NCBI RefSeq assembly: GCF_024684275.1
Contig: NZ_JAIKXF010000055.1
Coordinates: 113,604-177,603, forward strand
Direction: 5' to 3'
DNA length: 64,000 nucleotides
DNA from: Ruminococcus sp.
Lineage (GTDB): Bacteria > Bacillota_A > Clostridia > Oscillospirales > Ruminococcaceae
Shown here: positions 1-64,000 of the stretch, piece by piece
Layout: every line of letters begins with the position of its first letter
Numbering within the stretch: position 1 is the first letter of the stretch
Notes under the pieces: generated by a model
Told to the model about the DNA's origin: nothing
The model's database searches: none
What the model saw: the letters and a program-made list of their open reading frames with translations, nothing else
Translations under genes and position numbers: made by a program

Positions 1-94
1 TGAGAGCCTCCCACGGATATGTGAACTTAGTGAGATAATTCTTTGCAGCAGTATGAGAAAGGTCATAAAGCTGATTTATTTTTACATTTTCCAT
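1..94 (-). CDS. LbetaH sugar-nucleotide acyltransferase, N-terminal fragment
   Basis: Only the first 31 codons lie in the window; the gene runs off the left edge. The product begins MENVKINQLYDL and continues with TKFTYPWEAL, which resembles the N-terminus of clostridial UDP-N-acetylglucosamine pyrophosphorylase/acyltransferase-like proteins (left-handed beta-helix family). The start at 94 is supported by an AGGAG sequence just upstream and by a TTGACT-17-TATAAT promoter further up. The function (acyl transfer to a nucleotide sugar or sugar phosphate in envelope synthesis) is inferred from family resemblance only, because the catalytic part is not visible. Confidence 0.65.
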   Translation of the reverse strand, partial: MENVKINQLYDLSHTAAKNYLTKFTYPWEAL

Positions 95-136
95 TTTTCC
101 TGACTCCTAATTCAAAAAATATATACAGATATAATT

Positions 137-165
137 ATTATACTACCTGCATCTATAAAAGTCAA
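137..165 (-). promoter_or_regulatory. Sigma-A-type promoter of the left-edge acyltransferase gene
   Basis: On the minus strand TTGACT (160-165) and TATAAT (137-142) are separated by exactly 17 bp, about 45 bp upstream of the start codon at 94. It lies back to back with a plus-strand promoter at 205-233. Confidence 0.8.
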
Positions 166-204
166 TATCACAGGCTGCTTTTTCAGCCGTTTTTTCGTTT
201 GCGC

Positions 205-233
205 TTTACAACTATGGAAAAATATGGTAAAAT
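205..233 (+). promoter_or_regulatory. Sigma-A-type promoter for the SGNH hydrolase gene
   Basis: TTTACA (205-210) and TAAAAT (228-233) have a 17-bp spacer. Transcription would begin near 240, giving a 5' untranslated region of about 180 nt before the start at 424. I see no recognised riboswitch in that leader. Confidence 0.7.
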
Positions 234-423
234 ATATTTATGCCATTTTACGGCTGATTTATTGCTCCGCCAATTATGCTTTACCGGAAAGGCGAAAGCA
301 GGAAGAAAATTTTTCAAGGAAGGAAAACGCAGGAATGCTGTGGCATTTCATGTTTTTCTGACGCCGAGATATTTCCTTTATGCCGAATATTGGCTGGCAA
401 GGTTTAGTTGACGGAGCAATATT

Positions 424-1359
424 ATGAAACACCGCGTCAAACAGGAAGTGTTGACTATGAAAGATAAAATTATCGGTCTGCTGAAAAGTCCTGTGCTTGC
501 TATGCTTTTATTCCTGTCAGTTATTCTTACCTTTTCCCTCACTTCCTCATTCGGACAGAATGAGAACTCGGAAACAGCAGGAGCATTTGCAGTTGCCGCT
601 GTCGATGCGGCTGCGGACATTGTCAACGATGAGCTGACCACCTGTCCCGTTACTGCCTGCACAACGACTTCCACGACCACTACAGTAACTACAGCAATTA
701 CAACAACAACTTCGCCATATGAGGTGCTGCAGCCCGACCGCTATGCAGGGACCTCTCCCAACAGTGCGTTTTATCAGGAAAGGCTTGCAGTTGCAGGAGA
801 TTCTCTTGCACTTGGATTCTGCTATTACGGCTTTGTACCTAAAATGCACAGTATCGCAGGGGATTCAGTATCCATGTGGAATCTGGACTACTTTACCTTC
901 GACCACGGAAACGGGGAGCTCGGGCTGGTGGACTCCATAACCGAGGTACGCCCGAGACTGCTTTATATCTCAGTGGGAATGAACGACATAAACATGAATA
1001 ATCCCGAAAATTATGTGAAGCGCTACCGCGAGGTCATCGACGAGATAATAAGGCGTATGCCGGAGATAAATATCGTGGTCGCAGCTATAACTCCTGTGTG
1101 CTCTTACTGCACTGTTGTGAAAAACAGCATTATCCGCGAATATAATACGGCTCTTGAAAAAATGGTAAAGGATATAGACTCGGAACAGGTCATCTATTTT
1201 GACGCATATTCCGTTGTCTCTGACAAGGAGCAGAATCTCCGTGAGGATTACACCTCGGGTGACGGTATGCATATCTATATCCCCTGCTACAATGATATTC
1301 TGACCGCCCTTTTTGATTTTCTTGATACTACGGAACTCAAAAAACGACTTGACGGATAA
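424..1359 (+). CDS. Secreted or membrane-anchored SGNH/GDSL-type hydrolase
   Basis: The 311-residue protein has a hydrophobic N-terminal segment (about 24-43), a Thr-rich linker (about 72-97) and an SGNH hydrolase domain from about 118. Block I is AVAGDS with candidate nucleophile Ser127, block III is GMND (185-188) and block V is DGMH with Asp280 and His283, so the Ser/Asp/His set is complete. Such enzymes remove acyl groups from polysaccharides or lipids; the substrate is not evident. Thr-rich linkers are typical of secreted ruminococcal proteins. GGAG precedes the start at 424, but an alternative ATG at 457 (MKDKIIG) also has an AGGAAG box and would give a tidier signal sequence. The gene stands alone between its own promoter and a terminator. 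Confidence 0.8.
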   Translation: MKHRVKQEVLTMKDKIIGLLKSPVLAMLLFLSVILTFSLTSSFGQNENSETAGAFAVAAVDAAADIVNDELTTCPVTACTTTSTTTTVTTAITTTTSPYEVLQPDRYAGTSPNSAFYQERLAVAGDSLALGFCYYGFVPKMHSIAGDSVSMWNLDYFTFDHGNGELGLVDSITEVRPRLLYISVGMNDINMNNPENYVKRYREVIDEIIRRMPEINIVVAAITPVCSYCTVVKNSIIREYNTALEKMVKDIDSEQVIYFDAYSVVSDKEQNLREDYTSGDGMHIYIPCYNDILTALFDFLDTTELKKRLDG

Positions 1360-1363
1360 AATA

Positions 1364-1396
1364 AAGCCTGAGAAGAACTTGCTTCTCAGGCTTTTT
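1364..1396. terminator. Bidirectional intrinsic terminator
   Basis: A 12-bp perfect stem (1364-1375 with 1382-1393, 6-nt loop) is flanked by A-rich and T-rich sequence. It separates the convergent SGNH hydrolase gene and hisE and can serve both. Confidence 0.85.
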
Positions 1397-1397
1397 A

Positions 1398-1736
1398 TCA
1401 TGTATTTTTATCTACCTCGTGGAACTTCTTGAGATTGCCTATCTTCTCGTTTCTCTCATCGAGAACTCTCTCGACCTCAGACCAGTCAAGTCCCTGATTT
1501 GCGCAGAGCACCATTACATGGTAAAGCAGGTCATTTATCTCGTTCATAAGCTCGTCGTTGTCGCCGTTCTTGGCTGCGATAACTGTTTCGGTAGCCTCCT
1601 CGCCTACCTTCTTGCATATCTTGTCCACGCCCTTTTCAAAGAGATAGCAGGTATAAGAATTCTCAGCAGCTGTGCCGTTCTCGAACTGCTTCTTTCTCTC
1701 CTTGATAACTTCAAAAATTTCCTGATAAACTGTCAT
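1398..1736 (-). CDS. hisE: Phosphoribosyl-ATP pyrophosphohydrolase
   Basis: This 112-residue protein is a stand-alone HisE, which hydrolyses phosphoribosyl-ATP to phosphoribosyl-AMP and pyrophosphate, the second step of histidine synthesis. The all-alpha MazG-like metal site is visible as E46-E47-x-x-E50 and E66-x-x-D69. It is the last gene of the histidine operon; its start overlaps the hisI stop by one base, implying translational coupling. HisI and HisE are separate here, whereas many bacteria carry a fused HisIE. A bidirectional terminator follows directly. Confidence 0.95.
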   Translation of the reverse strand: MTVYQEIFEVIKERKKQFENGTAAENSYTCYLFEKGVDKICKKVGEEATETVIAAKNGDNDELMNEINDLLYHVMVLCANQGLDWSEVERVLDERNEKIGNLKKFHEVDKNT

Positions 1737-2086
1737 TATTCATTCTCCTCATTATTATATATTTCGTTGAAAAAGCAGCTGTAGCTTCCTGTGTGACAGG
1801 CAACTCCCGTCTGCTCAACATTTACAAGCAGTGTGTCGTTGTCGCAGTCTCCGTATATGGATACGACCTTCTGTAAATGACCGCTTGTTGCGCCCTTGTT
1901 CCAGTACTCCTGACGAGAGCGGCTCCAGAACCATGTATAGCCTGTTTCGAGAGTCTTTTTAAGGCTCTCCTTGTTCATATATGCAAGCATAAGAACAGTT
2001 TTTGTATTGACCTCATAGCATATCGCAGGGATAAGCTCTCCCTTTACGAAAAATTTGTCAAGGTCGTTCAAGTCTATCTTTATCAT
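1736..2086 (-). CDS. hisI: Phosphoribosyl-AMP cyclohydrolase
   Basis: The product (116 residues from the start chosen) opens the adenine ring of phosphoribosyl-AMP, step three of histidine synthesis. Signature stretches are [23 protein letters not shown] and [11 protein letters not shown], the last two supplying the zinc-binding cysteines. A longer in-frame start at 2122 exists. The start at 2086 (MIKIDLND) has an AAAGG box at good spacing and avoids overlap with the upstream deaminase gene, so I prefer it. It is followed directly by hisE. Confidence 0.95.
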
Positions 2087-2103
2087 TGTTTTTACCTTTC
2101 GTT

Positions 2104-2502
2104 TCAATAATCTATCCACCACTCGGGAGTTATATCGCCGAGCTTTATGACCTTGTCCTTGCTGTAATCGAGCATTATCTCGATATCCTTATAGCTTTCA
2201 GGCATAAGCTGCACCATAAGCTCACGGCAGGCTCCGCATGGAGCGCCCTTGCCTTCAAAGGGTGGTATGCAAAGCACCTTGTCTATCTCGTTTTCGCCAT
2301 TAGTTATCATGCTGAATATGGCATTTCTCTCAGCGCATATACCAAGTGAGGAACAGGTATCAATACATACTCCCGTATATATTTTCCCCGATTTGCTCAG
2401 CACAGCTGCCGAGACCTCGCCTGCTGTAACATATTCGGATATGCGGCGCGGCGCAAGAACAGCTTTTGCAGCTGCATACATCTCCTGCCATATCTTGTCC
2501 AT
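2104..2502 (-). CDS. Cytidine deaminase-like zinc enzyme
   Basis: The 132-residue protein has the cytidine deaminase zinc signature C56-A-E58 (in CAERNA) and P88-C89-x-x-C92 (in PCGAC), so the zinc ligands and the catalytic glutamate are intact. It would deaminate free cytidine or a related base or nucleoside; the subfamily (Cdd versus blasticidin-S-deaminase-like) cannot be settled by eye. It sits within the histidine operon between an SdpI-like membrane gene and hisI. No step in histidine synthesis needs it, so it is probably a passenger or links purine and pyrimidine salvage to this operon. Confidence 0.8.
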
Positions 2503-2505
2503 GGT

Positions 2506-2892
2506 TCATTGCTCCTCCTTTTCGACAGGTTTACCGTTTTCGTCAAAATTTGCGCGGAGCTTCATCATAACTGTGGTCATGGAGCAGCTCATCATAAGCA
2601 CGATCACAACAGCAGCAGCAAGCGCAACTATGGCTGCTTTTTTTTCGCTTGTGATAAAGGCTGCATTCACCGCGAGAGTTGTCAGCACTATACCCGCAAT
2701 ACCTGCTCTTATCCAGTACTTACCGCAGGTCTTGTTGGCGTATTCCCAAGTGTCCCTGCTCTTTTTGGCACTTCCTGTAAGCACTCCCATTTTCATTTCC
2801 GTATCCTCGGGAGCACGGAATTTCATATAATAGCCGCCAAAAATAGCTGCCGCTGAAAAAATAATGTCCAATATCAGAAAAAACCAAAGCAT
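2506..2892 (-). CDS. Small SdpI/YhfL-like membrane protein
   Basis: The 128-residue protein has three apparent hydrophobic segments (near 2-20, 66-85 and 90-110) separated by a loop containing MKMGVLTGSAKKSRDTWEYA. That loop resembles the conserved stretch of the SdpI/YhfL family, which usually reads as a short basic motif followed by D/ETW and an N-terminal helix. SdpI is an immunity protein in Bacillus, but most family members have no known role. The start at 2892 (ATG) has AGGTGA upstream; an in-frame GTG nine bases earlier is less likely. It is co-transcribed between hisF and the deaminase gene; its role there is unknown. Confidence 0.55.
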   Translation of the reverse strand: MLWFFLILDIIFSAAAIFGGYYMKFRAPEDTEMKMGVLTGSAKKSRDTWEYANKTCGKYWIRAGIAGIVLTTLAVNAAFITSEKKAAIVALAAAVVIVLMMSCSMTTVMMKLRANFDENGKPVEKEEQ

Positions 2893-2915
2893 AGCTCTCA
2901 CCTCACGTACAAAGC

Positions 2916-3671
2916 TTATCTGACTATTACGCCCTTACCGCGGCAGTAGTCCTTAACCTCGCCGACTGTCAGCTCCTTGAAGTGGAATAATGAAGCTGCA
3001 AGTGCCGCTGTTGCTCCTGTTTTCTCAAAAACCTCATAGAAGTCGTTTATCTTTCCTGCTCCGCCGCTGGCGATAACAGGTATGGAGCAGTTGTCACATA
3101 CAGCCTTCAGCATAGGAATGTCAAATCCCTCCTTAGTGCCGTCTGCGTCTATTGAGTTCAGGCATATCTCGCCTGCACCCAGCTTTTCAATAGTGTGGAC
3201 CCAGTCGATAAGGTCTATGCCCATGTCCTTGCGTCCGCCGTTGATATATACTGTCCACTTGTTATCGGCTAACTTCTTTGCGTCGATGCCTACGCAGATA
3301 CACTGACTGCCGAAAATGTCCGCACCGTCCTTAATAAGCTGAGGGTTCTGTACAGCCTGTGAGTTTACCGAGACCTTGTCTGCACCTGCTCTGAGAGCCT
3401 CGCGGATATCGTCAACGGTCTTGATACCGCCGCCTACTGTAAGAGGTACGAATACCTTTTTCGCTGTGTCTCTTACAACGTCGAGGAATACTCCGCGCCC
3501 CTCAAATGAAGCCGTAATGTCATAGAAAACTATCTCATCGGCGCCCTGCTTGTTGTACTCCTCTGCGCACTCAACCGGGTCGCCTACATCGCGGACTCCC
3601 TCAAAATTTACGCCCTTTACTACCTTGCCGTTTCTTACGTCAAGACAAGGGATTATTCTCTTTGCAAGCAT
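2916..3671 (-). CDS. hisF: Imidazole glycerol phosphate synthase cyclase subunit
   Basis: HisF (251 residues) is a beta/alpha barrel that uses ammonia delivered by HisH to convert PRFAR into imidazole glycerol phosphate and AICAR. Visible hallmarks are [20 protein letters not shown] at the N-terminus, the phosphate-binding TVGGGIKT, and ASGGAG in the second half-barrel. Length and motifs are standard. AAGGAAG lies upstream of the ATG. A small membrane gene separates it from hisA. Confidence 0.97.
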
Positions 3672-3685
3672 TATTTCACTTCCTT

Positions 3686-3889
3686 TTATCCGTTCTTAGC
3701 TTTTTTGTACATTTTAATAGATGAATACACCATTACAGGCAGAGATATGAGAATGATCACACCTAAAATACGCTTTACCCAGTCATTCATCTCAATGCCG
3801 GCTAACCTCATTAATATGATAATAACTGAGCATATACTGCCTGACAATAATGATATTATCCATGGTTTTGTAGGTTTTACATCATTCAT
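3686..3889 (-). CDS. Small two-helix membrane protein in the histidine operon
   Basis: I do not recognise this 67-residue protein. It starts [10 protein letters not shown], has two hydrophobic segments (about 10-28 and 39-57) and ends in a Lys-rich tail (KMYKKAKNG), as expected of a small integral membrane protein. The start at 3889 is chosen because GGAGA lies six bases upstream and because it begins right after the hisA stop (3891). A longer start would overlap hisA. Its position between hisA and hisF suggests co-transcription rather than a role in histidine synthesis. Confidence 0.65.
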
Positions 3890-3890
3890 A

Positions 3891-4616
3891 TTACTTCTCC
3901 GCATATTCAACGGCTTCTCTCAGATTGAGAGTGCCTTTATAAATCGACTTTCCGCAGATAGTACCGTACAGTCCCATTTCCTTGCAGGCGATGATGTCGT
4001 CCATAGTGTGGACTCCGCCGCTTGCAACGATATTTGCTCTGCCCTCTGTAGCGTCAGCAAGCTTTTTCAGCTGCTCGCAGTTTACGCCCGAGAGAGTGCC
4101 GTCCTTAGATATATCGGTGAAAATGAAGTACTTAACGCCTGATTCTATCATCTTATCCGCAAGGTCGATGTAGTGTACGTCAGAGCTTTCGAGCCAGCCC
4201 TCTGTAGCCACCATTTCGTTCACAGCGTCTATCCCTACGACTATTTTCTCACTGCCGAATTTCTCGACAGCTTCGCAGACAAGCTTTGGGTTTTTAAGAG
4301 CAACAGAGCCGAGAATAACTCTTGTGATACCCATATCAAGGTACTCCTGAATGGTCTGTATACTGCGGATCCCGCCGCCAAGCTCTACTTTTAGATTTGT
4401 CTTTTCGGCAACGTCTGTATATATCTTAGTGTTGACAGGTCTGCCCTCTTTTGCACCGTCAAGGTCTACCATATGTATCCACTGAGCGCCTGCTGCCTCA
4501 AAGCTCCTTGCGGTTTCGAGATAGTCGGAGGCTACCTTTTCAACTGTGGAAAAGTCGCCCTTGAACAAGCGCACACAATTTCCGTCCTTTATATCTATTG
4601 CAGGTAAAATTATCAT
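3891..4616 (-). CDS. hisA: ProFAR isomerase
   Basis: HisA (241 residues) is a beta/alpha barrel paralogous to HisF that opens the ribose of ProFAR to give PRFAR. The N-terminus MIILPAIDIKDGNCVRL, the middle VELGGGIRS and the second phosphate site ASGGV are all present; Asp8 in AIDIKDG fits the catalytic acid. It follows the flavodoxin gene closely, with the start just downstream of that gene's stop. Confidence 0.97.
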   Translation of the reverse strand: MIILPAIDIKDGNCVRLFKGDFSTVEKVASDYLETARSFEAAGAQWIHMVDLDGAKEGRPVNTKIYTDVAEKTNLKVELGGGIRSIQTIQEYLDMGITRVILGSVALKNPKLVCEAVEKFGSEKIVVGIDAVNEMVATEGWLESSDVHYIDLADKMIESGVKYFIFTDISKDGTLSGVNCEQLKKLADATEGRANIVASGGVHTMDDIIACKEMGLYGTICGKSIYKGTLNLREAVEYAEK

Positions 4617-4618
4617 TA

Positions 4619-5152
4619 TTATTCTCCTTTTGCCTTGATAAGCCCGAGAAGAGACTCAAGATTTTTCTTGTCTGTCCAGTCGACCTTTTTGTCCTTGACC
4701 TCCAGCATTGGGCGGTCGTAATCTTTAAGCTCTGCCTGATCCTTCTTTTCAAGCATTTTGATGTAAAGCTTCATCATCGCTTTGTCGGGAAAGCTGAGAT
4801 CGTCCATATTCCATGAACCGCGATAGTAAAACAAAGGTATGTCTGAGAGCTCGCCGCTGAGGTTCTTGTTTTTCAGTATCCCAATTACCTCATCGCTGTA
4901 GGGAGCAAGTCCGCAGCAGTAAACGAATATTCTCTTGCCCTTCAGTGCTGTGATATTCTTTTTCAAGAACGCTATTCCTGCTATAGATGAGGCATAAATA
5001 CCGCCGCCGAGGATTATTGTATCGTATTTTTCGACCTCTTTTATATCAGCTTTCTTTGTATCTATTACCTTAAAGCCTGTCTCCTGCGAGAGCCACTGTG
5101 CATACCTTGCAGAGGATCCGTATTTGGAACGACAGAGTATTATTCCATTCAT
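4619..5152 (-). CDS. Flavodoxin-domain protein
   Basis: The 177-residue protein starts MNGIILCRSKYGSSARYAQW, matching the FMN-phosphate loop of flavodoxin/HemG-like proteins (here CRSKYGSSARYA), and continues with the beta-strand YDTIILGGGIYASSIAG that lines the flavin site. It should bind FMN and act as a cytoplasmic electron carrier or small quinone/flavin reductase. No membrane segments are seen. It sits in the histidine operon between the Tyr-phosphatase-like gene and hisA; no histidine enzyme needs a flavodoxin, so the linkage may be accidental. Confidence 0.75.
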   Translation of the reverse strand: MNGIILCRSKYGSSARYAQWLSQETGFKVIDTKKADIKEVEKYDTIILGGGIYASSIAGIAFLKKNITALKGKRIFVYCCGLAPYSDEVIGILKNKNLSGELSDIPLFYYRGSWNMDDLSFPDKAMMKLYIKMLEKKDQAELKDYDRPMLEVKDKKVDWTDKKNLESLLGLIKAKGE

Positions 5153-5156
5153 TTTC

Positions 5157-5846
5157 TTACCTCATTAGTTTATTTCTTATTACTTCTGCGTACTCTGACG
5201 GAAGTCCGACAGCTTCAAAATAGTTCTCAACGCTGCCGAAGCGCTCTGTGAAAAGGTCAATAAAGCCGTTCATGCTCCTTTCGTTTGCGAGTACGATATT
5301 TCTGTCTACCTGCGGGTGGGCTGCCAGAAAAGCTTCAAGCCTTTTGTGATTGTACTCACGGCTGACCACATAATTGCTGACTATATCCTCTCTGTCAGCG
5401 CCGCAAAGCATTAGTACTATTGCACTTACAACACCTGTTCTGTCCTTGCCTGCTGTGCAGTGAAAAAGAACTCCGCCCATTGCTTCTGCCATCGTTTTCA
5501 TAACATTCGGCATATTCTCCGCAAGAGCTATATCCATATATGAACGCGGAACAGCTTCAAGGCTTTCGGGCACTCCGCTGCCCTCTGTTATGGGGAAATG
5601 ATGATACTCAAATCCAGCAATACCTGCAAGTCCGTTTGGAGATTTCTGCACTTCACTATCTGTGCGCATATCTATTATTGTAGTGATATGAGCCGAAAGA
5701 AGCTTATCAATATCCTCCTCAGACGGAACAGATGTAACATCACTGCGCCAGAATACGCTGTTCTTCGTAGTTCTTCCGTCAGATGTCTTTATCCCTCCAA
5801 GCTCTCGGGTATTGTATGAACATGAAAGCAGGCTCTTATATGTCAT
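5157..5846 (-). CDS. Tyrosine/dual-specificity-type protein phosphatase in the his operon
   Basis: The 229-residue protein carries the Cys-based phosphatase loop HCTAGKDRTG with nucleophile Cys130 and Arg136, and the N-terminal NTRELGG typical of the Tyr_phosphatase3/IphP-like family. It overlaps the hisH stop by 4 bp (5843-5846), so it is translationally coupled to hisH. The operon contains every histidine gene except a histidinol-phosphate phosphatase (HisJ/HisK, HisN or the HisB N-terminal domain). It is therefore possible, but only inferred, that this enzyme dephosphorylates histidinol phosphate. Otherwise it would act on phosphotyrosine or phosphoinositide-like substrates. Confidence 0.8.
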   Translation of the reverse strand: MTYKSLLSCSYNTRELGGIKTSDGRTTKNSVFWRSDVTSVPSEEDIDKLLSAHITTIIDMRTDSEVQKSPNGLAGIAGFEYHHFPITEGSGVPESLEAVPRSYMDIALAENMPNVMKTMAEAMGGVLFHCTAGKDRTGVVSAIVLMLCGADREDIVSNYVVSREYNHKRLEAFLAAHPQVDRNIVLANERSMNGFIDLFTERFGSVENYFEAVGLPSEYAEVIRNKLMR

Positions 5847-6445
5847 ATAAGCTCTCCGAAGCTGCGAAGTATCTTCAGACCTGTTTCGCCGCTCTTTTCA
5901 GGGTGAAACTGTGCTCCGTAAACGTACTTTCCGTCGTAAACAAGAGCAGGGACACATCCGCCGTACTCAACATATGCGGCAATATTCTTATCCGCGCAGT
6001 GTGCCTTGTAGGAGTGAACGAAGTAAACGTACTCATTATCGCCAACATTTGCAAGGAGCGGACAGTCATTGAGCTTTTCAAGCTTGTTCCAGCCCATGTG
6101 AGGGATTATAAGCTCAGGCTCTTCCATTTTGCGGACGCTGCCGCCGATAAGTCCGAGACCGTCACACTCCTCAAACTCATAGCCCTTGTCGAATATGAGC
6201 TGCATACCGAGACAGATGCCGAGAAACGGCTTTCTTGCGGCTTCTTCCTTGATAGTGTCCACAAGTCCTGTAGCTTCAAGCTTTTTCATAGCCGCAGGAA
6301 ATGCACCGACACCGGGAAGTATCACCGCGTCAGCTGCCTTTACCGACTCCTTGTCGCTGACAAGTCTGCTTTCAAGTCCGAGATAGTCAAGAGCATTCTT
6401 TACGCTGAAAATATTTCCTGCGCCGTAGTCGATTATTGCGATCAT
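5843..6445 (-). CDS. hisH: Imidazole glycerol phosphate synthase glutaminase subunit
   Basis: HisH (200 residues) is the class I glutamine amidotransferase partner of HisF. The catalytic triad is visible: Cys78 in FLGICLGMQ, and His181 and Glu183 in AQFHPEKSG. It supplies ammonia through the HisF barrel. The start at 6445 overlaps the hisB stop by one base, and its end overlaps the phosphatase gene by 4 bp. Confidence 0.97.
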   Translation of the reverse strand: MIAIIDYGAGNIFSVKNALDYLGLESRLVSDKESVKAADAVILPGVGAFPAAMKKLEATGLVDTIKEEAARKPFLGICLGMQLIFDKGYEFEECDGLGLIGGSVRKMEEPELIIPHMGWNKLEKLNDCPLLANVGDNEYVYFVHSYKAHCADKNIAAYVEYGGCVPALVYDGKYVYGAQFHPEKSGETGLKILRSFGELI

Positions 6446-7026
6446 CAGAGAACTCCTTTCGTGGAGAGAGTTGAGCCGTCCTTATTCTCGGTAACGGCTG
6501 TTTTCAGAGCGTGAGCAACCGCCTTATACACAGCCTCTGCCTTGTGGTGGTCGTTGCTGCCGTAAAGCAGGTTGATGTGCAGTGTCATGCCCGAATTAAA
6601 AGCAAAAGCACGGAAAAACTCCTCTGTCATGCAGAGATCATAGCCGCCGCAGCTCTGATTTGTAAATTCACAGTTGAATACAAGAAACGGTCTGTTGCTC
6701 AGGTCAAGACTTGCCATTGCAAGTGACTCGTCCATAGGGATATATGCAGTGCCATAGCGGACTATACCCGACTTTGCGCCGAGAGCCTGTCCCAGTGCCT
6801 GTCCCAGAGCGATACCTGTGTCTTCAATGGTGTGGTGACAGTCAACGTGGAGGTCGCCCTTTACCTTAACGGACATACTTATTCCGCTGTGTACCGACAG
6901 AGCAGTCAGCATATGGTCGAAAAAGCCTATGCTTGTATCTATATCAGCCTTTCCCTTTTCGTCAAGAGAAACTGATACCTTTATCTGAGTTTCCTTTGTA
7001 ACTCTTTCTATTTCAGCCTTGCGCAT
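6445..7026 (-). CDS. hisB: Imidazoleglycerol-phosphate dehydratase
   Basis: The 193-residue product is the monofunctional dehydratase, without the N-terminal histidinol-phosphatase domain found in enterobacterial HisB. Metal-binding motifs are GFFDHMLTALSVHSG and DCHHTIEDTGIALGQALGQA in the first half and SNDHHKAEAVYKAVAHAL in the second. It converts imidazole glycerol phosphate to imidazole acetol phosphate, the HisC substrate. Confidence 0.97.
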   Translation of the reverse strand: MRKAEIERVTKETQIKVSVSLDEKGKADIDTSIGFFDHMLTALSVHSGISMSVKVKGDLHVDCHHTIEDTGIALGQALGQALGAKSGIVRYGTAYIPMDESLAMASLDLSNRPFLVFNCEFTNQSCGGYDLCMTEEFFRAFAFNSGMTLHINLLYGSNDHHKAEAVYKAVAHALKTAVTENKDGSTLSTKGVL

Positions 7027-7040
7027 TGCAGCCGCCTCCT

Positions 7041-8099
7041 TTATTTTCTGAAGTAGTTTTCAAGCACTTCCATAAAACGTGCATTCTCCTCAGCACTTCC
7101 CGATGTGATACGGATCGCGCCATTGATTTTTCTTATTGCAATGGAATTATCAAGCATGAACTGATATATCTTCTCAGCCTCATCAGTTTTTATGAACACA
7201 AAGTTAGTGCAGGTATCGTATACCTTTTCAAAGCAGCTGTATTTCTCGTTGAGAGCCGTAATATCGCTGTGGAGCTTCTTTGTGTTTGCGATGATAGCGG
7301 CGCGGCAGTCTGCAAGGTACTGCTTCTCGCTGAGTATATCCGCAACTATGGTCTGCGCTACACTGTCGTTGTTATACGGAGATTTAGCTGCACGTATAGC
7401 ATTGGTTATGGTCTTGTTTGCAACTGCGAAGCCGAATCTTACAGCTGCCATACCGATAGCCTTTGAGCAGGTCTTTAAGATAATGAGATTGCTGTAATTA
7501 TTGACCTCGTCAAGAATTGACTGATCCCAGAAATCCATATATGCTTCATCAAGGATAATGAGTACATCTTCAAGAGACTCTATTATCTTTCTTACAGCAG
7601 CTCTGTCAAGACCGAGTGATGTTGGGTTACAGGGATTTGAGAAAATAAGTCCCTTTGCGCCTTTTTCCTTGCAGAAGGCAATGAGCTTGTCAGGATCAAT
7701 TGTCAGATCTGCTTCCTTCTGGTAGGTCTCAACATTTACCTCGTAAAGCTGTGCGTAGAACTGATACATTGAAAAATCGTAGGATACATTCACCACTGTG
7801 TCCCCTGCCTCAAAAAAGCAGCCCTCAATAATGCTGATAAGCTCATCTGAGCCGTTTCCCGCGCTGATAAGCTCCTCAGGAACGTTATAAAGCTCTGAAA
7901 ATGCCTTTATGGGAGCCTTTGCAAGACAGTCGGGATAGCGGTTGAAATCTATCTGGGAAATGCTTTTTGCTATCTTTGACTTTAAGCTGTCATTAAGATT
8001 GAAGAAGCTCTCGTTAGCGTCAAGTCTTATGTCGTAGTGTCCCGTGATAGGATCATAGGGCACTAAGTTTACCAGCTTTTTATTCAGTTTGTAACTCAT
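7041..8099 (-). CDS. hisC: Histidinol-phosphate aminotransferase
   Basis: This 352-residue class I/II PLP aminotransferase has the Schiff-base lysine at Lys213 (LKTCSKAIGMAAVRFG), the cofactor-binding SNPCNPTS near 154-161 and DEAYMDF near 184-190. It transfers the glutamate amino group to imidazole acetol phosphate. A 65-bp gap with a stem-loop separates it from hisD upstream. Confidence 0.95.
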   Translation of the reverse strand: MSYKLNKKLVNLVPYDPITGHYDIRLDANESFFNLNDSLKSKIAKSISQIDFNRYPDCLAKAPIKAFSELYNVPEELISAGNGSDELISIIEGCFFEAGDTVVNVSYDFSMYQFYAQLYEVNVETYQKEADLTIDPDKLIAFCKEKGAKGLIFSNPCNPTSLGLDRAAVRKIIESLEDVLIILDEAYMDFWDQSILDEVNNYSNLIILKTCSKAIGMAAVRFGFAVANKTITNAIRAAKSPYNNDSVAQTIVADILSEKQYLADCRAAIIANTKKLHSDITALNEKYSCFEKVYDTCTNFVFIKTDEAEKIYQFMLDNSIAIRKINGAIRITSGSAEENARFMEVLENYFRK

Positions 8100-8128
8100 A
8101 ATTTATCCTTTCCAAATAAACACCTATA

Positions 8129-8152
8129 GGGCAGCTGTATTCCAAGCCGCCC
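8129..8152 (-). other. Intercistronic stem-loop between hisD and hisC
   Basis: An 8-bp stem with one G-U pair (8129-8136 with 8145-8152) lies in the 65-bp hisD-hisC gap. No U-tract follows, so it is more likely an mRNA-stability or processing element than a terminator. Confidence 0.4.
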
Positions 8153-8164
8153 CATTGCGTTGAA

Positions 8165-9451
8165 TTAGTCTTCAAATCTTACCTTGATAGCGTTTGCGTG
8201 AGCGGTAAGTCCCTCGCGCTCTGCGATAAGAACAATGTCGTCCTTAGCCTTTCTGAGTGCGTCCTCAGTATAATAGGTGTAAGCAGTACGCTTTGTGAAG
8301 CTTGCAACACCGAGCGGCGAGAAGAAACGTGCTGTGCCGCTTGTGGGGAGGACGTGGTTAGGACCTGCATAGTAGTCGCCCAGAGGCTCTGAAGCATAGT
8401 GACCGAGGAATATTGAGCCTGCATTGTCAAGGCTTCCAAGAAGCTCAAACGGATTCTCCATAAGTACCTCAAGGTGCTCGGGAGCTATCTCGTTTGCCAG
8501 CTCTACGCACTTTTCACGGCTGTCGGCAATGATAACTGCGCCGTAATCCTCAAGCGACTTTTCAATTATGCTCTTTCTTGAGAGATATTCCTTCTGACGG
8601 TCTATCTCCTTTATAGTCTCGTCTGCAAGCTTCTCGCTTGTAGTTACCATAATTGCAGAAGCAAGCACATCGTGCTCAGCCTGTGACATAAGATCGGCAG
8701 CTGCAAACTTAGGGTTGGCTGTGTCATCAGCGATAACAAGTATCTCGCTGGGACCTGCTATCATGTCGATGTCAACAACGCCGTAAAGCAGCTTCTTGGC
8801 TGTGGCAACATAGATGTTTCCGGGACCAACTATCTTATCGCACTTCGGTATCTCTTCTGTGCCGTATGCAAGAGCCGCAATTGCCTGTGCACCGCCTGAG
8901 AGGAATACTCTGTCCACGCCGCAGATAGCTGCTGCAACAAGTATATCCTTGTTGGGAGTGCCGTCTTTAAGAGGCGGAGTTACCATGATTATTTCCTTGA
9001 CGCCTGCTATCTTTGCAGGGATAGCGTTCATGAGTACGCTTGAAGGATATGCAGCTGTGCCGCCGGGAACGTAAAGTCCTACTCTGTGGAGACCGCGGAT
9101 ACGCTGTCCCATTATAACGCCGTTTTCCTTAGCAGAGATGAAGCTCTGCTCCAGCTGTCTCTGGTGGAAATCGGCAATATTCTCCTGTGCATTGAGGAGT
9201 GCGTCAACGAACTCCTGATCTGCTTCTGTAAGAGCATCATTGATGACCTCACGAGGCACCTCATAATACTGTGGAAGATTGCCGTCAAATTTGAGAGTGT
9301 AGCCCTTTACAGCCTCATCACCATTCTCCTTGACGTTCTCGATTATCTCGGAAACGACCTCTGTGACCTTCTTGTTGGTCTCACCGCTTCTCTTTTTAAG
9401 GTCACTGAGGAAAGCGACCTCATCAGTGCCGTTTGCAAATATTTTTTTCAT
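8165..9451 (-). CDS. hisD: Histidinol dehydrogenase
   Basis: The 428-residue zinc enzyme oxidises histidinol to histidine in two NAD-dependent steps. Diagnostic stretches are GLYVPGGTAAYPSSVLMNAIPAKIAGV, VDMIAGPSEILVIAD (with VDIDM), SQAEHD, and PNHVLPTSGTARFFSPLGV near the C-terminus. The length is typical. Its start codon shares a base with the hisG stop at 9451. Confidence 0.97.
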   Translation of the reverse strand: MKKIFANGTDEVAFLSDLKKRSGETNKKVTEVVSEIIENVKENGDEAVKGYTLKFDGNLPQYYEVPREVINDALTEADQEFVDALLNAQENIADFHQRQLEQSFISAKENGVIMGQRIRGLHRVGLYVPGGTAAYPSSVLMNAIPAKIAGVKEIIMVTPPLKDGTPNKDILVAAAICGVDRVFLSGGAQAIAALAYGTEEIPKCDKIVGPGNIYVATAKKLLYGVVDIDMIAGPSEILVIADDTANPKFAAADLMSQAEHDVLASAIMVTTSEKLADETIKEIDRQKEYLSRKSIIEKSLEDYGAVIIADSREKCVELANEIAPEHLEVLMENPFELLGSLDNAGSIFLGHYASEPLGDYYAGPNHVLPTSGTARFFSPLGVASFTKRTAYTYYTEDALRKAKDDIVLIAEREGLTAHANAIKVRFED

Positions 9452-10080
9452 CAGAGATTCTCCTCTATAAGTGTAATAAGTCTGTCTATTTCAGCGTGTC
9501 TCATTTTGAGACTTACGGTGTTTGCGATAAGCCTTGCAGAGATAGGTGCAACGTCCTCGATGACTTCAAGTCCGTTCTCTTTGAGGGTAGTACCTGTCTC
9601 AACAATATCAACGATACCGTCAGCAAGCTCAAGGAGAGGTGCAAGCTCAACAGAACCCTCTATCTTGATTATCTCAGTGTCCATGCCTTTCTTCTCAAAG
9701 AAGCTTCTTGCTACATTGGGGTACTTGGTAGCTATAGTCTTTATGCCGTAGCCACTGTAAAAATCATAGCCCTTCTTTGTGGCAAGAGCAAACTTGCACT
9801 TTCCGAAACCCAGGTCAACAAGCTCATAGAACTTGCCCTTCATTTCCATGATCGTGTCCTTGCCCACAACACCCATATCGCACACGCCATGCTCAACATA
9901 GGTGATAACGTCGTTTGCCTTTGCGAGAACTACTTCAAGATTTGCATCAGGTACGGGAAGTATAAGCTTTCTGCCCTTTTCGCGTACAGCTGTGCAGTCA
10001 AAGCCAAGCTTTTCAAGGAGACCAACTGTATCCTTTTCCAGTCTGCCCTTTGTAAGAGCCATTCTTATAGGCTTGTTCAT
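9451..10080 (-). CDS. hisG: ATP phosphoribosyltransferase, short-form catalytic subunit
   Basis: The product (209 residues) is a short HisG lacking the C-terminal ACT-like histidine-sensing domain; it starts MNKPIRMALTKGRLEKD, a characteristic N-terminus, and has the PRPP-loop-like IVDIVETGTTLKENGL. Short HisG works only with HisZ, whose gene lies just upstream with a 4-bp overlap. This is the committed and feedback-regulated step of histidine synthesis. Confidence 0.97.
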   Translation of the reverse strand: MNKPIRMALTKGRLEKDTVGLLEKLGFDCTAVREKGRKLILPVPDANLEVVLAKANDVITYVEHGVCDMGVVGKDTIMEMKGKFYELVDLGFGKCKFALATKKGYDFYSGYGIKTIATKYPNVARSFFEKKGMDTEIIKIEGSVELAPLLELADGIVDIVETGTTLKENGLEVIEDVAPISARLIANTVSLKMRHAEIDRLITLIEENL

Positions 10081-11273
10081 ATATTTACCTCCTTGCTCTC
10101 GCCGTCAATAACGACTACCTTTGCTATCTTTTTCTCCATAGCGTATTCGCGGACACTTTCAAGGTCATCAAAGAGAGCGTTTTCAACGATAAGTCCCTGC
10201 TCGCGGAGCTCCTTTGCAGCTTTAAGCGCAGCAACCTCGCAGCCTTCCTCAGCGTATACGATAACGTCAGCCTTTGGCTCAGCGGGAAGAACGTCGCTCT
10301 TTTCCATGAGCTTTGCAACAGCGTTGATGTTTACAGCAAAGCCTATAGCAGGTACGTCGTAGCCGAATTCTGAGATAAGCTTGTCATATCGTCCGCCCGA
10401 GAGAACTTCCTCGCCGTGGCCCTGTAAATAGCCCTTTATGATAAGACCTGTATAGTAATCGGTCTTATTTACCAGTCCGAGGTCAACGGTTATTGAACCG
10501 TCGCCGCCGCAGAGCTCGGAAGCATCTGCGTATATCTCCTTGAGCTCGTCGAGGATACGCTTGATATTGTCGTCAGGCATGAGCTCCTCAGCCTTCTCGA
10601 ATACCTCCTCGCCGCCAAAGAGTGCAGGGAGCTTTTTGAGAGCTGTAGTTACAGGAGAATTTCCGAAGCTGTCCAGCAGGTCGTTAAGTGCAGGGAAATT
10701 CTTATTTTCGATGAGCTTTCTGATGTTTTCCTTGTCCTTTTCGGAGGCGTCAAGCTTGCTTACAAGCTCCTTGAAAATTCCTATATGACCGAGCTCCAGT
10801 GAGAACTCCATGCCAAATGAGCTGAGTGAATCAACAGCTGTTGATATTACCTCAAGGTCAGCCATTTTCAGCTGTGAGCCGATAAGCTCGATACCTGCCT
10901 GTACTACTTCGTCGCTTCTGCCCTTTAATGACGGCTCGGTGGTATATACCGCCTGAGCGTAGCAAAGCTTCAGCGGAAGAACAGCATCTCTCAGACGAGT
11001 TGCAACTATTCTTGCGATAGGCATTGTGGTATCCGGACGCATTACCAGAAGTCTGCCCTTGCTGTCTGTGAGCTTGTACAGGTTTTCCTGCGGAAAATAG
11101 CGTGAATTAAGGTTGAATACATCAAAAAACTCCAGACCGGGGGTAATGGTCTCGCTGTAGCCGCTGCTTCTGAAAAGCCCCATGAGAGTATTCTCTATAT
11201 TTCGTCTAACTATGCACTCGCCAAAGAGCAGATCCTTTGTGCCCTCTGGAGTGATAAGGTCATAATTTTTCAT
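10077..11273 (-). CDS. hisZ: ATP phosphoribosyltransferase regulatory subunit
   Basis: The 398-residue protein is a catalytically inactive relative of histidyl-tRNA synthetase that assembles with short HisG and confers histidine feedback control. HisRS-like class II features include TPEGTKDLL near the N-terminus, VMRPDTTMPIARIVATRL (motif 2 region) and GGRYDKLISEFG (motif 3 region). The anticodon-binding domain is replaced by a short C-terminal part. The start at 11273 (MKNYDL) is chosen because AAGGAGG lies directly upstream; a longer reading frame lacks a good site. It is the first gene of the operon. Confidence 0.95.
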   Translation of the reverse strand: MKNYDLITPEGTKDLLFGECIVRRNIENTLMGLFRSSGYSETITPGLEFFDVFNLNSRYFPQENLYKLTDSKGRLLVMRPDTTMPIARIVATRLRDAVLPLKLCYAQAVYTTEPSLKGRSDEVVQAGIELIGSQLKMADLEVISTAVDSLSSFGMEFSLELGHIGIFKELVSKLDASEKDKENIRKLIENKNFPALNDLLDSFGNSPVTTALKKLPALFGGEEVFEKAEELMPDDNIKRILDELKEIYADASELCGGDGSITVDLGLVNKTDYYTGLIIKGYLQGHGEEVLSGGRYDKLISEFGYDVPAIGFAVNINAVAKLMEKSDVLPAEPKADVIVYAEEGCEVAALKAAKELREQGLIVENALFDDLESVREYAMEKKIAKVVVIDGESKEVNI

Positions 11274-11316
11274 AGTAACCTCCTTGTTGATCACTTTAGT
11301 CTGCTAACATGATAAT

Positions 11317-11345
11317 ATGATAACATATTACTAAGTAAAAGTCAA
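11317..11345 (-). promoter_or_regulatory. Promoter of the histidine operon with overlapping direct repeat
   Basis: TTGACT (11340-11345) and TATCAT (11317-11322) are 17 bp apart on the minus strand. The -10 box is part of two adjacent TTATCAT copies (about 11310-11323), flanked by TGTTA-like arms. This could be an operator, but I do not match it to a known regulator. No T-box or His-codon leader peptide is seen between promoter and hisZ. Confidence 0.7.
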
Positions 11346-11346
11346 G

Positions 11347-14300
11347 TTAAAAGAAAGACATCTGTGTGGATTCGGGTAAATCACCAAATGCACCTATACT
11401 TTTCAACATATCGATTGTCGTTTTTGACGCTCCGCTCTCGGACTGGAATTCCTCTATCGACATGAATCCGCCCTTCTGCACAGCCTCGTAAATACCCTTA
11501 GCCGCGTTGTCTCCGACACCGCTCATAGCCGAAAACGGTATCCTCAGCTTGCCGTCCTCAACAAGATAATCAGTAGCATGAGACTTGAAAAGGTCTATTG
11601 GCAGGAACTCATAGCCTCTTGACATCATCTCGTTAGTGATGAGAAGAATATCATAGAGGGCGCTGTCCTTGTTGGTCTTGTCATTGCCAAGCGCCTTTAT
11701 CTCTTCGATTTTAGCGCGTACTGCCCCAATACCCTTAACGGCAAGCTCAGCGTCAAAGTCCTCGCCTCTTACGGAGAAATATGTAGCATAGTACTCCAGC
11801 GGCATATGGAGCTTGAACCAGCCCAGCTTTATGGCTGCGATAACATATGCTGCCGCATGAGCCTTAGGGAACATATACTTTATTTTAAGACAGCTCTCGA
11901 TATACCATTCAGGAACATTATGGTCACGAAGCATTTGTATTATCTCGGGTGTGAACTGCTTAGGAGCTTTTCCCTTTCGTGTCCACTCCATTATCTGGAA
12001 AGCCATTTTCGGCTCGACACCTTTATATAAAAGGTAGGTCATAATGGAGTCACGGGTTCCGATAACGTCTGAAATTGTACATACGCCGTTGTCGATAAGG
12101 TCCTTTGCATTGCCCAGCCAAACATCGGTACCGTGCGAAAGTCCGGAAATCTGCAAAAAGTCACTGAACTTTGTAGGCTTTGCGTCCAGAAGCATCTGTA
12201 TGGTAAATCCCGTACCCATTTCAGGTATACCGAGACTTCCCGTCTTGCAGTATATCTCCTCGGGGGTAACTCCAAGCACATCACAGTTCGTACACATACG
12301 GATAACATCAGGATCTGAGGTGGGTACGTCCTTTATCTTGATACCAGTAAGATCTTCAAGGTGCTTGTACAGGGTAGGAACAACGTGTCCCAGCTCATCA
12401 AGCTTCAGAATGGTATCATGGAGAGAGTTGAATGTGAAATGGGTGGTTATTATCTCAGAATCGGCAGTATCAGCAGGGTGCTGAACGGGAGTGAAGTCGT
12501 AAACATCGTAATCCGACGGCACAACGACCATTCCGCCAGGGTGCTGACCTGTGGTCCTCTTGATACCTGTACAGCCGATAGCAAGCCGGTTCATTTCCGC
12601 ATTGTTCAGCGTGATACCGTTCTCCTCGCAGTACTTCTTTACGTAGCCGTATGCGGTCTTTTCAGCAACAACTGAGATAGTTCCTGCCTTGAAAACATTG
12701 GATTTACCGAAAAGCTTCTCTGTATATCTGTGAGCCCAGAACTGGTACTCATCAGAGAAGTTAAGGTCGATATCAGGTGCTTTGTCGCCGTCAAAGCCGA
12801 GGAAGGTCTCGAATGGTATATCGTGACCGTCGCGGTTCATATCCTTTCCGCAGTCGGGACACTTCTTAGGCGGCAGGTCAAAACCTGAGCCGTAAACACC
12901 GTCCAGCAGAAATTCACTGTGCTTACAGTTAGGACAAACATAATGGGGAGGAAGCGGATTTACCTCCGAGATACCTGCCATTGAAGCCACAAATGAAGAA
13001 CCAACGGAACCTCTCGAACCAACGAGATAGCCGTTCTCAACTGAGTTCCATACCAGCTTCTGTGCGATGATGTAGAGAACCGAGAATCCGTGCTTGATGA
13101 TAGACGAAAGCTCTCGGTCAAGACGCTTGTCAACCAGTTCGGGAAGCGGATCACCGTATATCTCGTGTGCCTTGTCGTGGGTTATCTTCACCAGTTCTTC
13201 TTCAGCACCCTCGATAGTAGGCGTAAATGTGCCCTTTGGTATGGGGCGGACTACCTCTATCTGGTCGGCGATGGCATTGGTGTTGGTGATAACTACTTCC
13301 TTCGCCTTGTCCTCACCAAGATATTCAAACTCCGCCATCATCTCCTCGGTAGTACGCAGATACAGCGGAGCCTGCTCCTCAGCGTCCTTGAAGCCCATGC
13401 TTGCAAGGATTATCTTACGGTAGATAGCGTCCTTTGGGTCAATGAAGTGTACGTCACAGGTAGCGCAGGTAGGGAGTCCCAGCCTGTCGCCCATATCGAC
13501 TATATAGCGGTTGAAATCGCGTAGCTCCTCGTCGTCCTTTGCAACTCCGTCACGCACCATGAACCTGTTGTTGCCTATGGGCTGTATTTCAAGATAGTCG
13601 TAGAATTTCGCAAGGTTGTCGATATAGTCCTGTTCTCGTATATCCAGCATAGCCTGAAATATCTCACCGGCTTCACAGGCGCTTCCGTAGATAAGTCCCT
13701 CTCGGTGCTCAATAAGCTTTGATTTCGGGATAAGAGGCTTTTTATAGAAGTATTCAAGGTTACTCAGGGATACAAGTCTGTAGAGGTTCTTCAGACCTGC
13801 CTGATTGCGGACAAGTATGATAAAGTGATAGCTTTTCAGCTTCTTTGTCTCTATCTCGTCCACAAGTATATTCAGCTGCTGTATTGACTTGAAGCTTCTT
13901 TCGCTTTTCAGTCTGCCAATAAGCTCAATATATATTTTTGCCAGCATAAGAGCGTCATCTGAGGCTCTGTGGTGGTCAAATTTTCCGAGTTTAAGCTGTT
14001 TTGCCACAAGATTCAGCTTATGGCGTCCCATTTCGGGGAGCATGGACTGACACATTACCAGCGTGTCCACCCATGTATATTCAAAATCAATGCTCTGCCG
14101 CTTGCAGACCTGATTTATCATATTGGTATCGTAACGGGCGTTATGGGCTACAAGCACAGGCTTGTCTCCGCAGAACTCCATGAACATACGAAGTGCCTCT
14201 GCCTCGTCTGGAGCGTTGGCAACATCGGCATCGCTTATACCCGTAAGCTCGGTTATCCTCTCGGGGATATGGAATCCCGGGTTCACCTTTGTGTTGAAGC

Positions 14301-15672
14301 TGTCCACCACCTGTAGGTTTTTCAGCTTTACAGCACCTATTTCCGTGAGACGGTCGTTGCGGAAGCTGAGTCCGGTAGTCTCAACGTCGAAAACAATTAT
14401 CTCGTCGTCAAAGGAGCGGTCATCGCCGCCGTAAACGACCATATCACGCTCGATATCGTTTACCACGTATGCCTCCATGCCGTAGATGACCTTGAAGTTC
14501 TTGGGCATATTATACATACAGTCAGGGAAAGCCTGCACATTGCCGTGGTCGGTTATAGCCATAGCCTGATGTCCCCAGCTTGCCGCTCTGTTGATGAGTG
14601 TAACAGGATCGGTAACAGCGTCCATAGCGGACATATTACTATGGCAGTGAAGCTCAACCCGCTTCTCGGGATAGTTGTCCATTTTGGGTATGCGCTTTAC
14701 CTTTATGAGAGAATTTGCGGATATAACAATATCTCTTGCATACGAGTCATAATCAAGCTTACCTGCAACAAGCAGGGTGGCTCCGCTCTTTATAGAGCCC
14801 AGCTTCATCTCCTCGACTTCCTCATTTTTGGCAAATATCTTTATTTTAAGAGAGCCGCTGTAGTCCGTGATGTCATATGTGACAACGGTCTTTTCGTTGC
14901 GGACCTCCTTGAGCTCTGACGCAAAGACATCTCCTACCACCACTACCTTTTCGCCGAGACGCTGAACAGCCTCACATATAGATATTGGCTTTTCGCGGAT
15001 AGCTCTGCCCTTGACTATCTCAGCAGACTCCGCATCGAAGTCCTTATCAAGAGCGGTTACGTCAAGAGTTGCCGTAGGGATAACAGACTTCATTTCCTCA
15101 GCCTTGATTTCGTCGGGAGTTTTATCCGGGATCAGCTGACTGCTGTAGTCAGGCATATCAGCTTCAAGGCGCTCTATCATCTCGTCATACTGCTGTACAC
15201 TTACCGATGTATCGCCGTCAAGAAGCACTTTAACTCTTACACCGAACTGATTGTATATCATTCTGGAAAAGCCCGTGCAGAAGTTGAACTTATCAAGTAT
15301 ATCCCTTCCGCCGTGAACTATCTTTATACGAAGCTCTCCGTTTCCGAGACTTACATCGGCATCGTCGAGAAAACCGTTGACTACAGGTATATCACGCTTT
15401 AAAAGCTTGATAAGCTCGCCGTAGCATTCCATGCCGAATTTCCCGGAGGGATAACGGCAGGCAAGCCTCACCTGCTCTACCTTTATGGCAGCCTCAACTG
15501 CTTTTTCAAACGCGAATATATCATCGCTGGGAACGACCTCGTCAAAATGAGCATGAAAGCGGATAGATTCAAGGTTTTCTGTATATGTAAGCTTGAATAT
15601 CTCACCGCTGAGCACACTTTCGGGCAGCTCCGATGTATATTCCTTCAGAAATTCGGATATTTTGACCTGCAT
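11347..15672 (-). CDS. polC: DNA polymerase III alpha subunit, Gram-positive PolC type
   Basis: This is the replicative polymerase of low-GC Gram-positives (1441 residues). Order of domains: N-terminal region, OB fold (about 240-330), PHP domain (HCHSNMSAMDAV near 345), an inserted DEDDh 3'-5' exonuclease (IIVFDVETTGLSFRNDRLTEIG near 428 and HRASDDA near 575), then the PHP remainder and the C-family polymerase core with GSRGSVGSSFVASMAG, the zinc cluster CPNCKHSE...CPDC and the catalytic PDIDLNFSDE. The start at 15672 (MQVKISEF) has GGGAG at good spacing; an upstream in-frame TTG is less likely. It is the last gene of the pyrH-to-polC operon and ends just beside the histidine promoter. Confidence 0.97.
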   Translation of the reverse strand: MQVKISEFLKEYTSELPESVLSGEIFKLTYTENLESIRFHAHFDEVVPSDDIFAFEKAVEAAIKVEQVRLACRYPSGKFGMECYGELIKLLKRDIPVVNGFLDDADVSLGNGELRIKIVHGGRDILDKFNFCTGFSRMIYNQFGVRVKVLLDGDTSVSVQQYDEMIERLEADMPDYSSQLIPDKTPDEIKAEEMKSVIPTATLDVTALDKDFDAESAEIVKGRAIREKPISICEAVQRLGEKVVVVGDVFASELKEVRNEKTVVTYDITDYSGSLKIKIFAKNEEVEEMKLGSIKSGATLLVAGKLDYDSYARDIVISANSLIKVKRIPKMDNYPEKRVELHCHSNMSAMDAVTDPVTLINRAASWGHQAMAITDHGNVQAFPDCMYNMPKNFKVIYGMEAYVVNDIERDMVVYGGDDRSFDDEIIVFDVETTGLSFRNDRLTEIGAVKLKNLQVVDSFNTKVNPGFHIPERITELTGISDADVANAPDEAEALRMFMEFCGDKPVLVAHNARYDTNMINQVCKRQSIDFEYTWVDTLVMCQSMLPEMGRHKLNLVAKQLKLGKFDHHRASDDALMLAKIYIELIGRLKSERSFKSIQQLNILVDEIETKKLKSYHFIILVRNQAGLKNLYRLVSLSNLEYFYKKPLIPKSKLIEHREGLIYGSACEAGEIFQAMLDIREQDYIDNLAKFYDYLEIQPIGNNRFMVRDGVAKDDEELRDFNRYIVDMGDRLGLPTCATCDVHFIDPKDAIYRKIILASMGFKDAEEQAPLYLRTTEEMMAEFEYLGEDKAKEVVITNTNAIADQIEVVRPIPKGTFTPTIEGAEEELVKITHDKAHEIYGDPLPELVDKRLDRELSSIIKHGFSVLYIIAQKLVWNSVENGYLVGSRGSVGSSFVASMAGISEVNPLPPHYVCPNCKHSEFLLDGVYGSGFDLPPKKCPDCGKDMNRDGHDIPFETFLGFDGDKAPDIDLNFSDEYQFWAHRYTEKLFGKSNVFKAGTISVVAEKTAYGYVKKYCEENGITLNNAEMNRLAIGCTGIKRTTGQHPGGMVVVPSDYDVYDFTPVQHPADTADSEIITTHFTFNSLHDTILKLDELGHVVPTLYKHLEDLTGIKIKDVPTSDPDVIRMCTNCDVLGVTPEEIYCKTGSLGIPEMGTGFTIQMLLDAKPTKFSDFLQISGLSHGTDVWLGNAKDLIDNGVCTISDVIGTRDSIMTYLLYKGVEPKMAFQIMEWTRKGKAPKQFTPEIIQMLRDHNVPEWYIESCLKIKYMFPKAHAAAYVIAAIKLGWFKLHMPLEYYATYFSVRGEDFDAELAVKGIGAVRAKIEEIKALGNDKTNKDSALYDILLITNEMMSRGYEFLPIDLFKSHATDYLVEDGKLRIPFSAMSGVGDNAAKGIYEAVQKGGFMSIEEFQSESGASKTTIDMLKSIGAFGDLPESTQMSFF

Positions 15673-15709
15673 TTTATAACTCCCGTCCAAATGAATTGAG
15701 AATTCAGAA

Positions 15710-16747
15710 TTAAAGTTTATCTATCTCTGCAAGAAGCTCCGGAACTATGTCCTCTTCCTTTATCTTGCGCTGAGTACCGTCCTTTTTGAAGATGATAGCA
15801 CAGCCATCACCGCCTGCGATACCAACGTCAGCTTCACGGGCTTCTCCCGGACCGTTTACGATACAGCCCATAACAGCAACTGTTATATCCTTTTCCATGT
15901 CCTTTACTGCTTCCTCAACCATTTTTGCAGCCTTGACAAGGTCGATACGAGTTCTTCCGCAGGTAGGACATGAAACTATCCTTACACCGCCGCGCTTGCC
16001 GATACTTTTGAGTATATCCTTAGCGGCAGCTATCTCGCGGATAGGATCATCTGTAAGAGATACACGGATAGTCTCACCAATGCCGTCACAGAGCAGCGAA
16101 CCTATACCGATAGCGGACTTGATAAGTCCCATGCGCTCTGTACCAGCCTCGGTAACTCCGAGGTGAAGCGGATAACTGCACTTCTGTGCAGCTAATCTGT
16201 AGGAAGCGATCATTTTGTTTACATCTGATGACTTTATTGAGATAACTATGTCGTTGAAGTCGAAATGCTCCAACATAGCAGCGTGTCCCATAGCACTCTC
16301 AACAAGAGCCTCGGGTGTCGGCGAGCCGTACTTAGCCAGTATCTCTTTTTCAAGAGAACCTGAATTTACTCCGATACGTATAGGGAGGTTTCTTGCACGG
16401 CAGGCGTCAACTACCGCCTTGACTCTGTCCATTCCGCCGATATTACCGGGGTTTATGCGTATCTTGTCAACACCTGCTGCTGCGGACTCGATAGCCAGCT
16501 TATAATCAAAGTGTATATCCGCCACAAGTGGGATGTTCACAGCCTCCTTGATAGCAGGGATAAGCCTTACAGCCTCCATATTTGGTATAGCTGCGCGGAT
16601 TATCTCACAGCCTGCCTTTTCAAGCTCTACAGCCTGCCTTACACTGCCCTCGATGTCGTCCGAACGCATATTGAGCATGGACTGGATATATATATGCTTT
16701 CCGTCGAGGACGCAGTCCCCTACCTTTACTGGTCTAACATTTCTCAT
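15710..16747 (-). CDS. ispG: 4-hydroxy-3-methylbut-2-enyl diphosphate synthase
   Basis: IspG (345 residues) reduces MEcPP to HMBPP in the MEP isoprenoid pathway using a [4Fe-4S] cluster. Cluster ligands are visible in the C-terminal half: SCPTCGRTRIDL supplies two cysteines and VMGCIVNGPGEA the third. The N-terminal barrel begins with the usual VGDCVLDGKHIYIQSMLNM. It shares an operon with dxr, uppS and cdsA. Confidence 0.97.
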   Translation of the reverse strand: MRNVRPVKVGDCVLDGKHIYIQSMLNMRSDDIEGSVRQAVELEKAGCEIIRAAIPNMEAVRLIPAIKEAVNIPLVADIHFDYKLAIESAAAGVDKIRINPGNIGGMDRVKAVVDACRARNLPIRIGVNSGSLEKEILAKYGSPTPEALVESAMGHAAMLEHFDFNDIVISIKSSDVNKMIASYRLAAQKCSYPLHLGVTEAGTERMGLIKSAIGIGSLLCDGIGETIRVSLTDDPIREIAAAKDILKSIGKRGGVRIVSCPTCGRTRIDLVKAAKMVEEAVKDMEKDITVAVMGCIVNGPGEAREADVGIAGGDGCAIIFKKDGTQRKIKEEDIVPELLAEIDKL

Positions 16748-16760
16748 AAAATCTCTCCTA

Positions 16761-17675
16761 TTATAGAGTTATTTTCGCTCCGTCTGCTGTTATTACAGCT
16801 TCGGGGAATATTTGTCTCAGTTCCTCCGCGTATATTGCAGGTTCCTTTTCCGCAGGGCTGTAATGTGTCAGCCACAGCCTCTTAACGTTGGCTTTTACTG
16901 CAATATCACAGGCGTCCTGCATTAGCATATGGCACTTTTCATTCATTGACTCCTTTTTTTCAGGCAGCCCGTACATACCCTCACATATGAAAAGGTCGGA
17001 GCTCTCGGCAAAGCCTGCCAGCTCCGCGATGGGAAGAGTATCCGTAGTATAGGTTATCTTTATAGGAGCCCGTTTTTCACCCGTTACCGCATCTGGAGCT
17101 ATGCTCCTGCCGTCATCAAGGGTGACAGCTTCACCTGCGTGAAGCCTTTTCCAGTATTCCACAGGTATATTGAGAGCCTTAGCATTTTCGGGAAGGAATG
17201 GCGGCTTGCGGCTTAATAAAAGGCTGTACCCCAGACAGCTCACTCTGTGTGAAAGGGGCAGCGTTTTTATGGTCAGCATTGAGTCTATCATATCAGCCGA
17301 AAACTCACAGGACGAATTTTCGGGAAGTCCGTGAAGTCTTACCTCATAGGGCAGAGCTCCGCAGACGGTCATGAGATTCCTCAGCACAGGCAGACAGCTC
17401 TCGGGAGCTGCTATATCGAGGGGCTCGGTTCGTGAGCTGTTGCCGATAGAGAGCAGAAGCCCGGGAAGTCCCGTAACATGGTCTGCATGGCAGTGAGTAA
17501 TGAGCAGGAGCTCTATCCTGCTCAATTTTAGTCCATGCTTTGCAATGGCGACCTGTGTCCCCTCACCGCAGTCGATAAGGACAGCCTTTCCGTTGTATTC
17601 GGCATAGAGGCTTGTAAGGAACCTATCCTTTAAGGGCAGCATTCCGCCTGTTCCCAATAAGCATATTTCAGGCAT
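16761..17675 (-). CDS. rnz: Ribonuclease Z-like metallo-beta-lactamase-fold hydrolase
   Basis: The 304-residue protein has the zinc motif THCHADHVTGLPG (HxHxDH) and further His residues in PLSHRV and LWLTHYSPAE, as in tRNase Z/arylsulfatase-type enzymes. RNase Z cuts the 3' trailer of tRNA precursors that lack encoded CCA; the flexible exosite arm is not obvious by eye, so another phosphodiesterase of this fold is possible. The start at 17675 (MPEICLLG) follows ACAGGAGG and begins one base from the rseP stop. Confidence 0.75.
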   Translation of the reverse strand: MPEICLLGTGGMLPLKDRFLTSLYAEYNGKAVLIDCGEGTQVAIAKHGLKLSRIELLLITHCHADHVTGLPGLLLSIGNSSRTEPLDIAAPESCLPVLRNLMTVCGALPYEVRLHGLPENSSCEFSADMIDSMLTIKTLPLSHRVSCLGYSLLLSRKPPFLPENAKALNIPVEYWKRLHAGEAVTLDDGRSIAPDAVTGEKRAPIKITYTTDTLPIAELAGFAESSDLFICEGMYGLPEKKESMNEKCHMLMQDACDIAVKANVKRLWLTHYSPAEKEPAIYAEELRQIFPEAVITADGAKITL

Positions 17676-17676
17676 T

Positions 17677-18741
17677 TTATCCTCCTGTAATAAGTCTTGC
17701 AATATCGTTATAGGTTGCGAATATCATCACTCCGAAAAGAAGGACCATGCCTGCAAGGTGTACGTAGCCCTCATGCTCTGGCTTTACAGGCTTGCGGCGT
17801 ATGAGCTCTATGAAGCAGAAAAGAAGGCGTCCGCCGTCAAGTCCCGGAACAGGAAGAAGATTGAATATACCAACGTTTATGGTTATAAGGGCTGTCATAT
17901 ATATAAGCTTGTAGATAGCGTCAGCTATAGACTCGTTATTCTTGGTCTGCTCGCTGATAGCTGTTACAACGCCTACAGGTCCCGAAACGTCCTCCTTGTG
18001 GAGCTGTCCCGTCAGCATCTGCTTCAGTGAAAGTCCGACGATATGGCTCATGGACATGAAGATGTCTCCCGAGCCCTTTATCACGGTAAGCGGAGTCTTA
18101 TCCTTGTAAACAACGCCGAAGTCGATAACTCCGCCGCCCTCTGCCTTATCCTCAAAGAATACATCGTTAAGTGTGAGCCTTTTTCCGTCACGCTTTACAA
18201 CTACCTTGTGTCCCTCGCTGCTGGATATGGAATCAAAGATGTAATTGAGGTCAAGAGTGCTGTATATTCTTGTGCCGTCAATGGATATGAGCTTATCACC
18301 GTGGCGCAGTCCTGTTTCGTAGCTCTCGGCATAATAAGTTACAGTACCGTCATCGTTGCGCTGACCGCTGAATCCCTTGATAGCAGTTGTAGGCACCTGA
18401 TCCATCATGCATACAAGTATCATAAGCATGACTATACCAAGCACGAAATTCATTGCTGCACCTGCCACAAGAACTATCATACGCTTCCACAGCTTTGCAT
18501 TGCGGAAGCTTCTCGGATCGACGTTGGTGGAATCCTCTCCCTCCATAGCACAGTAACCGCCTATGGGCAGGGCTCTCAGAGAATATTTTGTCTCACCCTT
18601 CTGCTTCTGGAGAAGCTTGGGTCCCATACCGACTGAAAACTCCAGCACCTTTATGCCGCTTAGCTTAGCACATATAAAATGTCCGAATTCGTGAACTGTC
18701 ACTATTAGTCCGAATATAAGTATCGCAATAATAATACCCAT
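17677..18741 (-). CDS. rseP: Site-2-type intramembrane zinc protease
   Basis: The 354-residue protein has HEFGH in the first membrane helix (VTVHEFGHFICAK) and the second metal motif PGLDGGRLLF near residue 295, with a PDZ domain between (about 125-220). These enzymes cleave membrane-spanning anti-sigma factors and signal-peptide remnants (RasP/RseP). The position between dxr and rnz within the isoprenoid/phospholipid operon is common in Firmicutes and many other bacteria. Confidence 0.93.
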   Translation of the reverse strand: MGIIIAILIFGLIVTVHEFGHFICAKLSGIKVLEFSVGMGPKLLQKQKGETKYSLRALPIGGYCAMEGEDSTNVDPRSFRNAKLWKRMIVLVAGAAMNFVLGIVMLMILVCMMDQVPTTAIKGFSGQRNDDGTVTYYAESYETGLRHGDKLISIDGTRIYSTLDLNYIFDSISSSEGHKVVVKRDGKRLTLNDVFFEDKAEGGGVIDFGVVYKDKTPLTVIKGSGDIFMSMSHIVGLSLKQMLTGQLHKEDVSGPVGVVTAISEQTKNNESIADAIYKLIYMTALITINVGIFNLLPVPGLDGGRLLFCFIELIRRKPVKPEHEGYVHLAGMVLLFGVMIFATYNDIARLITGG

Positions 18742-18767
18742 GTTGCCTTTTCCTTTCTTAATGCAGC

Positions 18768-19919
18768 TTATTCAGCCGCGATACGCTCCCTTACGTATGA
18801 CCTTGCCGCAGTATCGGCTTTCATTACATCATCATAGCTCTTTATTTCAGCGGGCTTGAACCTTTCAAGCACCGATGATACCATTTCGCCTATCTCTATA
18901 AAACGTATCTCGTCATGGAGAAATGCCTTTACTGCTTCTTCGTTAGCAGAATTTACAAGGCAGGGATAAGCTCCGCCGCGCTTTATGGCTTCGATAGCTG
19001 CGGACAGACACTTGAAGGTGTCATAGTCGGGCTTTTCAAAGGTGAGCTTTCCGTAATCCGTCAGTGAAAGGCGTCCCGTAGGACAGCTCATTCTGTCAGG
19101 ATAAAGAAGGGCATACTGTATCGGTATCTTCATATCGGGAACGCCCATTTGCGCTATTACCGAGTAATCGTTGTACTCAACAGCAGAGTGGACAACGCTC
19201 TGGCGGTGTACCACTATCTCTATCTGGTCGGGTGTGAGGTCAAAGAGCCATTTTGCCTCGATGAATTCAAGTCCTTTATTCATAAGTGTAGCAGAGTCGA
19301 TGGTTATTTTATTACCCATTTCCCAATTTGGGTGGTGGAGCGCCTGAGCCTTTGTTACGCTTTTCAGCTCCTCATAGCTTCTGCCGAAGAATGGTCCGCC
19401 CGAAGCAGTCAGGATTATCTTGCTGAGCTGAGAGCGCTTGTTGCCCTGCAAGCACTGGAATATAGCCGAATGCTCGCTGTCCACGGGATATATCCTTACT
19501 CCCTTGTCAGCAGCAGCCTTCATTACAAGCTCGCCGCCAGCCACAAGAGTCTCCTTATTGGCAAGAGCAAGGTCCTTGCCTGCGTCTATGGCAGTAAGTG
19601 TGGGAAGAAGTCCCACCATACCCACAACTGAATTGAGGACGATATCAGCTTCTTCAAGAGAAGCCAGCTTGCAAAGTCCCTCCATGCCGCTGTAGAGCTT
19701 TACATCAAGGTCAGCGATACGGCTTTTCAGCTCGCCGTACTTCTCCTCGTTATAAATGCAGGCGTATGCAGGTCGGAATTTCCTTATCTGCTGCTCTAAT
19801 GCCTCAACACTGCTGTGAGCGGCAAGGGCAGCGACTTTGAGTCCGTGCTTCTCACAGACCTCCAGCGACTGAGTACCTATGGAACCTGTCGAACCGAGTA
19901 TCGACACCGTTTTATTCAT
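18768..19919 (-). CDS. dxr: 1-deoxy-D-xylulose 5-phosphate reductoisomerase
   Basis: Dxr (383 residues) converts DXP to MEP using NADPH and a divalent metal. Visible motifs: nucleotide site ILGSTGSIGTQSLEV, LANKETLVAGG, the metal/substrate site PVDSEHSAIFQCL, LTASGGPFF, and SATLMNKGLEFIEAKWLF. The C-terminal helical domain is complete. It starts about 100 bp after cdsA; a hairpin lies in the gap. Confidence 0.97.
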   Translation of the reverse strand: MNKTVSILGSTGSIGTQSLEVCEKHGLKVAALAAHSSVEALEQQIRKFRPAYACIYNEEKYGELKSRIADLDVKLYSGMEGLCKLASLEEADIVLNSVVGMVGLLPTLTAIDAGKDLALANKETLVAGGELVMKAAADKGVRIYPVDSEHSAIFQCLQGNKRSQLSKIILTASGGPFFGRSYEELKSVTKAQALHHPNWEMGNKITIDSATLMNKGLEFIEAKWLFDLTPDQIEIVVHRQSVVHSAVEYNDYSVIAQMGVPDMKIPIQYALLYPDRMSCPTGRLSLTDYGKLTFEKPDYDTFKCLSAAIEAIKRGGAYPCLVNSANEEAVKAFLHDEIRFIEIGEMVSSVLERFKPAEIKSYDDVMKADTAARSYVRERIAAE

Positions 19920-19991
19920 TATATTTTCCCCTTTTCGCGGAAATAACTTCCGAATGGTTATTTTGACAAAGTCCTTTATAAAATGCGAAAG

Positions 19992-20011
19992 GGACTATCC
20001 GTGAATAGTCC
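19992..20011 (-). other. Intercistronic hairpin between cdsA and dxr
   Basis: A 7-bp perfect stem (19992-19998 with 20005-20011) sits in the roughly 100-bp gap upstream of dxr. On the minus strand only a short U-run follows (CTTTC), so it may be a weak attenuator or an mRNA-processing site. Nothing else is recognised in this gap. Confidence 0.4.
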
Positions 20012-20023
20012 GTTTCAGCAATA

Positions 20024-20902
20024 TCACTGTACGCCGAATATGGCGATAAATGCATAAAATGTAGGCAGCACGAAAAGAACGCTGTCAAAGCGGTCCATAA
20101 GTCCGCCGTGACCGGGCATTATCTTTCCGTAGTCCTTGAAGCCTATCTGGCGCTTTACCATAGATGCAGAAAGGTCGCCAACTGTACCGATAATGGCGCA
20201 TACTGCACCCGTAATGCAGGCAATAACAGCTCTCTTTGCAGTAAAGCCGTAGTAGACAGAAAACGCAATAGCGTAAACGACAGCCGTTGTAAGGATACCG
20301 CCAACAAGTCCCTCGATAGTCTTCTTGGGGCTTATCTCGGGGCAGAGCTTGTGCTTACCTATGGCAACGCCTGTGAAGTACGCTCCCGTATCTGCTATCC
20401 ATGCACCGCAGAGTCCCATGATAAGCAGGAAAAGTCCGCTTTCATGGTCACAGCGCTCTATGCGCACCATAGTGGTCATAGCCTGAGGCACAAGTACCAT
20501 TACAGCAAGTACGAAAAATACCTGCTCGTAGCGTATCTCCTTATGCTTCCTGAGCCATGTAATGAACACAACAAAGGCACAGAGCAGTATTATACCGAAT
20601 ACATATAAATTGTATTTGTCCGCATAGCGCCATGACTTAAACTCAAAATGTCCGGGATATCCCACTCCTATAACATTGATCGTTGTCAGCACGCCATACA
20701 GTATCGGTACGGCAATTCCGCAAGCCTCCGCCGCAATGAGTATGGGCAGGCACTTGTGGAGCTTCACTGCACGGATAAGCTCAAAGAGCATTACTGCGAT
20801 GATAGCCGCAACTGCTATGGGCAGTACTATCGTATCATGAAAAAACAGTACTGCACCGAGAAGTACAACGCCTACTGCTCCCGAAATGATTCGTGTAAGC
20901 AT
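20024..20902 (-). CDS. cdsA: Phosphatidate cytidylyltransferase
   Basis: This 292-residue polytopic membrane protein makes CDP-diacylglycerol from phosphatidate and CTP. About eight hydrophobic segments are visible and the family signature near the C-terminus reads VGDLSASMVKRQIGFKDYGKIMPGHGGLMDRFDS. The ATG at 20902 overlaps the uppS stop in an ATGA arrangement and has GGAGG six bases upstream. Confidence 0.95.
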   Translation of the reverse strand: MLTRIISGAVGVVLLGAVLFFHDTIVLPIAVAAIIAVMLFELIRAVKLHKCLPILIAAEACGIAVPILYGVLTTINVIGVGYPGHFEFKSWRYADKYNLYVFGIILLCAFVVFITWLRKHKEIRYEQVFFVLAVMVLVPQAMTTMVRIERCDHESGLFLLIMGLCGAWIADTGAYFTGVAIGKHKLCPEISPKKTIEGLVGGILTTAVVYAIAFSVYYGFTAKRAVIACITGAVCAIIGTVGDLSASMVKRQIGFKDYGKIMPGHGGLMDRFDSVLFVLPTFYAFIAIFGVQ

Positions 20903-21651
20903 CACACACCTCCGAAGCGGCGGTTTCTGTGAGCGTACTCGATAAGAGCCTTGTCAAGCTCCTCGGGAGTGAAATCAGGCCAGAGAACGTCTGTATAATA
21001 GAACTCCGCATATGCACTCTGCCAGATGAGGAAGTTTGATATTCTCTGCTCACCGCTTGGTCGGATAAGCAGGTCAACATCAGGATAGCCTGCTGTATAT
21101 AGGTTATCGGAGATAGTCTGCTCTGTTATATCCTCGGGGCGTATCTCGCCCTTTGCAGCCCTTTCAGCAAGAAGCTTTGCCGCATGAGTTATCTCGTCAC
21201 GTCCTCCGTAATTTACTGCCATGAGAATGGTCATCTCATCATAATCGGCTGAATCAGCCTCCAGCTTTTCCATTTTCTCACGAATATCATCAGCAAAGGC
21301 GCTCTTGTCGCCGAGAAAGACCATTCTTGTATTCTCGCTGAGGAAGTTTCTTACGTCAGCAAGGTAATCACGGAAAAGGTTCATAAGAGCGCCTACCTCT
21401 TCCTGTGAGCGCTTCCAGTTCTCTGTTGAGAATGCATAGAAGCTTATGGCCTTGAGTCCGATGTCCTTGCAGTGACGTACAATAGTACGGAAGTTCTTAG
21501 CTCCCTCACGGTGTCCCAGTGAACGGGGCAGACCGCGCTTCTTAGCCCATCTGCCATTTCCGTCCATAATAAAAGCTACGTGCTCGGGAAGCTTTTCGGG
21601 GAGCACCAGCTCAGATGATCCTGTTTTATCTTTCTTACCAAATAATGCCAT
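20902..21651 (-). CDS. uppS: Undecaprenyl diphosphate synthase
   Basis: This cis-prenyltransferase (249 residues) builds the C55 lipid carrier for peptidoglycan. The family signature HVAFIMDGNGRWAKKRG (catalytic Asp in MDG) is near residue 27, YAFSTENWKR follows, and the C-terminal RPSGEQRISNFLIWQSAYAEFYY is intact. It joins the MEP-pathway genes to cell-wall synthesis in the same transcript. Confidence 0.97.
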   Translation of the reverse strand: MALFGKKDKTGSSELVLPEKLPEHVAFIMDGNGRWAKKRGLPRSLGHREGAKNFRTIVRHCKDIGLKAISFYAFSTENWKRSQEEVGALMNLFRDYLADVRNFLSENTRMVFLGDKSAFADDIREKMEKLEADSADYDEMTILMAVNYGGRDEITHAAKLLAERAAKGEIRPEDITEQTISDNLYTAGYPDVDLLIRPSGEQRISNFLIWQSAYAEFYYTDVLWPDFTPEELDKALIEYAHRNRRFGGV

Positions 21652-21661
21652 ATTCCACCAA

Positions 21662-22216
21662 TCAAACAGTCATGATCTCTTTTTCTTTTTCTGCTACCAT
21701 TTTATCAATGTCAGCACACATCTTATCTGTAAGATCCTGAACCTTCTTTTCACAGTCCTTGAGGTCGTCCTCTGTGATCTCGGAGTTTTTCTTCATTGCC
21801 TTGTACTTTTCCATTGTGTCACGTCTGATAGAACGAACAGTTACCTTACACTCCTCGCCGTACTTCTTTATGCTCTTGCAGAGCTCCTTACGGCGATCCT
21901 CAGTGAGCTGAGGGAAAGCAAGGCGGATAACGTTTCCGTCGTTTACAGGCTGGATGCCTATATCAGAAGCCTGTATTGCCTTCTCGATAAGCTTCAGTGT
22001 AGACTTATCCCAGGGCTGGATAACCAGTATTCTTGCCTCTGATACGGATACTGCTGCCATCTGGTTCACAGGTGTGGGAGCTCCGTAATAATCCACCATA
22101 ACCTTGTCGAGAACTCCGGGGTTAGCTCTACCGGCACGGATAGAAGCAAACTCGTTTCCGAGGGCATTGAGGCTCTTGTTCATTTTTTCCTTAGCGATAT
22201 TAAGCTGTTCTTTCAT
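21662..22216 (-). CDS. frr: Ribosome recycling factor
   Basis: RRF (184 residues) splits post-termination ribosomes with EF-G. It has the expected N-terminus with the conserved FASIRAGRANPGVLDKV, the DKSTLKLIEKAI stretch and the long three-helix bundle ending KMVAEKEKEIMTV. It lies 10 bp from uppS, in the widespread pyrH-frr-uppS-cdsA order. Confidence 0.97.
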   Translation of the reverse strand: MKEQLNIAKEKMNKSLNALGNEFASIRAGRANPGVLDKVMVDYYGAPTPVNQMAAVSVSEARILVIQPWDKSTLKLIEKAIQASDIGIQPVNDGNVIRLAFPQLTEDRRKELCKSIKKYGEECKVTVRSIRRDTMEKYKAMKKNSEITEDDLKDCEKKVQDLTDKMCADIDKMVAEKEKEIMTV

Positions 22217-22237
22217 GATAGTGATTCCTTTCGTTGA

Positions 22238-22948
22238 TCAGTCCTCGGATACTACTGTTCCGATATTTGCGCCCATTACGGCGTCGTAGATATTGTCGGG
22301 ACGGCTAAGGTCAAATACCAGCATCTTCATGTTGTTGTCACGGCACATAGCAGCAGCTGTGCTGTCCATAACTGCAAGTCCCTCGCCGATGACCTGTGAG
22401 AATGTAAGTGTTTCGTATTTCTTAGCGTCGTCAAACTTATGGGGGTCCTTATCATATACTCCGTCAACGAGAGTAGCCTTGAGAAGTATATCTGCATCAA
22501 TTTCTACAGAGCGGAGTGCAGCAGCTGTATCTGTTGAGAAGAATGGGTTTCCTGTGCCGCAGCCGAAGATAACGATCCTGCCCTTGTCAAGATGTCTTAC
22601 AGCTCTGTTGCGTATATAGGGTTCTGCGATAGCTGACATCTGGAGAGCAGTCTGTACTCTTACTACACAGCCAAGTGATTCAAGTACATCTGCAAGTGCA
22701 AGTGCGTTCATTGTTGTAGCAAGCATACCGATATGGTCTGCACGAGTTCTGTCCATAGCTCCGCTTGAACGTCCTCTCCAGAAGTTGCCCCCGCCGACGA
22801 CCACTGCTACCTGAGCGCCTGCGTCAGCACACTTCTTTATGCTCTGACATATCTCTGTAACTACGTCATAGTTTAGACCTGTCTTCTTGTCACCTGCCAG
22901 AGCCTCACCGCTGACCTTTAATAATATTCTTTTATACTTTGGTTCCAT
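22238..22948 (-). CDS. pyrH: UMP kinase
   Basis: PyrH (236 residues) phosphorylates UMP to UDP. It belongs to the amino-acid-kinase fold with [10 protein letters not shown] near the N-terminus, [11 protein letters not shown] and the [17 protein letters not shown] stretch. It is the first gene of a nine-gene operon and lies just downstream of the promoter at 22981-23009. Confidence 0.97.
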
Positions 22949-22980
22949 ATAAGCACCTCACAAAAAATTATCTATAGTAT

Positions 22981-23009
22981 ATTTTACACTAATTTTGTAA
23001 TAATGTAAA
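22981..23009 (-). promoter_or_regulatory. Promoter of the pyrH-to-polC operon
   Basis: TTTACA (23004-23009) and TAAAAT (22981-22986) are separated by 17 bp on the minus strand, about 33 bp upstream of pyrH. From 23010 to 23156 I see only AT-rich sequence without genes. Confidence 0.7.
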
Positions 23010-23156
23010 GTATATTCCTTCAAAAAAAACATTTTTACCGAAAAAATTTACAGGAATTTTTCATTTTCAGCGCAGTATTATTTCTCAACATCTTCGATTG
23101 TATATTATGCACCAAAATGTTGAAAATTTATCGTCACTAATATTTTTTATTTTTTC

Positions 23157-23185
23157 TTGACAACTGCCGCTCACCGTGGTATAAT
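23157..23185 (+). promoter_or_regulatory. Consensus promoter of the tRNA-Ser pair
   Basis: TTGACA (23157-23162), 17-bp spacer, TATAAT (23180-23185). Both hexamers match consensus exactly, as expected of a stable-RNA promoter. Confidence 0.9.
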
Positions 23186-23215
23186 ATAAAAGCTGATTAA
23201 TTCGGCAGTAAAAAT

Positions 23216-23304
23216 GGAGAGGTATCGAAGCGGTCATAACGAGGCGGTCTTGAAAACCGTTTGACTTAACGGTCACGTGGGTTCGAATCCCACCCTCTCC
23301 GCCA
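23216..23304 (+). tRNA. tRNA-Ser (anticodon UGA)
   Basis: An 89-nt class II tRNA with a 7-bp acceptor stem (GGAGAGG with CCTCTCC), discriminator G and encoded CCA. The anticodon loop reads CTTGAAA (anticodon TGA), followed by a long variable arm and the T-arm GGGTTCGAATCCC. It is co-transcribed with the next tRNA. Confidence 0.97.
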
Positions 23305-23340
23305 TTATTTTTTATCGGTGAGTTTCTCGCTCGTCGGTTT

Positions 23341-23430
23341 GCGGATTTACCCAAGTGGTGAAGGGGCTCCCCTGCTAAGGGAGTAGGTCGGGAAACCGGC
23401 GCGAGAGTTCAAATCTCTCAATCCGCGCCA
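23341..23430 (+). tRNA. tRNA-Ser (anticodon GCU)
   Basis: A 90-nt class II tRNA with acceptor GCGGATT pairing to AATCCGC, discriminator G and encoded CCA. The anticodon loop CTGCTAA gives anticodon GCT for AGC/AGU codons. It lies 36 bp after tRNA-Ser(UGA) and shares its promoter and terminator. Confidence 0.97.
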
Positions 23431-23460
23431 AACCTGCATTCTTTGAATGCAGGTTTTTTA
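23431..23460 (+). terminator. Terminator of the tRNA-Ser operon
   Basis: An 11-bp perfect stem (23431-23441 with 23445-23455) with a 3-nt loop and a T-run begins directly after the CCA end of the second tRNA. Confidence 0.92.
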
Positions 23461-23566
23461 TTACCTTGATCACCACTCATATATCATGAATTTATTATTT
23501 TTCACATAAAACAAGTATAGTTTTCTTTATAAATATGCTATACTTTTTTCAAAGGAGGCGATCAGT

Positions 23567-24520
23567 ATGAAAAAAATGATCGGATTCAATAAGGGAGTAA
23601 ACTTCGGCGGCTGGCTATCACAGTGCAATTATGAAAAGGAGCATCTTGACTCCTTTATTACCGAAAACGACTTTAAAATCGCAGCTTCATGGGGCATAGA
23701 CCATATCCGTGTCCCATTTGACTATAATATTATCGAGAACAATGACGGCTCTTTCAACGATGAGGGCTTCGCTTACCTTACTATGGCTGTCAATGCCTGC
23801 AAGGCAAACGGACTTAATATTATACTTGACCTTCACAAGACCGCAGGCTTTTCTTTCGACTACTACGGCGAGGACGAACACGGATTCTTCGACAGCGAGG
23901 AGTATCAGGAGCGCTTCTACCGTCTGTGGGAGGAGGTCGCAAGGCGCTATGGCAGTTTAACGCCAAATGTTGCTTTCGAGCTTCTCAACGAGGTAACGGA
24001 CGCTTCATTCATCGACGCATGGAACAGGATAGCAAAGGAATGTATCCGCCGCATCAGAGCTATAGCTCCCGATGTGATCATACTTGTGGGAAGCTATTAC
24101 AACAACAGCGCAAGCACTGTTCAGTATCTGGACGAGCCCTATGATGACAACGTTTTCTACAATATGCACTGCTACGAGCCACTTAAATTCACACATCAGG
24201 GTGCTTACTGGACAGACGCTATCATTCCTGAGGAGCGCATGGCTTTTGAGGATAGTGTTACTTCAGAGGAATACTTCGAGGAGCTGTTCTCCACCGCTAT
24301 CGCTAAGGCTGAGAAGCACGGCACAGGTCTTTACTGCGGAGAATATGGCTGTATCGACGTTGTTTCTCCCGAGGATACGCTGAAATGGTACAGAACTATC
24401 AACGCCGTTTTCAGAAAACATAATATCGGCAGAGCCGCGTGGAACTATAAAGCTATGGACTTTGGTCTTTCCGACGAAAGACTCAGCGTAGTTCACGACC
24501 AGCTTATCAGCCTGCTTTAA
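23567..24520 (+). CDS. Cytoplasmic GH5-family glycoside hydrolase
   Basis: The 317-residue protein is a (beta/alpha)8 family 5 glycosidase: GVNFGGW at the N-terminus, HIRVPFDYN near 46-54, the proton donor Glu142 in ELLNEV, and the nucleophile Glu259 in YCGEYG. HCYEP (near 201) and AAWNY near the C-terminus complete the active site. No signal peptide is present, and neither carbohydrate module nor dockerin is attached, so it probably acts on imported beta-glucan or mannan oligosaccharides or on glycoconjugates inside the cell. AAAGGAGG precedes the ATG. It is a single gene between the tRNA terminator and its own terminator. Confidence 0.88.
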   Translation: MKKMIGFNKGVNFGGWLSQCNYEKEHLDSFITENDFKIAASWGIDHIRVPFDYNIIENNDGSFNDEGFAYLTMAVNACKANGLNIILDLHKTAGFSFDYYGEDEHGFFDSEEYQERFYRLWEEVARRYGSLTPNVAFELLNEVTDASFIDAWNRIAKECIRRIRAIAPDVIILVGSYYNNSASTVQYLDEPYDDNVFYNMHCYEPLKFTHQGAYWTDAIIPEERMAFEDSVTSEEYFEELFSTAIAKAEKHGTGLYCGEYGCIDVVSPEDTLKWYRTINAVFRKHNIGRAAWNYKAMDFGLSDERLSVVHDQLISLL

Positions 24521-24572
24521 TAAAAGGCTATCCCATCTGCTTTTAGGTCGGTACTAATAAAGAAGCTTTTTT

Positions 24573-24617
24573 GCCATAGTATTTCTGATGTAAGGTCAGA
24601 AGTACTATGGCGTTTTT
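24573..24617 (+). terminator. Terminator of the GH5 gene
   Basis: A 16-bp stem with one wobble pair (24573-24588 with 24596-24611) and a 7-nt loop is followed by TTTTTATT. Confidence 0.88.
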
Positions 24618-24705
24618 ATTGACAGTGCTTCAATGCCATGATATAATTGTTAATAGCATAAATCAGAATCTGACTATTTATCTTAGCAGCATAAATAAGC
24701 ACAAT

Positions 24706-24735
24706 GCCCCTGAGCACTTTAAGATGCTCAGGGGC
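24706..24735 (-). terminator. GC-rich inverted repeat, possible terminator of the sigma/regulator operon
   Basis: An 11-bp perfect stem (24706-24716 with 24725-24735) lies 45 bp past the end of the large membrane protein gene. The U-tract on the minus strand is poor (ATTGTGC), so termination here is uncertain. The remaining 24618-24780 sequence shows no gene. Confidence 0.45.
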
Positions 24736-24780
24736 AAAACTTCTATATGGGCATCAGCCTTTCACAAGGGAGATATTTTT

Positions 24781-26748
24781 TTACTGCTCTGGGGATTTTG
24801 TATAACCTGTAGGATCAAAATAGATGTATTCCAGCGGTTTGTCGATGTCTACACTCTTTACACTAACTTCACACGCCTCATTAATATCCAGAGTATGTTC
24901 TGTACTTTTCAGAACTATACCCGTTCTCAGGTCAACATATTTTTCAGCTATATAATTTGCTCCGCCAAACTCTATGACCGCACACTGTCTGCCGAGTATA
25001 TCCTCTGTTCTCTCAATATGCCAGCCATCAAAATCGTGCATCTCCAAAGTCGAGGGATAAAGACTCTCTCTGCCCAGCTGACCAAACACTGTATCTCCGA
25101 GGAATGCATAATTCTCTGCATCGCCGCTTTCATTGTAATAATCTATAACGCGGTAATTATCGGGAATAAAGCTGTTGGACGTAAATGATGTGTCTTCTTC
25201 GGATTCGATATATGTCTTTTTGATATTATCCGAATTTATCCACATATTATTATACATACACATCGTTGTATCATAGCGCGGTTCGCTGTTATTGTCTTTA
25301 TAATCCACATAGATATATCTTCCTGCATTGTCTGCCAGACAATGCCCTGTCATTTCAAATATCTCGTTCTCATAATCTCTTTTGTAATAATATGTCAGAT
25401 CAGCTGTATCGAAATATCTTGATGAATTCAGCATAAGGTGATAGATATAGCTCTTGTTTTCAAGAGTATTCCTTTCATTATAGTCTGATGCTTCAAGTAT
25501 TTTTGCAGTATACTTCTCAACATCTACCCTCTTGAATTCATATCCGCCATTGTTATTCACTCTGTCGATCTCTTCACAAACCGCGACTGCTTCGTCAAAA
25601 TTTGGATATACCAGCTGCTCGTGGAGCTGAAGCTCGCCAAATTTGCCCGCATTCTCCTGTGCGGAATCCTTGCCTTCGAGAACTGGGAATAGAGTATTAT
25701 TATTGTATACTGCCTCGCCGTCCTCATTTTCAAGAGAAATCCAGAATTCAGCGATCTTCCATACACCGTCCTCCGGAAGGAGCTCTATCTCAGCTTTAAC
25801 CTTCTCTCCGTCAGGTCTTTCATATACTCTTGCGCAGGTAACAAGCTTATCAAGGGGGACAGGCTGCTGCTCCTCATCGTAGATTATTCTGTTCATAGCC
25901 AGCAGCTCACCGCCCTCTTTAAACTCAGAGGATACAAGCTTGTAATTGCTGAAATTATACAAGCTTTCAAATCCATGTGAAATAGATGCAGCAGGTGCGC
26001 ACAGGCTCTGAGCATATATCTTGCCGTTATAGTTGATAAATGTCTTTACATACTTATTTGCCATTGAATCGTCCCTGAAGTCATAGCCCACTTCAAAGCC
26101 GCTCAGGTCTCCGCCCATGTATCTGTTACGGGATTCATAGATAAATGTATCATCAAGGAGAGCTTCTATCTCCTCAACAGTATCTATCCTCTCGTCTGTA
26201 ACAGCATAATAATACTTTGTAAGGTTCATTATTTTATCGACCTCGGGAGCGTAGTCGTCCTTATTGAAATATATTGCTTCCGAAATATCAGTGCTGCCTC
26301 CATCGGGATACTGCGGCTTTTCGAGCATCTCAAGGTTACTTACAAGCTTATCCACGGCCTCGTTATCGCTGAAGATCACTTCAGATGATGCAGGTGCAAC
26401 TGTAGTTGCAGTCACCTCAGGATCACTGCTTGAATTCATAGGCTGCACCCTTGAAGAACGTGACAGCATTACACCGCCGCATATACCTCCGAACAGCACC
26501 ACAGCTGCCGCTGCCGCAGAGAAATACCTGTAAAACTTCGGACGGCTGTAGCGCTCAACGCCCTGTGCGCTTACTATAAAGCCGTCATCGGAGCTCTCGC
26601 CCTCGCCTGCCTTTAATATATCATACTTTCTTTTGCTTATTTCATATATCTTTTCTTTTCTCTTGTCGTCCACTGCCTTATACCTCGCAGATATCTTCTC
26701 TATATCCGTATCCTTGCCGCTAAATATCATATCAAGCTCGTCTTTCAT
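24781..26748 (-). CDS. Single-pass membrane protein paired with an ECF sigma factor (putative anti-sigma factor)
   Basis: The 655-residue protein has a short cytoplasmic N-terminal region (about 1-74, charged and helical), one membrane helix (about 75-96, rich in Ala/Val/Gly) and a Ser/Thr/Pro-rich stalk, followed by a large extracellular domain of about 540 residues that I do not recognise. It is 12 bp downstream of an ECF sigma factor gene and has its own AGGAGG. The N-in, one-helix, large-outside layout is that of a membrane-bound anti-sigma factor or sensor, so I infer that the outer domain senses a polymer or envelope signal. No zinc-anti-sigma HxxxCxxC motif is visible. Confidence 0.6.
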   Translation of the reverse strand: MKDELDMIFSGKDTDIEKISARYKAVDDKRKEKIYEISKRKYDILKAGEGESSDDGFIVSAQGVERYSRPKFYRYFSAAAAAVVLFGGICGGVMLSRSSRVQPMNSSSDPEVTATTVAPASSEVIFSDNEAVDKLVSNLEMLEKPQYPDGGSTDISEAIYFNKDDYAPEVDKIMNLTKYYYAVTDERIDTVEEIEALLDDTFIYESRNRYMGGDLSGFEVGYDFRDDSMANKYVKTFINYNGKIYAQSLCAPAASISHGFESLYNFSNYKLVSSEFKEGGELLAMNRIIYDEEQQPVPLDKLVTCARVYERPDGEKVKAEIELLPEDGVWKIAEFWISLENEDGEAVYNNNTLFPVLEGKDSAQENAGKFGELQLHEQLVYPNFDEAVAVCEEIDRVNNNGGYEFKRVDVEKYTAKILEASDYNERNTLENKSYIYHLMLNSSRYFDTADLTYYYKRDYENEIFEMTGHCLADNAGRYIYVDYKDNNSEPRYDTTMCMYNNMWINSDNIKKTYIESEEDTSFTSNSFIPDNYRVIDYYNESGDAENYAFLGDTVFGQLGRESLYPSTLEMHDFDGWHIERTEDILGRQCAVIEFGGANYIAEKYVDLRTGIVLKSTEHTLDINEACEVSVKSVDIDKPLEYIYFDPTGYTKSPEQ

Positions 26749-26759
26749 GTCATAACCTC

Positions 26760-27320
26760 CTATCTCGCAAATCCTGCCTGCATAAGCAGTTCACGCAGCT
26801 TTTTCACTGCACGGCTGCATCTTGCCCTGACATTATCAGACGAAAGCTCAACTATCCTTGCTATCTCCTTTGAGCTTCGTCCGTAGTAATACTTCTGTAT
26901 TATTATAGTCGAGTCGGGCTCGCCCAGCTCGCTGACCTTATCATACAAAAGCTGCCTCATTTCAATAGTCTCTGCGGACTCTGCAACATTTTCCTCTGAG
27001 ACCATTTCCTCCGTATCATCAATTGATACATTTCGTTCCTTATGCCGTGATACCTTTCTGTATGTATCTACTGCCTTATTTCGTGCAACAGCCGCTGCAA
27101 AAGCTTTGAGGTCGCCGTTTATCTCCTCCTGCTTATCAAAATAGAAAAAACAGTGAGCAAAAACGTCCCCTACACATTCGTCTATATCCTCAGGCTTGGC
27201 ATAACATTTAAGCTTTGCATAAACTATAGTATAGACGTAGTTGAAATATTTATCATAAAAAGCCCGCTGTCCTCTTTCGGGAGCAGTTTTTATCAGCTGC
27301 CGCAGATCATTTTCATTCAT
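26760..27320 (-). CDS. ECF-type RNA polymerase sigma factor
   Basis: The 186-residue protein has a sigma-70 region 2 (KAFAAAVARNKAVDTYRKVSRHKER near its end) and region 4 with the helix-turn-helix GEPDSTIIIQKYYYGRSSKEIARIVELSSDNVRARCSR; no region 1 or 3. It should direct transcription in response to an extracellular signal controlled by the membrane protein encoded next. The start at 27320 (MNENDLRQ) follows AAGGAG; the longer frame starts at a TTG inside that site. The 140 bp upstream are AT-rich with no clear housekeeping promoter, consistent with autoregulation, though I cannot identify the ECF promoter. Confidence 0.88.
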   Translation of the reverse strand: MNENDLRQLIKTAPERGQRAFYDKYFNYVYTIVYAKLKCYAKPEDIDECVGDVFAHCFFYFDKQEEINGDLKAFAAAVARNKAVDTYRKVSRHKERNVSIDDTEEMVSEENVAESAETIEMRQLLYDKVSELGEPDSTIIIQKYYYGRSSKEIARIVELSSDNVRARCSRAVKKLRELLMQAGFAR

Positions 27321-27468
27321 TTGTCTCACTCCTTGCAAAATTTATATGATCAGTATTTGTCCTTTCATTAATACTAATCGTTTTCCCCTTACAAAACGAA
27401 ACAGGGAAAATATATTTTTATTATTTAACTATATATCCTTAAAAAAATCTATTTCGGGTATTTACTTT

Positions 27469-27497
27469 TTGAAGGAAATATGGTATTATAATATTAT
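27469..27497 (+). promoter_or_regulatory. Probable promoter of plsY
   Basis: TTGAAG (27469-27474) and TATTAT (27492-27497) with a 17-bp spacer lie 65 bp upstream of plsY. A TATAAT (27487-27492) overlaps but has no matching -35. Confidence 0.5.
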
Positions 27498-27561
27498 TAT
27501 AGATGTGGTTAGTCATTTTTTTAACAAGGCAGCTATACTGCCTTATAACTGGGAGGGCGTT

Positions 27562-28197
27562 ATGCAGGTTGTTTTATGTGCTCTTATTGGCTATCTCTTC
27601 GGCAATATCAACCCTGCTTTCATTATCTCAAAGCTTAAAGGATTCGATATACGTCAGAGAGGCTCAGGCAATGCAGGAGCTTCTAACACCGTTATTACAG
27701 TCGGAAAAAAAGCAGGTCTCTTTGTTGCTCTTTTCGATATATTCAAGGCTGTTGCAGCATCAGTTTTAGGTGCTTATCTGTTTCCGCAGCTCAGATTCGC
27801 AAAAATACTTGCAGGCTCATGCTGTATTCTCGGACATATTTTTCCTGTCCTTATGAAGTTTCATGGCGGTAAAGGTCTGGCCTCTCTGGGCGGAACTATC
27901 CTGGCATTCAATCCTGTTGTATTTATACTGCTTCTCGGCTTTGAAATGATTCTGGGCTTCTCTCTGGATTACGTCTGCGTTGTTCCTGTTACAGGTTCGG
28001 TCATATTCACTGTGATATATGCTCTTATAACGGGCGATCCCATTGGTACAGCTATACTTTCCGTTGTTGCACTGGTCATTCTCTTTAAACATATTGAGAA
28101 TTTCAAGAGAATACAGAACGGCACAGAAGCTCATATAAGCTTCCTGTGGAAGAAGGAACAGGAGATCGCAAGGATTAAAAAGAATACAAACGATTAA
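27562..28197 (+). CDS. plsY: Acyl-phosphate glycerol-3-phosphate acyltransferase
   Basis: PlsY (211 residues) is a multi-spanning membrane enzyme that transfers acyl groups from acyl phosphate to glycerol-3-phosphate, the first step of phospholipid synthesis. The three active-site loops are visible: RQRGSGNAGASNT near 32-44, HGGKGLASLGG near 95-105 and HIENFKRIQNGTE near the C-terminus. The start at 27562 follows GGGAGGG; longer in-frame starts lack a site and would add non-homologous residues. A terminator begins at its stop codon. Confidence 0.95.
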   Translation: MQVVLCALIGYLFGNINPAFIISKLKGFDIRQRGSGNAGASNTVITVGKKAGLFVALFDIFKAVAASVLGAYLFPQLRFAKILAGSCCILGHIFPVLMKFHGGKGLASLGGTILAFNPVVFILLLGFEMILGFSLDYVCVVPVTGSVIFTVIYALITGDPIGTAILSVVALVILFKHIENFKRIQNGTEAHISFLWKKEQEIARIKKNTND

Positions 28198-28221
28198 AAA
28201 AGTCCCTTCGGGGGCTTTTTT
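28196..28221 (+). terminator. Terminator of plsY
   Basis: AAAAAGTCCC, a TTCG tetraloop and GGGGCTTTTTT form a compact U-tailed hairpin overlapping the plsY stop codon. The sequence to 28282 holds only a weak GC-rich hairpin before the MATE gene. Confidence 0.85.
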
Positions 28222-28282
28222 GTGACCTCATGCGCATCAGCCGCAGCGCTCAGTTAATCAGCGGCAGTTAGGAGTCTTTTTT

Positions 28283-29653
28283 ATGCAGAGCAAGACCTCG
28301 GATATGTGCGAGGGACCTCTGGTCAGCAAAATAATTCTTTATACTATTCCTATTATCCTCACAGGTGTTTTGCAGCTTCTTTTCAACGCCGCCGACCTTG
28401 TGGTGGTAGGACGGTGCTGCGGAGATATATCTGTTGGCGCTGTTGGAGCAACAGGCGCTCTAATAAACCTTATGGTCAACCTGTTCATCGGTCTCTCCGT
28501 CGGTGCAGGCGTTACTGTGGCTCACGGCATCGGCTCGGGCAGATCCGAGGACGTCCGCAGGACAGTTCATACTGCTATACCTGCGGCATTTATAAGCGGA
28601 GCCTTTCTTACAATCGTTGGGTTGCTTTTTTCTGAAACATTTCTGAAAATGATGGATACTCCTGCAAATGTACTCCCTCTTTCGGCAGCATACATGAAGA
28701 TATACTTCTGCGGAACGATCCCGAGTATGCTGTACAACTTCGGCTCGGCAATACTCCGCGCCGCAGGCGACACAAAAAGTCCGCTGTATTATCTCACCGC
28801 CGCAGGCATACTGAATGTTATACTGAACCTGATATTTGTCATGGTATTCCATATGGACGTTTCAGGTGTAGCACTTGCTACCTCACTTTCACAGACTCTG
28901 TCGGCTGCTCTCATAGTACGCGAGCTTATGCGCCGAAACGACGTCTGCAAGCTGGAGCTGAAAAAAATGAGGATTTACGGAAGACAGCTAAAGCGAATAA
29001 TCCAGATAGGCTTTCCCGCAGGGCTTCAGTCTTCTATATTTGCTATTTCCAATGTAATTATACAGTCTTCTATAAACGAATTCGGAAACCTCTTAGGTCA
29101 CGCTGTACTTTCAGGAAACTCTTCCGCGCAGAATATCGAGGGCTTTGTTTATACCTCAATGAACTCCTACAGTCAGACATCTCTGAACTTCACCGGTCAG
29201 AATTACGGTGCAGGCAAGCTTGACCGTATCAAAAAGATAATGTGGATATGTCTTATCGCTGTATTCTGCACGGGAATGGCTCTCGGTCTTACGGCACTGT
29301 TTTTCGGCAGACCACTCCTTTCCATATATCTCACTGATTCACAGGAAGCAATAAATTTTGGCATGATAAGAATGAAGTATATCATGATAGTCTACTTCCT
29401 CTGCGGTCTGATGGACGTAACTACCGGACTTATCCGCGGTCTTGGACGTTCGGTGCTGCCAATGCTCATAACCGTTATCGGCGTGGTAGGAATAAGACTC
29501 GGCTGGATATTCGGTGTATTCAGAATACCGAAATACCATACCCTTGAAAGCCTTTATTTCTCATATGCTATTTCATGGCTTGCAACATTCTTAGTAGAGC
29601 TGGGAGTTTTCCTCTTTATCATGCGCAAGCTCAAAAAAGAACATACAGAATAG
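28283..29653 (+). CDS. MATE-family multidrug/cation antiporter
   Basis: The 456-residue protein has twelve predicted membrane helices in two similar halves. It begins MQSKTSDMCEGPLVSKIILYTIPIIL, the usual clostridial MATE N-terminus (NorM/DinF-like group), and contains NAADLVVVGR and the second-half YGAGKLDRI. It would export cationic drugs or metabolites in exchange for Na+ or H+; the substrate cannot be predicted. AGGAG lies upstream of the ATG. It is a single gene with its own terminator. Confidence 0.92.
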   Translation: MQSKTSDMCEGPLVSKIILYTIPIILTGVLQLLFNAADLVVVGRCCGDISVGAVGATGALINLMVNLFIGLSVGAGVTVAHGIGSGRSEDVRRTVHTAIPAAFISGAFLTIVGLLFSETFLKMMDTPANVLPLSAAYMKIYFCGTIPSMLYNFGSAILRAAGDTKSPLYYLTAAGILNVILNLIFVMVFHMDVSGVALATSLSQTLSAALIVRELMRRNDVCKLELKKMRIYGRQLKRIIQIGFPAGLQSSIFAISNVIIQSSINEFGNLLGHAVLSGNSSAQNIEGFVYTSMNSYSQTSLNFTGQNYGAGKLDRIKKIMWICLIAVFCTGMALGLTALFFGRPLLSIYLTDSQEAINFGMIRMKYIMIVYFLCGLMDVTTGLIRGLGRSVLPMLITVIGVVGIRLGWIFGVFRIPKYHTLESLYFSYAISWLATFLVELGVFLFIMRKLKKEHTE

Positions 29654-29670
29654 CAACTATACACATCAAA

Positions 29671-29696
29671 AAGGACGGCTCTCGCCGTCCTTTTTT
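29671..29696. terminator. Bidirectional terminator between MATE and rubrerythrin genes
   Basis: A 9-bp perfect stem (29671-29679 with 29684-29692) with TCTC loop, A-run before and T-run after, serves the convergent genes. Confidence 0.88.
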
Positions 29697-30314
29697 CTAT
29701 TTTCCTGTGATATTGCATGAGGTGAACGCCGCCTCTTCCTCACGGATAAAATATCCCTGATCAGAGCTGCACACAGGACATTCCTGCGGCGGCTCGCTTC
29801 CTACATGGATATGACCGCAGTTAAGGCATATCCATCGCTGCTGACTGTTGCCGCTGCGGAAGAGACTATCTTCCCGATAAAGCCCGGCATAGTAAGCAAA
29901 GCGGATACTGTGCTCGTTTTCTATCTCAGCTATAGCGCGGAACTTCCCTGCCGCCTCTGTAAAGCCTTCATCATCGGCAATACGTGCAAAATCAGGATAG
30001 ACTACGATATGCTCCTTCTCCTCTTCCTTTTGAGAGGCATCAAGGAGCTGTCCTATATCCTCGAATACATCAGCAGGATAGCCTGCTGTAAGGTCCACTG
30101 TCTGTCCGGCGGAATCCTTCATAAGCTTCCAGAATACCATTGCATGGCGTTCCTCCTGCTCGGCTGTGAACCTGAACATACGCTCAAGTCCGATAAGCTT
30201 CTGCTGCTGAGCTATCAGCGCTGCCTGATAGTATCTCTGACGCGACTGGCACTCACCAGCAAAAGCCCGCATGAGATTCATGCGGGTCTGGCTTTTGTTA
30301 AGGTCTGTTTGCAT
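29697..30314 (-). CDS. Rubrerythrin
   Basis: The 205-residue protein has a ferritin-like diiron domain with ligands in AFAGECQSRQRYY, TAEQEERHA and AEIENEHSIR (two ExxH motifs), and a C-terminal rubredoxin-like Fe site CLNCGHIH...CPVC. Rubrerythrins reduce hydrogen peroxide in anaerobes. The start at 30314 (MQTDLNK) is supported by AAGGAAG; a longer start adds an unrelated stretch. It follows the zinc-ribbon gene on the same strand, so the two probably share the promoter at 30631-30659. Confidence 0.9.
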   Translation of the reverse strand: MQTDLNKSQTRMNLMRAFAGECQSRQRYYQAALIAQQQKLIGLERMFRFTAEQEERHAMVFWKLMKDSAGQTVDLTAGYPADVFEDIGQLLDASQKEEEKEHIVVYPDFARIADDEGFTEAAGKFRAIAEIENEHSIRFAYYAGLYREDSLFRSGNSQQRWICLNCGHIHVGSEPPQECPVCSSDQGYFIREEEAAFTSCNITGK

Positions 30315-30371
30315 GAAACCACTTCCTTTCGGAAACAGTATCTGCAATTTTTTTCAAATTATTCCGAAAAA

Positions 30372-30593
30372 TCAATCATCAAGTATCGTATACCGATATT
30401 TCATAATATTCTCCGGATTTTTTAATCTGATATTCTGGATATGTCCACACTGCGGACAGGCGTCACAAATGACCTGGCTTCTCTTTGGCTTCAGCTTCAT
30501 CTCTTCACCCTCAGGATAAAACTGTACTGCATAAGGTGTCACAAGGGTTCCCTTTACGACCTTAGTCGCGCAAAACTCACAAACATCATCCAT
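30372..30593 (-). CDS. Small zinc-ribbon protein
   Basis: This 73-residue protein has an N-terminal CEFC and a later CDACPQCG, enough cysteines for one zinc site, with a beta-rich stretch between. I do not recognise a named family. AGGGGGG lies upstream of its start. It precedes rubrerythrin by about 60 bp and is driven by a perfect consensus promoter, so it is probably well expressed and possibly linked to oxidative-stress defence. Confidence 0.65.
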   Translation of the reverse strand: MDDVCEFCATKVVKGTLVTPYAVQFYPEGEEMKLKPKRSQVICDACPQCGHIQNIRLKNPENIMKYRYTILDD

Positions 30594-30630
30594 TCAATCG
30601 CCCCCCTTAGGAAAAAAATAGCTCTACATT

Positions 30631-30659
30631 ATTATACCACTTTTTTCCTGTTATGTCAA
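30631..30659 (-). promoter_or_regulatory. Consensus promoter of the zinc-ribbon/rubrerythrin operon
   Basis: TTGACA (30654-30659), 17-bp spacer, TATAAT (30631-30636) on the minus strand; both hexamers match consensus exactly. Confidence 0.88.
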
Positions 30660-30660
30660 C

Positions 30661-30690
30661 AAAAAGAGCGGACTAAATGTCCGCTCTTTT
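30661..30690. terminator. Terminator of the hydABC operon
   Basis: A 12-13-bp stem (30661-30673 with 30679-30690), 5-nt loop, with A/T runs on both sides, lies just past the hydrogenase stop codon and directly abuts the next promoter. Confidence 0.88.
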
Positions 30691-30708
30691 AATGAATTCA
30701 GCTGTTTT

Positions 30709-32457
30709 TTATATCTCGTTTACTTTTCTCTTAACATAAGATGTATGGAGAACCTCATGAGCCTTGTGGCTGCCCGGCTTCTCGAAGAATTCCTCATAAA
30801 CCTTCTTGATAGCTGGGTTCTCGTGAGACTGTCTGAGAGGCATTGACTTATCAAGGTTGTAGAGAACCTTAGCTCTCTCTTCTCTGATGTCAACGAAGTT
30901 TCTTACGCCCATAGGAACCTGTGGCTGACCGCCGCCGTTTACACAGCCGCCGGGACAAGCCATGATCTCGATGAACTGAGCGTCGCACTTGCCTGCTCTG
31001 ATATCATCAAGAACCTTTCTTGCGTTAGCAAGACCGCTTGTAACGATAACCTTTACATTGTTGCCTGCAACATTGTATGTAGCTTCCTTGATGTCCTTTG
31101 TACCACGAACCTCTGGAAGGTCAGTTACGTTGTCGCCTGTGAGTGTATATACAGCAGTTCTGAGAGCTGCTTCCATAACTCCGCCTGTAGCACCGAAGAT
31201 AACGCCGGCACCTGTTGAGATTCCCAGCGGATCGTCGAACTTCTCATCAGGAAGTGAGTTGAAGAGGATACCTGCACGCTCGATCATTCTGCCCAGCTCA
31301 CGAGTTGTGAGAGCGTAATCAACATCAGGAACACCTGCAGCGCTCTGATCAGGTCTGCCGATCTCGAACTTCTTAGCTGTACATGGCATGATAGATACCA
31401 TAACGATATTCTTTGGATCGATACCCATTTTCTGAGCGTAGTATGTCTTAGCAGTTGCACCGAACATCTGCTGAGGCGACTTACAGGTTGAAAGGTGATC
31501 GAGAAGATCAGGATAATAGTGCTCACAGAACTTAACCCAACCAGGTGAGCAAGATGTGATGAGAGGAAGTGTTCCGCCGTTTGTGAAACGATCGAGGAAC
31601 TCGTTAGCCTCTTCCATAATTGTAAGGTCAGCAGCGAAGTCTGTATCGAATACCTTGTCGAAGCCAAGTCTTCTGAGAGCTGCTGCCATCTTACCCTCAG
31701 CATTTGTGCCGATAGGATTGCCGAAGCACTCACCGAGACCTGCACGAACAGCAGGAGCTGTCTGAACGAGAACTGTCTTCTCAGGATCAGCGATAGCAGC
31801 CAGTACTTCCTTAGTGTAGTCCTTCTCTGAGAGAGCGCCGACAGGACATACTGCGATACACTGTCCGCATGATACGCAGCTTGTCTCGCCAAGTCCCATA
31901 TCGAAAGCAGAGCCGATATATGTCTTGAATCCACGCTCGTTAGCGCCGATAACGCCGATGCCCTGTGTCTTTGCACATACTGCTACGCAGCGGCGGCAAA
32001 GGATACACTTGTTATTGTCACGGTACATATGAGGAGCAGAATTGTCTACCTCATACTCGTTCTTAACGCCATCATAAACTGTAGCGTCCTCAACGCCGTA
32101 GTCCTTAGCAAGCTTCTGAAGCTCGCAGTTGCCGCTTCTTACACATGAGAGGCACTTTCTGTCATGAGTTGAAAGAATGAGCTCAAGAGTTCTCTTTCTT
32201 GACTCGATGACCTTTGGAGAGTTTGTAAGAATCTCCATATTGTTGGAGCATGGGTATACGCAGCCTGCAACAAGACGGAAGCCTCTTCCCTCGTTTACCT
32301 CAGTAACGCAGATACGGCAGGCACCGATCTCGTTGATCTCCTTCATATAGCAAAGTGTAGGAATCTCAAATCCAGCCATGTGAGCAGCTTCAAGAACAGT
32401 AGTGCCCTTGGGGACTTCTAATTCAACACCGTTGATTTTTACTGTAATATTTTCCAT
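30709..32457 (-). CDS. hydA: NAD(P)H-linked [FeFe]-hydrogenase catalytic subunit
   Basis: The 582-residue protein has an N-terminal [2Fe-2S] domain (C36, C47, C50, C66), a His-Cys3 [4Fe-4S] site (H98, C102, C105, C111), a two-cluster ferredoxin domain (C151 to C204) and the H-cluster domain. H-cluster signatures are TSCSPGW (301-307), MPC (357-359) and ACPGGC (C501, C505). It produces H2 from ferredoxin and NADH in a trimeric electron-bifurcating enzyme with the two subunits encoded upstream. A GGAGGAAT site precedes the start. Maturation needs HydE, HydF and HydG; only hydG is in this window (55253-56710). Confidence 0.95.
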   Translation of the reverse strand: MENITVKINGVELEVPKGTTVLEAAHMAGFEIPTLCYMKEINEIGACRICVTEVNEGRGFRLVAGCVYPCSNNMEILTNSPKVIESRKRTLELILSTHDRKCLSCVRSGNCELQKLAKDYGVEDATVYDGVKNEYEVDNSAPHMYRDNNKCILCRRCVAVCAKTQGIGVIGANERGFKTYIGSAFDMGLGETSCVSCGQCIAVCPVGALSEKDYTKEVLAAIADPEKTVLVQTAPAVRAGLGECFGNPIGTNAEGKMAAALRRLGFDKVFDTDFAADLTIMEEANEFLDRFTNGGTLPLITSCSPGWVKFCEHYYPDLLDHLSTCKSPQQMFGATAKTYYAQKMGIDPKNIVMVSIMPCTAKKFEIGRPDQSAAGVPDVDYALTTRELGRMIERAGILFNSLPDEKFDDPLGISTGAGVIFGATGGVMEAALRTAVYTLTGDNVTDLPEVRGTKDIKEATYNVAGNNVKVIVTSGLANARKVLDDIRAGKCDAQFIEIMACPGGCVNGGGQPQVPMGVRNFVDIREERAKVLYNLDKSMPLRQSHENPAIKKVYEEFFEKPGSHKAHEVLHTSYVKRKVNEI

Positions 32458-32471
32458 TACTATTCCTCCGC

Positions 32472-34370
32472 TTACTTCTTGATGATTGCCTTAAACTTAC
32501 AAGTAGCGATACAAGCACCGCATTTCACGCACTTATTCTTGTCGATCTCCATTGCAGCAAGCTTCTTGCCGGGAGCAATGTAATCTGTTCTTGTGATAGC
32601 GGAAGCAGGACACTGCTTAGCACACATACCGCAGCCGATACACTTATCCTTTTCGATCTCGAAGCTGAGGAGGTCCTTACATACGCCTGCAGGACACTTC
32701 TTGTCAACAACGTGAGCGATATACTCATCGCGGAAGCATCTGAGTGTGGAGAGAACAGGGTTAGGAGCTGTCTGACCGAGACCGCAGAGAGAGTTAGCCT
32801 TGATGTGGTAAGCAAGCTCTTCCAGCTTATCGAGGTCTTCAAGAGTTCCCTTGCCCTTTGTGATCTTGTCAAGGATCTCCCACATTCTCTTGGTACCGAT
32901 ACGGCATGGTGTACACTTACCGCAGGACTCGTCAACTGTGAACTCGAGGAAGAACTTAGCTATATCGACCATACAGTTATCCTCGTCCATAACGATAAGT
33001 CCGCCTGAACCCATCATTGAACCGATACCGATGAGGTTATCGTAGTCGATCGGGATATCGAAGTTTGAAGGATCGATACATCCGCCTGAAGGACCGCCTG
33101 TCTGAGCAGCCTTGAACTTCTTGCCGTTAGGGATACCGCCGCCGATCTCTTCGATAACTTCGCGGAGTGTAGTACCCATAGGAACTTCAACGAGACCAGT
33201 GTTCTTGATCTTTCCGCCGAGAGCGAATACCTTAGTACCCTTTGACTTCTCGGTACCCATTGATGCGAACCACTCTGCACCGTTGAGGATTATCTGTGGG
33301 ATATTAGCATATGTCTCAACATTGTTGAGGATAGTTGGCTTCTGGAAAAGACCTTTTTCTGCTGGGAAAGGAGGTCTTGGACGGGGCTCACCGCGGTTGC
33401 CCTCGATAGATGTCATAAGAGCTGTCTCCTCACCGCAAACGAATGCGCCTGCGCCGAGACGGAGATCAATATCGAAGCAGAAATCTGTTCCGAAGATGTT
33501 CTTGCCGAGCATACCGTTCTCGCGAGCCTGCTTGATAGCGATGTTAAGACGCTCAACAGCGATAGGATACTCTGCACGGACATAAATATAACCCTGTGTT
33601 GCGCCGATAGCATAACCTGCGATAGCCATAGCCTCAAGTACAACATGGGGATCGCCCTCAAGTACTGAACGGTCCATGAATGCGCCCGGATCGCCCTCGT
33701 CAGCGTTACAGCAAACGTACTTCTGATCAGCGTTTGGAACGATGTTGCGAGCGAGCTTCCACTTCATACCTGTCGGGAATCCGCCGCCTCCGCGTCCACG
33801 GAGACCTGAATCGAGGATAGTCTGGATAACGTCTTCAGGAGTCATAGTTGTGAGGACCTTACCGAGAGCCTCATAACCGTCGCGTCCTATGTACTCGTTG
33901 ATATTCTCAGGATTGATAACACCGCAGTTTCTGAGTGCTACACGGTGCTGCTTTTTGTAGAATGAAGTATCGTCGAGAGACTTGATCTCGTCACCTACAA
34001 CAGTTTCCTCATAGAGAAACTCCTTAACAGGGCTGCCGCCGATGAGGTGCTCGTCAACGATGCGTGGGATCTCTTCTACCTTAACACGTGAGTAGAAAGA
34101 TCCCTCAGGATATACGATCATGATAGGACCGCGCTCGCAGAGACCGAAGCAGCCTGTCTTAACGATCTGAACTTTATCTGTAAGTCCTTTTTCTGCGAAC
34201 TGCTTCTCGAGCTCCTCAATGATCTTTGGTGAGCCTGAAGATGTACAGCCAGTACCGCCGCAGACAAGGACGTGTCTTTCATATTTTGAAGAAGCATTGC
34301 CATGTGTTCTGAGAGCAACTTCGCCCTTCATGCTGTCTCTGACAACCTTGAGTTCTTCAAGAGTTTTCAT
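32472..34370 (-). CDS. hydB: Electron-bifurcating hydrogenase NuoF-like flavoprotein subunit
   Basis: The 632-residue protein begins with a thioredoxin-like [2Fe-2S] domain (CGGTGCTSSGS near 35), followed by the FMN/NADH-binding NuoF core (SGLRGRGGGGFPTGMKWKLA near 190 and CNADEGDPGAFMDR near 220), the [4Fe-4S] site ESCGKCTPCRIGT near 480, and a C-terminal two-cluster ferredoxin domain (CIGCGMCAKQCP and CVKCGACIATC). This matches HydB/HndC of bifurcating hydrogenases and is the likely site of flavin-based bifurcation. It lies 15 bp upstream of hydA. Confidence 0.95.
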   Translation of the reverse strand: MKTLEELKVVRDSMKGEVALRTHGNASSKYERHVLVCGGTGCTSSGSPKIIEELEKQFAEKGLTDKVQIVKTGCFGLCERGPIMIVYPEGSFYSRVKVEEIPRIVDEHLIGGSPVKEFLYEETVVGDEIKSLDDTSFYKKQHRVALRNCGVINPENINEYIGRDGYEALGKVLTTMTPEDVIQTILDSGLRGRGGGGFPTGMKWKLARNIVPNADQKYVCCNADEGDPGAFMDRSVLEGDPHVVLEAMAIAGYAIGATQGYIYVRAEYPIAVERLNIAIKQARENGMLGKNIFGTDFCFDIDLRLGAGAFVCGEETALMTSIEGNRGEPRPRPPFPAEKGLFQKPTILNNVETYANIPQIILNGAEWFASMGTEKSKGTKVFALGGKIKNTGLVEVPMGTTLREVIEEIGGGIPNGKKFKAAQTGGPSGGCIDPSNFDIPIDYDNLIGIGSMMGSGGLIVMDEDNCMVDIAKFFLEFTVDESCGKCTPCRIGTKRMWEILDKITKGKGTLEDLDKLEELAYHIKANSLCGLGQTAPNPVLSTLRCFRDEYIAHVVDKKCPAGVCKDLLSFEIEKDKCIGCGMCAKQCPASAITRTDYIAPGKKLAAMEIDKNKCVKCGACIATCKFKAIIKK

Positions 34371-34401
34371 AAATTAACCTCCTAAATGGTAATGTTTGGA
34401 A

Positions 34402-34896
34402 TCAAGCGTATTTTTCAATGATCTTATCTACGTCGTCAACAGTAAGACGTCCGTAAACGTCCTCATTTACTGTGAGGACAGGTGCAAGACCGCAGGCACC
34501 GATGCAGCGGCAGGCGTCAAGTGAGAACTTACCGTCTGGAGTGCACTCGCCTCCGCCTATTCCAAGCTTTTCCTGAAGCTTATTGTAGATATCTCCTGAA
34601 CCTTTAACATAGCAAGCTGTACCGAGACAGACAGAGATTGTGTACTCTCCCTTTGGATACAGTGAGAACTGAGCGTAGAAAGTTACAACTCCGTAGATCT
34701 TCTCGAGGGGGATACCTGTGTTGTCGGAAATAATTGCCTGGACCTCGATCGGAAGGTAGCCGTAAATTTCCTGAGCCTTCTGAAGGATAGGCATAAGAGC
34801 ACCCTTGTCGTTCTTCTTTTCTTCGATGACCTTGAGGAGCTCAGCCTCCTGCTCTGGAGTACCCTTGAAGGGAACAGTTGATTTAGCTGAATTCAT
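34402..34896 (-). CDS. hydC: Electron-bifurcating hydrogenase NuoE-like subunit
   Basis: The 164-residue thioredoxin-fold protein carries one [2Fe-2S] cluster with ligands in CLGTACYVKGS and in CRCIGACGLAP, as in NuoE/HydC/HndA. It passes electrons between the flavoprotein and the catalytic subunit. It is the first gene of the hydC-hydB-hydA operon, 25 bp downstream of a candidate Rex-binding site. Confidence 0.93.
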   Translation of the reverse strand: MNSAKSTVPFKGTPEQEAELLKVIEEKKNDKGALMPILQKAQEIYGYLPIEVQAIISDNTGIPLEKIYGVVTFYAQFSLYPKGEYTISVCLGTACYVKGSGDIYNKLQEKLGIGGGECTPDGKFSLDACRCIGACGLAPVLTVNEDVYGRLTVDDVDKIIEKYA

Positions 34897-34920
34897 TTAA
34901 TGGACCTCCTTGTGTATTAG

Positions 34921-34938
34921 CTGTGAAAAATGTAACAA
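34921..34938 (-). promoter_or_regulatory. Candidate Rex (NADH-sensing repressor) operator
   Basis: On the minus strand TTGTTACATTTTTCACAG closely resembles Rex operators of clostridia (TTGTTAA or TTGTGAA, four bases, then the inverted half). It lies between the likely transcription start near 34986 and the start codon at 34896, where a bound repressor would block elongation. Assignment rests on consensus resemblance only. Confidence 0.6.
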
Positions 34939-34992
34939 TGTCGACCATAAAAAATTTATGAGACAAAATATCATATCTCACATATCCTAAAT

Positions 34993-35001
34993 ATTATATC
35001 A
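34993..35001 (-). promoter_or_regulatory. Extended -10 promoter of hydCBA
   Basis: On the minus strand TGA-TATAAT (35001 to 34993) gives an extended -10; no good -35 is visible at 17 bp. The stretch 35002-35363 is AT-rich and contains no gene that I can support. Confidence 0.5.
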
Positions 35002-35363
35002 TAAAGCTCAAAAAATTGCTATCGCCATTTTAGCCTAATTAGCATCAGAATTACTGTCTATTTTGCACAATTATAGCCAAAGTGACTTATTCAGCACGGA
35101 ATAACATTTACAACTGTCAAGGCTTTTAGCGTGCCGATAGGTTTAGTTAAAAAGCGTTCTCACTTGTACAAATGTCAGAGTTTTCAAAAATATTAATTGG
35201 ATTATTTTGTAAACTTTTTATCCTGTATAGTGCTTTTTACCTTTTATCAAGTATTTAACCTCTGTCTGCCGTTCCCTGACCTTATTAAAAATCATCCAAG
35301 ATCTTAATTTACAAGAACATACTTATTTACATAAAATTCACAAAACTTAAACTCCTCTATTTA

Positions 35364-35392
35364 TTGACAAATCAATTTTAGTATTGTATAGT
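35364..35392 (+). promoter_or_regulatory. Promoter for the DUF4250 gene and dockerin gene
   Basis: TTGACA (35364-35369), 17-bp spacer, TATAGT (35387-35392). Confidence 0.8.
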
Positions 35393-35574
35393 AAATTTAT
35401 ACTATATACATAGCGTACGTTTTTTCGGCTGATGCTATGCCTTTATCACCTGATAACAGACAGAAAAAAAAACAAGCACCTTGCACTCAGGCAGATACAC
35501 GGCAGCACTGCACAGAATGTCCTGCACTGCATTCTGAAAATTTTGACATCGCCGCCGCAGACAAGGAGGAACTT

Positions 35575-35751
35575 ATGAGTTTACCGAATGATCCCGTTAT
35601 TTTATTAAGCTATATAAATACACTTCTTCGTGACGAATATCCGTCCTTTGAGGAGCTCTGCAAAAGTCTTTGCACCTCTGCCGACGATATCACCTCAAAG
35701 CTCGAAAAGATAGGTTATGTATATGATCCAAACACAAATTCATTCAGATAG
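35575..35751 (+). CDS. DUF4250 small protein
   Basis: The 58-residue protein MSLPNDPVILLSYINTLLRD... ending IGYVYDPNTNSFR matches the small DUF4250 family, which is widespread in gut bacteria and of unknown function; its C-terminal half looks like a short helix-turn-helix. The reading frame is open further upstream, but AAGGAGG lies directly before the ATG at 35575 and homologous proteins begin with MSLPNDP, so I use that start. The 180 nt between promoter and start would be an untranslated leader. Confidence 0.8.
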   Translation: MSLPNDPVILLSYINTLLRDEYPSFEELCKSLCTSADDITSKLEKIGYVYDPNTNSFR

Positions 35752-35822
35752 TATCCCGTCCCGCTTGTTTCATTTGACCTGACGAGGATACTTGGTCGGC
35801 TTTTTGCCGAATGGGAGGGCTT

Positions 35823-37916
35823 ATGAACACTATCATCAAAAAACTGACGGCTGCTGCTTCTTCCGCAGTTATCGCCGTATGCTCCGTTGGCATCAATTAC
35901 AGCTTCGGAGCTGACACAGAAGAGAAGACATACAAGGTACATTTTGAACTGGGCGATGATGTTACTATCGTCCCCGACGACGACGGAAACGTACCGGTAA
36001 TAAAGGACAAAGAGGGCACATTTAATTCCTCTGTTATTATTCCCAACGTCGAGCTCGAAAGAGAGGGCTACTACTTCACAGGCTGGACAGCTGACAATCT
36101 TTACGGCTATCTTGGCGGAAGAGTTTACCATATCCCCGACCACGATGTTACTATCACCCCTGTTTGGAACAAAATAGGAGATACCGTCAACCACACAGTA
36201 AAATTCAGCGTTGTTATCGACGGAGAGGTGCGCGAGGACTATGAAAAATTAGTTCCCCCTGTAAAAGGTCCGGCAGGTTATTTGGTAGAGATACCAATGT
36301 ATTCTTTCCCTCGCTCGGGCTACAGTCAAAGCGGCTGGACAGACGGAACTCATCTCTTTGCCGGTCAGGAGTACATAATCATCAACGACGAGGATATAAC
36401 CCTCGAGCCAAACTGGTGCAAGAAGTACAAGCTGACCTATACTGTAGGCGATGCTGACAGGATCAACGGCGCTGTAAAGCAGGAATATGAGGTAATGGAA
36501 ACAGGTGCGGTAAATCTTCAGAGCAACGACCGTTTCTCCAGAAGCGGATTCAATATCATCGGCTGGCACTGCGAAACTGACGGTCAGGATTACAAATGCG
36601 ACCAGAAGTTCGTTATGCCTGCAAACGATGTTGTTATGACTCCTATCTGGAACCCTATCAATTACACTATTGTATTCTTTGCTAATACAGGCTCAAGCAA
36701 AGACGATATCAGAGTAAAGGGCAAGACAGATACAACAATACAGGTTCCGGAGTGTACAGTCAAGAGAGACGGCTATACATTCGGCGGCTGGCAGAGAGAT
36801 GATAAGATATATCAGGCAGGAGAGGATTTCCTTATTGAGGGTGCACAGCCTGGCATTGGTATCTCGTTCAAGGCTGTATGGAATGCTGAGGGCAGCGAGA
36901 CTACAACTACTACAACTACTTCTGCTACAGCAACAACTACTACTGCATCTGCAACAACAACGTCTGCAACTACAGCTCCTATCCTTTCAACAACATCTAC
37001 AACAGCTGTAATGGCTTATGAGATAAGCGTTGTTGACAAGGCGTCAGGCAAGCTTATCAACGACGTTTACCTCAACGCTAAGGATACCATTATTGAAAAC
37101 GGTTCTTCAAGAGTATCCGAATTCCCTGTGGATACAAAATCAGAAAACCCAAAGAAAGTTGATTTCAAGGGTATCAAAAACTTTGAGGGCATTACAAATA
37201 TAAGCGATTTCCAGATAGTTCAGAATATCTACAACGGATTTGCGTATAAGCTCAATGAGGACGATATCACAAGCGAGGTAAAGGACGGTACTGCTTATTA
37301 CACAGTTAAGGTCGCTAAAAAGGTATATCCCGATGATGTAAGACCTTTTTCACACGTTGTAAGAGTCTACGACAAGGCAACAAAGGAACTCGTAAACAAC
37401 GCTGTCGTTATGGGAGCATGGAATATCGTATATGAGGACGGCGGAGTAACAGGTCCTATCTCACAGATAGATACCTCCGCAGCTAATCCTGCTATCATAA
37501 GCTATGAGAAGTACAAGGACGCTAAGGTTTGCAGCTTCAGTATAAACGGCGTTAAGGAAGGTTCTCCTTACACATTCAGCAAAGAGGACTACACTACCGA
37601 GGACGACGGCGTTCAGCACATCATCTACCATAATGTTTACCTCACAAAGTCTGAGATAACTTACGGTGACGCCAACAGCGACGACAGTGTTGATATGTCA
37701 GATGTAGTTCTTATCATGCAGGCTCTTGCAAACCCGAATAAGTTTGATATAAACGGTACAGATGACAACCATATCACTGAAAAGGGCAGAGCAAACGCCG
37801 ACGTATGGAACACAGGCGACGGTCTCACTACTGAGGATGCCCTTCACATTCAGAAGTATCTCCTCGGTCTCTGCGATATAACAGGCAAGGCAGAGATAAG
37901 TGTTCAGCCTGAATAA
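35823..37916 (+). CDS. Secreted InlB-repeat protein with C-terminal dockerin
   Basis: The 697-residue protein has a signal peptide (about 1-30), four repeats of about 75-85 residues with the GY-x-x-x-GW ... F/VWN pattern of InlB B-repeats (Listeria-Bacteroides repeat), a long Thr/Ser/Ala linker (about 360-395), two related beta-rich modules of about 100 residues each (starting YEISVVDKASGKLIND and HVVRVYDKATKELVNN), and a type I dockerin (GDANSDDSVDMSDVVLIMQ and a second calcium loop NADVWNTGDGLTTEDALHIQKYL). The dockerin implies attachment to a cohesin scaffold on the cell surface or cellulosome. No catalytic domain is recognised, so it may be an adhesin or structural module. GGGAGGG precedes the start at 35823. 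Confidence 0.85.
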   Translation: MNTIIKKLTAAASSAVIAVCSVGINYSFGADTEEKTYKVHFELGDDVTIVPDDDGNVPVIKDKEGTFNSSVIIPNVELEREGYYFTGWTADNLYGYLGGRVYHIPDHDVTITPVWNKIGDTVNHTVKFSVVIDGEVREDYEKLVPPVKGPAGYLVEIPMYSFPRSGYSQSGWTDGTHLFAGQEYIIINDEDITLEPNWCKKYKLTYTVGDADRINGAVKQEYEVMETGAVNLQSNDRFSRSGFNIIGWHCETDGQDYKCDQKFVMPANDVVMTPIWNPINYTIVFFANTGSSKDDIRVKGKTDTTIQVPECTVKRDGYTFGGWQRDDKIYQAGEDFLIEGAQPGIGISFKAVWNAEGSETTTTTTTSATATTTTASATTTSATTAPILSTTSTTAVMAYEISVVDKASGKLINDVYLNAKDTIIENGSSRVSEFPVDTKSENPKKVDFKGIKNFEGITNISDFQIVQNIYNGFAYKLNEDDITSEVKDGTAYYTVKVAKKVYPDDVRPFSHVVRVYDKATKELVNNAVVMGAWNIVYEDGGVTGPISQIDTSAANPAIISYEKYKDAKVCSFSINGVKEGSPYTFSKEDYTTEDDGVQHIIYHNVYLTKSEITYGDANSDDSVDMSDVVLIMQALANPNKFDINGTDDNHITEKGRANADVWNTGDGLTTEDALHIQKYLLGLCDITGKAEISVQPE

Positions 37917-37927
37917 ACATAACAAAA

Positions 37928-37954
37928 AAAGGACTGCTTTTGCAGTCCTTTTTC
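37928..37954. terminator. Bidirectional terminator between dockerin gene and mntP
   Basis: GGACTGC/GCAGTCC (37931-37937 with 37942-37948), TTTT loop, extended by A/T pairs, with T-run after. Confidence 0.88.
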
Positions 37955-37956
37955 TT

Positions 37957-38526
37957 TTATATAACGCCAATACCTTCGAGAAGAAGCTTCAAGCCTATGA
38001 GTATAAGTATAGTTCCGCCTGCTGTCTCGGCTTTTTTCTCATATTTGCTGCCGAATTTGTGACCGATCAATACTCCCGCAAGTGATAATACAAAGGTTAT
38101 AGCGCCTATCATTGTCACAGAAAAAAGCAGGTCAGTCTTCTCTGCTGCAAATACAATGCCCAATGCAAGCGCGTCGATACTTGTAGCAACAGCCAGCAGT
38201 GTCAGCTCCTTTAGATCTATCCTGTACTCCCTGGTCTTTTCGTCATCTTCACCGCTTTTAAAAGCCTCCCATATCATCTTTCCGCCGATAAAAGCAAGAA
38301 GTCCGAATGAGATCCAGTGATTGAAAGAACTGATGACGCTTGCAAAGCGGCTGCCGAGGAAATAACCTATAACCGGCATTACGCCCTGAAATACACCGAA
38401 AAACAGTGCTGTAATGACTCCGCCTTTCAGATTCAGTTTTCTCATGCTCAGTCCCTTACAGACCGAAACAGAAAAAGCGTCCATTGCAAGCCCGACTGAG
38501 ATAAGAATAAGTTCAGCAATACTCAT
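37957..38526 (-). CDS. mntP: Manganese efflux pump
   Basis: The 189-residue protein has six membrane helices in two inverted repeats, each with a conserved acidic motif: GLAMDAFSVSVCKG near the N-terminus and ATSIDALALGIVFA in the second half. This is the MntP (YebN) family. The start at 38526 (MSIAEL) follows GAGGACG. A yybP-ykoY riboswitch, which often precedes mntP, was looked for in the short leader and not found. Confidence 0.93.
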   Translation of the reverse strand: MSIAELILISVGLAMDAFSVSVCKGLSMRKLNLKGGVITALFFGVFQGVMPVIGYFLGSRFASVISSFNHWISFGLLAFIGGKMIWEAFKSGEDDEKTREYRIDLKELTLLAVATSIDALALGIVFAAEKTDLLFSVTMIGAITFVLSLAGVLIGHKFGSKYEKKAETAGGTILILIGLKLLLEGIGVI

Positions 38527-38558
38527 AAGATCGTCCTCTTTTTCACATAACATTGATT

Positions 38559-38587
38559 ATTATACATTGTATTTCAGAGTCTGTCAG
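38559..38587 (-). promoter_or_regulatory. Promoter of mntP
   Basis: CTGACA (38582-38587) and TATAAT (38559-38564), 17-bp spacer, on the minus strand. Confidence 0.72.
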
Positions 38588-38605
38588 CATATGACGGTCA
38601 AAATT

Positions 38606-38638
38606 CAAAAATCAAGGGGACAGAATGAACTGCCCCCT
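38606..38638 (-). terminator. Terminator of the rplU-to-yebC transcript
   Basis: A 9-bp stem with one G-U pair (38615-38623 with 38630-38638) is followed on the minus strand by TTGATTTTT, just past the yebC stop codon. Confidence 0.75.
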
Positions 38639-38644
38639 GTTTTA

Positions 38645-39379
38645 TTATCCTTCGTCAGGCATTTCCCAGTTATGGTAAACGTTCTGAACGTCGTCGTTCT
38701 CCTCAAGATGATCAAGGAGAAGATTCATTTTCTTGATATGATCCTCGTCTGTGAGAGTTGTATAAGTAGAAGGTATCATCTCAGACTCAGCAGAAATTAC
38801 ATTATAGCCCTTTTCTGTAAGTCCCTCGCGGAGAGCATGAACGTTCTCGGGAGCGCACTCGATCTCAACAGTTTCCTCGTTGATGTCAAAGTCCTCACCG
38901 CCGAACTCGAATACATCCTCCATTACCTTATCCTCATCAAGACCTGTGTTCTCAAGGATAACGATACCCTTATTTGTGAACATGAAAGATACACAGCCGA
39001 TAGTACCGAGGTTTCCGCCGAACTTATCAAAGTAATGACGAACCTCGCCTGCTGTACGGTTTCTGTTGTCTGTAAGACACTCAACGATAACAGCTACACC
39101 GTTAGGGCCGTATCCCTCATATGTGATATTCTCATAGTTGTTCTTGTCACCGTCGCCTGCTGCCTTTTTAATTATACGGTCTATATTGTCGTTAGGCACA
39201 TTGTTAGCCTTAGCCTTCGCAATAAGATCACGGAGCTTGCTGTTATTGTTAGGATCGGGGCCGCCCTCCTTGACCACAACAGTGATCTCACGTCCGATCT
39301 TAGTGAAGATCTTGCCCTTTGCAGCGTCGGTAGCTTCCTTTTTACGCTTGATATTGTTCCATTTTGAATGACCTGACAT
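38645..39379 (-). CDS. yebC: YebC/PmpR-family protein
   Basis: The 244-residue protein starts with the hallmark MSGHSKWNNIKRKKEATDAAKGKIFTKIG and has the NNVPNDNIDRIIKKAAGD stretch. Family members were described as DNA-binding regulators; recent work on some members shows a ribosome-associated role in relieving stalling. It follows mrnC closely in a translation-related operon, which fits the latter view. Confidence 0.95.
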   Translation of the reverse strand: MSGHSKWNNIKRKKEATDAAKGKIFTKIGREITVVVKEGGPDPNNNSKLRDLIAKAKANNVPNDNIDRIIKKAAGDGDKNNYENITYEGYGPNGVAVIVECLTDNRNRTAGEVRHYFDKFGGNLGTIGCVSFMFTNKGIVILENTGLDEDKVMEDVFEFGGEDFDINEETVEIECAPENVHALREGLTEKGYNVISAESEMIPSTYTTLTDEDHIKKMNLLLDHLEENDDVQNVYHNWEMPDEG

Positions 39380-39382
39380 AGT

Positions 39383-39805
39383 TTACACTCCTATTTGTTC
39401 ATTTTCATTTATATTTGAATTTATAATAAGTTCAAACAGTTCTCTTATGCGTTCATTTTCACCTGTGAGATAAAGATAGCCAAAAAGGCACTCTAAAGCT
39501 GTAGCTCTGCGGTATTCTGCTGCGTCCGCGTGCTTGGGGACTGTGTTTCCCGTGGCATTCCTGCCCCTTTTCAGCACTGCAAGCTCATGTTCGCTGAGCT
39601 TCTCAGCCGCAATATCATATGCCTTCGACTGGAACTCTGCACATACAAGCTTTATTTTAGCAGAATGAAGCTTTGCAACAGGCATATTTGCCTGACGAAG
39701 CAGATGCTCTCTCACAAGGGTATCATAAACGCTGTCGCCTAAAAAAGCGAGAGTCAGCGGACTGTATGAATTAGCTTCACGCTCGGTAAGTTTTTCTGTG
39801 CTCAT
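39383..39805 (-). CDS. mrnC: Mini-ribonuclease III
   Basis: This 140-residue protein is an RNase III catalytic domain without the dsRNA-binding domain; the signature LAFLGDSVYDTLVREHLL contains the catalytic Asp. Mini-III processes the 3' and 5' ends of 23S rRNA precursors in Firmicutes. It is sandwiched between obgE and yebC. Confidence 0.93.
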   Translation of the reverse strand: MSTEKLTEREANSYSPLTLAFLGDSVYDTLVREHLLRQANMPVAKLHSAKIKLVCAEFQSKAYDIAAEKLSEHELAVLKRGRNATGNTVPKHADAAEYRRATALECLFGYLYLTGENERIRELFELIINSNINENEQIGV

Positions 39806-39806
39806 A

Positions 39807-41099
<1,293 letters not shown>

Positions 41100-41103
41100 C
41101 TAA

Positions 41104-41132
41104 AGAAAAATCCCAAGCAAACGCTCGGGATT
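41104..41132 (-). terminator. Hairpin between rpmA and obgE
   Basis: An 11-bp stem with one wobble pair (AAATCCC-type arms, 41108-41118 with 41122-41132) is followed on the minus strand by TTTTTCTTT. It could act as a partial terminator that lowers obgE relative to the ribosomal protein genes. Confidence 0.75.
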
Positions 41133-41151
41133 TATTGTCACGTTATGGCTG

Positions 41152-41436
41152 TTACTGCTCAATCTCGTAAACAGAAACCTTCTTACGGTCACGTCCGTAA
41201 CGCTCAAACTTTACCTTACCGCTTACTGTAGCGAATAATGTATCATCTGAACCGATGCCGACACCGTTACCGGGATGGATATGTGTTCCTCTCTGACGAA
41301 CGAGAATGTTGCCAGCCTTAACAAACTGACCGTCTGCTCTCTTAACGCCAAGTCTCTTAGCCTCAGAGTCACGTCCGTTCTTTGTGGAACCGCCGCCCTT
41401 CTTATGAGCAAAGAACTGCATACTGATCTTTAACAT
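41152..41436 (-). CDS. rpmA: Ribosomal protein L27 with cleavable N-terminal extension
   Basis: The 94-residue L27 precursor starts [21 protein letters not shown]. Firmicute L27 carries a short N-terminal extension removed between FF and AHKKG by the protease Prp, and that sequence is exactly conserved here. Removal exposes the L27 tail that reaches the peptidyl-transferase centre. The protease gene lies immediately upstream, between rplU and rpmA. GGAGG precedes the start. Confidence 0.97.
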
Positions 41437-41438
41437 AC

Positions 41439-41750
41439 TTACACCTCCGAAATTGTGATTTTGATCGTGTTAGGGAACTCTTCCAGTATAGCCTCAAAAT
41501 GCTGTTTTAAAACATTCAGCAGACGCGGAGATATCTCTCCCCCGTCCATACAGATACATTCGATGACGTTATCCCCCACAGTTACCTGCGGCTTTAAACC
41601 AAATTCATCGAGTATATTTGCAGTAAGCTGCACCGCTGATGATACAGCTGCACAGACAACGTCACTGCCGCTCTCGGCATAGCCTGAGTGACCGCTGAAC
41701 CTGAAGCCTGTAAGTAGCCCCTGCTTTTCATAAAATTCTGCGCGGATCAT
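41439..41750 (-). CDS. prp: Ribosomal-processing cysteine protease (L27 maturation)
   Basis: The 103-residue protein has the Prp catalytic pair: His in [11 protein letters not shown] and Cys in [10 protein letters not shown]. It cleaves the N-terminal extension of L27, which is essential in Staphylococcus and other Firmicutes. It occupies its conserved place between rplU and rpmA. The ATG at 41750 overlaps the rplU stop; an in-frame TTG two codons earlier is a less likely start. Confidence 0.95.
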
Positions 41751-41752
41751 GA

Positions 41753-42064
41753 TCAAGCCTTGATAGCTTCGATCTTGACCTGAGTGTAAGGCTGTCTGTG
41801 TCCCTGCTTTCTCTTTTCACCCTTCTTAGGCTTGTAAGTGAAAACAGTGATCTTCTTAGCCTTGCCGTTCTTCAGAACCTTTGCGCTTACAGCTGCACCG
41901 TCAACATAAGGTGTACCGATCTTGAGACCATCGTCTGCTCCGAGAGCTACTACCTTGTCGAAAGTAACTGTCTCATCAGCCTCTGCTGCGAGCTTCTCGA
42001 TGAAGATGATATCTCCCTCGTTTACCTGATACTGCTTTCCGCCGGTTTCGATAACTGCGTACAT
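41753..42064 (-). CDS. rplU: Ribosomal protein L21
   Basis: L21 (103 residues) starts [25 protein letters not shown] and ends with [21 protein letters not shown], both standard. It is the first gene of the operon and has a structured leader. Confidence 0.97.
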
Positions 42065-42143
42065 ATTGTGGCACCTGCCTTTTCAATAAACTCGCTGTTA
42101 CAGGCGTGTGAACGCACAACTTTAAAGCCTGTTTACAAGCGGC
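42065..42143 (-). ncRNA. Structured rplU leader (L21-leader-like)
   Basis: About 79 nt separate the predicted transcription start from rplU. The RNA can form a long imperfect helix: CGCT pairs with AGCG outside, ACAGGC with GCCTGT inside (about 42089-42138), capped by a small GTG/CAC hairpin. Firmicute rplU mRNAs often carry an autoregulatory L21 leader; resemblance here is structural and by context, not by a verified match. Confidence 0.5.
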
Positions 42144-42149
42144 AATAAT

Positions 42150-42178
42150 ATTTTATCACAAAGTATCTTCTTTGTCAA
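42150..42178 (-). promoter_or_regulatory. Promoter of the rplU operon
   Basis: TTGACA (42173-42178) and TAAAAT (42150-42155), 17-bp spacer, minus strand. Confidence 0.85.
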
Positions 42179-42200
42179 GCATTTTTTTGCAATATTCCGA

Positions 42201-42231
42201 AAAAACTTCCTCTGCTTTTCACAGAGGAAGT
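42201..42231 (-). terminator. Terminator of the moxR-to-42241 operon
   Basis: A 10-bp perfect stem (42205-42214 with 42222-42231) and a 7-nt loop are followed on the minus strand by a T-run (TTTTTCGG). Confidence 0.85.
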
Positions 42232-42240
42232 ATGATTTCA

Positions 42241-43437
42241 TTACCAGACTCTATAGTCACTCTCGCCTATCTTGTAGGAGGTACCTGGCACATAGAGATC
42301 GCTTGGCTTCAGCTCTTTACCGTTCTCCTTAGCGGTATCGATAGCTCTCTTGAGCTCTCTGAACGCAACACTGTTTGTAACGATGCGTGTCACGTTCTCC
42401 TGACTTGGATTTGTGCTGAGGTATTCGAGCACAGCCTGCTGGAGGTAGAAATAGGTGCGGAGCTGAGTCTTCTTAAACTCAATGCTCTGCTGTTCATCTC
42501 CCTCGCCCTCGAGAAGGAAGAGGCTGTCGCCCTCACGGTAGCCCAGGGTGAGCTTAGCAAATATCTCGGGGATAAATACTCTTATCTCACCTGCAAGTCC
42601 CTTGTCGCCCTCTACCAGCTCTACAAGCTTGTCAGCCATAGCAACATACTCATCGTGATTATTTATCTTCTCCATCATGCTGATAGTCTCTTTTGCAGCG
42701 TTCATTACAAGCTCTTTCTTGAATGGGCACTGGTCGTCCTCACGCTGTACGAAGATAGCATACTGCTTCTCGGAAACAAAGGTCTCCTCAGCGAACATTT
42801 CCTTTTCAACGTATTCCTCGAAGTACTTAGGCAGCTCTACAAGGACAGAGCCGTTCATACGAACTTCGATTATCTTCTTTTCCTTGTACTTTGCAAGGTA
42901 TATTCTCAGCCAGTAGTACTTCTTTGAGCCGAGGTACTTTGGTATCTCTGTTCTCAGATAATTCACCAGCATCGTCGGAGGCTTGTCCTTAACGCCGATT
43001 CTTACAACAGACTGGCAGTACATATCGAAATCGTAGTGCTGTCTGAGAAAATCAACAGGAACGTGCTGCGGATTCTTCTTGCTGATAGACTGGTCGAGGG
43101 GGTGCCATACGCCGCCGCAGAATATCTCTACAGCCATTTTTGCAGCCTCTTCCTCGTCCTTGCCCTGAGAGTCAACTGGCTCGATGAGGGGCTCGTCAAA
43201 GTCATCGTGCTTTACGATAAAGATAGTCTGAAGTATCTTTATGCCGTCGCTTTCCTCGATCCTGCCTACCTGTACATCGATAGTAAAGCCCTTTGGCATA
43301 ATGATACAATCATCATAGAGAGTGCCCTTGAGCTTATCATTGAGGCTTTCAAGCACAGTGCTCTTGATGTCGGCTCTTATATCAGTTGTCTGAACTTCCT
43401 CTGTCTTCTGATTGTTCTTCTTTTTGAAAATTCCCAT
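42241..43437 (-). CDS. Unrecognised cytoplasmic protein, 398 residues
   Basis: I do not recognise this protein. It begins MGIFKKKNNQKTEE (lysine-rich, no signal peptide), is mixed alpha/beta and acidic throughout, and has no obvious enzyme motif. The middle contains GGVWHPLDQ and a run resembling a substrate-binding beta-sheet domain; the end is PGTSYKIGESDYRVW. AAGGAG precedes the start. It is the last gene of a run containing moxR, a DUF58 gene, a transglutaminase gene, a C39 peptidase gene and prmA, so it could belong to either the envelope or the translation part of that run. Confidence 0.6.
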   Translation of the reverse strand: MGIFKKKNNQKTEEVQTTDIRADIKSTVLESLNDKLKGTLYDDCIIMPKGFTIDVQVGRIEESDGIKILQTIFIVKHDDFDEPLIEPVDSQGKDEEEAAKMAVEIFCGGVWHPLDQSISKKNPQHVPVDFLRQHYDFDMYCQSVVRIGVKDKPPTMLVNYLRTEIPKYLGSKKYYWLRIYLAKYKEKKIIEVRMNGSVLVELPKYFEEYVEKEMFAEETFVSEKQYAIFVQREDDQCPFKKELVMNAAKETISMMEKINNHDEYVAMADKLVELVEGDKGLAGEIRVFIPEIFAKLTLGYREGDSLFLLEGEGDEQQSIEFKKTQLRTYFYLQQAVLEYLSTNPSQENVTRIVTNSVAFRELKRAIDTAKENGKELKPSDLYVPGTSYKIGESDYRVW

Positions 43438-43485
43438 TTTCTATTCTCCTTAATCTGATGATATCAATATATGCTCTGCATAATA

Positions 43486-44451
43486 TTAAACTGTGAATTT
43501 AACTGCTGCCCAGCCCTCGCGGACCTCAGGCTCAGGCTCCTTAAAGCCAACGGACTTCAGTGCGTCTATGACCTCGTCCATGCGCTCCTCAATGATACCC
43601 GAAACAATGAGTATACCGCCTTTTTTCAGGTAGCGCAAGAAGCTCTCCTTCATGGCAATGAGCACGTCCGCAACTATATTTGCTGCGATTATGTCGTACT
43701 TATCGTCGATTTCGTCGGCAAGCTTCTCGTCGGTGAGGATATTACCGAAGTAGGTCTTGTAGACATCGGGCGAAATGTGGTTTTTGACTGCATTTTCAAG
43801 AGCAGTTGCCGACGCATTCTCCTCAATATCAACCGCCACCGCACTCTTTGCACCTAAAAGCATAGCTCCGATAGATAGTATACCGCTTCCGCAGCCCATA
43901 TCCAGAAGCTTATCTCCCTTGTTCAGGTATTTCTCAAGCACCTCAAGACAAAGCCTTGTGGTATGATGCTTGCCGGTACCGAAGCTTGAAGCAGGATCAA
44001 TTTCAAGGATTATCCTTCCGTCTGAATTGTCATATTCCTCCCACGAGGGCTTAATAACAAGCTTCTCGCCCACCTTGAAGGGCTTGAAATACTGCTTCCA
44101 GTTGTTAGCCCAGTCCTCCTCGCGGATACTTGACATCTCAGCTTCGAGCCTTCCGTAAGCGCCCTCGGTATCTGCCGCCTTCATCTCTGAAAGCATAGAC
44201 TTGATAGCGATGAGCATTTCAGCGCCCTGACCGTTTGTAGGGATATAGACCGTAACGCAGGTCTCACACTCAGACAGCCCCATAAGGTCGTCGTCAATAT
44301 AATCCCACTGACCGTTCTTATTTTCAAGGAACTCCTTAAAGTCCTCTGAGTCCTTTATAGAAAATCCCTTGATGCCGATGTCTCCGAGCTTTGAGCATAG
44401 AAGCTCTATTCCCTCGGTAGTCGTATAAATGTTGACTTCTGTCCATTCCAT
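43486..44451 (-). CDS. prmA: Ribosomal protein L11 methyltransferase
   Basis: PrmA (321 residues) is a SAM-dependent methyltransferase that trimethylates L11. The N-terminal ferredoxin-like domain is followed by DPASSFGTGKHHTTRLCLEVL and the SAM loop LLDMGCGSGILSIGAMLLGA, then AANIVADVL. AAGGAG lies upstream of the start. The gene follows the C39/dockerin gene by 15 bp. Confidence 0.95.
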   Translation of the reverse strand: MEWTEVNIYTTTEGIELLCSKLGDIGIKGFSIKDSEDFKEFLENKNGQWDYIDDDLMGLSECETCVTVYIPTNGQGAEMLIAIKSMLSEMKAADTEGAYGRLEAEMSSIREEDWANNWKQYFKPFKVGEKLVIKPSWEEYDNSDGRIILEIDPASSFGTGKHHTTRLCLEVLEKYLNKGDKLLDMGCGSGILSIGAMLLGAKSAVAVDIEENASATALENAVKNHISPDVYKTYFGNILTDEKLADEIDDKYDIIAANIVADVLIAMKESFLRYLKKGGILIVSGIIEERMDEVIDALKSVGFKEPEPEVREGWAAVKFTV

Positions 44452-44466
44452 TAGTTAAATTACTCC

Positions 44467-45666
44467 TTAATTGCAAATAAGCATTAGATATAAGAGCACA
44501 TCATTGTTATCAACAATGCCATCGCCGCTGATATCAGCAGCAGCTATCTCCGAGCTTGTCAGCACAGAGATACCGTCGGGCAGCTTGCCGAGGCTGTTGA
44601 GGTACTCGTTTATAAGCGCTAAGTCATAGGTATCGAAGCTGCCGTCATTATTGACGTCACCTGCTTCATGCTTCTCGGGCTCGCCTGCGTATTTAAGCTT
44701 TGTAAGCTCAACACATCCGCTCCTGCCGTCAATATTCACCTCACCCAATGTACCGCTGACGCTGAGCACCTTAACTACGTTTCCGTATTTAAGTGAAGCT
44801 ATAGTTTCCTTTTGTGTCTTAGCGTCCGCCCATACCTTGACCGGTACGGTATCTGAGCAGTAATACTCTCCTACTTTATAAGTAACTGTAGTAACAGCAA
44901 GGCGCGGTGTGGTCTGAGCTTTTGTAGTTGTGACAGTTGTTTTTACTGTTGTCTGCACTTTCGGTGCAGTTGTTGTCAGCGCAGCAGATGCAGTCGTCAC
45001 AGAGGAAGCCACTGCTGAAGCCGTGGAGTCTTTTTCAGCTATTTTAAGAGGTGTGAACCCGCTGTAAGGATTCTTGCCCTTTATAGCCTGAAAAACTGTG
45101 ATATTCTTGTTATCATATGCCTCAAACATGAGTATCTCGTCCTTTGCAGGATCAGCCATATACACGTCGTCACCGATGATACCGTCGATATACACCCAAT
45201 GTCCGCCTACATTGCATATAACGTAAAGTCCCTTGTCGAGATATTCCTTTATCTCAGAAGCCTTTCCGCTCTGAGTATCTGACTTGAAGCTCAGATTTGC
45301 TGTGGCGATGCTTACCTCGGGGATAGCCTTGTTGACGGAAGCCCACGCGCTGAGTCCGCCCCATTGATTGAAAGCCTTCAAATCATTGAGAGTCTTTGCA
45401 AATACACCCGGATCAAAGCTTTCGGTATCCTTTGCTCCCGAAGCCACCGCAGCCATTGCGATAGAGGTTATGTAGCAGCCTGAGCTGCGCACTGTAGAGC
45501 CGCCGATAGCATAGCTGCCCCAGCGCTCATCATTCTGTCTCCAGAGTCTGAAGTCGTCGGCTGCATGAGCCTTGATATTCGTCTGACATGATCCTGCCAG
45601 CATTCCGATAAGGATAAAAAACGCAAGCAGGAAAGAAAATATTCCTTTTTCTTTTACAGTTCGCAT
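44467..45666 (-). CDS. Secreted C39-like cysteine peptidase with SH3-like region and dockerin
   Basis: The 399-residue protein has a signal peptide (about 1-35), a C39-family-like peptidase domain with catalytic Cys in RSSGCYITSIAMAA and His in GGHWVYIDGI, a Thr-rich linker, a short SH3-like beta domain (YYCSDTVPVKVWADA...) and a C-terminal type I dockerin (GDVNNDGSFDTYDLALINEYL and ADISGDGIVDNNDVLLYLML). It would be exported and held on a cohesin scaffold. The start at 45666 follows GGAGG. It lies between the transglutaminase-domain gene and prmA; peptidases with dockerins are known from Ruminococcus, where they are thought to process cellulosome or environmental proteins. Confidence 0.85.
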   Translation of the reverse strand: MRTVKEKGIFSFLLAFFILIGMLAGSCQTNIKAHAADDFRLWRQNDERWGSYAIGGSTVRSSGCYITSIAMAAVASGAKDTESFDPGVFAKTLNDLKAFNQWGGLSAWASVNKAIPEVSIATANLSFKSDTQSGKASEIKEYLDKGLYVICNVGGHWVYIDGIIGDDVYMADPAKDEILMFEAYDNKNITVFQAIKGKNPYSGFTPLKIAEKDSTASAVASSVTTASAALTTTAPKVQTTVKTTVTTTKAQTTPRLAVTTVTYKVGEYYCSDTVPVKVWADAKTQKETIASLKYGNVVKVLSVSGTLGEVNIDGRSGCVELTKLKYAGEPEKHEAGDVNNDGSFDTYDLALINEYLNSLGKLPDGISVLTSSEIAAADISGDGIVDNNDVLLYLMLICN

Positions 45667-45687
45667 AATCAAACCTCCGAACAAACG

Positions 45688-48000
45688 TTATCGGCTTTTT
45701 ATGCGTCTCCTTTTCTTGGATTCTCTGAACTCATCATATGCTCTGATATATTCGTTCATCGCTTTTTCTTTTTCTTGTTCACTCAGAGCTGCGTCACCGT
45801 AGACCGCTCTGTCGAATAACTCAGCAGTATCCTTGATATCTGCGCCCGACATCTCATGTACGAGAGCCGCCGCCTCTTTTGAGGTATTGACGTTTTCGAT
45901 ACCATAGACCTTGCATATCCTGTGCATAACAGCTCTGACAGCGTCATTCGGGCTGCGTTTTGCACCTCTGAAAATGAACCATTTATGTGACAGCATTGGA
46001 TATACGAATGCACACAGCAATACCAGCATTGCACCTGCCAGTATCATCAGACCTGCATAAGAGAGCATATCCGTAGCAGTCGAGGCTTTTTTCTCCCCCT
46101 TTTCAAATACATCGGCAACGGTAGGCTCAAAGCTTGCCCAGCCGTAGCCCTTAATATAAAGCTCGGGGAAGCCGTGCAGATCCTTTGCACGAATGGAATA
46201 ATTGGTACTGTCTATGAACCTGCCGCCTTCATTGTGATTCATATTATAGCCCTCGCAGTATCTTGCGGGGATGCCTGCGGCACGTGCAAGAAGCACCATA
46301 GCTGTGGCGTATTCGTAGCAGACGCCTGTTTTTGTTCTGAACAGGAAATCCTCTGCGTTTTCGCCCTTTTGTTTTTTGTATTTAAGGTCATAGATGTAGT
46401 TATTATCGTAAAAATAGCTCTCTATCGCCTTAGCCTTTTCGTATTCTGTAACACAGTCCTTTGTTATCTCATCGGAAAGTGCCTTTATATCAGCCTTTCC
46501 GCCGTAATCAAGAAGATACTCCAGATAATCGTCATAAAGCATATAGTCTATATCGATATATCTGCATTTCTGAACATAATCCTCTGAGCTTTCGTCAGTA
46601 AGATTCTCGTCAAGGATATAGCTTGCGTCAAGGAGAAGCTCCTCATAATCGCATTCCGCCAGCTTATTGATGAATTCGTTATTTTTAGGGCTCATAAAGA
46701 AGGTGTCCTCATCATAAGCAAAGGAAAACACTTCATCTGTGGCAAAATACTTATCAACAGCATACACCGTGCCGCCGCGAAGACGAACTACATCGTGCTT
46801 TCTTGTAGAATTGGTCATTGCAATGGCAAACTGAGGCACAGGAGCCATGTCAGTACCCTTAGTTATACCTGCGCGTCCAAATAAGCTGTAGAATTCAGCC
46901 TCTCGGACATCAGGCTCATCAAGCCCGTTTTTTACAAACTCGGTAAGTTCGTATTTTTCGGCAAAATCACTGTCAATAGATGCCGCTTCAAGAACAGCTC
47001 CTGCGATTCCCATATGACAGCCTATATCAACAGGAGTATCTCCTGCCTTAGTGCTGAACCTGCTGTCCATATCCTCGACGCTCCACTTGTCACCTTCAAA
47101 GCTATAGGTGGAATGAGTGGCAGTCTTGATACGCAGTGGTCCGTTTGATCTTACCTCATATATGAGAGTATCATCGTCATTTGAACGGAACTGATCTCCC
47201 GTAGTGGTATCACGGAAAATATCGATCATCGCATTGAGCTTATCAGTGAACTGATCGGCGGCGATGAGAGTTTCCAGCACAGTTCTGTCCGCAACAACAG
47301 CAGGCTTAGGGAAAACAGCTGCTGCGGCAGCAAAGATAACTGCGTATACCGCAATAGGCTTCCATGAGCTTCTTCTGTCAATGAACACCGTATTTTCGGT
47401 ATCTGTGAGCTGCCTGTAGTAAACCATGAGAAGTATATATCCCACAGCAAGCAGGATTATGAATACCGTAGGCATTTTTTCATATTCCTTACCGTAAATA
47501 GAGAAAGGAATGATGAAAATCAGGAAATTCATGAATATCCTGTATCTTATTCGCGTGAAATAGTATATGACCGAACCCATGAACAGCATAAACAAAAGGT
47601 AAAAAGCTGCCGCATACCAGAAGTTGAAGTCCACGGAATCCTGCGGTGTAAGGAACCAGAGTCCCCATATGATCTGATAATCCTTTTTGCCTATGTTGAT
47701 CGCTTCACGAACTCCCGCTCCGAACACGACAACGAGCGCCGCGTACATAAAGAAGCCAAGAAAATTATGCTTCTTCATGAAATCGAATATTCTGAACATG
47801 ATCCAGCCGAGGAACAAGCTGCACAGCCCCCAGCCCAGCGCATAGATATAGCCCTGATCATCGGTCTTTGTAGTGTCGCGGTTACGATAATGATACATGA
47901 GTGCTGTCATTATCAGCACCGTGTACCAAAGTACAGGATCTGTGAGCGTTCTCAGCAGGAACGCCTTCAGATCGAAATTTTTATTTTTGGTCTCATTCAT
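45688..48000 (-). CDS. Multi-pass membrane transglutaminase-like (TgpA-type) protein
   Basis: The 770-residue protein has several N-terminal membrane helices (about 25-235), an extracytoplasmic transglutaminase-like core with Cys in KTGVCYEYATAMVLLARAAGIPAR, His in DLHGFPELY and Asp in GWASFEPTVAD, one more membrane helix (about 655-680) and a cytoplasmic tail. TgpA-type proteins co-occur with MoxR ATPases and DUF58 proteins, as here. The proposed role is protein cross-linking or peptidase activity at the cell envelope; the substrate is unknown. Confidence 0.9.
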   Translation of the reverse strand: MNETKNKNFDLKAFLLRTLTDPVLWYTVLIMTALMYHYRNRDTTKTDDQGYIYALGWGLCSLFLGWIMFRIFDFMKKHNFLGFFMYAALVVVFGAGVREAINIGKKDYQIIWGLWFLTPQDSVDFNFWYAAAFYLLFMLFMGSVIYYFTRIRYRIFMNFLIFIIPFSIYGKEYEKMPTVFIILLAVGYILLMVYYRQLTDTENTVFIDRRSSWKPIAVYAVIFAAAAAVFPKPAVVADRTVLETLIAADQFTDKLNAMIDIFRDTTTGDQFRSNDDDTLIYEVRSNGPLRIKTATHSTYSFEGDKWSVEDMDSRFSTKAGDTPVDIGCHMGIAGAVLEAASIDSDFAEKYELTEFVKNGLDEPDVREAEFYSLFGRAGITKGTDMAPVPQFAIAMTNSTRKHDVVRLRGGTVYAVDKYFATDEVFSFAYDEDTFFMSPKNNEFINKLAECDYEELLLDASYILDENLTDESSEDYVQKCRYIDIDYMLYDDYLEYLLDYGGKADIKALSDEITKDCVTEYEKAKAIESYFYDNNYIYDLKYKKQKGENAEDFLFRTKTGVCYEYATAMVLLARAAGIPARYCEGYNMNHNEGGRFIDSTNYSIRAKDLHGFPELYIKGYGWASFEPTVADVFEKGEKKASTATDMLSYAGLMILAGAMLVLLCAFVYPMLSHKWFIFRGAKRSPNDAVRAVMHRICKVYGIENVNTSKEAAALVHEMSGADIKDTAELFDRAVYGDAALSEQEKEKAMNEYIRAYDEFRESKKRRRIKSR

Positions 48001-48002
48001 AT

Positions 48003-49172
48003 TTATACCAGTTTGAAATTATTATCTTCATCAAGATACCACATCTTGAGAGGTGTGGAATTTACAGACGCAATGGAAAGCCCGATTATACTTGCATTAT
48101 CAGGTTCCTCAATAAAACGGGTGACCTCAGCAAAGCGGGGACCTGCGTCGGTAGTAGCGATCACACAGGCACAAAATGAACCTGTATTATGTGAAAGATC
48201 AATACGCTTGTCGGGAACTACCTTTATTGCCAGTATTTTCAGCAAAAGCTGATTAGAATAATCAGGATTATCCACACTTTCGCAGGCGACCTCACCTGTA
48301 CTTGTACGGTATACAAAATTGCAGGCAATGCCCTGTTTTACCAGCAGATCAAGCAATCCGAACACTGAGCGGATAAGCTGTTCCTCGCCTCTCACAGCAT
48401 TTGCAGGCGGTATCGCTCCGTTGCGGTAAAGATCAAGCACCAGAACAGGCTGCACCGAAGCAGCAGCCTCGTCCAGACGTACCATGAGCTTCTGTTTTTT
48501 TGAGGAAAGCTTCCAGTTGATACGCTTCAGCGGATCCCCCTGCTCGTATTCACGGTGCTCATAACCGGGAGAGGTATTCGCTGAAAACAGCATTGCCGTA
48601 TCGTTTTCCTCATCATCGTCGCTTGTGAGCACAACGTCCGCAATAGCACGGAAAAGCTGAGTCGAGGACTTGACCTCGGGAATAGGCGGTATAACACCTA
48701 CAGAAACAGGCTGAGGAAGCGGAGTTTTGATCTTAAACCTCATAAATCCGAGAAATCCGCAGGAATAAACTGAATTTATGCCTATTTCGCCGTTTCCGCC
48801 CACAAGAGCGTCTATCTCCAGCCTGAAGCTTCGTTTGTTTTCGTTAAACATACTGAGCTTGTGCTTTTTTATGTTCTGAGCAAATATCTCTGTAGCATAG
48901 GGACTGATCTCCACTATAGAAAGAGGAAATACTCCTGTTTTCTCAACCTTTACATCAACGGTGAGCTTGCTTCCCTTTGGGACATAGGCGTCACAGCTGA
49001 AGCTGACCTTTATGCGCTTTCTTGCATAAAGAGTGATAAAAAGCGACACAAGAGGGGCAAATGCTACAAAAGCCAGCAGAATGATACCCATTTCGCCGTC
49101 AATATAAAAAGTGAAGATATAGACCAGAAAAGCAACTGCAAGTACGCTTATGATACTCTTGAAATGCTTCAT
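48003..49172 (-). CDS. DUF58-domain protein
   Basis: The 389-residue protein has two N-terminal membrane helices (about 10-50), a beta-rich middle and the DUF58 signature SPGYEHREYEQGDPLKRINWKLSSKKQKLMVR followed by a von Willebrand-A-like region. It forms the usual MoxR-DUF58-transglutaminase trio with its neighbours. It starts 3 bp after moxR ends. Confidence 0.93.
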   Translation of the reverse strand: MKHFKSIISVLAVAFLVYIFTFYIDGEMGIILLAFVAFAPLVSLFITLYARKRIKVSFSCDAYVPKGSKLTVDVKVEKTGVFPLSIVEISPYATEIFAQNIKKHKLSMFNENKRSFRLEIDALVGGNGEIGINSVYSCGFLGFMRFKIKTPLPQPVSVGVIPPIPEVKSSTQLFRAIADVVLTSDDDEENDTAMLFSANTSPGYEHREYEQGDPLKRINWKLSSKKQKLMVRLDEAAASVQPVLVLDLYRNGAIPPANAVRGEEQLIRSVFGLLDLLVKQGIACNFVYRTSTGEVACESVDNPDYSNQLLLKILAIKVVPDKRIDLSHNTGSFCACVIATTDAGPRFAEVTRFIEEPDNASIIGLSIASVNSTPLKMWYLDEDNNFKLV

Positions 49173-49174
49173 AC

Positions 49175-50110
49175 TCAGCTCATAGCAGGAACGGCGCAGT
49201 TTCTGAGGACATTTTCAACATATGCCTCACCTGTGCCAAAGGCTGTCTTGCCCTGGGGTGAAAGTATTATCCTGTGAGCAAGCACGGAAACCGCTGTATT
49301 CTTAATATCATCGGGAGTTACATAGTCTCTCTCATAGATGTACGCATAAGCCTTTGCAGCCTTGAAAAGCGCTATGCTTCCGCGGGGACTTATGCCGAGA
49401 ACAGTATTTCTGTCTGCTCTTGTCGCAGCAACGATATCAACGATATACTCCTTGACAGCATCGCTGACACGTACCTGTTTTACCTCCTGCTGCATAGCGA
49501 TAATGTCATCGACGTGCATTACAGGCTCTTCTATATTAACAATAGGATTGTTGAGTTCTGTTCTTTCAAGTATCTGGACTTCCTCCTCCAGTGAGGGATA
49601 GCCCATAGACAGCTTCATAAAGAATCTGTCCATCTGCGCCTCTGGAAGGTGGAATGTGCCATAGGTCTCTACAGGGTTCTGAGTTGCCATAACAAGGAAC
49701 GGCTTAGGAAGCTTATGTGTAACACCGTCAAGACTTATCTGGCGTTCCTCCATAGCCTCAAGGAGAGCCGACTGTACCTTCGGCGAGGCACGGTTTATCT
49801 CGTCCGCGAGAAGGAAATTACACATTACCGCACCGTCACGGTAAACAAAATCGCCCTTATTTGAATCAAGCATAGTAAATCCCGCTATATCCGACGGCAT
49901 AACATCAGGAGTAAGTTGGATACGGTTGAATTTTCCGCCTATTGAACGTGATAGAGCGGTTATCAGCTGAGTTTTGCCAACGCCGGGAACGTCCTCAAGA
50001 AGAACATGGCCTTCACATAACAGTGCGGCTATCAGCTTGATTACTGTGTCTTTTTTACCTACAATGACTTTGCCGACAGAACCAGCGAGTTTACTTATTC
50101 TTTCATTCAT
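49175..50110 (-). CDS. MoxR-family AAA+ ATPase
   Basis: The 311-residue ATPase has Walker A (EDVPGVGKTQLI), Walker B (LLADEINRASPKVQSALLEAMEE), sensor 1 (VMATQNPVE) and a C-terminal lid. MoxR proteins act as chaperones for assembling or activating the partner complex encoded next to them. It is the first gene of the operon and has a clear promoter 45 bp upstream. Confidence 0.95.
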   Translation of the reverse strand: MNERISKLAGSVGKVIVGKKDTVIKLIAALLCEGHVLLEDVPGVGKTQLITALSRSIGGKFNRIQLTPDVMPSDIAGFTMLDSNKGDFVYRDGAVMCNFLLADEINRASPKVQSALLEAMEERQISLDGVTHKLPKPFLVMATQNPVETYGTFHLPEAQMDRFFMKLSMGYPSLEEEVQILERTELNNPIVNIEEPVMHVDDIIAMQQEVKQVRVSDAVKEYIVDIVAATRADRNTVLGISPRGSIALFKAAKAYAYIYERDYVTPDDIKNTAVSVLAHRIILSPQGKTAFGTGEAYVENVLRNCAVPAMS

Positions 50111-50154
50111 ATTATTTTACCTCATACTTTTGAGCATATTATCCAGTTAAAACT

Positions 50155-50183
50155 ATTATAACATATTTTCAAAATTACTTCAA
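50155..50183 (-). promoter_or_regulatory. Promoter of the moxR operon
   Basis: TTGAAG (50178-50183) and TATAAT (50155-50160), 17-bp spacer, minus strand. Confidence 0.78.
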
Positions 50184-50197
50184 GGGAAATCCATACG

Positions 50198-50239
50198 AAA
50201 AAAAGCCTGTATTATTGTAACATCTTACAATAATACAGG
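50198..50239 (-). terminator. Strong terminator downstream of the 224-residue membrane protein gene
   Basis: A 15-bp perfect stem (50206-50220 with 50225-50239) with a 4-nt loop is followed on the minus strand by CTTTTTTTC. It insulates the moxR promoter. The 86 bp from 50240 to 50325 hold no gene. Confidence 0.92.
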
Positions 50240-50325
50240 TGTTGGAATGTGGAAAATTTGTCCAATTAATTGTTTTCAACAGCAGTTGCCGCTGATTTTT
50301 ACCATAATATCAGCAAAAGATAATA

Positions 50326-51000
50326 TCAATAGTACCCCATATTTCTTCTTTTCTTCCTTAACAGGTAAATTATTGTTCCCACCAGAAACAAACCCGATAA
50401 AGGCGTCAGGAACAGCCATATCTCTTCGACAGGGCTGTCAAATATCAGAAGTGATGTTATTTCATTTTCTGAAAAGCCGTACTTTCTTGCAGCATTTTTG
50501 AACTCTGCAACATCGTATTCGTAAAATGACTTTGGCGAAACCCGCCCATCTATGTAAAATATTTCAGGCATAGTATTCGTTCTGCCATTCATATAGTTTT
50601 CCCAACTTATACATAGCTCGTCAAGCTTTTGTTTTTTTGTCTCATCACTTGTATAATATGAATATACGCAGTAATTCTCAGGTCTGTAGCTCTTATCGAC
50701 TCTAATTTTTTCAATTTCATCGGGGCTTGCATTATCCAGCATATAATAGTTCAGGTATTTGTAAGCATTTTTGGAGTACTTTTTTCTGCCTGTGCTTACT
50801 TTCTCCACTCTGTACATACAGAACACACGCCCGGCATTGCCCTCTATAGCCTTCTGCTCATTACAGTATTTCAGGTCATCAATATGCACATAATAAGGCT
50901 CCCCCTTGAAGTACATAGCTATTTCCATGATCCCCAGCACAAAAATGGCAGCAGCTGCAACTATCAGTATCATATACGCAGATCTAATTATACGATACAT
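50326..51000 (-). CDS. Unrecognised bitopic/two-helix membrane protein
   Basis: The 224-residue protein has an N-terminal membrane helix (about 8-30), a polar Tyr-rich central domain of about 160 residues and a C-terminal helix (about 193-213) followed by a basic tail (LRKKRRNMGYY), so both ends should be cytoplasmic and the centre extracellular. I recognise no family. GGGAGA precedes the start. It lies just downstream of the tsf terminator and has no clear promoter of its own, so expression may depend on readthrough. Confidence 0.6.
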   Translation of the reverse strand: MYRIIRSAYMILIVAAAAIFVLGIMEIAMYFKGEPYYVHIDDLKYCNEQKAIEGNAGRVFCMYRVEKVSTGRKKYSKNAYKYLNYYMLDNASPDEIEKIRVDKSYRPENYCVYSYYTSDETKKQKLDELCISWENYMNGRTNTMPEIFYIDGRVSPKSFYEYDVAEFKNAARKYGFSENEITSLLIFDSPVEEIWLFLTPLSGLFLVGTIIYLLRKKRRNMGYY

Positions 51001-51016
51001 AATTTTCTCCCTATAT

Positions 51017-51052
51017 CAAAAAACAGCGGCAGAATAAAATCCACCGCTGTTT
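51017..51052 (-). terminator. Terminator of rpsB-tsf
   Basis: A 9-bp stem (51021-51029 with 51044-51052) with a 14-nt loop is followed on the minus strand by TTTGATAT; it lies just past the tsf stop. Confidence 0.75.
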
Positions 51053-51065
51053 GTAAAAGCTTTTA

Positions 51066-51983
51066 TTACTTGATCATGTTAGCAATCTCGTCAGCAAAGT
51101 TCTCTTCCTTCTTCTCAACGCCTTCGCCGCGCTCGTAACGAACAACGTCAACGACCTTGATAGAACCGCCGAGCTTCTTAGCCTCAGCATCAACATAGCC
51201 CTGAACTGTAAGCTTGTCATCCTTAACGAAAGCCTGCTCAAGGAGGCAGTTCTCGCTGTAGTACTTGCCAACCTTGCCTTCAACGATCTTTACGCGAACC
51301 TGCTCGGGCTTGGAAGCCATCTTAGGATCTTCAGCCATCTGAGCGAGCATGATCTTCTTCTCATTCTCGATAACCTCAGCAGGAACGTCCTCTCTTCTTA
51401 CGTATGGAGCGTTGAGAGCAGCGGACTGCATAGCAACGTCCTTACCGATAGCAGCTACCTGATCAGCAGAAAGATCTGTATCCATCTTTACGAGAACGCC
51501 GATGCTTCCGCCATTGTGGATATAAGAAGCAAGCTTGCCCTCAAGTCTTACGAAACGACGGATAACGATATTCTCTCTGATCTTCATGCCAGCCAGCTCT
51601 GTAAGAGCCTCACCTACTGTACCACTGCCGCCGCTGATAGGCAGATTCTTGAGTGCCTCAACATCAGCAGGGTTCTTTTCGATGATAGTGTTTGCAACAT
51701 TTGCAACGAAATTTCTGATATCGTCTGTATTAGCAGCGAAGTCTGTCTCTGTGTTTACTTCGAGGAGAACGCCTGTCTCACCCTTTACAACAGCTGTAAC
51801 TACGCCCTCAGCAGCAGCTCTGCCGCTCTTCTTAGCCTGTGTAGCAAGACCTTTTTCTCTGAGGAACTCGATAGCCTTGTCCATATCGCCATCGTTTTCT
51901 TCGAGAGCCTTTTTACAGTCCATCATACCAACGCCTGTGGACTTCATGAGTTCTTTAATTTCAGCAACGGATACCTTACCCAT
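51066..51983 (-). CDS. tsf: Elongation factor Ts
   Basis: EF-Ts (305 residues) recycles EF-Tu by nucleotide exchange. The N-terminal UBA-like domain and the signature KELMKSTGVGMMDCKKALEENDGDMDKAIEFLREKG are present, with VNTETDFAA in the core domain. It is downstream of rpsB, the nearly universal arrangement, with a hairpin between them. Confidence 0.97.
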   Translation of the reverse strand: MGKVSVAEIKELMKSTGVGMMDCKKALEENDGDMDKAIEFLREKGLATQAKKSGRAAAEGVVTAVVKGETGVLLEVNTETDFAANTDDIRNFVANVANTIIEKNPADVEALKNLPISGGSGTVGEALTELAGMKIRENIVIRRFVRLEGKLASYIHNGGSIGVLVKMDTDLSADQVAAIGKDVAMQSAALNAPYVRREDVPAEVIENEKKIMLAQMAEDPKMASKPEQVRVKIVEGKVGKYYSENCLLEQAFVKDDKLTVQGYVDAEAKKLGGSIKVVDVVRYERGEGVEKKEENFADEIANMIK

Positions 51984-52015
51984 TGTAAATACCTCCTATT
52001 ATATATTAAATCCGC

Positions 52016-52044
52016 AAAAACCCGAAGGGTTAGTTCGGGTTTTT
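52016..52044 (-). terminator. Hairpin between rpsB and tsf (attenuator-like)
   Basis: An 11-bp perfect stem (52016-52026 with 52034-52044) with a U-run on either side lies in the rpsB-tsf gap. It probably reduces tsf expression relative to rpsB by partial termination. Confidence 0.75.
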
Positions 52045-52066
52045 GATTGTTTTCATTGTTTTATGA

Positions 52067-52816
52067 TTATTCAGCGTCAGCCTCAGCGCTCTCAGCTTCC
52101 TCAGCAGGAGCCTCCTGTGCAGCTGCAGCGTCATCGCCCTGTCTGCCTTCGATAACAGCGTTAGCAATTGTGCCTGCGATAAGCTTTACAGCTCTGATAG
52201 CGTCATCGTTACCTGGGATAACGTAATCAACTTCATCAGGATCGCAGTTTGTATCTACGATAGCAACGATCGGGATATTGAGCTTCTTAGCCTCAGCAAC
52301 AGCGATCTTTTCCTTGCGGGGATCAACGATGAAAAGTGCTGCTGGGAGCTTCTTCATTGTCTTGATACCGCCGAGGAACTTCTCAAGCTTTTCTATTTCA
52401 AGGTTGAGCTTAACAACTTCCTTCTTAGGGAGAAGAGCGAATGTGCCGTCCTCTTCCATTGTATGGAGCTGCTCAAGTCTCTTGATTCTTGTCTGGATAG
52501 TCTTGAAGTTTGTGAGCATACCGCCCAGCCATCTTGCGTTTACATAGTGTGCGCCGGCTCTTGTAGCTTCTTCCTTAACAGAATCGCCAGCCTGCTTCTT
52601 TGTACCTACGAAAAGTACCTCGCCGCCCTGTGAAGCGATGTCGCGAACGAACATATAAGCGTCCTCGAGCTTCTTAACTGTCTTCTGAAGGTCGATGATG
52701 TAGATTCCGTTTCTTTCTGTGAAAATGTATGGTGCCATTTTCGGGTTCCATCTTCTTGTCTGGTGTCCGAAGTGTACGCCAGCCTCAAGAAGCTGCTTCA
52801 TTGATACTACTCCCAT
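52067..52816 (-). CDS. rpsB: Ribosomal protein S2
   Basis: S2 (249 residues) begins [27 protein letters not shown] and includes the usual [14 protein letters not shown] and [13 protein letters not shown]. The tail is unusually acidic and Ala-rich ([14 protein letters not shown]). AAGGAGG lies upstream of the ATG at 52816; a longer frame to 52861 would extend into the structured leader. Confidence 0.97.
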
Positions 52817-52925
52817 GGTGTAGTCCTCCTTAAAATTGGTTAATATTAATCCTCCGACCAACTTAGCTCAACAGCAACGCAGGTCCCTGCGCACCAACCG
52901 CTGAAAGTACAGCCGTGCGAATTGC
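52817..52925 (-). ncRNA. Structured leader of rpsB mRNA
   Basis: About 109 nt lie between the predicted start site and rpsB. The RNA contains a hairpin with CGCAG/CTGCG arms and a GGAC loop (about 52868-52881), and a larger domain in which GCAC pairs with GTGC around GCTG/CAGC (about 52885-52917). This may be an autoregulatory S2 site, but I do not match it to a named family. Confidence 0.45.
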
Positions 52926-52931
52926 CTTAAT

Positions 52932-52960
52932 ATTATATCATTTCAAGGCAGATATTTCAA
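52932..52960 (-). promoter_or_regulatory. Promoter of rpsB-tsf
   Basis: TTGAAA (52955-52960) and TATAAT (52932-52937), 17-bp spacer, minus strand. Confidence 0.85.
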
Positions 52961-52975
52961 GCATTTTATCGATGT

Positions 52976-53275
52976 TTATTTCAACAAACTTAAAAAACTA
53001 TTTTTTCTGTTTTTTAGTGATTTTACACGCTGATTCTCATGGGAACGCTCAGCAAGCACCACATCTTCGCCAATTACCTTTATCTCCGAGCAGGCTATCA
53101 CTGTGTCCTCAGCTCTGCCTAAAAAGCCTAAAAACCGAGCTCCGCCGTATATTATAAGTGACTTCACAGTACCGCTTTCCATATCAAGCTCTATATCATC
53201 AATAAAGCCCAGTCTCTCTCCCGTAGAGATTTCTATAACTTCCTTTCTGCATAATTCCTCAAATCCAAGAAGCAT
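52976..53275 (-). CDS. YlmC/YmxH-family PRC-barrel protein
   Basis: This 99-residue protein contains ISTGERLGFIDDIELDMESGTVKSLII, the PRC-barrel core of the YlmC/YmxH family found in endospore-forming Firmicutes, and a basic C-terminal tail. The family is linked to sporulation by name and distribution, but its biochemical role is unknown. It is 18 bp downstream of the TIR-protein gene and probably shares its transcript. Confidence 0.8.
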   Translation of the reverse strand: MLLGFEELCRKEVIEISTGERLGFIDDIELDMESGTVKSLIIYGGARFLGFLGRAEDTVIACSEIKVIGEDVVLAERSHENQRVKSLKNRKNSFLSLLK

Positions 53276-53293
53276 ATCATCACTCCCAAGCGG

Positions 53294-54829
53294 TCATCTG
53301 TCCTTTTGGTTAAGTCCTTCCAGAACAAGTATCGTGACAAATATCATTATTATTATAAGAACAGCCGCCCAAACGAACTTAAATTTTACAAAAAGAATGA
53401 TAAGAACGGTAAAGATCACAGCATCATACGTCAGGAAACGGTTCCGTATAGTCTGCTTTTTTATCTCAGCAGCAGTTTTCCGCTCCTCCTCCTCATCATG
53501 ACGGCGTCGGATAGCCGCTAACTCCTGCTTTTCCTCAGCCTCGATGTTTTCCTGTTCACGGGCAAAAACTGCGTCTCTGACAGCATTAATAAACCGATCA
53601 TACATCGTTTCGAGATTGAGCTTTTCGTCACCCTCGGAATATTCGATAGCTTTTCGCGGCGATTCTCCTAAAAGCTGTGAAAGCTGTGCAACGAATATAT
53701 CGTCCTCAGCAAAATCAAAGCCAAAACGCTCTATATAATCGGAAGCAAAGCTCTCGACCACCTCTTCAAGCAGCAGGTCGCCGCTGTTCCGACAACCATT
53801 ATAAGCAAGAAATCGAGTCCAGTGAGCCTGCCAGCACTCAGGAGAAGCATCAAGTATTATGCCGCAGTACTCCTCGGCAGCTTCAAAATCCTCGTCTGCA
53901 AGGAAAATATTCATTCTGCGGATAAGCTTTTCGGGAGCATTCCGTGCAGAAACGCTGTGACCGCTTTCTTTACGGCGTATAAGCCTTATAACCTCAGCCA
54001 CGAAGCCCAGCTTTTCCATATCCATAACAGGATAATCCGAGAGTTCATCAGGTATATCTCCCTCAGAAACGCCGCTGATACAGGTAATAAGCAGCTTATC
54101 TCCGTCCTTACGGACAGCCGATGCACATCTGCTCCACTGTCTTTTCATGTGAAGCTCTGCAAAATCATCTGACTCAGTGCAGACAACAAGCAAAGTATCT
54201 GCTGAATTTACAGCAGCACTTATGTAGAGCTCACCTGCTCTGCCGCTGACCTCCTTAATCGACTTAGGCGCAAAGAAAACTATGAAGCCCTCCGCGCAGA
54301 GCTGATCGTATATCTGAGCAGCTATATTTCTGCCTTTTTCAGACGAACCGCCGCAAATAAACACATCATAGCGCTCACCGTTTCCGACTCGCTCAGCATA
54401 TTCACGGCGCAGAACGTCAATAGCTGCCGCTTCCCGGCAATATACAGCCTTTTGCTCGTCAGTCGCATAAGCGACAGCGGTGAGAAAATTCACATCTTCG
54501 GTGAGAGGCGTCAGGGAAACTCTGCGGCAAACAGGGACCTTTACAGCGGATCCGTTGTCCTCATATACTATACCGCAGCGGCACATGGCAAGCTCCCAGA
54601 AGCCCTCGGGCTCATCGTCAGCTTCTGCACATAGATGTGATAGAAGCTTTTCTGCACCTTCAAAATCTGTTTTCTGGCGAAGTCTGCGTGCTTTATTGAA
54701 TATTCCGAGTTTTTCACTGTCATATTTTTTAGGATATGTCTGTCTTGAACCGCAGCTCTCGCACTCGCATACGCCCGTATCGTCCTCGGACTGTAATATT
54801 TCGCCGCAAATTCTGCATAAAAGCTCCAC
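53294..54829 (-). CDS. Zinc-ribbon, TIR-domain, C-terminally membrane-anchored protein
   Basis: The 511-residue protein has an N-terminal zinc ribbon (C5, C8, C23, C26), a helical repeat-like region (about 40-145), a TIR domain (about 153-285, starting RYDVFICGGSSEKGRNIA and including FFAPKSIKEVSG), further helices with an acidic coiled coil (about 425-460), and two C-terminal membrane segments (about 468-483 and 486-504). Bacterial TIR domains are often NADases or signalling modules. In related gut-bacterial TIR proteins I recall an NEWSRF motif carrying the catalytic Glu; here the aligned segment reads KRQWSRC, suggesting Gln at that site (Q231). The GTG start at 54829 follows AAAGGAGG. The role is unknown; defence or envelope signalling are possibilities. 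Confidence 0.75.
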   Translation of the reverse strand: MELLCRICGEILQSEDDTGVCECESCGSRQTYPKKYDSEKLGIFNKARRLRQKTDFEGAEKLLSHLCAEADDEPEGFWELAMCRCGIVYEDNGSAVKVPVCRRVSLTPLTEDVNFLTAVAYATDEQKAVYCREAAAIDVLRREYAERVGNGERYDVFICGGSSEKGRNIAAQIYDQLCAEGFIVFFAPKSIKEVSGRAGELYISAAVNSADTLLVVCTESDDFAELHMKRQWSRCASAVRKDGDKLLITCISGVSEGDIPDELSDYPVMDMEKLGFVAEVIRLIRRKESGHSVSARNAPEKLIRRMNIFLADEDFEAAEEYCGIILDASPECWQAHWTRFLAYNGCRNSGDLLLEEVVESFASDYIERFGFDFAEDDIFVAQLSQLLGESPRKAIEYSEGDEKLNLETMYDRFINAVRDAVFAREQENIEAEEKQELAAIRRRHDEEEERKTAAEIKKQTIRNRFLTYDAVIFTVLIILFVKFKFVWAAVLIIIMIFVTILVLEGLNQKDR

Positions 54830-54940
54830 AGGCTCCGCCTCCTTTCATTATAATATATGCAGCGTCATCCGCTGAAAAGAATCAAAATTTGGCTTCGCAA
54901 AATTTTGTTTTACATCACAGATACCCCGTATAAAAGATCG

Positions 54941-54962
54941 GGCAGCTGCTTATGCAGCTGCC
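54941..54962 (-). terminator. Terminator of the mini sortase-substrate gene
   Basis: A 9-bp perfect GC-rich stem (54941-54949 with 54954-54962) with TTAT loop lies 6 bp past the stop codon; a modest U-rich stretch (ATCTTTTAT) follows on the minus strand. Confidence 0.65.
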
Positions 54963-54968
54963 GCGGGA

Positions 54969-55136
54969 TCATTCTTCTTCATCATCGTCGCTGTCGTCAC
55001 CTTTTTTCTTGGCAAAGATAGCAGTTCCAACTGCAAGAATAATCGCAGCTGCGATAATTATGAACAGTACACCTCTCGGGAATCTGTCTCCCGTTTGTGG
55101 TACATTTGATGCTAAAAGCATTAATGCTGCAAACAT
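54969..55136 (-). CDS. 55-residue sortase-substrate-like membrane protein
   Basis: This very short gene encodes MFAALMLLASN, then VPQTGD, a hydrophobic helix (about 20-42) and a charged tail KKKGDDSDDDEEE. VPQTG followed by a helix and charged residues is a cell-wall sorting signal in miniature, with almost no passenger domain. AAAGGAGA lies at ideal distance before the ATG, and a consensus-type promoter and a terminator frame it. No signal peptidase site is evident, so it may instead be a membrane-embedded sortase-signal mimic or a remnant of a larger surface protein. The tail is acidic rather than basic, which is unusual for sortase substrates. Confidence 0.65.
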   Translation of the reverse strand: MFAALMLLASNVPQTGDRFPRGVLFIIIAAAIILAVGTAIFAKKKGDDSDDDEEE

Positions 55137-55174
55137 TATAAGGTCTCCTTTATGTTATAAATGTATCATGGTTT

Positions 55175-55203
55175 ATTTTAGCATAATATATCTTATTTGT
55201 CAA
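55175..55203 (-). promoter_or_regulatory. Promoter of the mini sortase-substrate gene
   Basis: TTGACA (55198-55203) and TAAAAT (55175-55180), 17-bp spacer, minus strand. Confidence 0.82.
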
Positions 55204-55215
55204 ATATATTTTTGC

Positions 55216-55249
55216 AAAAAAGCCTGAGAGCTTTTCACTCTCAGGCTTT
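55216..55249 (-). terminator. Terminator of the hydG operon
   Basis: A 12-bp perfect stem (55219-55230 with 55238-55249) with a 7-nt loop is followed on the minus strand by TTTTTGC; it is 4 bp past the hydG stop. Confidence 0.9.
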
Positions 55250-55252
55250 AGA

Positions 55253-56710
55253 TTAAAATCTGAAATCACGCTGACCGCCATTCTTTATGCTGTCAAGGTA
55301 TTCGATAGCACGCTGACGGCGCTTTTCATCGGGAACATTCTGTATCTCCTTTGCGATAAGAGTCTCACCTACTGCCTTTGTTTCCGGCGAAGCATAGTCA
55401 GAGAGGTACTCCTGCAATGTCATAAGCGCATTTGGGTGGCAGCAGTTCTGTATCTGTCCCACCTTGCACAGCGCCATGAAACGATCGCCTGTTCTGCCCT
55501 CACGATAGCAGGCTGTGCAGAACGACGGGATATAGCCGCCATCCATGAGCCACTTTACTACTTCATCAAGTGAACGCTGGTCGGATACATCGAACTGCTC
55601 TGTATCATGAGGTCTGTCCTCGGGAGTATAGCCTGCATAGCCGCCTACAGAGGTTCTTGAACCGCCTGATATCTGGGATACTCCAAGTCCGAGCACCTTT
55701 TCACGGCAGGCTTCGCTCTCACGTGTTGAGATTATCATGCCTGTGTAAGGAACTGCTATCCTTATACAAGCAACAAGCTTTGCAAATGTATCATCGTCGA
55801 TGCCGTTGTCAAATACGGAAGGGTCAATATCCGAGGCTCTTCTGATTCGCGGAACACTGATAGTGTGCGGTCCTACGCCGTGAACAGCTTCAAGGTGCTC
55901 TGCATGCATGAGAAGTCCTGCGAATTCGTACTTGTACTTGTCAAGTCCGAAGAGAACACCAAGACCTACGTCGTCAATACCGCCCTCCATAGCTCTGTCC
56001 ATAGCCTCTGTGTGATATGCGTAGTTATGCTTTGGTCCTGCCGGGTGAAGCTTCTCATAGCTCTCCTTGTGGTAGGTCTCCTGGAACAGGATATATGTGC
56101 CAATACCTGCTTCCTTGAGCTTGCGGTAGTTTTCAACGGTTGTTGCGGCGATATTAACGTTTACACGGCGGATAGCTCCGTTTTTGTGCTTTATGGAGTA
56201 GATAGTATTGATACATTCAAGGATATACTCGATAGGATTGTTTACAGGATCCTCGCCCGATTCGATCGCAAGGCGCTTGTGTCCCATATCCTGAAGAGCA
56301 ATGACCTCCTGACGGACCTCCTCCTGAGTCAGCTTCTTGCGCGGTATTTCCTTATTCTGCATATGATATGGACAGTATACGCACTTGTTTACGCAATAAT
56401 TTGAAAGATAAAGCGGAGCAAACATAACTATTCTGTTGCCGTAAAATGCCTGCTTTATCTCCTTTGCAAGCTCGTACATCTTCTCTGTCATCTCCGGGAT
56501 ATCACAGGCAAGAAGCACACTTGCCTCACGGTGAGTAAGCCCTGCGCACTCAACTCCCCTTCCTGTTTTTCTCGGCTTTGCCTTTTCGAGTATCTGCTCG
56601 ATAAGCTGGCGGTTATGCTTGTTCTGTTCAGCATATTCCAGTGTAGCCAGTATCTCCTCATCATTGATAAATTCTTCTGCTTTAAGGGATTTTACATCAT
56701 ACATATTCAT
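55253..56710 (-). CDS. hydG: [FeFe]-hydrogenase H-cluster radical SAM maturase
   Basis: HydG (485 residues) cleaves tyrosine to make the CO and cyanide ligands of the H-cluster. The radical SAM cluster motif is C106-V-N-K-C110-V-Y-C113, and the C-terminal auxiliary-cluster region has CTACYREGRTGDRFMALC followed by CC (near 398-424), which distinguishes HydG from thiamine ThiH. It fits the hydrogenase encoded at 30709-34896. The companion maturases HydE and HydF are not in this window. It is the last gene of an operon that begins with a TM1266-type regulator. Confidence 0.95.
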   Translation of the reverse strand: MNMYDVKSLKAEEFINDEEILATLEYAEQNKHNRQLIEQILEKAKPRKTGRGVECAGLTHREASVLLACDIPEMTEKMYELAKEIKQAFYGNRIVMFAPLYLSNYCVNKCVYCPYHMQNKEIPRKKLTQEEVRQEVIALQDMGHKRLAIESGEDPVNNPIEYILECINTIYSIKHKNGAIRRVNVNIAATTVENYRKLKEAGIGTYILFQETYHKESYEKLHPAGPKHNYAYHTEAMDRAMEGGIDDVGLGVLFGLDKYKYEFAGLLMHAEHLEAVHGVGPHTISVPRIRRASDIDPSVFDNGIDDDTFAKLVACIRIAVPYTGMIISTRESEACREKVLGLGVSQISGGSRTSVGGYAGYTPEDRPHDTEQFDVSDQRSLDEVVKWLMDGGYIPSFCTACYREGRTGDRFMALCKVGQIQNCCHPNALMTLQEYLSDYASPETKAVGETLIAKEIQNVPDEKRRQRAIEYLDSIKNGGQRDFRF

Positions 56711-56719
56711 TTTTCTCCT

Positions 56720-57190
56720 TTATGATCTTGCCTTACAAGACATTGTTTTCACTTCAATTTTGAATAAAGCAGTTCGTTCGAGTACAGCATCATCGTACTC
56801 CCACTCTGCTCTGCCTGTCGCCTGCTTCATAATACAGCTGAAAGCATTTCTCTTCTCATCAGTTCCGTTTATGACTGAAATTGTGCCGTTTCCGATAACA
56901 CTCTGATATTTCGCAGAATGTCCGCAGGCTTTTTCAGCTTCGACCAGCTCATATCTGCCGTCTATCTCAAATCCGACTGACGGACACGCCTTTGCAAGCT
57001 CGTACTTTCTTCCTGCTTTCGCACCGTGAAAATAAAACGTGTATTTCTCATCATCAACAGTATATCCGTAATTGACAGGTACTATATATACCTCTCCATT
57101 ATCACAGAAGCCCACACGAAGTATCTTCTCACCTGAGATAAAGCGCTCTATTTCAGCTTTATCCGTTATTTCACGATCATTCCTGCGCAT
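56720..57190 (-). CDS. Pyridoxamine 5'-phosphate oxidase-like flavin-binding protein
   Basis: The 156-residue split-barrel protein begins MRRNDREITDKAEIERFISGEK and includes LRVGFCDNGEVYIVPVNYGY and FYFHGAKAGRKYELAKACP, the pattern of the NimA/PNPOx-like family. It should bind FMN or a similar cofactor; some relatives detoxify nitroimidazoles, but most have unknown substrates. AGGAGG precedes the start, and hydG follows 10 bp later. Confidence 0.85.
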   Translation of the reverse strand: MRRNDREITDKAEIERFISGEKILRVGFCDNGEVYIVPVNYGYTVDDEKYTFYFHGAKAGRKYELAKACPSVGFEIDGRYELVEAEKACGHSAKYQSVIGNGTISVINGTDEKRNAFSCIMKQATGRAEWEYDDAVLERTALFKIEVKTMSCKARS

Positions 57191-57205
57191 AAACTCCTCC
57201 TATCG

Positions 57206-57631
57206 TTATCGTTTCTCAAAAATCATCTCTAAAGCCCAGCTCTGCATCTCCCAGTACATTTTACCCTTGATATCACTGTATTTTACCCACAGGAATTCAT
57301 GGTCTTTTTCTGTAGGATCAGCTGTCTTTGATACCATTTTCCCGACATAATAGGTCTGTATCGGGTGAAAGAAGCCTATTTCATTATGGAAACAGTAAGT
57401 TTCCGCAGAGCACACTTCGCCTTTGACCGTAACCGCATAGCCTGTTTCTTCTGTACATTCCCTTTCAATACAGGCAATATGTGATTCACCGTCTTCTATT
57501 CCGCCGCCGACTAAAAAATACCCTTTTGGAGTGCGTATCACACCTACCTTATCACCGCAGACAAGGATAAGATATGCTCCCTCTCTGTCAGTGTATACAT
57601 GATCTTCCTTTGTTCCAAAGACTTTGTGCAT
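57206..57631 (-). CDS. Nudix hydrolase
   Basis: The 141-residue protein has a complete Nudix box, GGGIEDGESHIACIERECTEETGY (G-x5-E-x7-RE-x-x-EE-x-G), which binds the metal for hydrolysis of a nucleoside-diphosphate-linked compound. The substrate is not evident. The start at 57631 (MHKVFG) follows AAGGAG. It lies in the hydrogenase-maturation operon. Confidence 0.9.
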   Translation of the reverse strand: MHKVFGTKEDHVYTDREGAYLILVCGDKVGVIRTPKGYFLVGGGIEDGESHIACIERECTEETGYAVTVKGEVCSAETYCFHNEIGFFHPIQTYYVGKMVSKTADPTEKDHEFLWVKYSDIKGKMYWEMQSWALEMIFEKR

Positions 57632-57656
57632 GATATCATCTCCTTGCATCACGCGG

Positions 57657-57905
57657 TTACTTCTTCGATATCGCAGCTTTAACGGATACCCCCTGTATCT
57701 GCCCGAGTCTGCCCGTAAGACTGCTTATCACATCGGGTTCTGCGTCAAGTGCAACTGAAATGAGCGATATTCCCCTTTCTTTGTAAGGTATCCCCATTCT
57801 TCCGATGATTATATCGCTGTAGTCATGAAGCACATTGTTCACCTCTACTGCCGCAGACTGCTCATCAATAACTATAGCCGTCACAGCGATTCGTTTGTTT
57901 TCCAT
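57657..57905 (-). CDS. TM1266-type iron-only hydrogenase system putative regulator
   Basis: The 82-residue protein MENKRIAVTAIVIDEQ... with DIIIGRMGIPYKERGISLISVALD matches the small ferredoxin-fold (ACT-like) TM1266 family that is encoded with HydEFG in many anaerobes and annotated as a putative hydrogenase regulator. Ligand and target are unknown. GGAGG precedes the start at 57905; the longer open frame runs through the leader hairpins and is not credible. It opens an operon ending in hydG. Confidence 0.88.
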   Translation of the reverse strand: MENKRIAVTAIVIDEQSAAVEVNNVLHDYSDIIIGRMGIPYKERGISLISVALDAEPDVISSLTGRLGQIQGVSVKAAISKK

Positions 57906-57936
57906 TATTCCTCCTTTGCAGGCAGAAAAGCAGCCA

Positions 57937-57965
57937 ATAAAAAATCCGCCCATAGACGGACGGAT
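57937..57965 (-). terminator. Leader terminator upstream of the hydrogenase-maturation operon
   Basis: An 8-bp stem with one G-U pair (57944-57951 with 57958-57965), 6-nt loop, is followed on the minus strand by TTTTTTATT. It lies between promoter and first gene, so it should act as an attenuator. Its upstream arm is also part of the competing stem 57961-57967/57997-58003. Confidence 0.75.
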
Positions 57966-58081
57966 AGTATCTGCGCAAAAATATATTGCATAACTGCTAT
58001 CCGATAACAAGGTTCTGCACCCTGCTGCCCGAAAACAATAAATTTTAAGAGCCGAAATCAGAATAAATCCTGACCTTCGCT
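57961..58081 (-). ncRNA. Candidate cis-regulatory RNA (attenuator or riboswitch-like) in the hydG operon leader
   Basis: The 5' part of a roughly 175-nt leader forms a 7-bp stem (57997-58003 with 57961-57967) that encloses a smaller hairpin (GCAA/TTGC arms) and a second hairpin just upstream (58008-58013 with 58019-58024, 5-nt loop). The 7-bp stem shares its 3' arm with the following terminator, so the two are mutually exclusive. I do not match the sequence to TPP, SAM, FMN, cobalamin, THF, preQ1 or other classes that I know. Confidence 0.55.
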
Positions 58082-58087
58082 GTAATT

Positions 58088-58116
58088 ATTGTAACACTTT
58101 GATATACATTTGTCAA
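58088..58116 (-). promoter_or_regulatory. Promoter of the hydrogenase-maturation operon
   Basis: TTGACA (58111-58116) and TACAAT (58088-58093), 17-bp spacer, minus strand. The -35 and spacer also form an imperfect palindrome TTGACAAATGTATATCAA that weakly resembles a Rex site. Confidence 0.75.
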
Positions 58117-58220
58117 TCTATAATTGTTAGCATAATAAAACTGTGTTGGTCTCATTTTGTTCAGCTTATACAATGCCATACCCGTTTTTTAAAGAATTTA
58201 TATAATTTTTCAAAAATCAC

Positions 58221-58249
58221 TGGACAAAATCTTTTATTTGTGATATACT
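58221..58249 (+). promoter_or_regulatory. Promoter of the Cys-rich/Ala-Pro-rich protein gene
   Basis: TGGACA (58221-58226) and TATACT (58244-58249), 17-bp spacer, about 30 bp upstream of the start. The stretch 58117-58220 shows nothing else. Confidence 0.75.
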
Positions 58250-58280
58250 ATTGTTAGATTTATTTTTGAGGTGATTATTA

Positions 58281-58808
58281 ATGGGTTTATTCTCATTTTT
58301 CCAGGGCGGGGCTAAATATTTTGATAAAAAAATAGAGCCTAAGTGCGATTACTGTATGTACGGTAAGAGGACAAAGGACGGTAACAGAGTTCTTTGCGAA
58401 AAAAGAGGCCTCGTTGAACAAAATTATTCATGTAAAGCTTTTATATATTCTCCATTAAAGAGAATTCCTGTAAAACAGCTCAGATTTGTTGGCAGTATTG
58501 CTGATGATGACCTCTATATCGAGTCAAAGGGCGACCGTACAGAAAAGGAAGAGGCTGAAAATAAGACTTCAGCTAAGAACAAAAAAACTGAATCTAAGCC
58601 ATCGGCTCCTGCACCGTCAGCTCCTGCCGCTCCTGCTGAACAGCCTGCTCAGAACGCTCAGCCTGTTCAGAACACTCCTGCCCCACAGGCAGATGAGGCT
58701 GATAAACCTGAACAGCCGAAGGAACAAAAGACTGCCGAAAACGAAGCTAATGATAATACTGAAAATGCTTCTGCTGCAGAGACAGCTGCAAAAGCGGAAA
58801 ACACCTAA
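58281..58808 (+). CDS. Protein with Cys-rich N-terminal domain and low-complexity C-terminus
   Basis: The 175-residue protein has a short conserved-looking N-terminal domain (about 1-75) with CDYCMYG, then LCEKRG and SCKAFIY, four cysteines that could bind a metal, and FIYSPLKRIPVK. The C-terminal 100 residues are Glu/Lys/Ala/Pro-rich and presumably disordered. I recall similar small proteins (MGLFSF... CxYC ... LCxKRG) in related clostridia but know no function. No signal peptide or membrane helix. It has its own promoter and terminator. Confidence 0.7.
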   Translation: MGLFSFFQGGAKYFDKKIEPKCDYCMYGKRTKDGNRVLCEKRGLVEQNYSCKAFIYSPLKRIPVKQLRFVGSIADDDLYIESKGDRTEKEEAENKTSAKNKKTESKPSAPAPSAPAAPAEQPAQNAQPVQNTPAPQADEADKPEQPKEQKTAENEANDNTENASAAETAAKAENT

Positions 58809-58832
58809 AAGGCTTGAATTTAATAAAATACA

Positions 58833-58861
58833 TGAGGAGCTATTTAAGCTCCTCATTTTTT
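58833..58861 (+). terminator. Terminator of the 175-residue protein gene
   Basis: A 9-bp perfect stem (58833-58841 with 58847-58855) with an ATTTA loop and a T-run. Confidence 0.9.
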
Positions 58862-58864
58862 CTC

Positions 58865-58893
58865 TTGACAAAATATATATTTTAGAGTATAAT
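58865..58893 (+). promoter_or_regulatory. Consensus promoter of the tRNA-Leu region
   Basis: TTGACA (58865-58870), 17-bp spacer, TATAAT (58888-58893), both exact consensus. It lies 18 bp before the first tRNA-Leu-like unit and is the only strong promoter seen upstream of the intact tRNA-Leu. Confidence 0.9.
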
Positions 58894-58910
58894 TACATTT
58901 GTTGATTCAT

Positions 58911-59018
58911 GTGGGTATGGCGAAATTGGCATACCCACCAGATTTCGTTCGCGCTACGTCATTGGTTTATAAAACTGCTCCCTGTCGGCAGTTCAATTCG
59001 ACAGTCTTAATTTAATAT
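58911..59018 (+). repeat. tRNA-Leu-like unit 1 (5' half plus foreign block)
   Basis: It starts GTGGGTATGGCGAAATTGGC, nearly identical to the first 35 nt of the intact tRNA-Leu(UAG), and then switches inside the anticodon loop after GATTT to a block beginning CGTTC (58946 onward) that is shared with units 2 and 3. A T-arm-like TTCAATTC occurs near 58992, but there is no matching 3' acceptor strand and no CCA. In this copy the 5' half can fold as a 9-bp hairpin by itself (GTGGGTATG with CATACCCAC). Confidence 0.85.
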
Positions 59019-59122
59019 GCGGGTATGGCGAAATTGGCATACGCACCAGATTTCGTTCACGATACGTCATTGAATTATAAAGCGGCTCATCTGTTTGTAC
59101 ACAATCAACAAAATTTAATATC
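59019..59122 (+). repeat. tRNA-Leu-like unit 2 (5' half plus foreign block)
   Basis: Its first 35 nt are identical to the 5' half of the intact tRNA-Leu(UAG) at 59231. It then follows the same CGTTCACG... block as the other units, and its 3' part is more diverged (no clear T-arm-like sequence). No acceptor 3' strand. Unit spacing from unit 1 is 108 bp. Confidence 0.85.
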
Positions 59123-59230
59123 GCGGATGTGGTGAAATTGGCAGACACGTTAGATTTCGTTCACGCTACGTCATTGGTTTTATGATACTGCTCCTGTCGG
59201 CAGTCAAATTCGATAGTCAAAATTGAATAT
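59123..59230 (+). repeat. tRNA-Leu-like unit 3 (5' half of a different tRNA-Leu plus foreign block)
   Basis: It begins GCGGATGTGGTGAAATTGGC and continues AGACACGTTAGATTT, the 5' half of a different bacterial tRNA-Leu type, and joins the same CGTTCACGCTACGTC block at the same point of the anticodon loop. A T-arm-like segment (CTGTCGGCAG...) remains, but no acceptor 3' strand exists. Confidence 0.85.
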
Positions 59231-59315
59231 GCGGGTATGGCGAAATTGGCATACGCACCAGATTTAGGTTCTGGCGGAGAGATCCATGCAGGTTCAACTC
59301 CTGTTACCCGCACCA
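59231..59315 (+). tRNA. tRNA-Leu (anticodon UAG)
   Basis: An 85-nt class II tRNA: acceptor GCGGGTA pairs with TACCCGC, discriminator A, encoded CCA. The anticodon stem CCAGA/TCTGG encloses TTTAGGT (anticodon TAG); a variable arm and the T-arm CAGGTTCAACTCCTG follow. No promoter lies directly upstream except the one before unit 1. A mobile element begins on its downstream side. Confidence 0.96.
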
Positions 59316-59321
59316 AAAATT

Positions 59322-59350
59322 AAGCCGTAGGGTTATCCCTACGGCTTTCA
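59322..59350. terminator. Bidirectional terminator between tRNA-Leu and the recombinase gene
   Basis: An 11-bp perfect stem (59322-59332 with 59337-59347), TTAT loop, with A-rich and T-rich flanks. Confidence 0.88.
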
Positions 59351-59352
59351 TT

Positions 59353-60927
59353 TTAGTCATTAATTTCAAAGCACACTGTGCTTGAATCATGAAAGTCTCC
59401 GTTGAACTCTAGCGACACATCAAGGCTGCCGTCTTCATTTTCGTGGACGTTTATTTTCCGAACGAGCAGTCTGATATTGGTGTCGCTGATATATGGTTCG
59501 AGCAGCACCTCGTCCAGCAATTCTGCTGTGGACATCAGCTCGTCGCGACGTTTCTTGCTGAGCTCGTCAAACTTCCTGCAATCTTCTATCTTCTGTGTCA
59601 AATACGCTATCTCAGCTTCACGCTTTTCAATCATTGAATTGTAGACCTTAGCGTGTTCACGGTCGCCAATACGCTCCATAATAAGTTCCTCGATCTGACC
59701 TTTGAGCCCGACTATCTTCTCACTATAATCCCTTATCATTTTATCGTACTTTGGCTTCTTCCTGTTCCAGTTTTTTATAATCTCATCGTACTTCTTACTG
59801 GAATCATGGATCTCGTTTCTGAGCATTGCAAGCTCCGTATGGATAATATCATCGAGCTGAGGTTCGCGGATAGTGTGAGCGGTGCAGTATTCGTTACCGT
59901 ATCGATGGTTGTTGTTGCAGGTGTACTCCACCCATGAGTTGCCTGCGACAGTTCTCTTTTTAGCTATGAGGCTCGCTCCACATTCGGCACATTTTATCAT
60001 ACCACAGTACCTATGGATGACACTTCCGTACTTCGCCCTCGCGTGATTTTTCAGCCTGCTTTCAAGCAGTATCTGTGCTTGATTGAAGGTCTCGCGGTCG
60101 ATAATCGCAGGCATAAAGTTCTCATGACGGTACTGTTCTTCGGACGGAATAACATCCACTGTCTTGTAAATCTTTGACGTCACAGTCTTGTGGTTAACAA
60201 GAGTTCCTGTATACGCCTCGTTCTGAATTATACGCTTGACCGTTGTTTGCGCCCACAGAAATCTTTTTACGATTTCTGTGTGACGTGGATTCCTTTTTCT
60301 GTGAGAGAAATATTCCGGTGACTTTATACCGCGGCGGTTGAAGTCCTTGGCGATAGTGCTCAGTCCGTAGCCTTCAAAGAACTTCTCGAATATTTCTCTG
60401 ACTATCGCTGCCGCCGTTTCATCGACCAGTACCTCACCTGTGAATTTATCCTTATAGTATCCCATCGGAAGGTTCACAGGCATTCCTGTTTTTTGCTTCT
60501 GTCGTATGCCGGCACGGACTTTCTTGCCAATATCTTTGGCATAAAAGTCATTGACGAGCTGCTTGAATCCGATTATCATATCATCATTCTCGTTCGAGGA
60601 GTCAATACCCTCGGTCACTGAATACACCTTGACGTTGTTCTCGCGCAAGTAGTCGATGAACAGTGCCGTACGTGTACGGTGTCTGCCAAGTCGGGACAAG
60701 TCCTTGACCAACAGGATGTCGACCTTTCCGTCCTCGACTGCTAGCTCTATCTGGTGAAGTCCCTTGCGCTCGAATGTCATACCCGATACGTTATCGTCAA
60801 AGCTTTCACCAACTATGTCATAACCATTCTGCTCGGCATAGTCTACAAGTATCTGACGCTGATTCTGAAGGCTGTTCATCTCGGCGTCCTCGTCGCGTGA
60901 CAGTCTATAGTATAACCATGCTTTCAT
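59353..60927 (-). CDS. Large serine site-specific recombinase
   Basis: The 524-residue protein has an N-terminal resolvase catalytic domain (about 1-145; nucleophile Ser10 in YYRLSRDE, and Arg residues in LVKDLSRLGRHR), a recombinase domain (about 160-270), a zinc ribbon (CAECGASL ... CNNN ... EYC near 310-355), and a long coiled coil (about 380-460) typical of TndX/TnpX-like integrases. It would cut and join att sites for integration or excision of the element that begins here. It converges on the tRNA-Leu gene. Large serine recombinases usually do not target tRNA genes, which makes its position notable. The start is at 60927. Confidence 0.93.
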   Translation of the reverse strand: MKAWLYYRLSRDEDAEMNSLQNQRQILVDYAEQNGYDIVGESFDDNVSGMTFERKGLHQIELAVEDGKVDILLVKDLSRLGRHRTRTALFIDYLRENNVKVYSVTEGIDSSNENDDMIIGFKQLVNDFYAKDIGKKVRAGIRQKQKTGMPVNLPMGYYKDKFTGEVLVDETAAAIVREIFEKFFEGYGLSTIAKDFNRRGIKSPEYFSHRKRNPRHTEIVKRFLWAQTTVKRIIQNEAYTGTLVNHKTVTSKIYKTVDVIPSEEQYRHENFMPAIIDRETFNQAQILLESRLKNHARAKYGSVIHRYCGMIKCAECGASLIAKKRTVAGNSWVEYTCNNNHRYGNEYCTAHTIREPQLDDIIHTELAMLRNEIHDSSKKYDEIIKNWNRKKPKYDKMIRDYSEKIVGLKGQIEELIMERIGDREHAKVYNSMIEKREAEIAYLTQKIEDCRKFDELSKKRRDELMSTAELLDEVLLEPYISDTNIRLLVRKINVHENEDGSLDVSLEFNGDFHDSSTVCFEIND

Positions 60928-61000
60928 TTATTTACCTCCATTCTTAATGGCAGTCGCAGCACCTTGGTTGGTGCTACGACACACCATACCACAGACCTTC

Positions 61001-61198
61001 TCAGAAGTCTACTGTTTTCTCGTTTGTTTCCGAAATTTCGACCTTATCAACAACATCTGTCTGTGGACATTTGTCTATATCACCTGAATGGAGATAATCG
61101 CTGAGCAGCGATTTTATGAACAGGTCGAAGCCCTGTGCGTCTCCATTGAAGGTGACGTGGATGTTCCTGATTTGCGGTTCTTTAATAGTTCTTCCCAA
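61001..61198 (-). CDS. Small unknown protein upstream of the recombinase
   Basis: The 65-residue protein starts GRTIKEPQIRNIHVTFNG and is acidic at its end (DVVDKVEISETNEKTVDF). I do not recognise it. The start codon would be TTG at 61198, with GGAGA 8 bp upstream. It is encoded between the relaxase remnant and the recombinase on the same strand, which suggests it belongs to the mobile element; a role in recombination control is possible but unsupported. The 73 bp to the recombinase contain a 6-bp hairpin and no gene. Confidence 0.55.
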   Translation of the reverse strand: MGRTIKEPQIRNIHVTFNGDAQGFDLFIKSLLSDYLHSGDIDKCPQTDVVDKVEISETNEKTVDF

Positions 61199-61397
61199 TA
61201 TACAACTCTCCTTTTATATCTCTCGTTCATGTATCGTATGTGATTATAATTGTTCATTTTCAAAATTCCTTTCATTTTAGATTTGGGTTACCCCATGTGT
61301 ATTCCGAGAGCTTCCTTGCGCTCTCGTTCCTCGGCAAGCGCCTTGCTGTCAACGTGCTCCCGAGCGAACTCGGTATCGTCAGCAGGCTCGTCCTCTA

Positions 61398-61606
61398 TCA
61401 GTGAAGCCATAGCAGTAATGCCACCGACGATATCAGGTGCAGAAACTCTATCAACACCACTAGACGGAGTAATCTGAAGCCGCGCTTCCTGTTCTGCTCG
61501 TCGGAGCATTTCAGCTGCGATAAGGTCCGATCGTTCAGCCTCCCAGCCTGTGAGACGAGATCCTTCGCTGACTGATCCAGTTTCGACACCTCTGCCGTCA
61601 CGTTTT
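61398..61606 (-). pseudogene. C-terminal fragment of the nested mobilization gene
   Basis: In a second frame over the relaxase 3' end, the sequence reads VTAEVSKLDQSAKDLVSQ, then a basic stretch and the hydrophobic segment LLRLVVLIEFLHLISSVALLLWLH before a stop at 61398. Rejoined with 63106-63378 across the excised IS, it forms one open frame of about 160 codons, with coiled coil first and a membrane helix at the end. Confidence 0.7.
61602..61606. repeat. Target-site duplication, left copy
   Basis: GTTTT immediately left of the IS; the same five bases follow the right end at 63106-63110. Confidence 0.75.
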
Positions 61607-61624
61607 GGTGCTGTTGACAAACCC

Positions 61625-61653
61625 TCGACATCGAGTGCTGAATATGGTATAAT
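61625..61653 (+). promoter_or_regulatory. Promoter of the IS transposase
   Basis: TCGACA (61625-61630) and TATAAT (61648-61653), 17-bp spacer. A TTGACA lies within the inverted repeat but is too far from the -10. Confidence 0.65.
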
Positions 61654-61680
61654 AAAAGTATCGAAAGTGAGGTAGCAACG

Positions 61681-63129
61681 ATGTTAAAACGAGCCGAAAG
61701 CAAGCAAATGAAAATGTCATTTGTGACACTTGAAGAACTAATGCCGCAGGAGCATTTTCTGCGAGATCTTGATAGACTTGTAGATTTTGATTTCATCTAT
61801 GACAAGGTCGCTGATCTGTATTCAAATACAGGAAGGCCTGCGATTGATCCTGTTGTAATGATAAAAATGATGCTGATTGGATATATCTACGGTATCGATT
61901 CTGAGCGTAAACTTGAACAGGAGATCACAGTAAATATTGCTTACCGTTGGTTCTTAGGAATTGACTTTGATGAACGTGTTCCGGATCACTCAACTATCTC
62001 ACAGCTTCGTCGCAGAAAATTTGATGGTACAACAATTTTTAGAGATGTCTTTGATGAGATCGTTCGTAAGTGTTTCGAGGCAGGTCTTATTGATGGCAAG
62101 CTCCTTCTAACTGACTCTACACACATCAGAGCGAATGCACGTAATGATCTCCGTGAGGTTATTGAAGTACCCGACACTCCAAGTGAATATATACAGAAGC
62201 TTGATCGTGAAGCGTATGAGCTTGGTCTTATCAAAGAGCCTGTTGAATATGATACTGCAAAAACTAAAGAAATCACCAAAAGCGTTACAGATCCTGAATG
62301 CGGACTGATGAAGCGTCCGGGAAAGCCTACAGGATTTCACTATCTGAATCATCAGACCTGCGATTCAAAGCATGGAATGATTACTGATGTTTTTGTTACT
62401 GCTGGAAATATCAAGGATTCTGTTCCTCACGTTAAACGAATCGAGTACCAAATTGAAAAATTCGGTTTCACTCCTGATGCAATCTGTGCGGATGGCGGAT
62501 ATGACAGTCGAGAAGTATATGAAGCAATGATAAAAAAAGATATTGCAGCATATATACCGCAACGAGAGAAACCTACTCCTAACTGTAATTATACTGAAGA
62601 ATACTCGCCCAATAATTTCATATATGATACCGACAATGATTGTTATCTTTGTCCCGCAGGGAGAATACTAAAGTATTCATCTTATTGTAAAGGTAAAGGC
62701 GTAAAACGTTATGCTGCAAAAAAATCAGAGTGTCAAAACTGTCCACATAAGGAAAAATGTATAGGTAAGTCGAAAATTGGCAGACGGATTGAACGTCATC
62801 TTCATGAAGAAGCCAAAGAAAAACAAATGCAACATGCCGGAACGCCTGAGTACTATGAAGCTATGCGGCTACGAAAAATATGGTGCGAGGGAAATTTCTC
62901 TCATCAAAAAGAACAGCATAATTTAAGACGCACTCGAAAGAGGGGCATTGAACGAGTTACCGAGCAATGCCTCTTATCGGCATGCGCCTTAAACTTAAAA
63001 AGGCTTGTAGAGATACTATTTTACATCAATATTCAGTTATTATTTCAGTCCGAAAGCTATTCGGGCTGTTTTTTATTGCAAAAACATGGGTTTGTCAACA
63101 GCACCGTTTTGCAACGTCAGCTCCTGTAG
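61681..63129 (+). CDS. IS1182-family DDE transposase
   Basis: The 482-codon frame has the IS1182/IS4-type layout: an N-terminal DUF772 domain (PQEHFLRDLDRLVDFDFIYD ... IDPVVMIKMMLIGYIYGI, YRWFLGIDFDERVPDHSTIS), the catalytic region with DSTHIRANA and ADGGYDSREVYE, a Cys-rich zinc cluster (CPAG...CQNCPHKEKC) and the terminal Glu region with EGNFSHQKEQHNLRRTRKRG. GAGGTAG precedes the ATG. The frame lacks a stop inside the element: it reads through the internal terminator and right inverted repeat and ends at TAG 24 bp into flanking DNA, which adds an abnormal C-terminal tail. The normal stop, expected soon after ALNLKRLVE, may have been lost. Confidence 0.92.
   Translation: MLKRAESKQMKMSFVTLEELMPQEHFLRDLDRLVDFDFIYDKVADLYSNTGRPAIDPVVMIKMMLIGYIYGIDSERKLEQEITVNIAYRWFLGIDFDERVPDHSTISQLRRRKFDGTTIFRDVFDEIVRKCFEAGLIDGKLLLTDSTHIRANARNDLREVIEVPDTPSEYIQKLDREAYELGLIKEPVEYDTAKTKEITKSVTDPECGLMKRPGKPTGFHYLNHQTCDSKHGMITDVFVTAGNIKDSVPHVKRIEYQIEKFGFTPDAICADGGYDSREVYEAMIKKDIAAYIPQREKPTPNCNYTEEYSPNNFIYDTDNDCYLCPAGRILKYSSYCKGKGVKRYAAKKSECQNCPHKEKCIGKSKIGRRIERHLHEEAKEKQMQHAGTPEYYEAMRLRKIWCEGNFSHQKEQHNLRRTRKRGIERVTEQCLLSACALNLKRLVEILFYINIQLLFQSESYSGCFLLQKHGFVNSTVLQRQLL
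63046..63074 (+). terminator. Terminator inside the IS right end
   Basis: A 9-bp stem with wobble pairs (63046-63054 with 63060-63068), AGCTA loop and TTTTTT. It lies within the open frame of the transposase, supporting the idea that the original stop codon was upstream. Confidence 0.75.
63106..63110. repeat. Target-site duplication, right copy
   Basis: GTTTT directly right of the IS, matching 61602-61606. Confidence 0.75.
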
Positions 63130-63378
63130 CTCCTTCCCCTGCTCCAGCAACTGATTGTATATCGTCTGCTGATTTTTCAGGTACAGTTTCATTTGTGCAT
63201 ACGTCATGGTCACATCTGTTTGAGCCTTGACTTCCAACAGTGTATCCGTCAGCAATTCCAGCTGTGATATCACTGCCTGCCAGTTGCTTTCCTGGACGCA
63301 GACCATAGTTGGTATGTCCTGTGCCTCCTGCATGTTCTCTTTGGAGGCAGCTTTCAATTTGTCTAATTTTGAACTCAT
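63106..63378 (-). pseudogene. N-terminal part of the nested mobilization gene
   Basis: In a frame different from the relaxase, the gene starts at 63378 with an AAGGAG box (about 63383-63390) and reads MSSKLDKLKAASKENMQEAQ, then a predicted coiled coil (WQAVISQLELLTDTLLEVKAQ ... YLKNQQTIYNQLLEQGKELQELTLQN), where the IS cuts it. The other half is at 61398-61606. Rebuilt, it is a coiled-coil protein with a C-terminal membrane helix lying wholly within the relaxase coding region, an arrangement like the nested mbeB/mbeD genes of ColE1-type plasmids or mobB of RSF1010. Confidence 0.68.
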
Positions 63379-64000
63379 ATTCCATATTCTCCTTCCTGTA
63401 TTTTGCTTCGTGAAGCTTGTTGTCTCGGCATCTCCTTCCGTTGGGACAAGTGTATGTGATATACTTACGATTGTCCTCCCATTTGACATCGTAGCCGTAC
63501 TGCTTCATGTAGAAACGGAATTGTTTCTTGCTCTTAGCTCTTTTCATGACTGCTTCAATGGTATTTGCGAGATCCATTTTCCAACTCTCACCACGCATTG
63601 CAACACGATACTCGCCGTTAGTGACGCCGTTGCTCTGCTTGTGAAGCTCAGGTTTGATGAGAGTTGTAACTCCGTATTTCTGACATATCTCGTCTGACAA
63701 TTGCCGCAGGTCTTGCAGTGTGAACTTGTTCGAGTGATACTTCAAACCAGTCTCAGCATTGACTGCATTGAGTACGAAATGTGAGTGTATATGATCGGCG
63801 TCGATATGAGTTGCAACTACAACTTCGTGTCCAGGGAAGGCTCTACCCGCGAATTCAACTGCTATCTTGTGAGCCCTCTCGGGAGCGATATTGTAGCCGC
63901 TGGGGTGAGACTGTACGAAGTGATAGTAACGTATCCCGACAGTCTTGCCGTACATCTCTCTTGTGTTTTTGAATTCCTGATAGGCAGTCGGCAGCGAACA

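Follow-up and report, generated by a model that had tools for sequence, protein, structure and literature searches.

Why would a stretch of Ruminococcus DNA carry three 5' halves of a tRNA-Leu gene in tandem, ahead of an intact copy? The stretch analysed here, 64,000 nucleotides of contig NZ_JAIKXF010000055.1 and hereafter the window, holds this array at positions 58865–59315, where three tRNA-Leu(UAG) 5' halves are each joined within the anticodon loop to one 22-bp block (P' below), with an intact tRNA-Leu(UAG) downstream. ARAGORN and Rfam (at its gathering threshold) recognise a single tRNA in the region, Leu(TAG) at 59231–59315. The first-pass annotation, made from the letters alone, had proposed either repeated recombination at the anticodon loop, with the units as scars of mobile-element insertion, or a selected family of tRNA-like RNAs. 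Its description of the layout is accurate: the units begin at 58911, 59019 and 59123, with spacings of 108, 104 and 108 bp up to the intact tRNA at 59231, and all three switch directly after GATTT to CGTTCRCGMTACGTCATTG. The promoter that it placed ahead of the first unit (TTGACA-17-TATAAT, 58865–58893, forward strand) matches the consensus at 12 of 12 positions; we read it as the promoter of the resident tRNA-Leu, and, judged from this promoter, transcription of the array together with the tRNA is plausible. The third unit had been ascribed to another leucine tRNA type, which is wrong, as it represents another tRNA-Leu(UAG) allele: its half (GCGGATG...TTAG) equals the 5' half of the intact tRNA-Leu(TAG) in other Ruminococcus genomes (for example at loci L023, L042, L043 and L045).

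All array features lie on the forward strand, behind a conserved open reading frame of 175 aa (58281..58808) that serves as a left-flank marker, with matches to its first 97 residues in 90 of the 125 genus genomes. The first stranded half, B1 (58911–58945), runs into P' at 58943–58964 and a spacer with an H-type pseudoknot at 58973–59004 (AACTGC/GCAGTT with CTGTCG/CGACAG; score reached in 0/30 shuffles). B2 (59019–59053) is followed by P' at 59051–59072 and a spacer of a second type (59073–59122), in which the pseudoknot is not significant (best score reached in 5/30 shuffles). B3, the GCGGATG allele (59123–59157), is followed by P' at 59155–59176 and again by a pseudoknot at 59187–59216 (ACTGC/GCAGT with CTGTCG/CGATAG; 0/30 shuffles). 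Beyond the intact tRNA (59231–59315), a hairpin that is terminator-like on both strands (59322–59347) fills the gap before the recombinase gene described below. Over 58911–58938, B1 and B2 differ by two substitutions, both of which complete a 9-bp hairpin, GTGGGTATG/CATACCCAC; the B1 hairpin was possibly selected against pairing of the stranded half with the tRNA 3' half.

Recurrence of the block is not due to chance, because with up to three mismatches it occurs at 45 sites in 26 of the 125 genus genomes, compared with one match for the reversed control pattern. The exact pattern is present in 17 stretches of the public genome collection, titled Ruminococcus in 16 cases and Bacillota in one, and has no exact match among the viral contigs; in the phage and plasmid collections, the best 20 of 54 and the best 20 of 48 matching records, respectively, align mainly with the tRNA part of the query. 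On contigs that extend far enough, an intact tRNA-Leu is found 3' of the block, and none of the relatives examined has complete tRNAs with decay in place of the array. It is highly improbable that the array arose by tandem copying of a single scar or by homologous recombination between tRNA-Leu genes. Adjacent units, in the window as elsewhere, mostly have different tRNA alleles, P' variants and spacer types; they are not simple tandem duplications, an origin that the first-pass annotation had called hard to reconcile with the junctions. The window units are also not each other's closest relatives throughout, the opposite being seen, and junctions of one kind occur at two distinct tRNA-Leu genes, in both cases next to a recombinase from a single family. 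Some duplication does occur, since adjacent units at L050 and at L058 share identical spacers.

The recombinase gene lies on the reverse strand (59353..60927) and ends with its stop codon 37 bp away from the intact tRNA. It encodes a large serine recombinase of 524 aa, with the Pfam domains Resolvase (PF00239), Recombinase (PF07508) and Zn_ribbon_recom (PF13408) above their cut-offs. A convergent tRNA-Leu (TAG or CAG) is present within 6 kb of the recombinase 3' end in 32 of 45 close copies (at least 44% identity, in fetched loci), of which 11 are biased, being the window or loci fetched through the array pattern; by locus source the figures are 11/11 for these and 21/34 for loci found through the recombinase. 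This count omits L046–L048, L103–L105 and L118 (places already covered), L102 (a duplicate of L043), and alignments that are shorter than 250 residues or stop before residue 440. Among the 13 close copies that lack a convergent tRNA-Leu, L080 and L083 adjoin a displaced tRNA 3' half and several others lie near contig or locus ends. Distant recombinases have no tRNA of any kind in the same position (0/16; 20 loci around distant relatives, four dropped for alignment length; for 13 of the 16 counted, the tested side extends 5.7 kb or more).

The region beyond the recombinase is common to TAG and CAG loci. A relaxase gene lies beside the recombinase in the window and in the elements of genomes G009 and G031, which thus have a recombinase and a relaxase of their own, as in an integrative and mobilizable element. 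The window relaxase is MobA/VirD2-like and partial (63095..63955, reverse strand; Pfam Relaxase, profile positions 37–131 of 132). A DDE transposase open reading frame within the element body (61681..63129, forward strand; Pfam DUF772 and DDE_Tnp_1_6) overlaps its end, a hint that an insertion sequence sits beside or within the relaxase gene. In G009 the element codes for a relaxase, a DnaB-like AAA protein and a RES-domain protein, and no conjugation machinery was found among the 10 of its proteins that were scanned. It also carries defence-type genes: AbiH, a type II methyltransferase, PDC-S14 and a retron II-A reverse transcriptase, which lies together with its NDT partner between the tRNA-Leu and the recombinase (L023, 11813–13978).

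The window stops 4.7 kb past the tRNA, before any far end. In other genomes, displaced tRNA-Leu 3' halves lie behind a common half-site, P, of about CCAAYRACGTTRCAYTAYCA, with the junction P-TT-AGG. A P pattern ending in TTAGG, built from the consensus of real junctions, matches in 13 of 125 genomes (reversed control, 0), and a tRNA-Leu 3' half comes next in 11 of the 13; in G072 and G001 the sequence continues otherwise. Narrower patterns gave 2/125 genomes (strict orphan 3' half) and 1/125 (P from L020 only; reversed control, 2). Of the 26 main-block genomes, six (G004, G005, G009, G013, G015 and G071) have the far junction as well, and the remaining five of the 11 far junctions come from genomes lacking the main block pattern. 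When 14 array genomes were searched for 3' halves, nine had only the last one of the array (G002, G003, G006, G007, G012, G018, G030, G031 and G053). Many arrays thus lack a visible far end, an absence that has to be put down to decay, deletion or contig breaks.

Where both ends lie on one contig (G009, G015 and G060), a tRNA-Leu(tag) is located between the two junctions, and a single stranded 5' half pairs fully (7/7 and 5/5) with the displaced 3' half, the remaining halves doing less well. The displaced half of G004, on another contig, best fits B1, and those of G005, G013 and G071 single out no one stranded half. Pairing of 12/12 with the array's own 3' half (G-U allowed) is seen for the last 5' half in 30/30 arrays and for 17/48 upstream halves. 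ARAGORN identifies the rejoined halves of G009 and of G015 as tRNA-Leu but likewise accepts the mismatched hybrid of L020, so this rejoining test discriminates poorly and it is the pairing counts that carry weight. An empty site is available for G009: from nucleotide 4 onwards, the DNA after its displaced 3' half matches the DNA directly after the intact tRNA-Leu in the array-free genomes G024 (88% over 449 bp) and G026 (93% over 369 bp). The comparison brackets an insertion of about 17 kb, and on this alignment the G009 element is an insertion in the tRNA-Leu anticodon loop. Nesting is visible in G005, where another recombinase follows about 150 bp beyond the displaced 3' half. The junctions on both sides and the matching of halves lend good support to the earlier suggestion of repeated recombination in the anticodon loop through mobile-element insertion.

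The attP of a large serine recombinase is about 40–50 bp long, with dyad arms and a common central dinucleotide. Locus L020 contains an attP-like site, P-TT-P', with the dyad arms CCAATG...CATTGG; at 10709–10890, its neighbours are a consensus promoter, a recombinase remnant (last 93 residues) and a tRNA-Leu whose halves are mismatched. The hybrid tRNA combines halves of two alleles, which fits exchange at the same point; it falls outside the pairing test, as its array has a single recognised half. L020 was also considered as a circle and rejected because its ends do not overlap and its recombinase is truncated. A promoter directed outward at the right end of the element scores 12/12 in L020 and 11/12 in L080, and the other 11 of 13 ends score 7–10 of 12 (values without a shuffle control); such a promoter as a general feature was dropped, being strong only in these two. 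At L046, L047 and L083 (G034, G038) a displaced tRNA-Leu 3' half lies behind a non-P sequence that recurs 3' of the tRNA elsewhere, perhaps a rearranged end. A conserved motif 3' of the tRNA was dropped as an attachment site on account of mismatched central bases. D-arm deviations total 12 in the 18 first halves, 7 in the 25 middle halves and 6 in the 18 last halves; a third of the first-half total stems from one locus, and the counts are therefore not used as evidence of decay.

The same organisation exists at tRNA-Leu(CAG). Units of 5' half, P' and spacer precede this tRNA at L056–L059 and L061–L063, where the recombinase is 58–65% identical, and two 5'half-P' sites lie upstream of the tRNA in G018. 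The far junction reads P-TC-AGGTCC at L053 (about 13843) and L055 (about 16586), that is in 2/11 CAG loci, three of which (L059, L060 and L061) are blind to the pattern, since even the intact tRNA goes unmatched. L055 presents the full order: attL at 2020, about 5.6 kb, the tRNA at 7711 with a promoter-like sequence just before it, recombinase, relaxase and attR. The bases shared by the junctions are TT in UAG loci and TC in CAG loci, which we take to be tRNA positions 33–34. Judging from these junctions, the crossover dinucleotide would include the first base of the anticodon.

A mobile element of rumen bacteria thus appears to split a tRNA-Leu gene and to bring a complete replacement, several times in succession. 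Very probably, three mobilizable elements integrated in succession, one within the other, at a single tRNA-Leu(UAG) gene, and the array is the record of this on the left-hand side. Comparison among genomes demonstrates the junctions on both sides, the empty site, the matching of halves, the tie between recombinase and tRNA-Leu and the CAG version; catalysis by the window recombinase, use of the resident promoter to transcribe the new tRNA and need for the tRNA are what we infer. Comparison also identifies the block as the P' half-site of such an element, which encodes a large serine recombinase. The element begins with P', continues with either a pseudoknot spacer or a cargo gene, then a complete tRNA-Leu, optional cargo, serine recombinase, relaxase and other genes, and ends with P. 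In the proposed integration, the recombinase would join attP (P-TT-P') to an attB located in the resident gene's anticodon loop (5'half-TT-3'half). The resident 5' half would remain behind its own promoter as 5'half-P' (attL), the resident 3' half would be moved to the far end as P-TT-3'half (attR), and the complete tRNA of the element would take over from the split gene. The next element would then target the newly brought tRNA and add one more 5'-half unit; element bodies may later decay while the 5'-half scars persist.

Applied to the window, B1 would be the resident half, with the P' of insertion 1 behind it and the crossover presumably in the TT of GATTT; B2 would have arrived as part of the tRNA of element 1 and been split by insertion 2, and B3 with element 2 and been split by insertion 3. 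The intact tRNA and the recombinase would belong to the newest, element 3. This order can only be inferred, because the window stops before any far end. Nested integration also has its costs: bodies must often be lost, as many genomes have stranded 5' halves with no visible far end, and the displaced 3' half behind non-P sequence at L046 and L047 counts against it.

Some units contain genes between the P' block and the next half (L019, L025, L027, L028, L036, L037, L041, L051 and L086). They encode a Cys-rich protein of 86 aa (L019, L041), a protein of 143/144 aa (L025, L027) and a rhomboid-domain protein (L037), with further open reading frames in L028, L036, L037, L051 and L086. Two GNAT acetyltransferase genes (L036, L049) and two related open reading frames (L025, L028) precede the first half recognised at their loci and are thus only candidate members of a unit. 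The L019 and L041 genes differ at 2 of 86 residues, and the flanking P' blocks and tRNA halves are different on either side. Similarly, L025 and L027 share one cargo gene in different genomes, and the flanking P' and tRNA-half sequences differ. These cases hint at cargo exchange between elements, and for L019/L041 nested integration needs extra recombination.

Such units could instead be integron-like cassettes, circles of P', cargo and 5' half, down to about 105 bp, inserted singly by the serine recombinase. An integron has a tyrosine integrase, IntI, and attC sites, and consists of one promoter followed by genes separated by recombination sites. The array may resemble it in having a single promoter and then a gene array with recombination sites between, the genes that follow a P' block being candidate cassettes, but it has neither IntI nor attC, the adjacent recombinase is of the serine family, and the newest unit would lie next to the tRNA, farthest from the promoter. 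Cassettes would account for one gene unit in different contexts (L019/L041, L025/L027), for GGAGG directly after the site in gene units (L019, L025, L027, L041 and L086) and for the many arrays without a visible far junction. They would also suit the uniform length of the short units, as 46 of the 47 extracted (44 distinct spacers) are 103–109 bp long, although only gaps of 61–109 nt between halves were taken. A pure cassette model was demoted on account of the displaced 3' halves: these halves behind P, their match to stranded halves and the empty-site flank are not predicted by it. Cassettes further predict many tRNAs with mismatched halves, whereas last halves match in every array tested and the sole hybrid noticed, that of L020, is outside the test. 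We therefore regard cassettes as improbable and retain nested integration as the preferred account.

The spacers without genes raise a separate question. An H-type pseudoknot is found in 31 of 44 distinct UAG spacers, related sequences that are not independent cases (score reached by at most 2/30 dinucleotide shuffles), and the same arrangement is the best fold in 26 of the 31; 12 second-type spacers and one first-type spacer have no such score. By eye, both stems vary between UAG subfamilies and CAG loci with pairing kept, as in ACTGC/GCAGT, CCTGC/GCAGG and CTCGGT/ACCGAG for the first stem and CTGTCG/CGACAG, GCTCT/AGAGC, GAGTCC/GGATTC and GAATCT/AGATTC for the second, although MAFFT left the second stem unaligned across the full set of CAG spacers. 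The recurrence of this fold and its paired variants would be expected if the array existed for selected tRNA-like or pseudoknot RNAs made from the units, the other possibility raised by the first-pass annotation. As such it is unsupported, and we consider it very unlikely: the pseudoknot is absent from second-type spacers and by eye was not seen in cargo-gene units, the 31 cases share ancestry, Rfam gives the spacers no family match even at a relaxed threshold, and integration alone accounts for the junctions. Within nested integration, our guess is that the pseudoknot shields the tRNA from the competing stranded 5' half.

A bolder version of nested integration, which we put forward tentatively and consider rather doubtful, is that the locus could act as a promoter-anchored capture array. 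Each integration would take the resident promoter, supply the sole working tRNA-Leu and deposit a cargo gene or a selected pseudoknot RNA in between. Cargo would accumulate and stay expressed, even without the element bodies, as an essential tRNA is last in the operon, and the first anticodon base in the crossover dinucleotide would set which tRNA-Leu is hit.

The closest known system is tRNA-dependent lysogeny, described for mycobacteriophages and relatives with tyrosine integrases and, in Table 2 of that report, cores of 8–17 bp (PMC10865867). As in the Ruminococcus elements, the host tRNA target is there not rebuilt at the junction (here attL is 5'half-P' and attR P-3'half) and a full tRNA of matching isotype comes with the element; in contrast to those tyrosine-integrase phages, the elements described here are mobilizable, with a serine recombinase and a relaxase, and have a probable 2-bp shared core, natural nested arrays and cargo between scar and tRNA. 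In a review of integrative and mobilizable elements (IMEs; PMC5704250), those with serine recombinases are said to disrupt dispensable genes, the tRNA targets presented belong to tyrosine integrases and lie at the 3' end, and tandem accretion is described. The present elements resemble these Firmicutes IMEs in combining a single serine recombinase with a relaxase and differ in targeting the tRNA-Leu anticodon loop, with replacement. Islander-type tRNA islands (PMC4383910) share the tRNA target and a far end marked by a displaced fragment, but there tyrosine integrases act and the gene is restored from island sequence, whereas the present elements supply a whole tRNA and leave the 5' half stranded. 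Among the open-licence papers retrieved, titles and abstract openings contain no serine-recombinase element with a replacement tRNA at the anticodon loop and no account of this Ruminococcus array; the term tRNA is absent from the main text of PMC10083194.

What is new relative to tRNA-dependent lysogeny is the serine recombinase, the mobilizable element, natural nesting, the cargo genes and the recurrent pseudoknot between scar and tRNA. The idea of tRNA-dependent integration, formulated in 2024 for tyrosine-integrase phages, thereby comes to include mobilizable elements of rumen bacteria with a serine recombinase. Integration of a second plasmid into the tRNA of the first, a speculation by the authors of PMC10865867, has its nested outcome displayed in natural genomes. 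Successive insertions at one tRNA gene leave an easily recognised record, and serine recombinases are tied to anticodon-loop targets that offer different central dinucleotides. It also becomes possible to test how cells manage when an element exchanges a probably essential tRNA.
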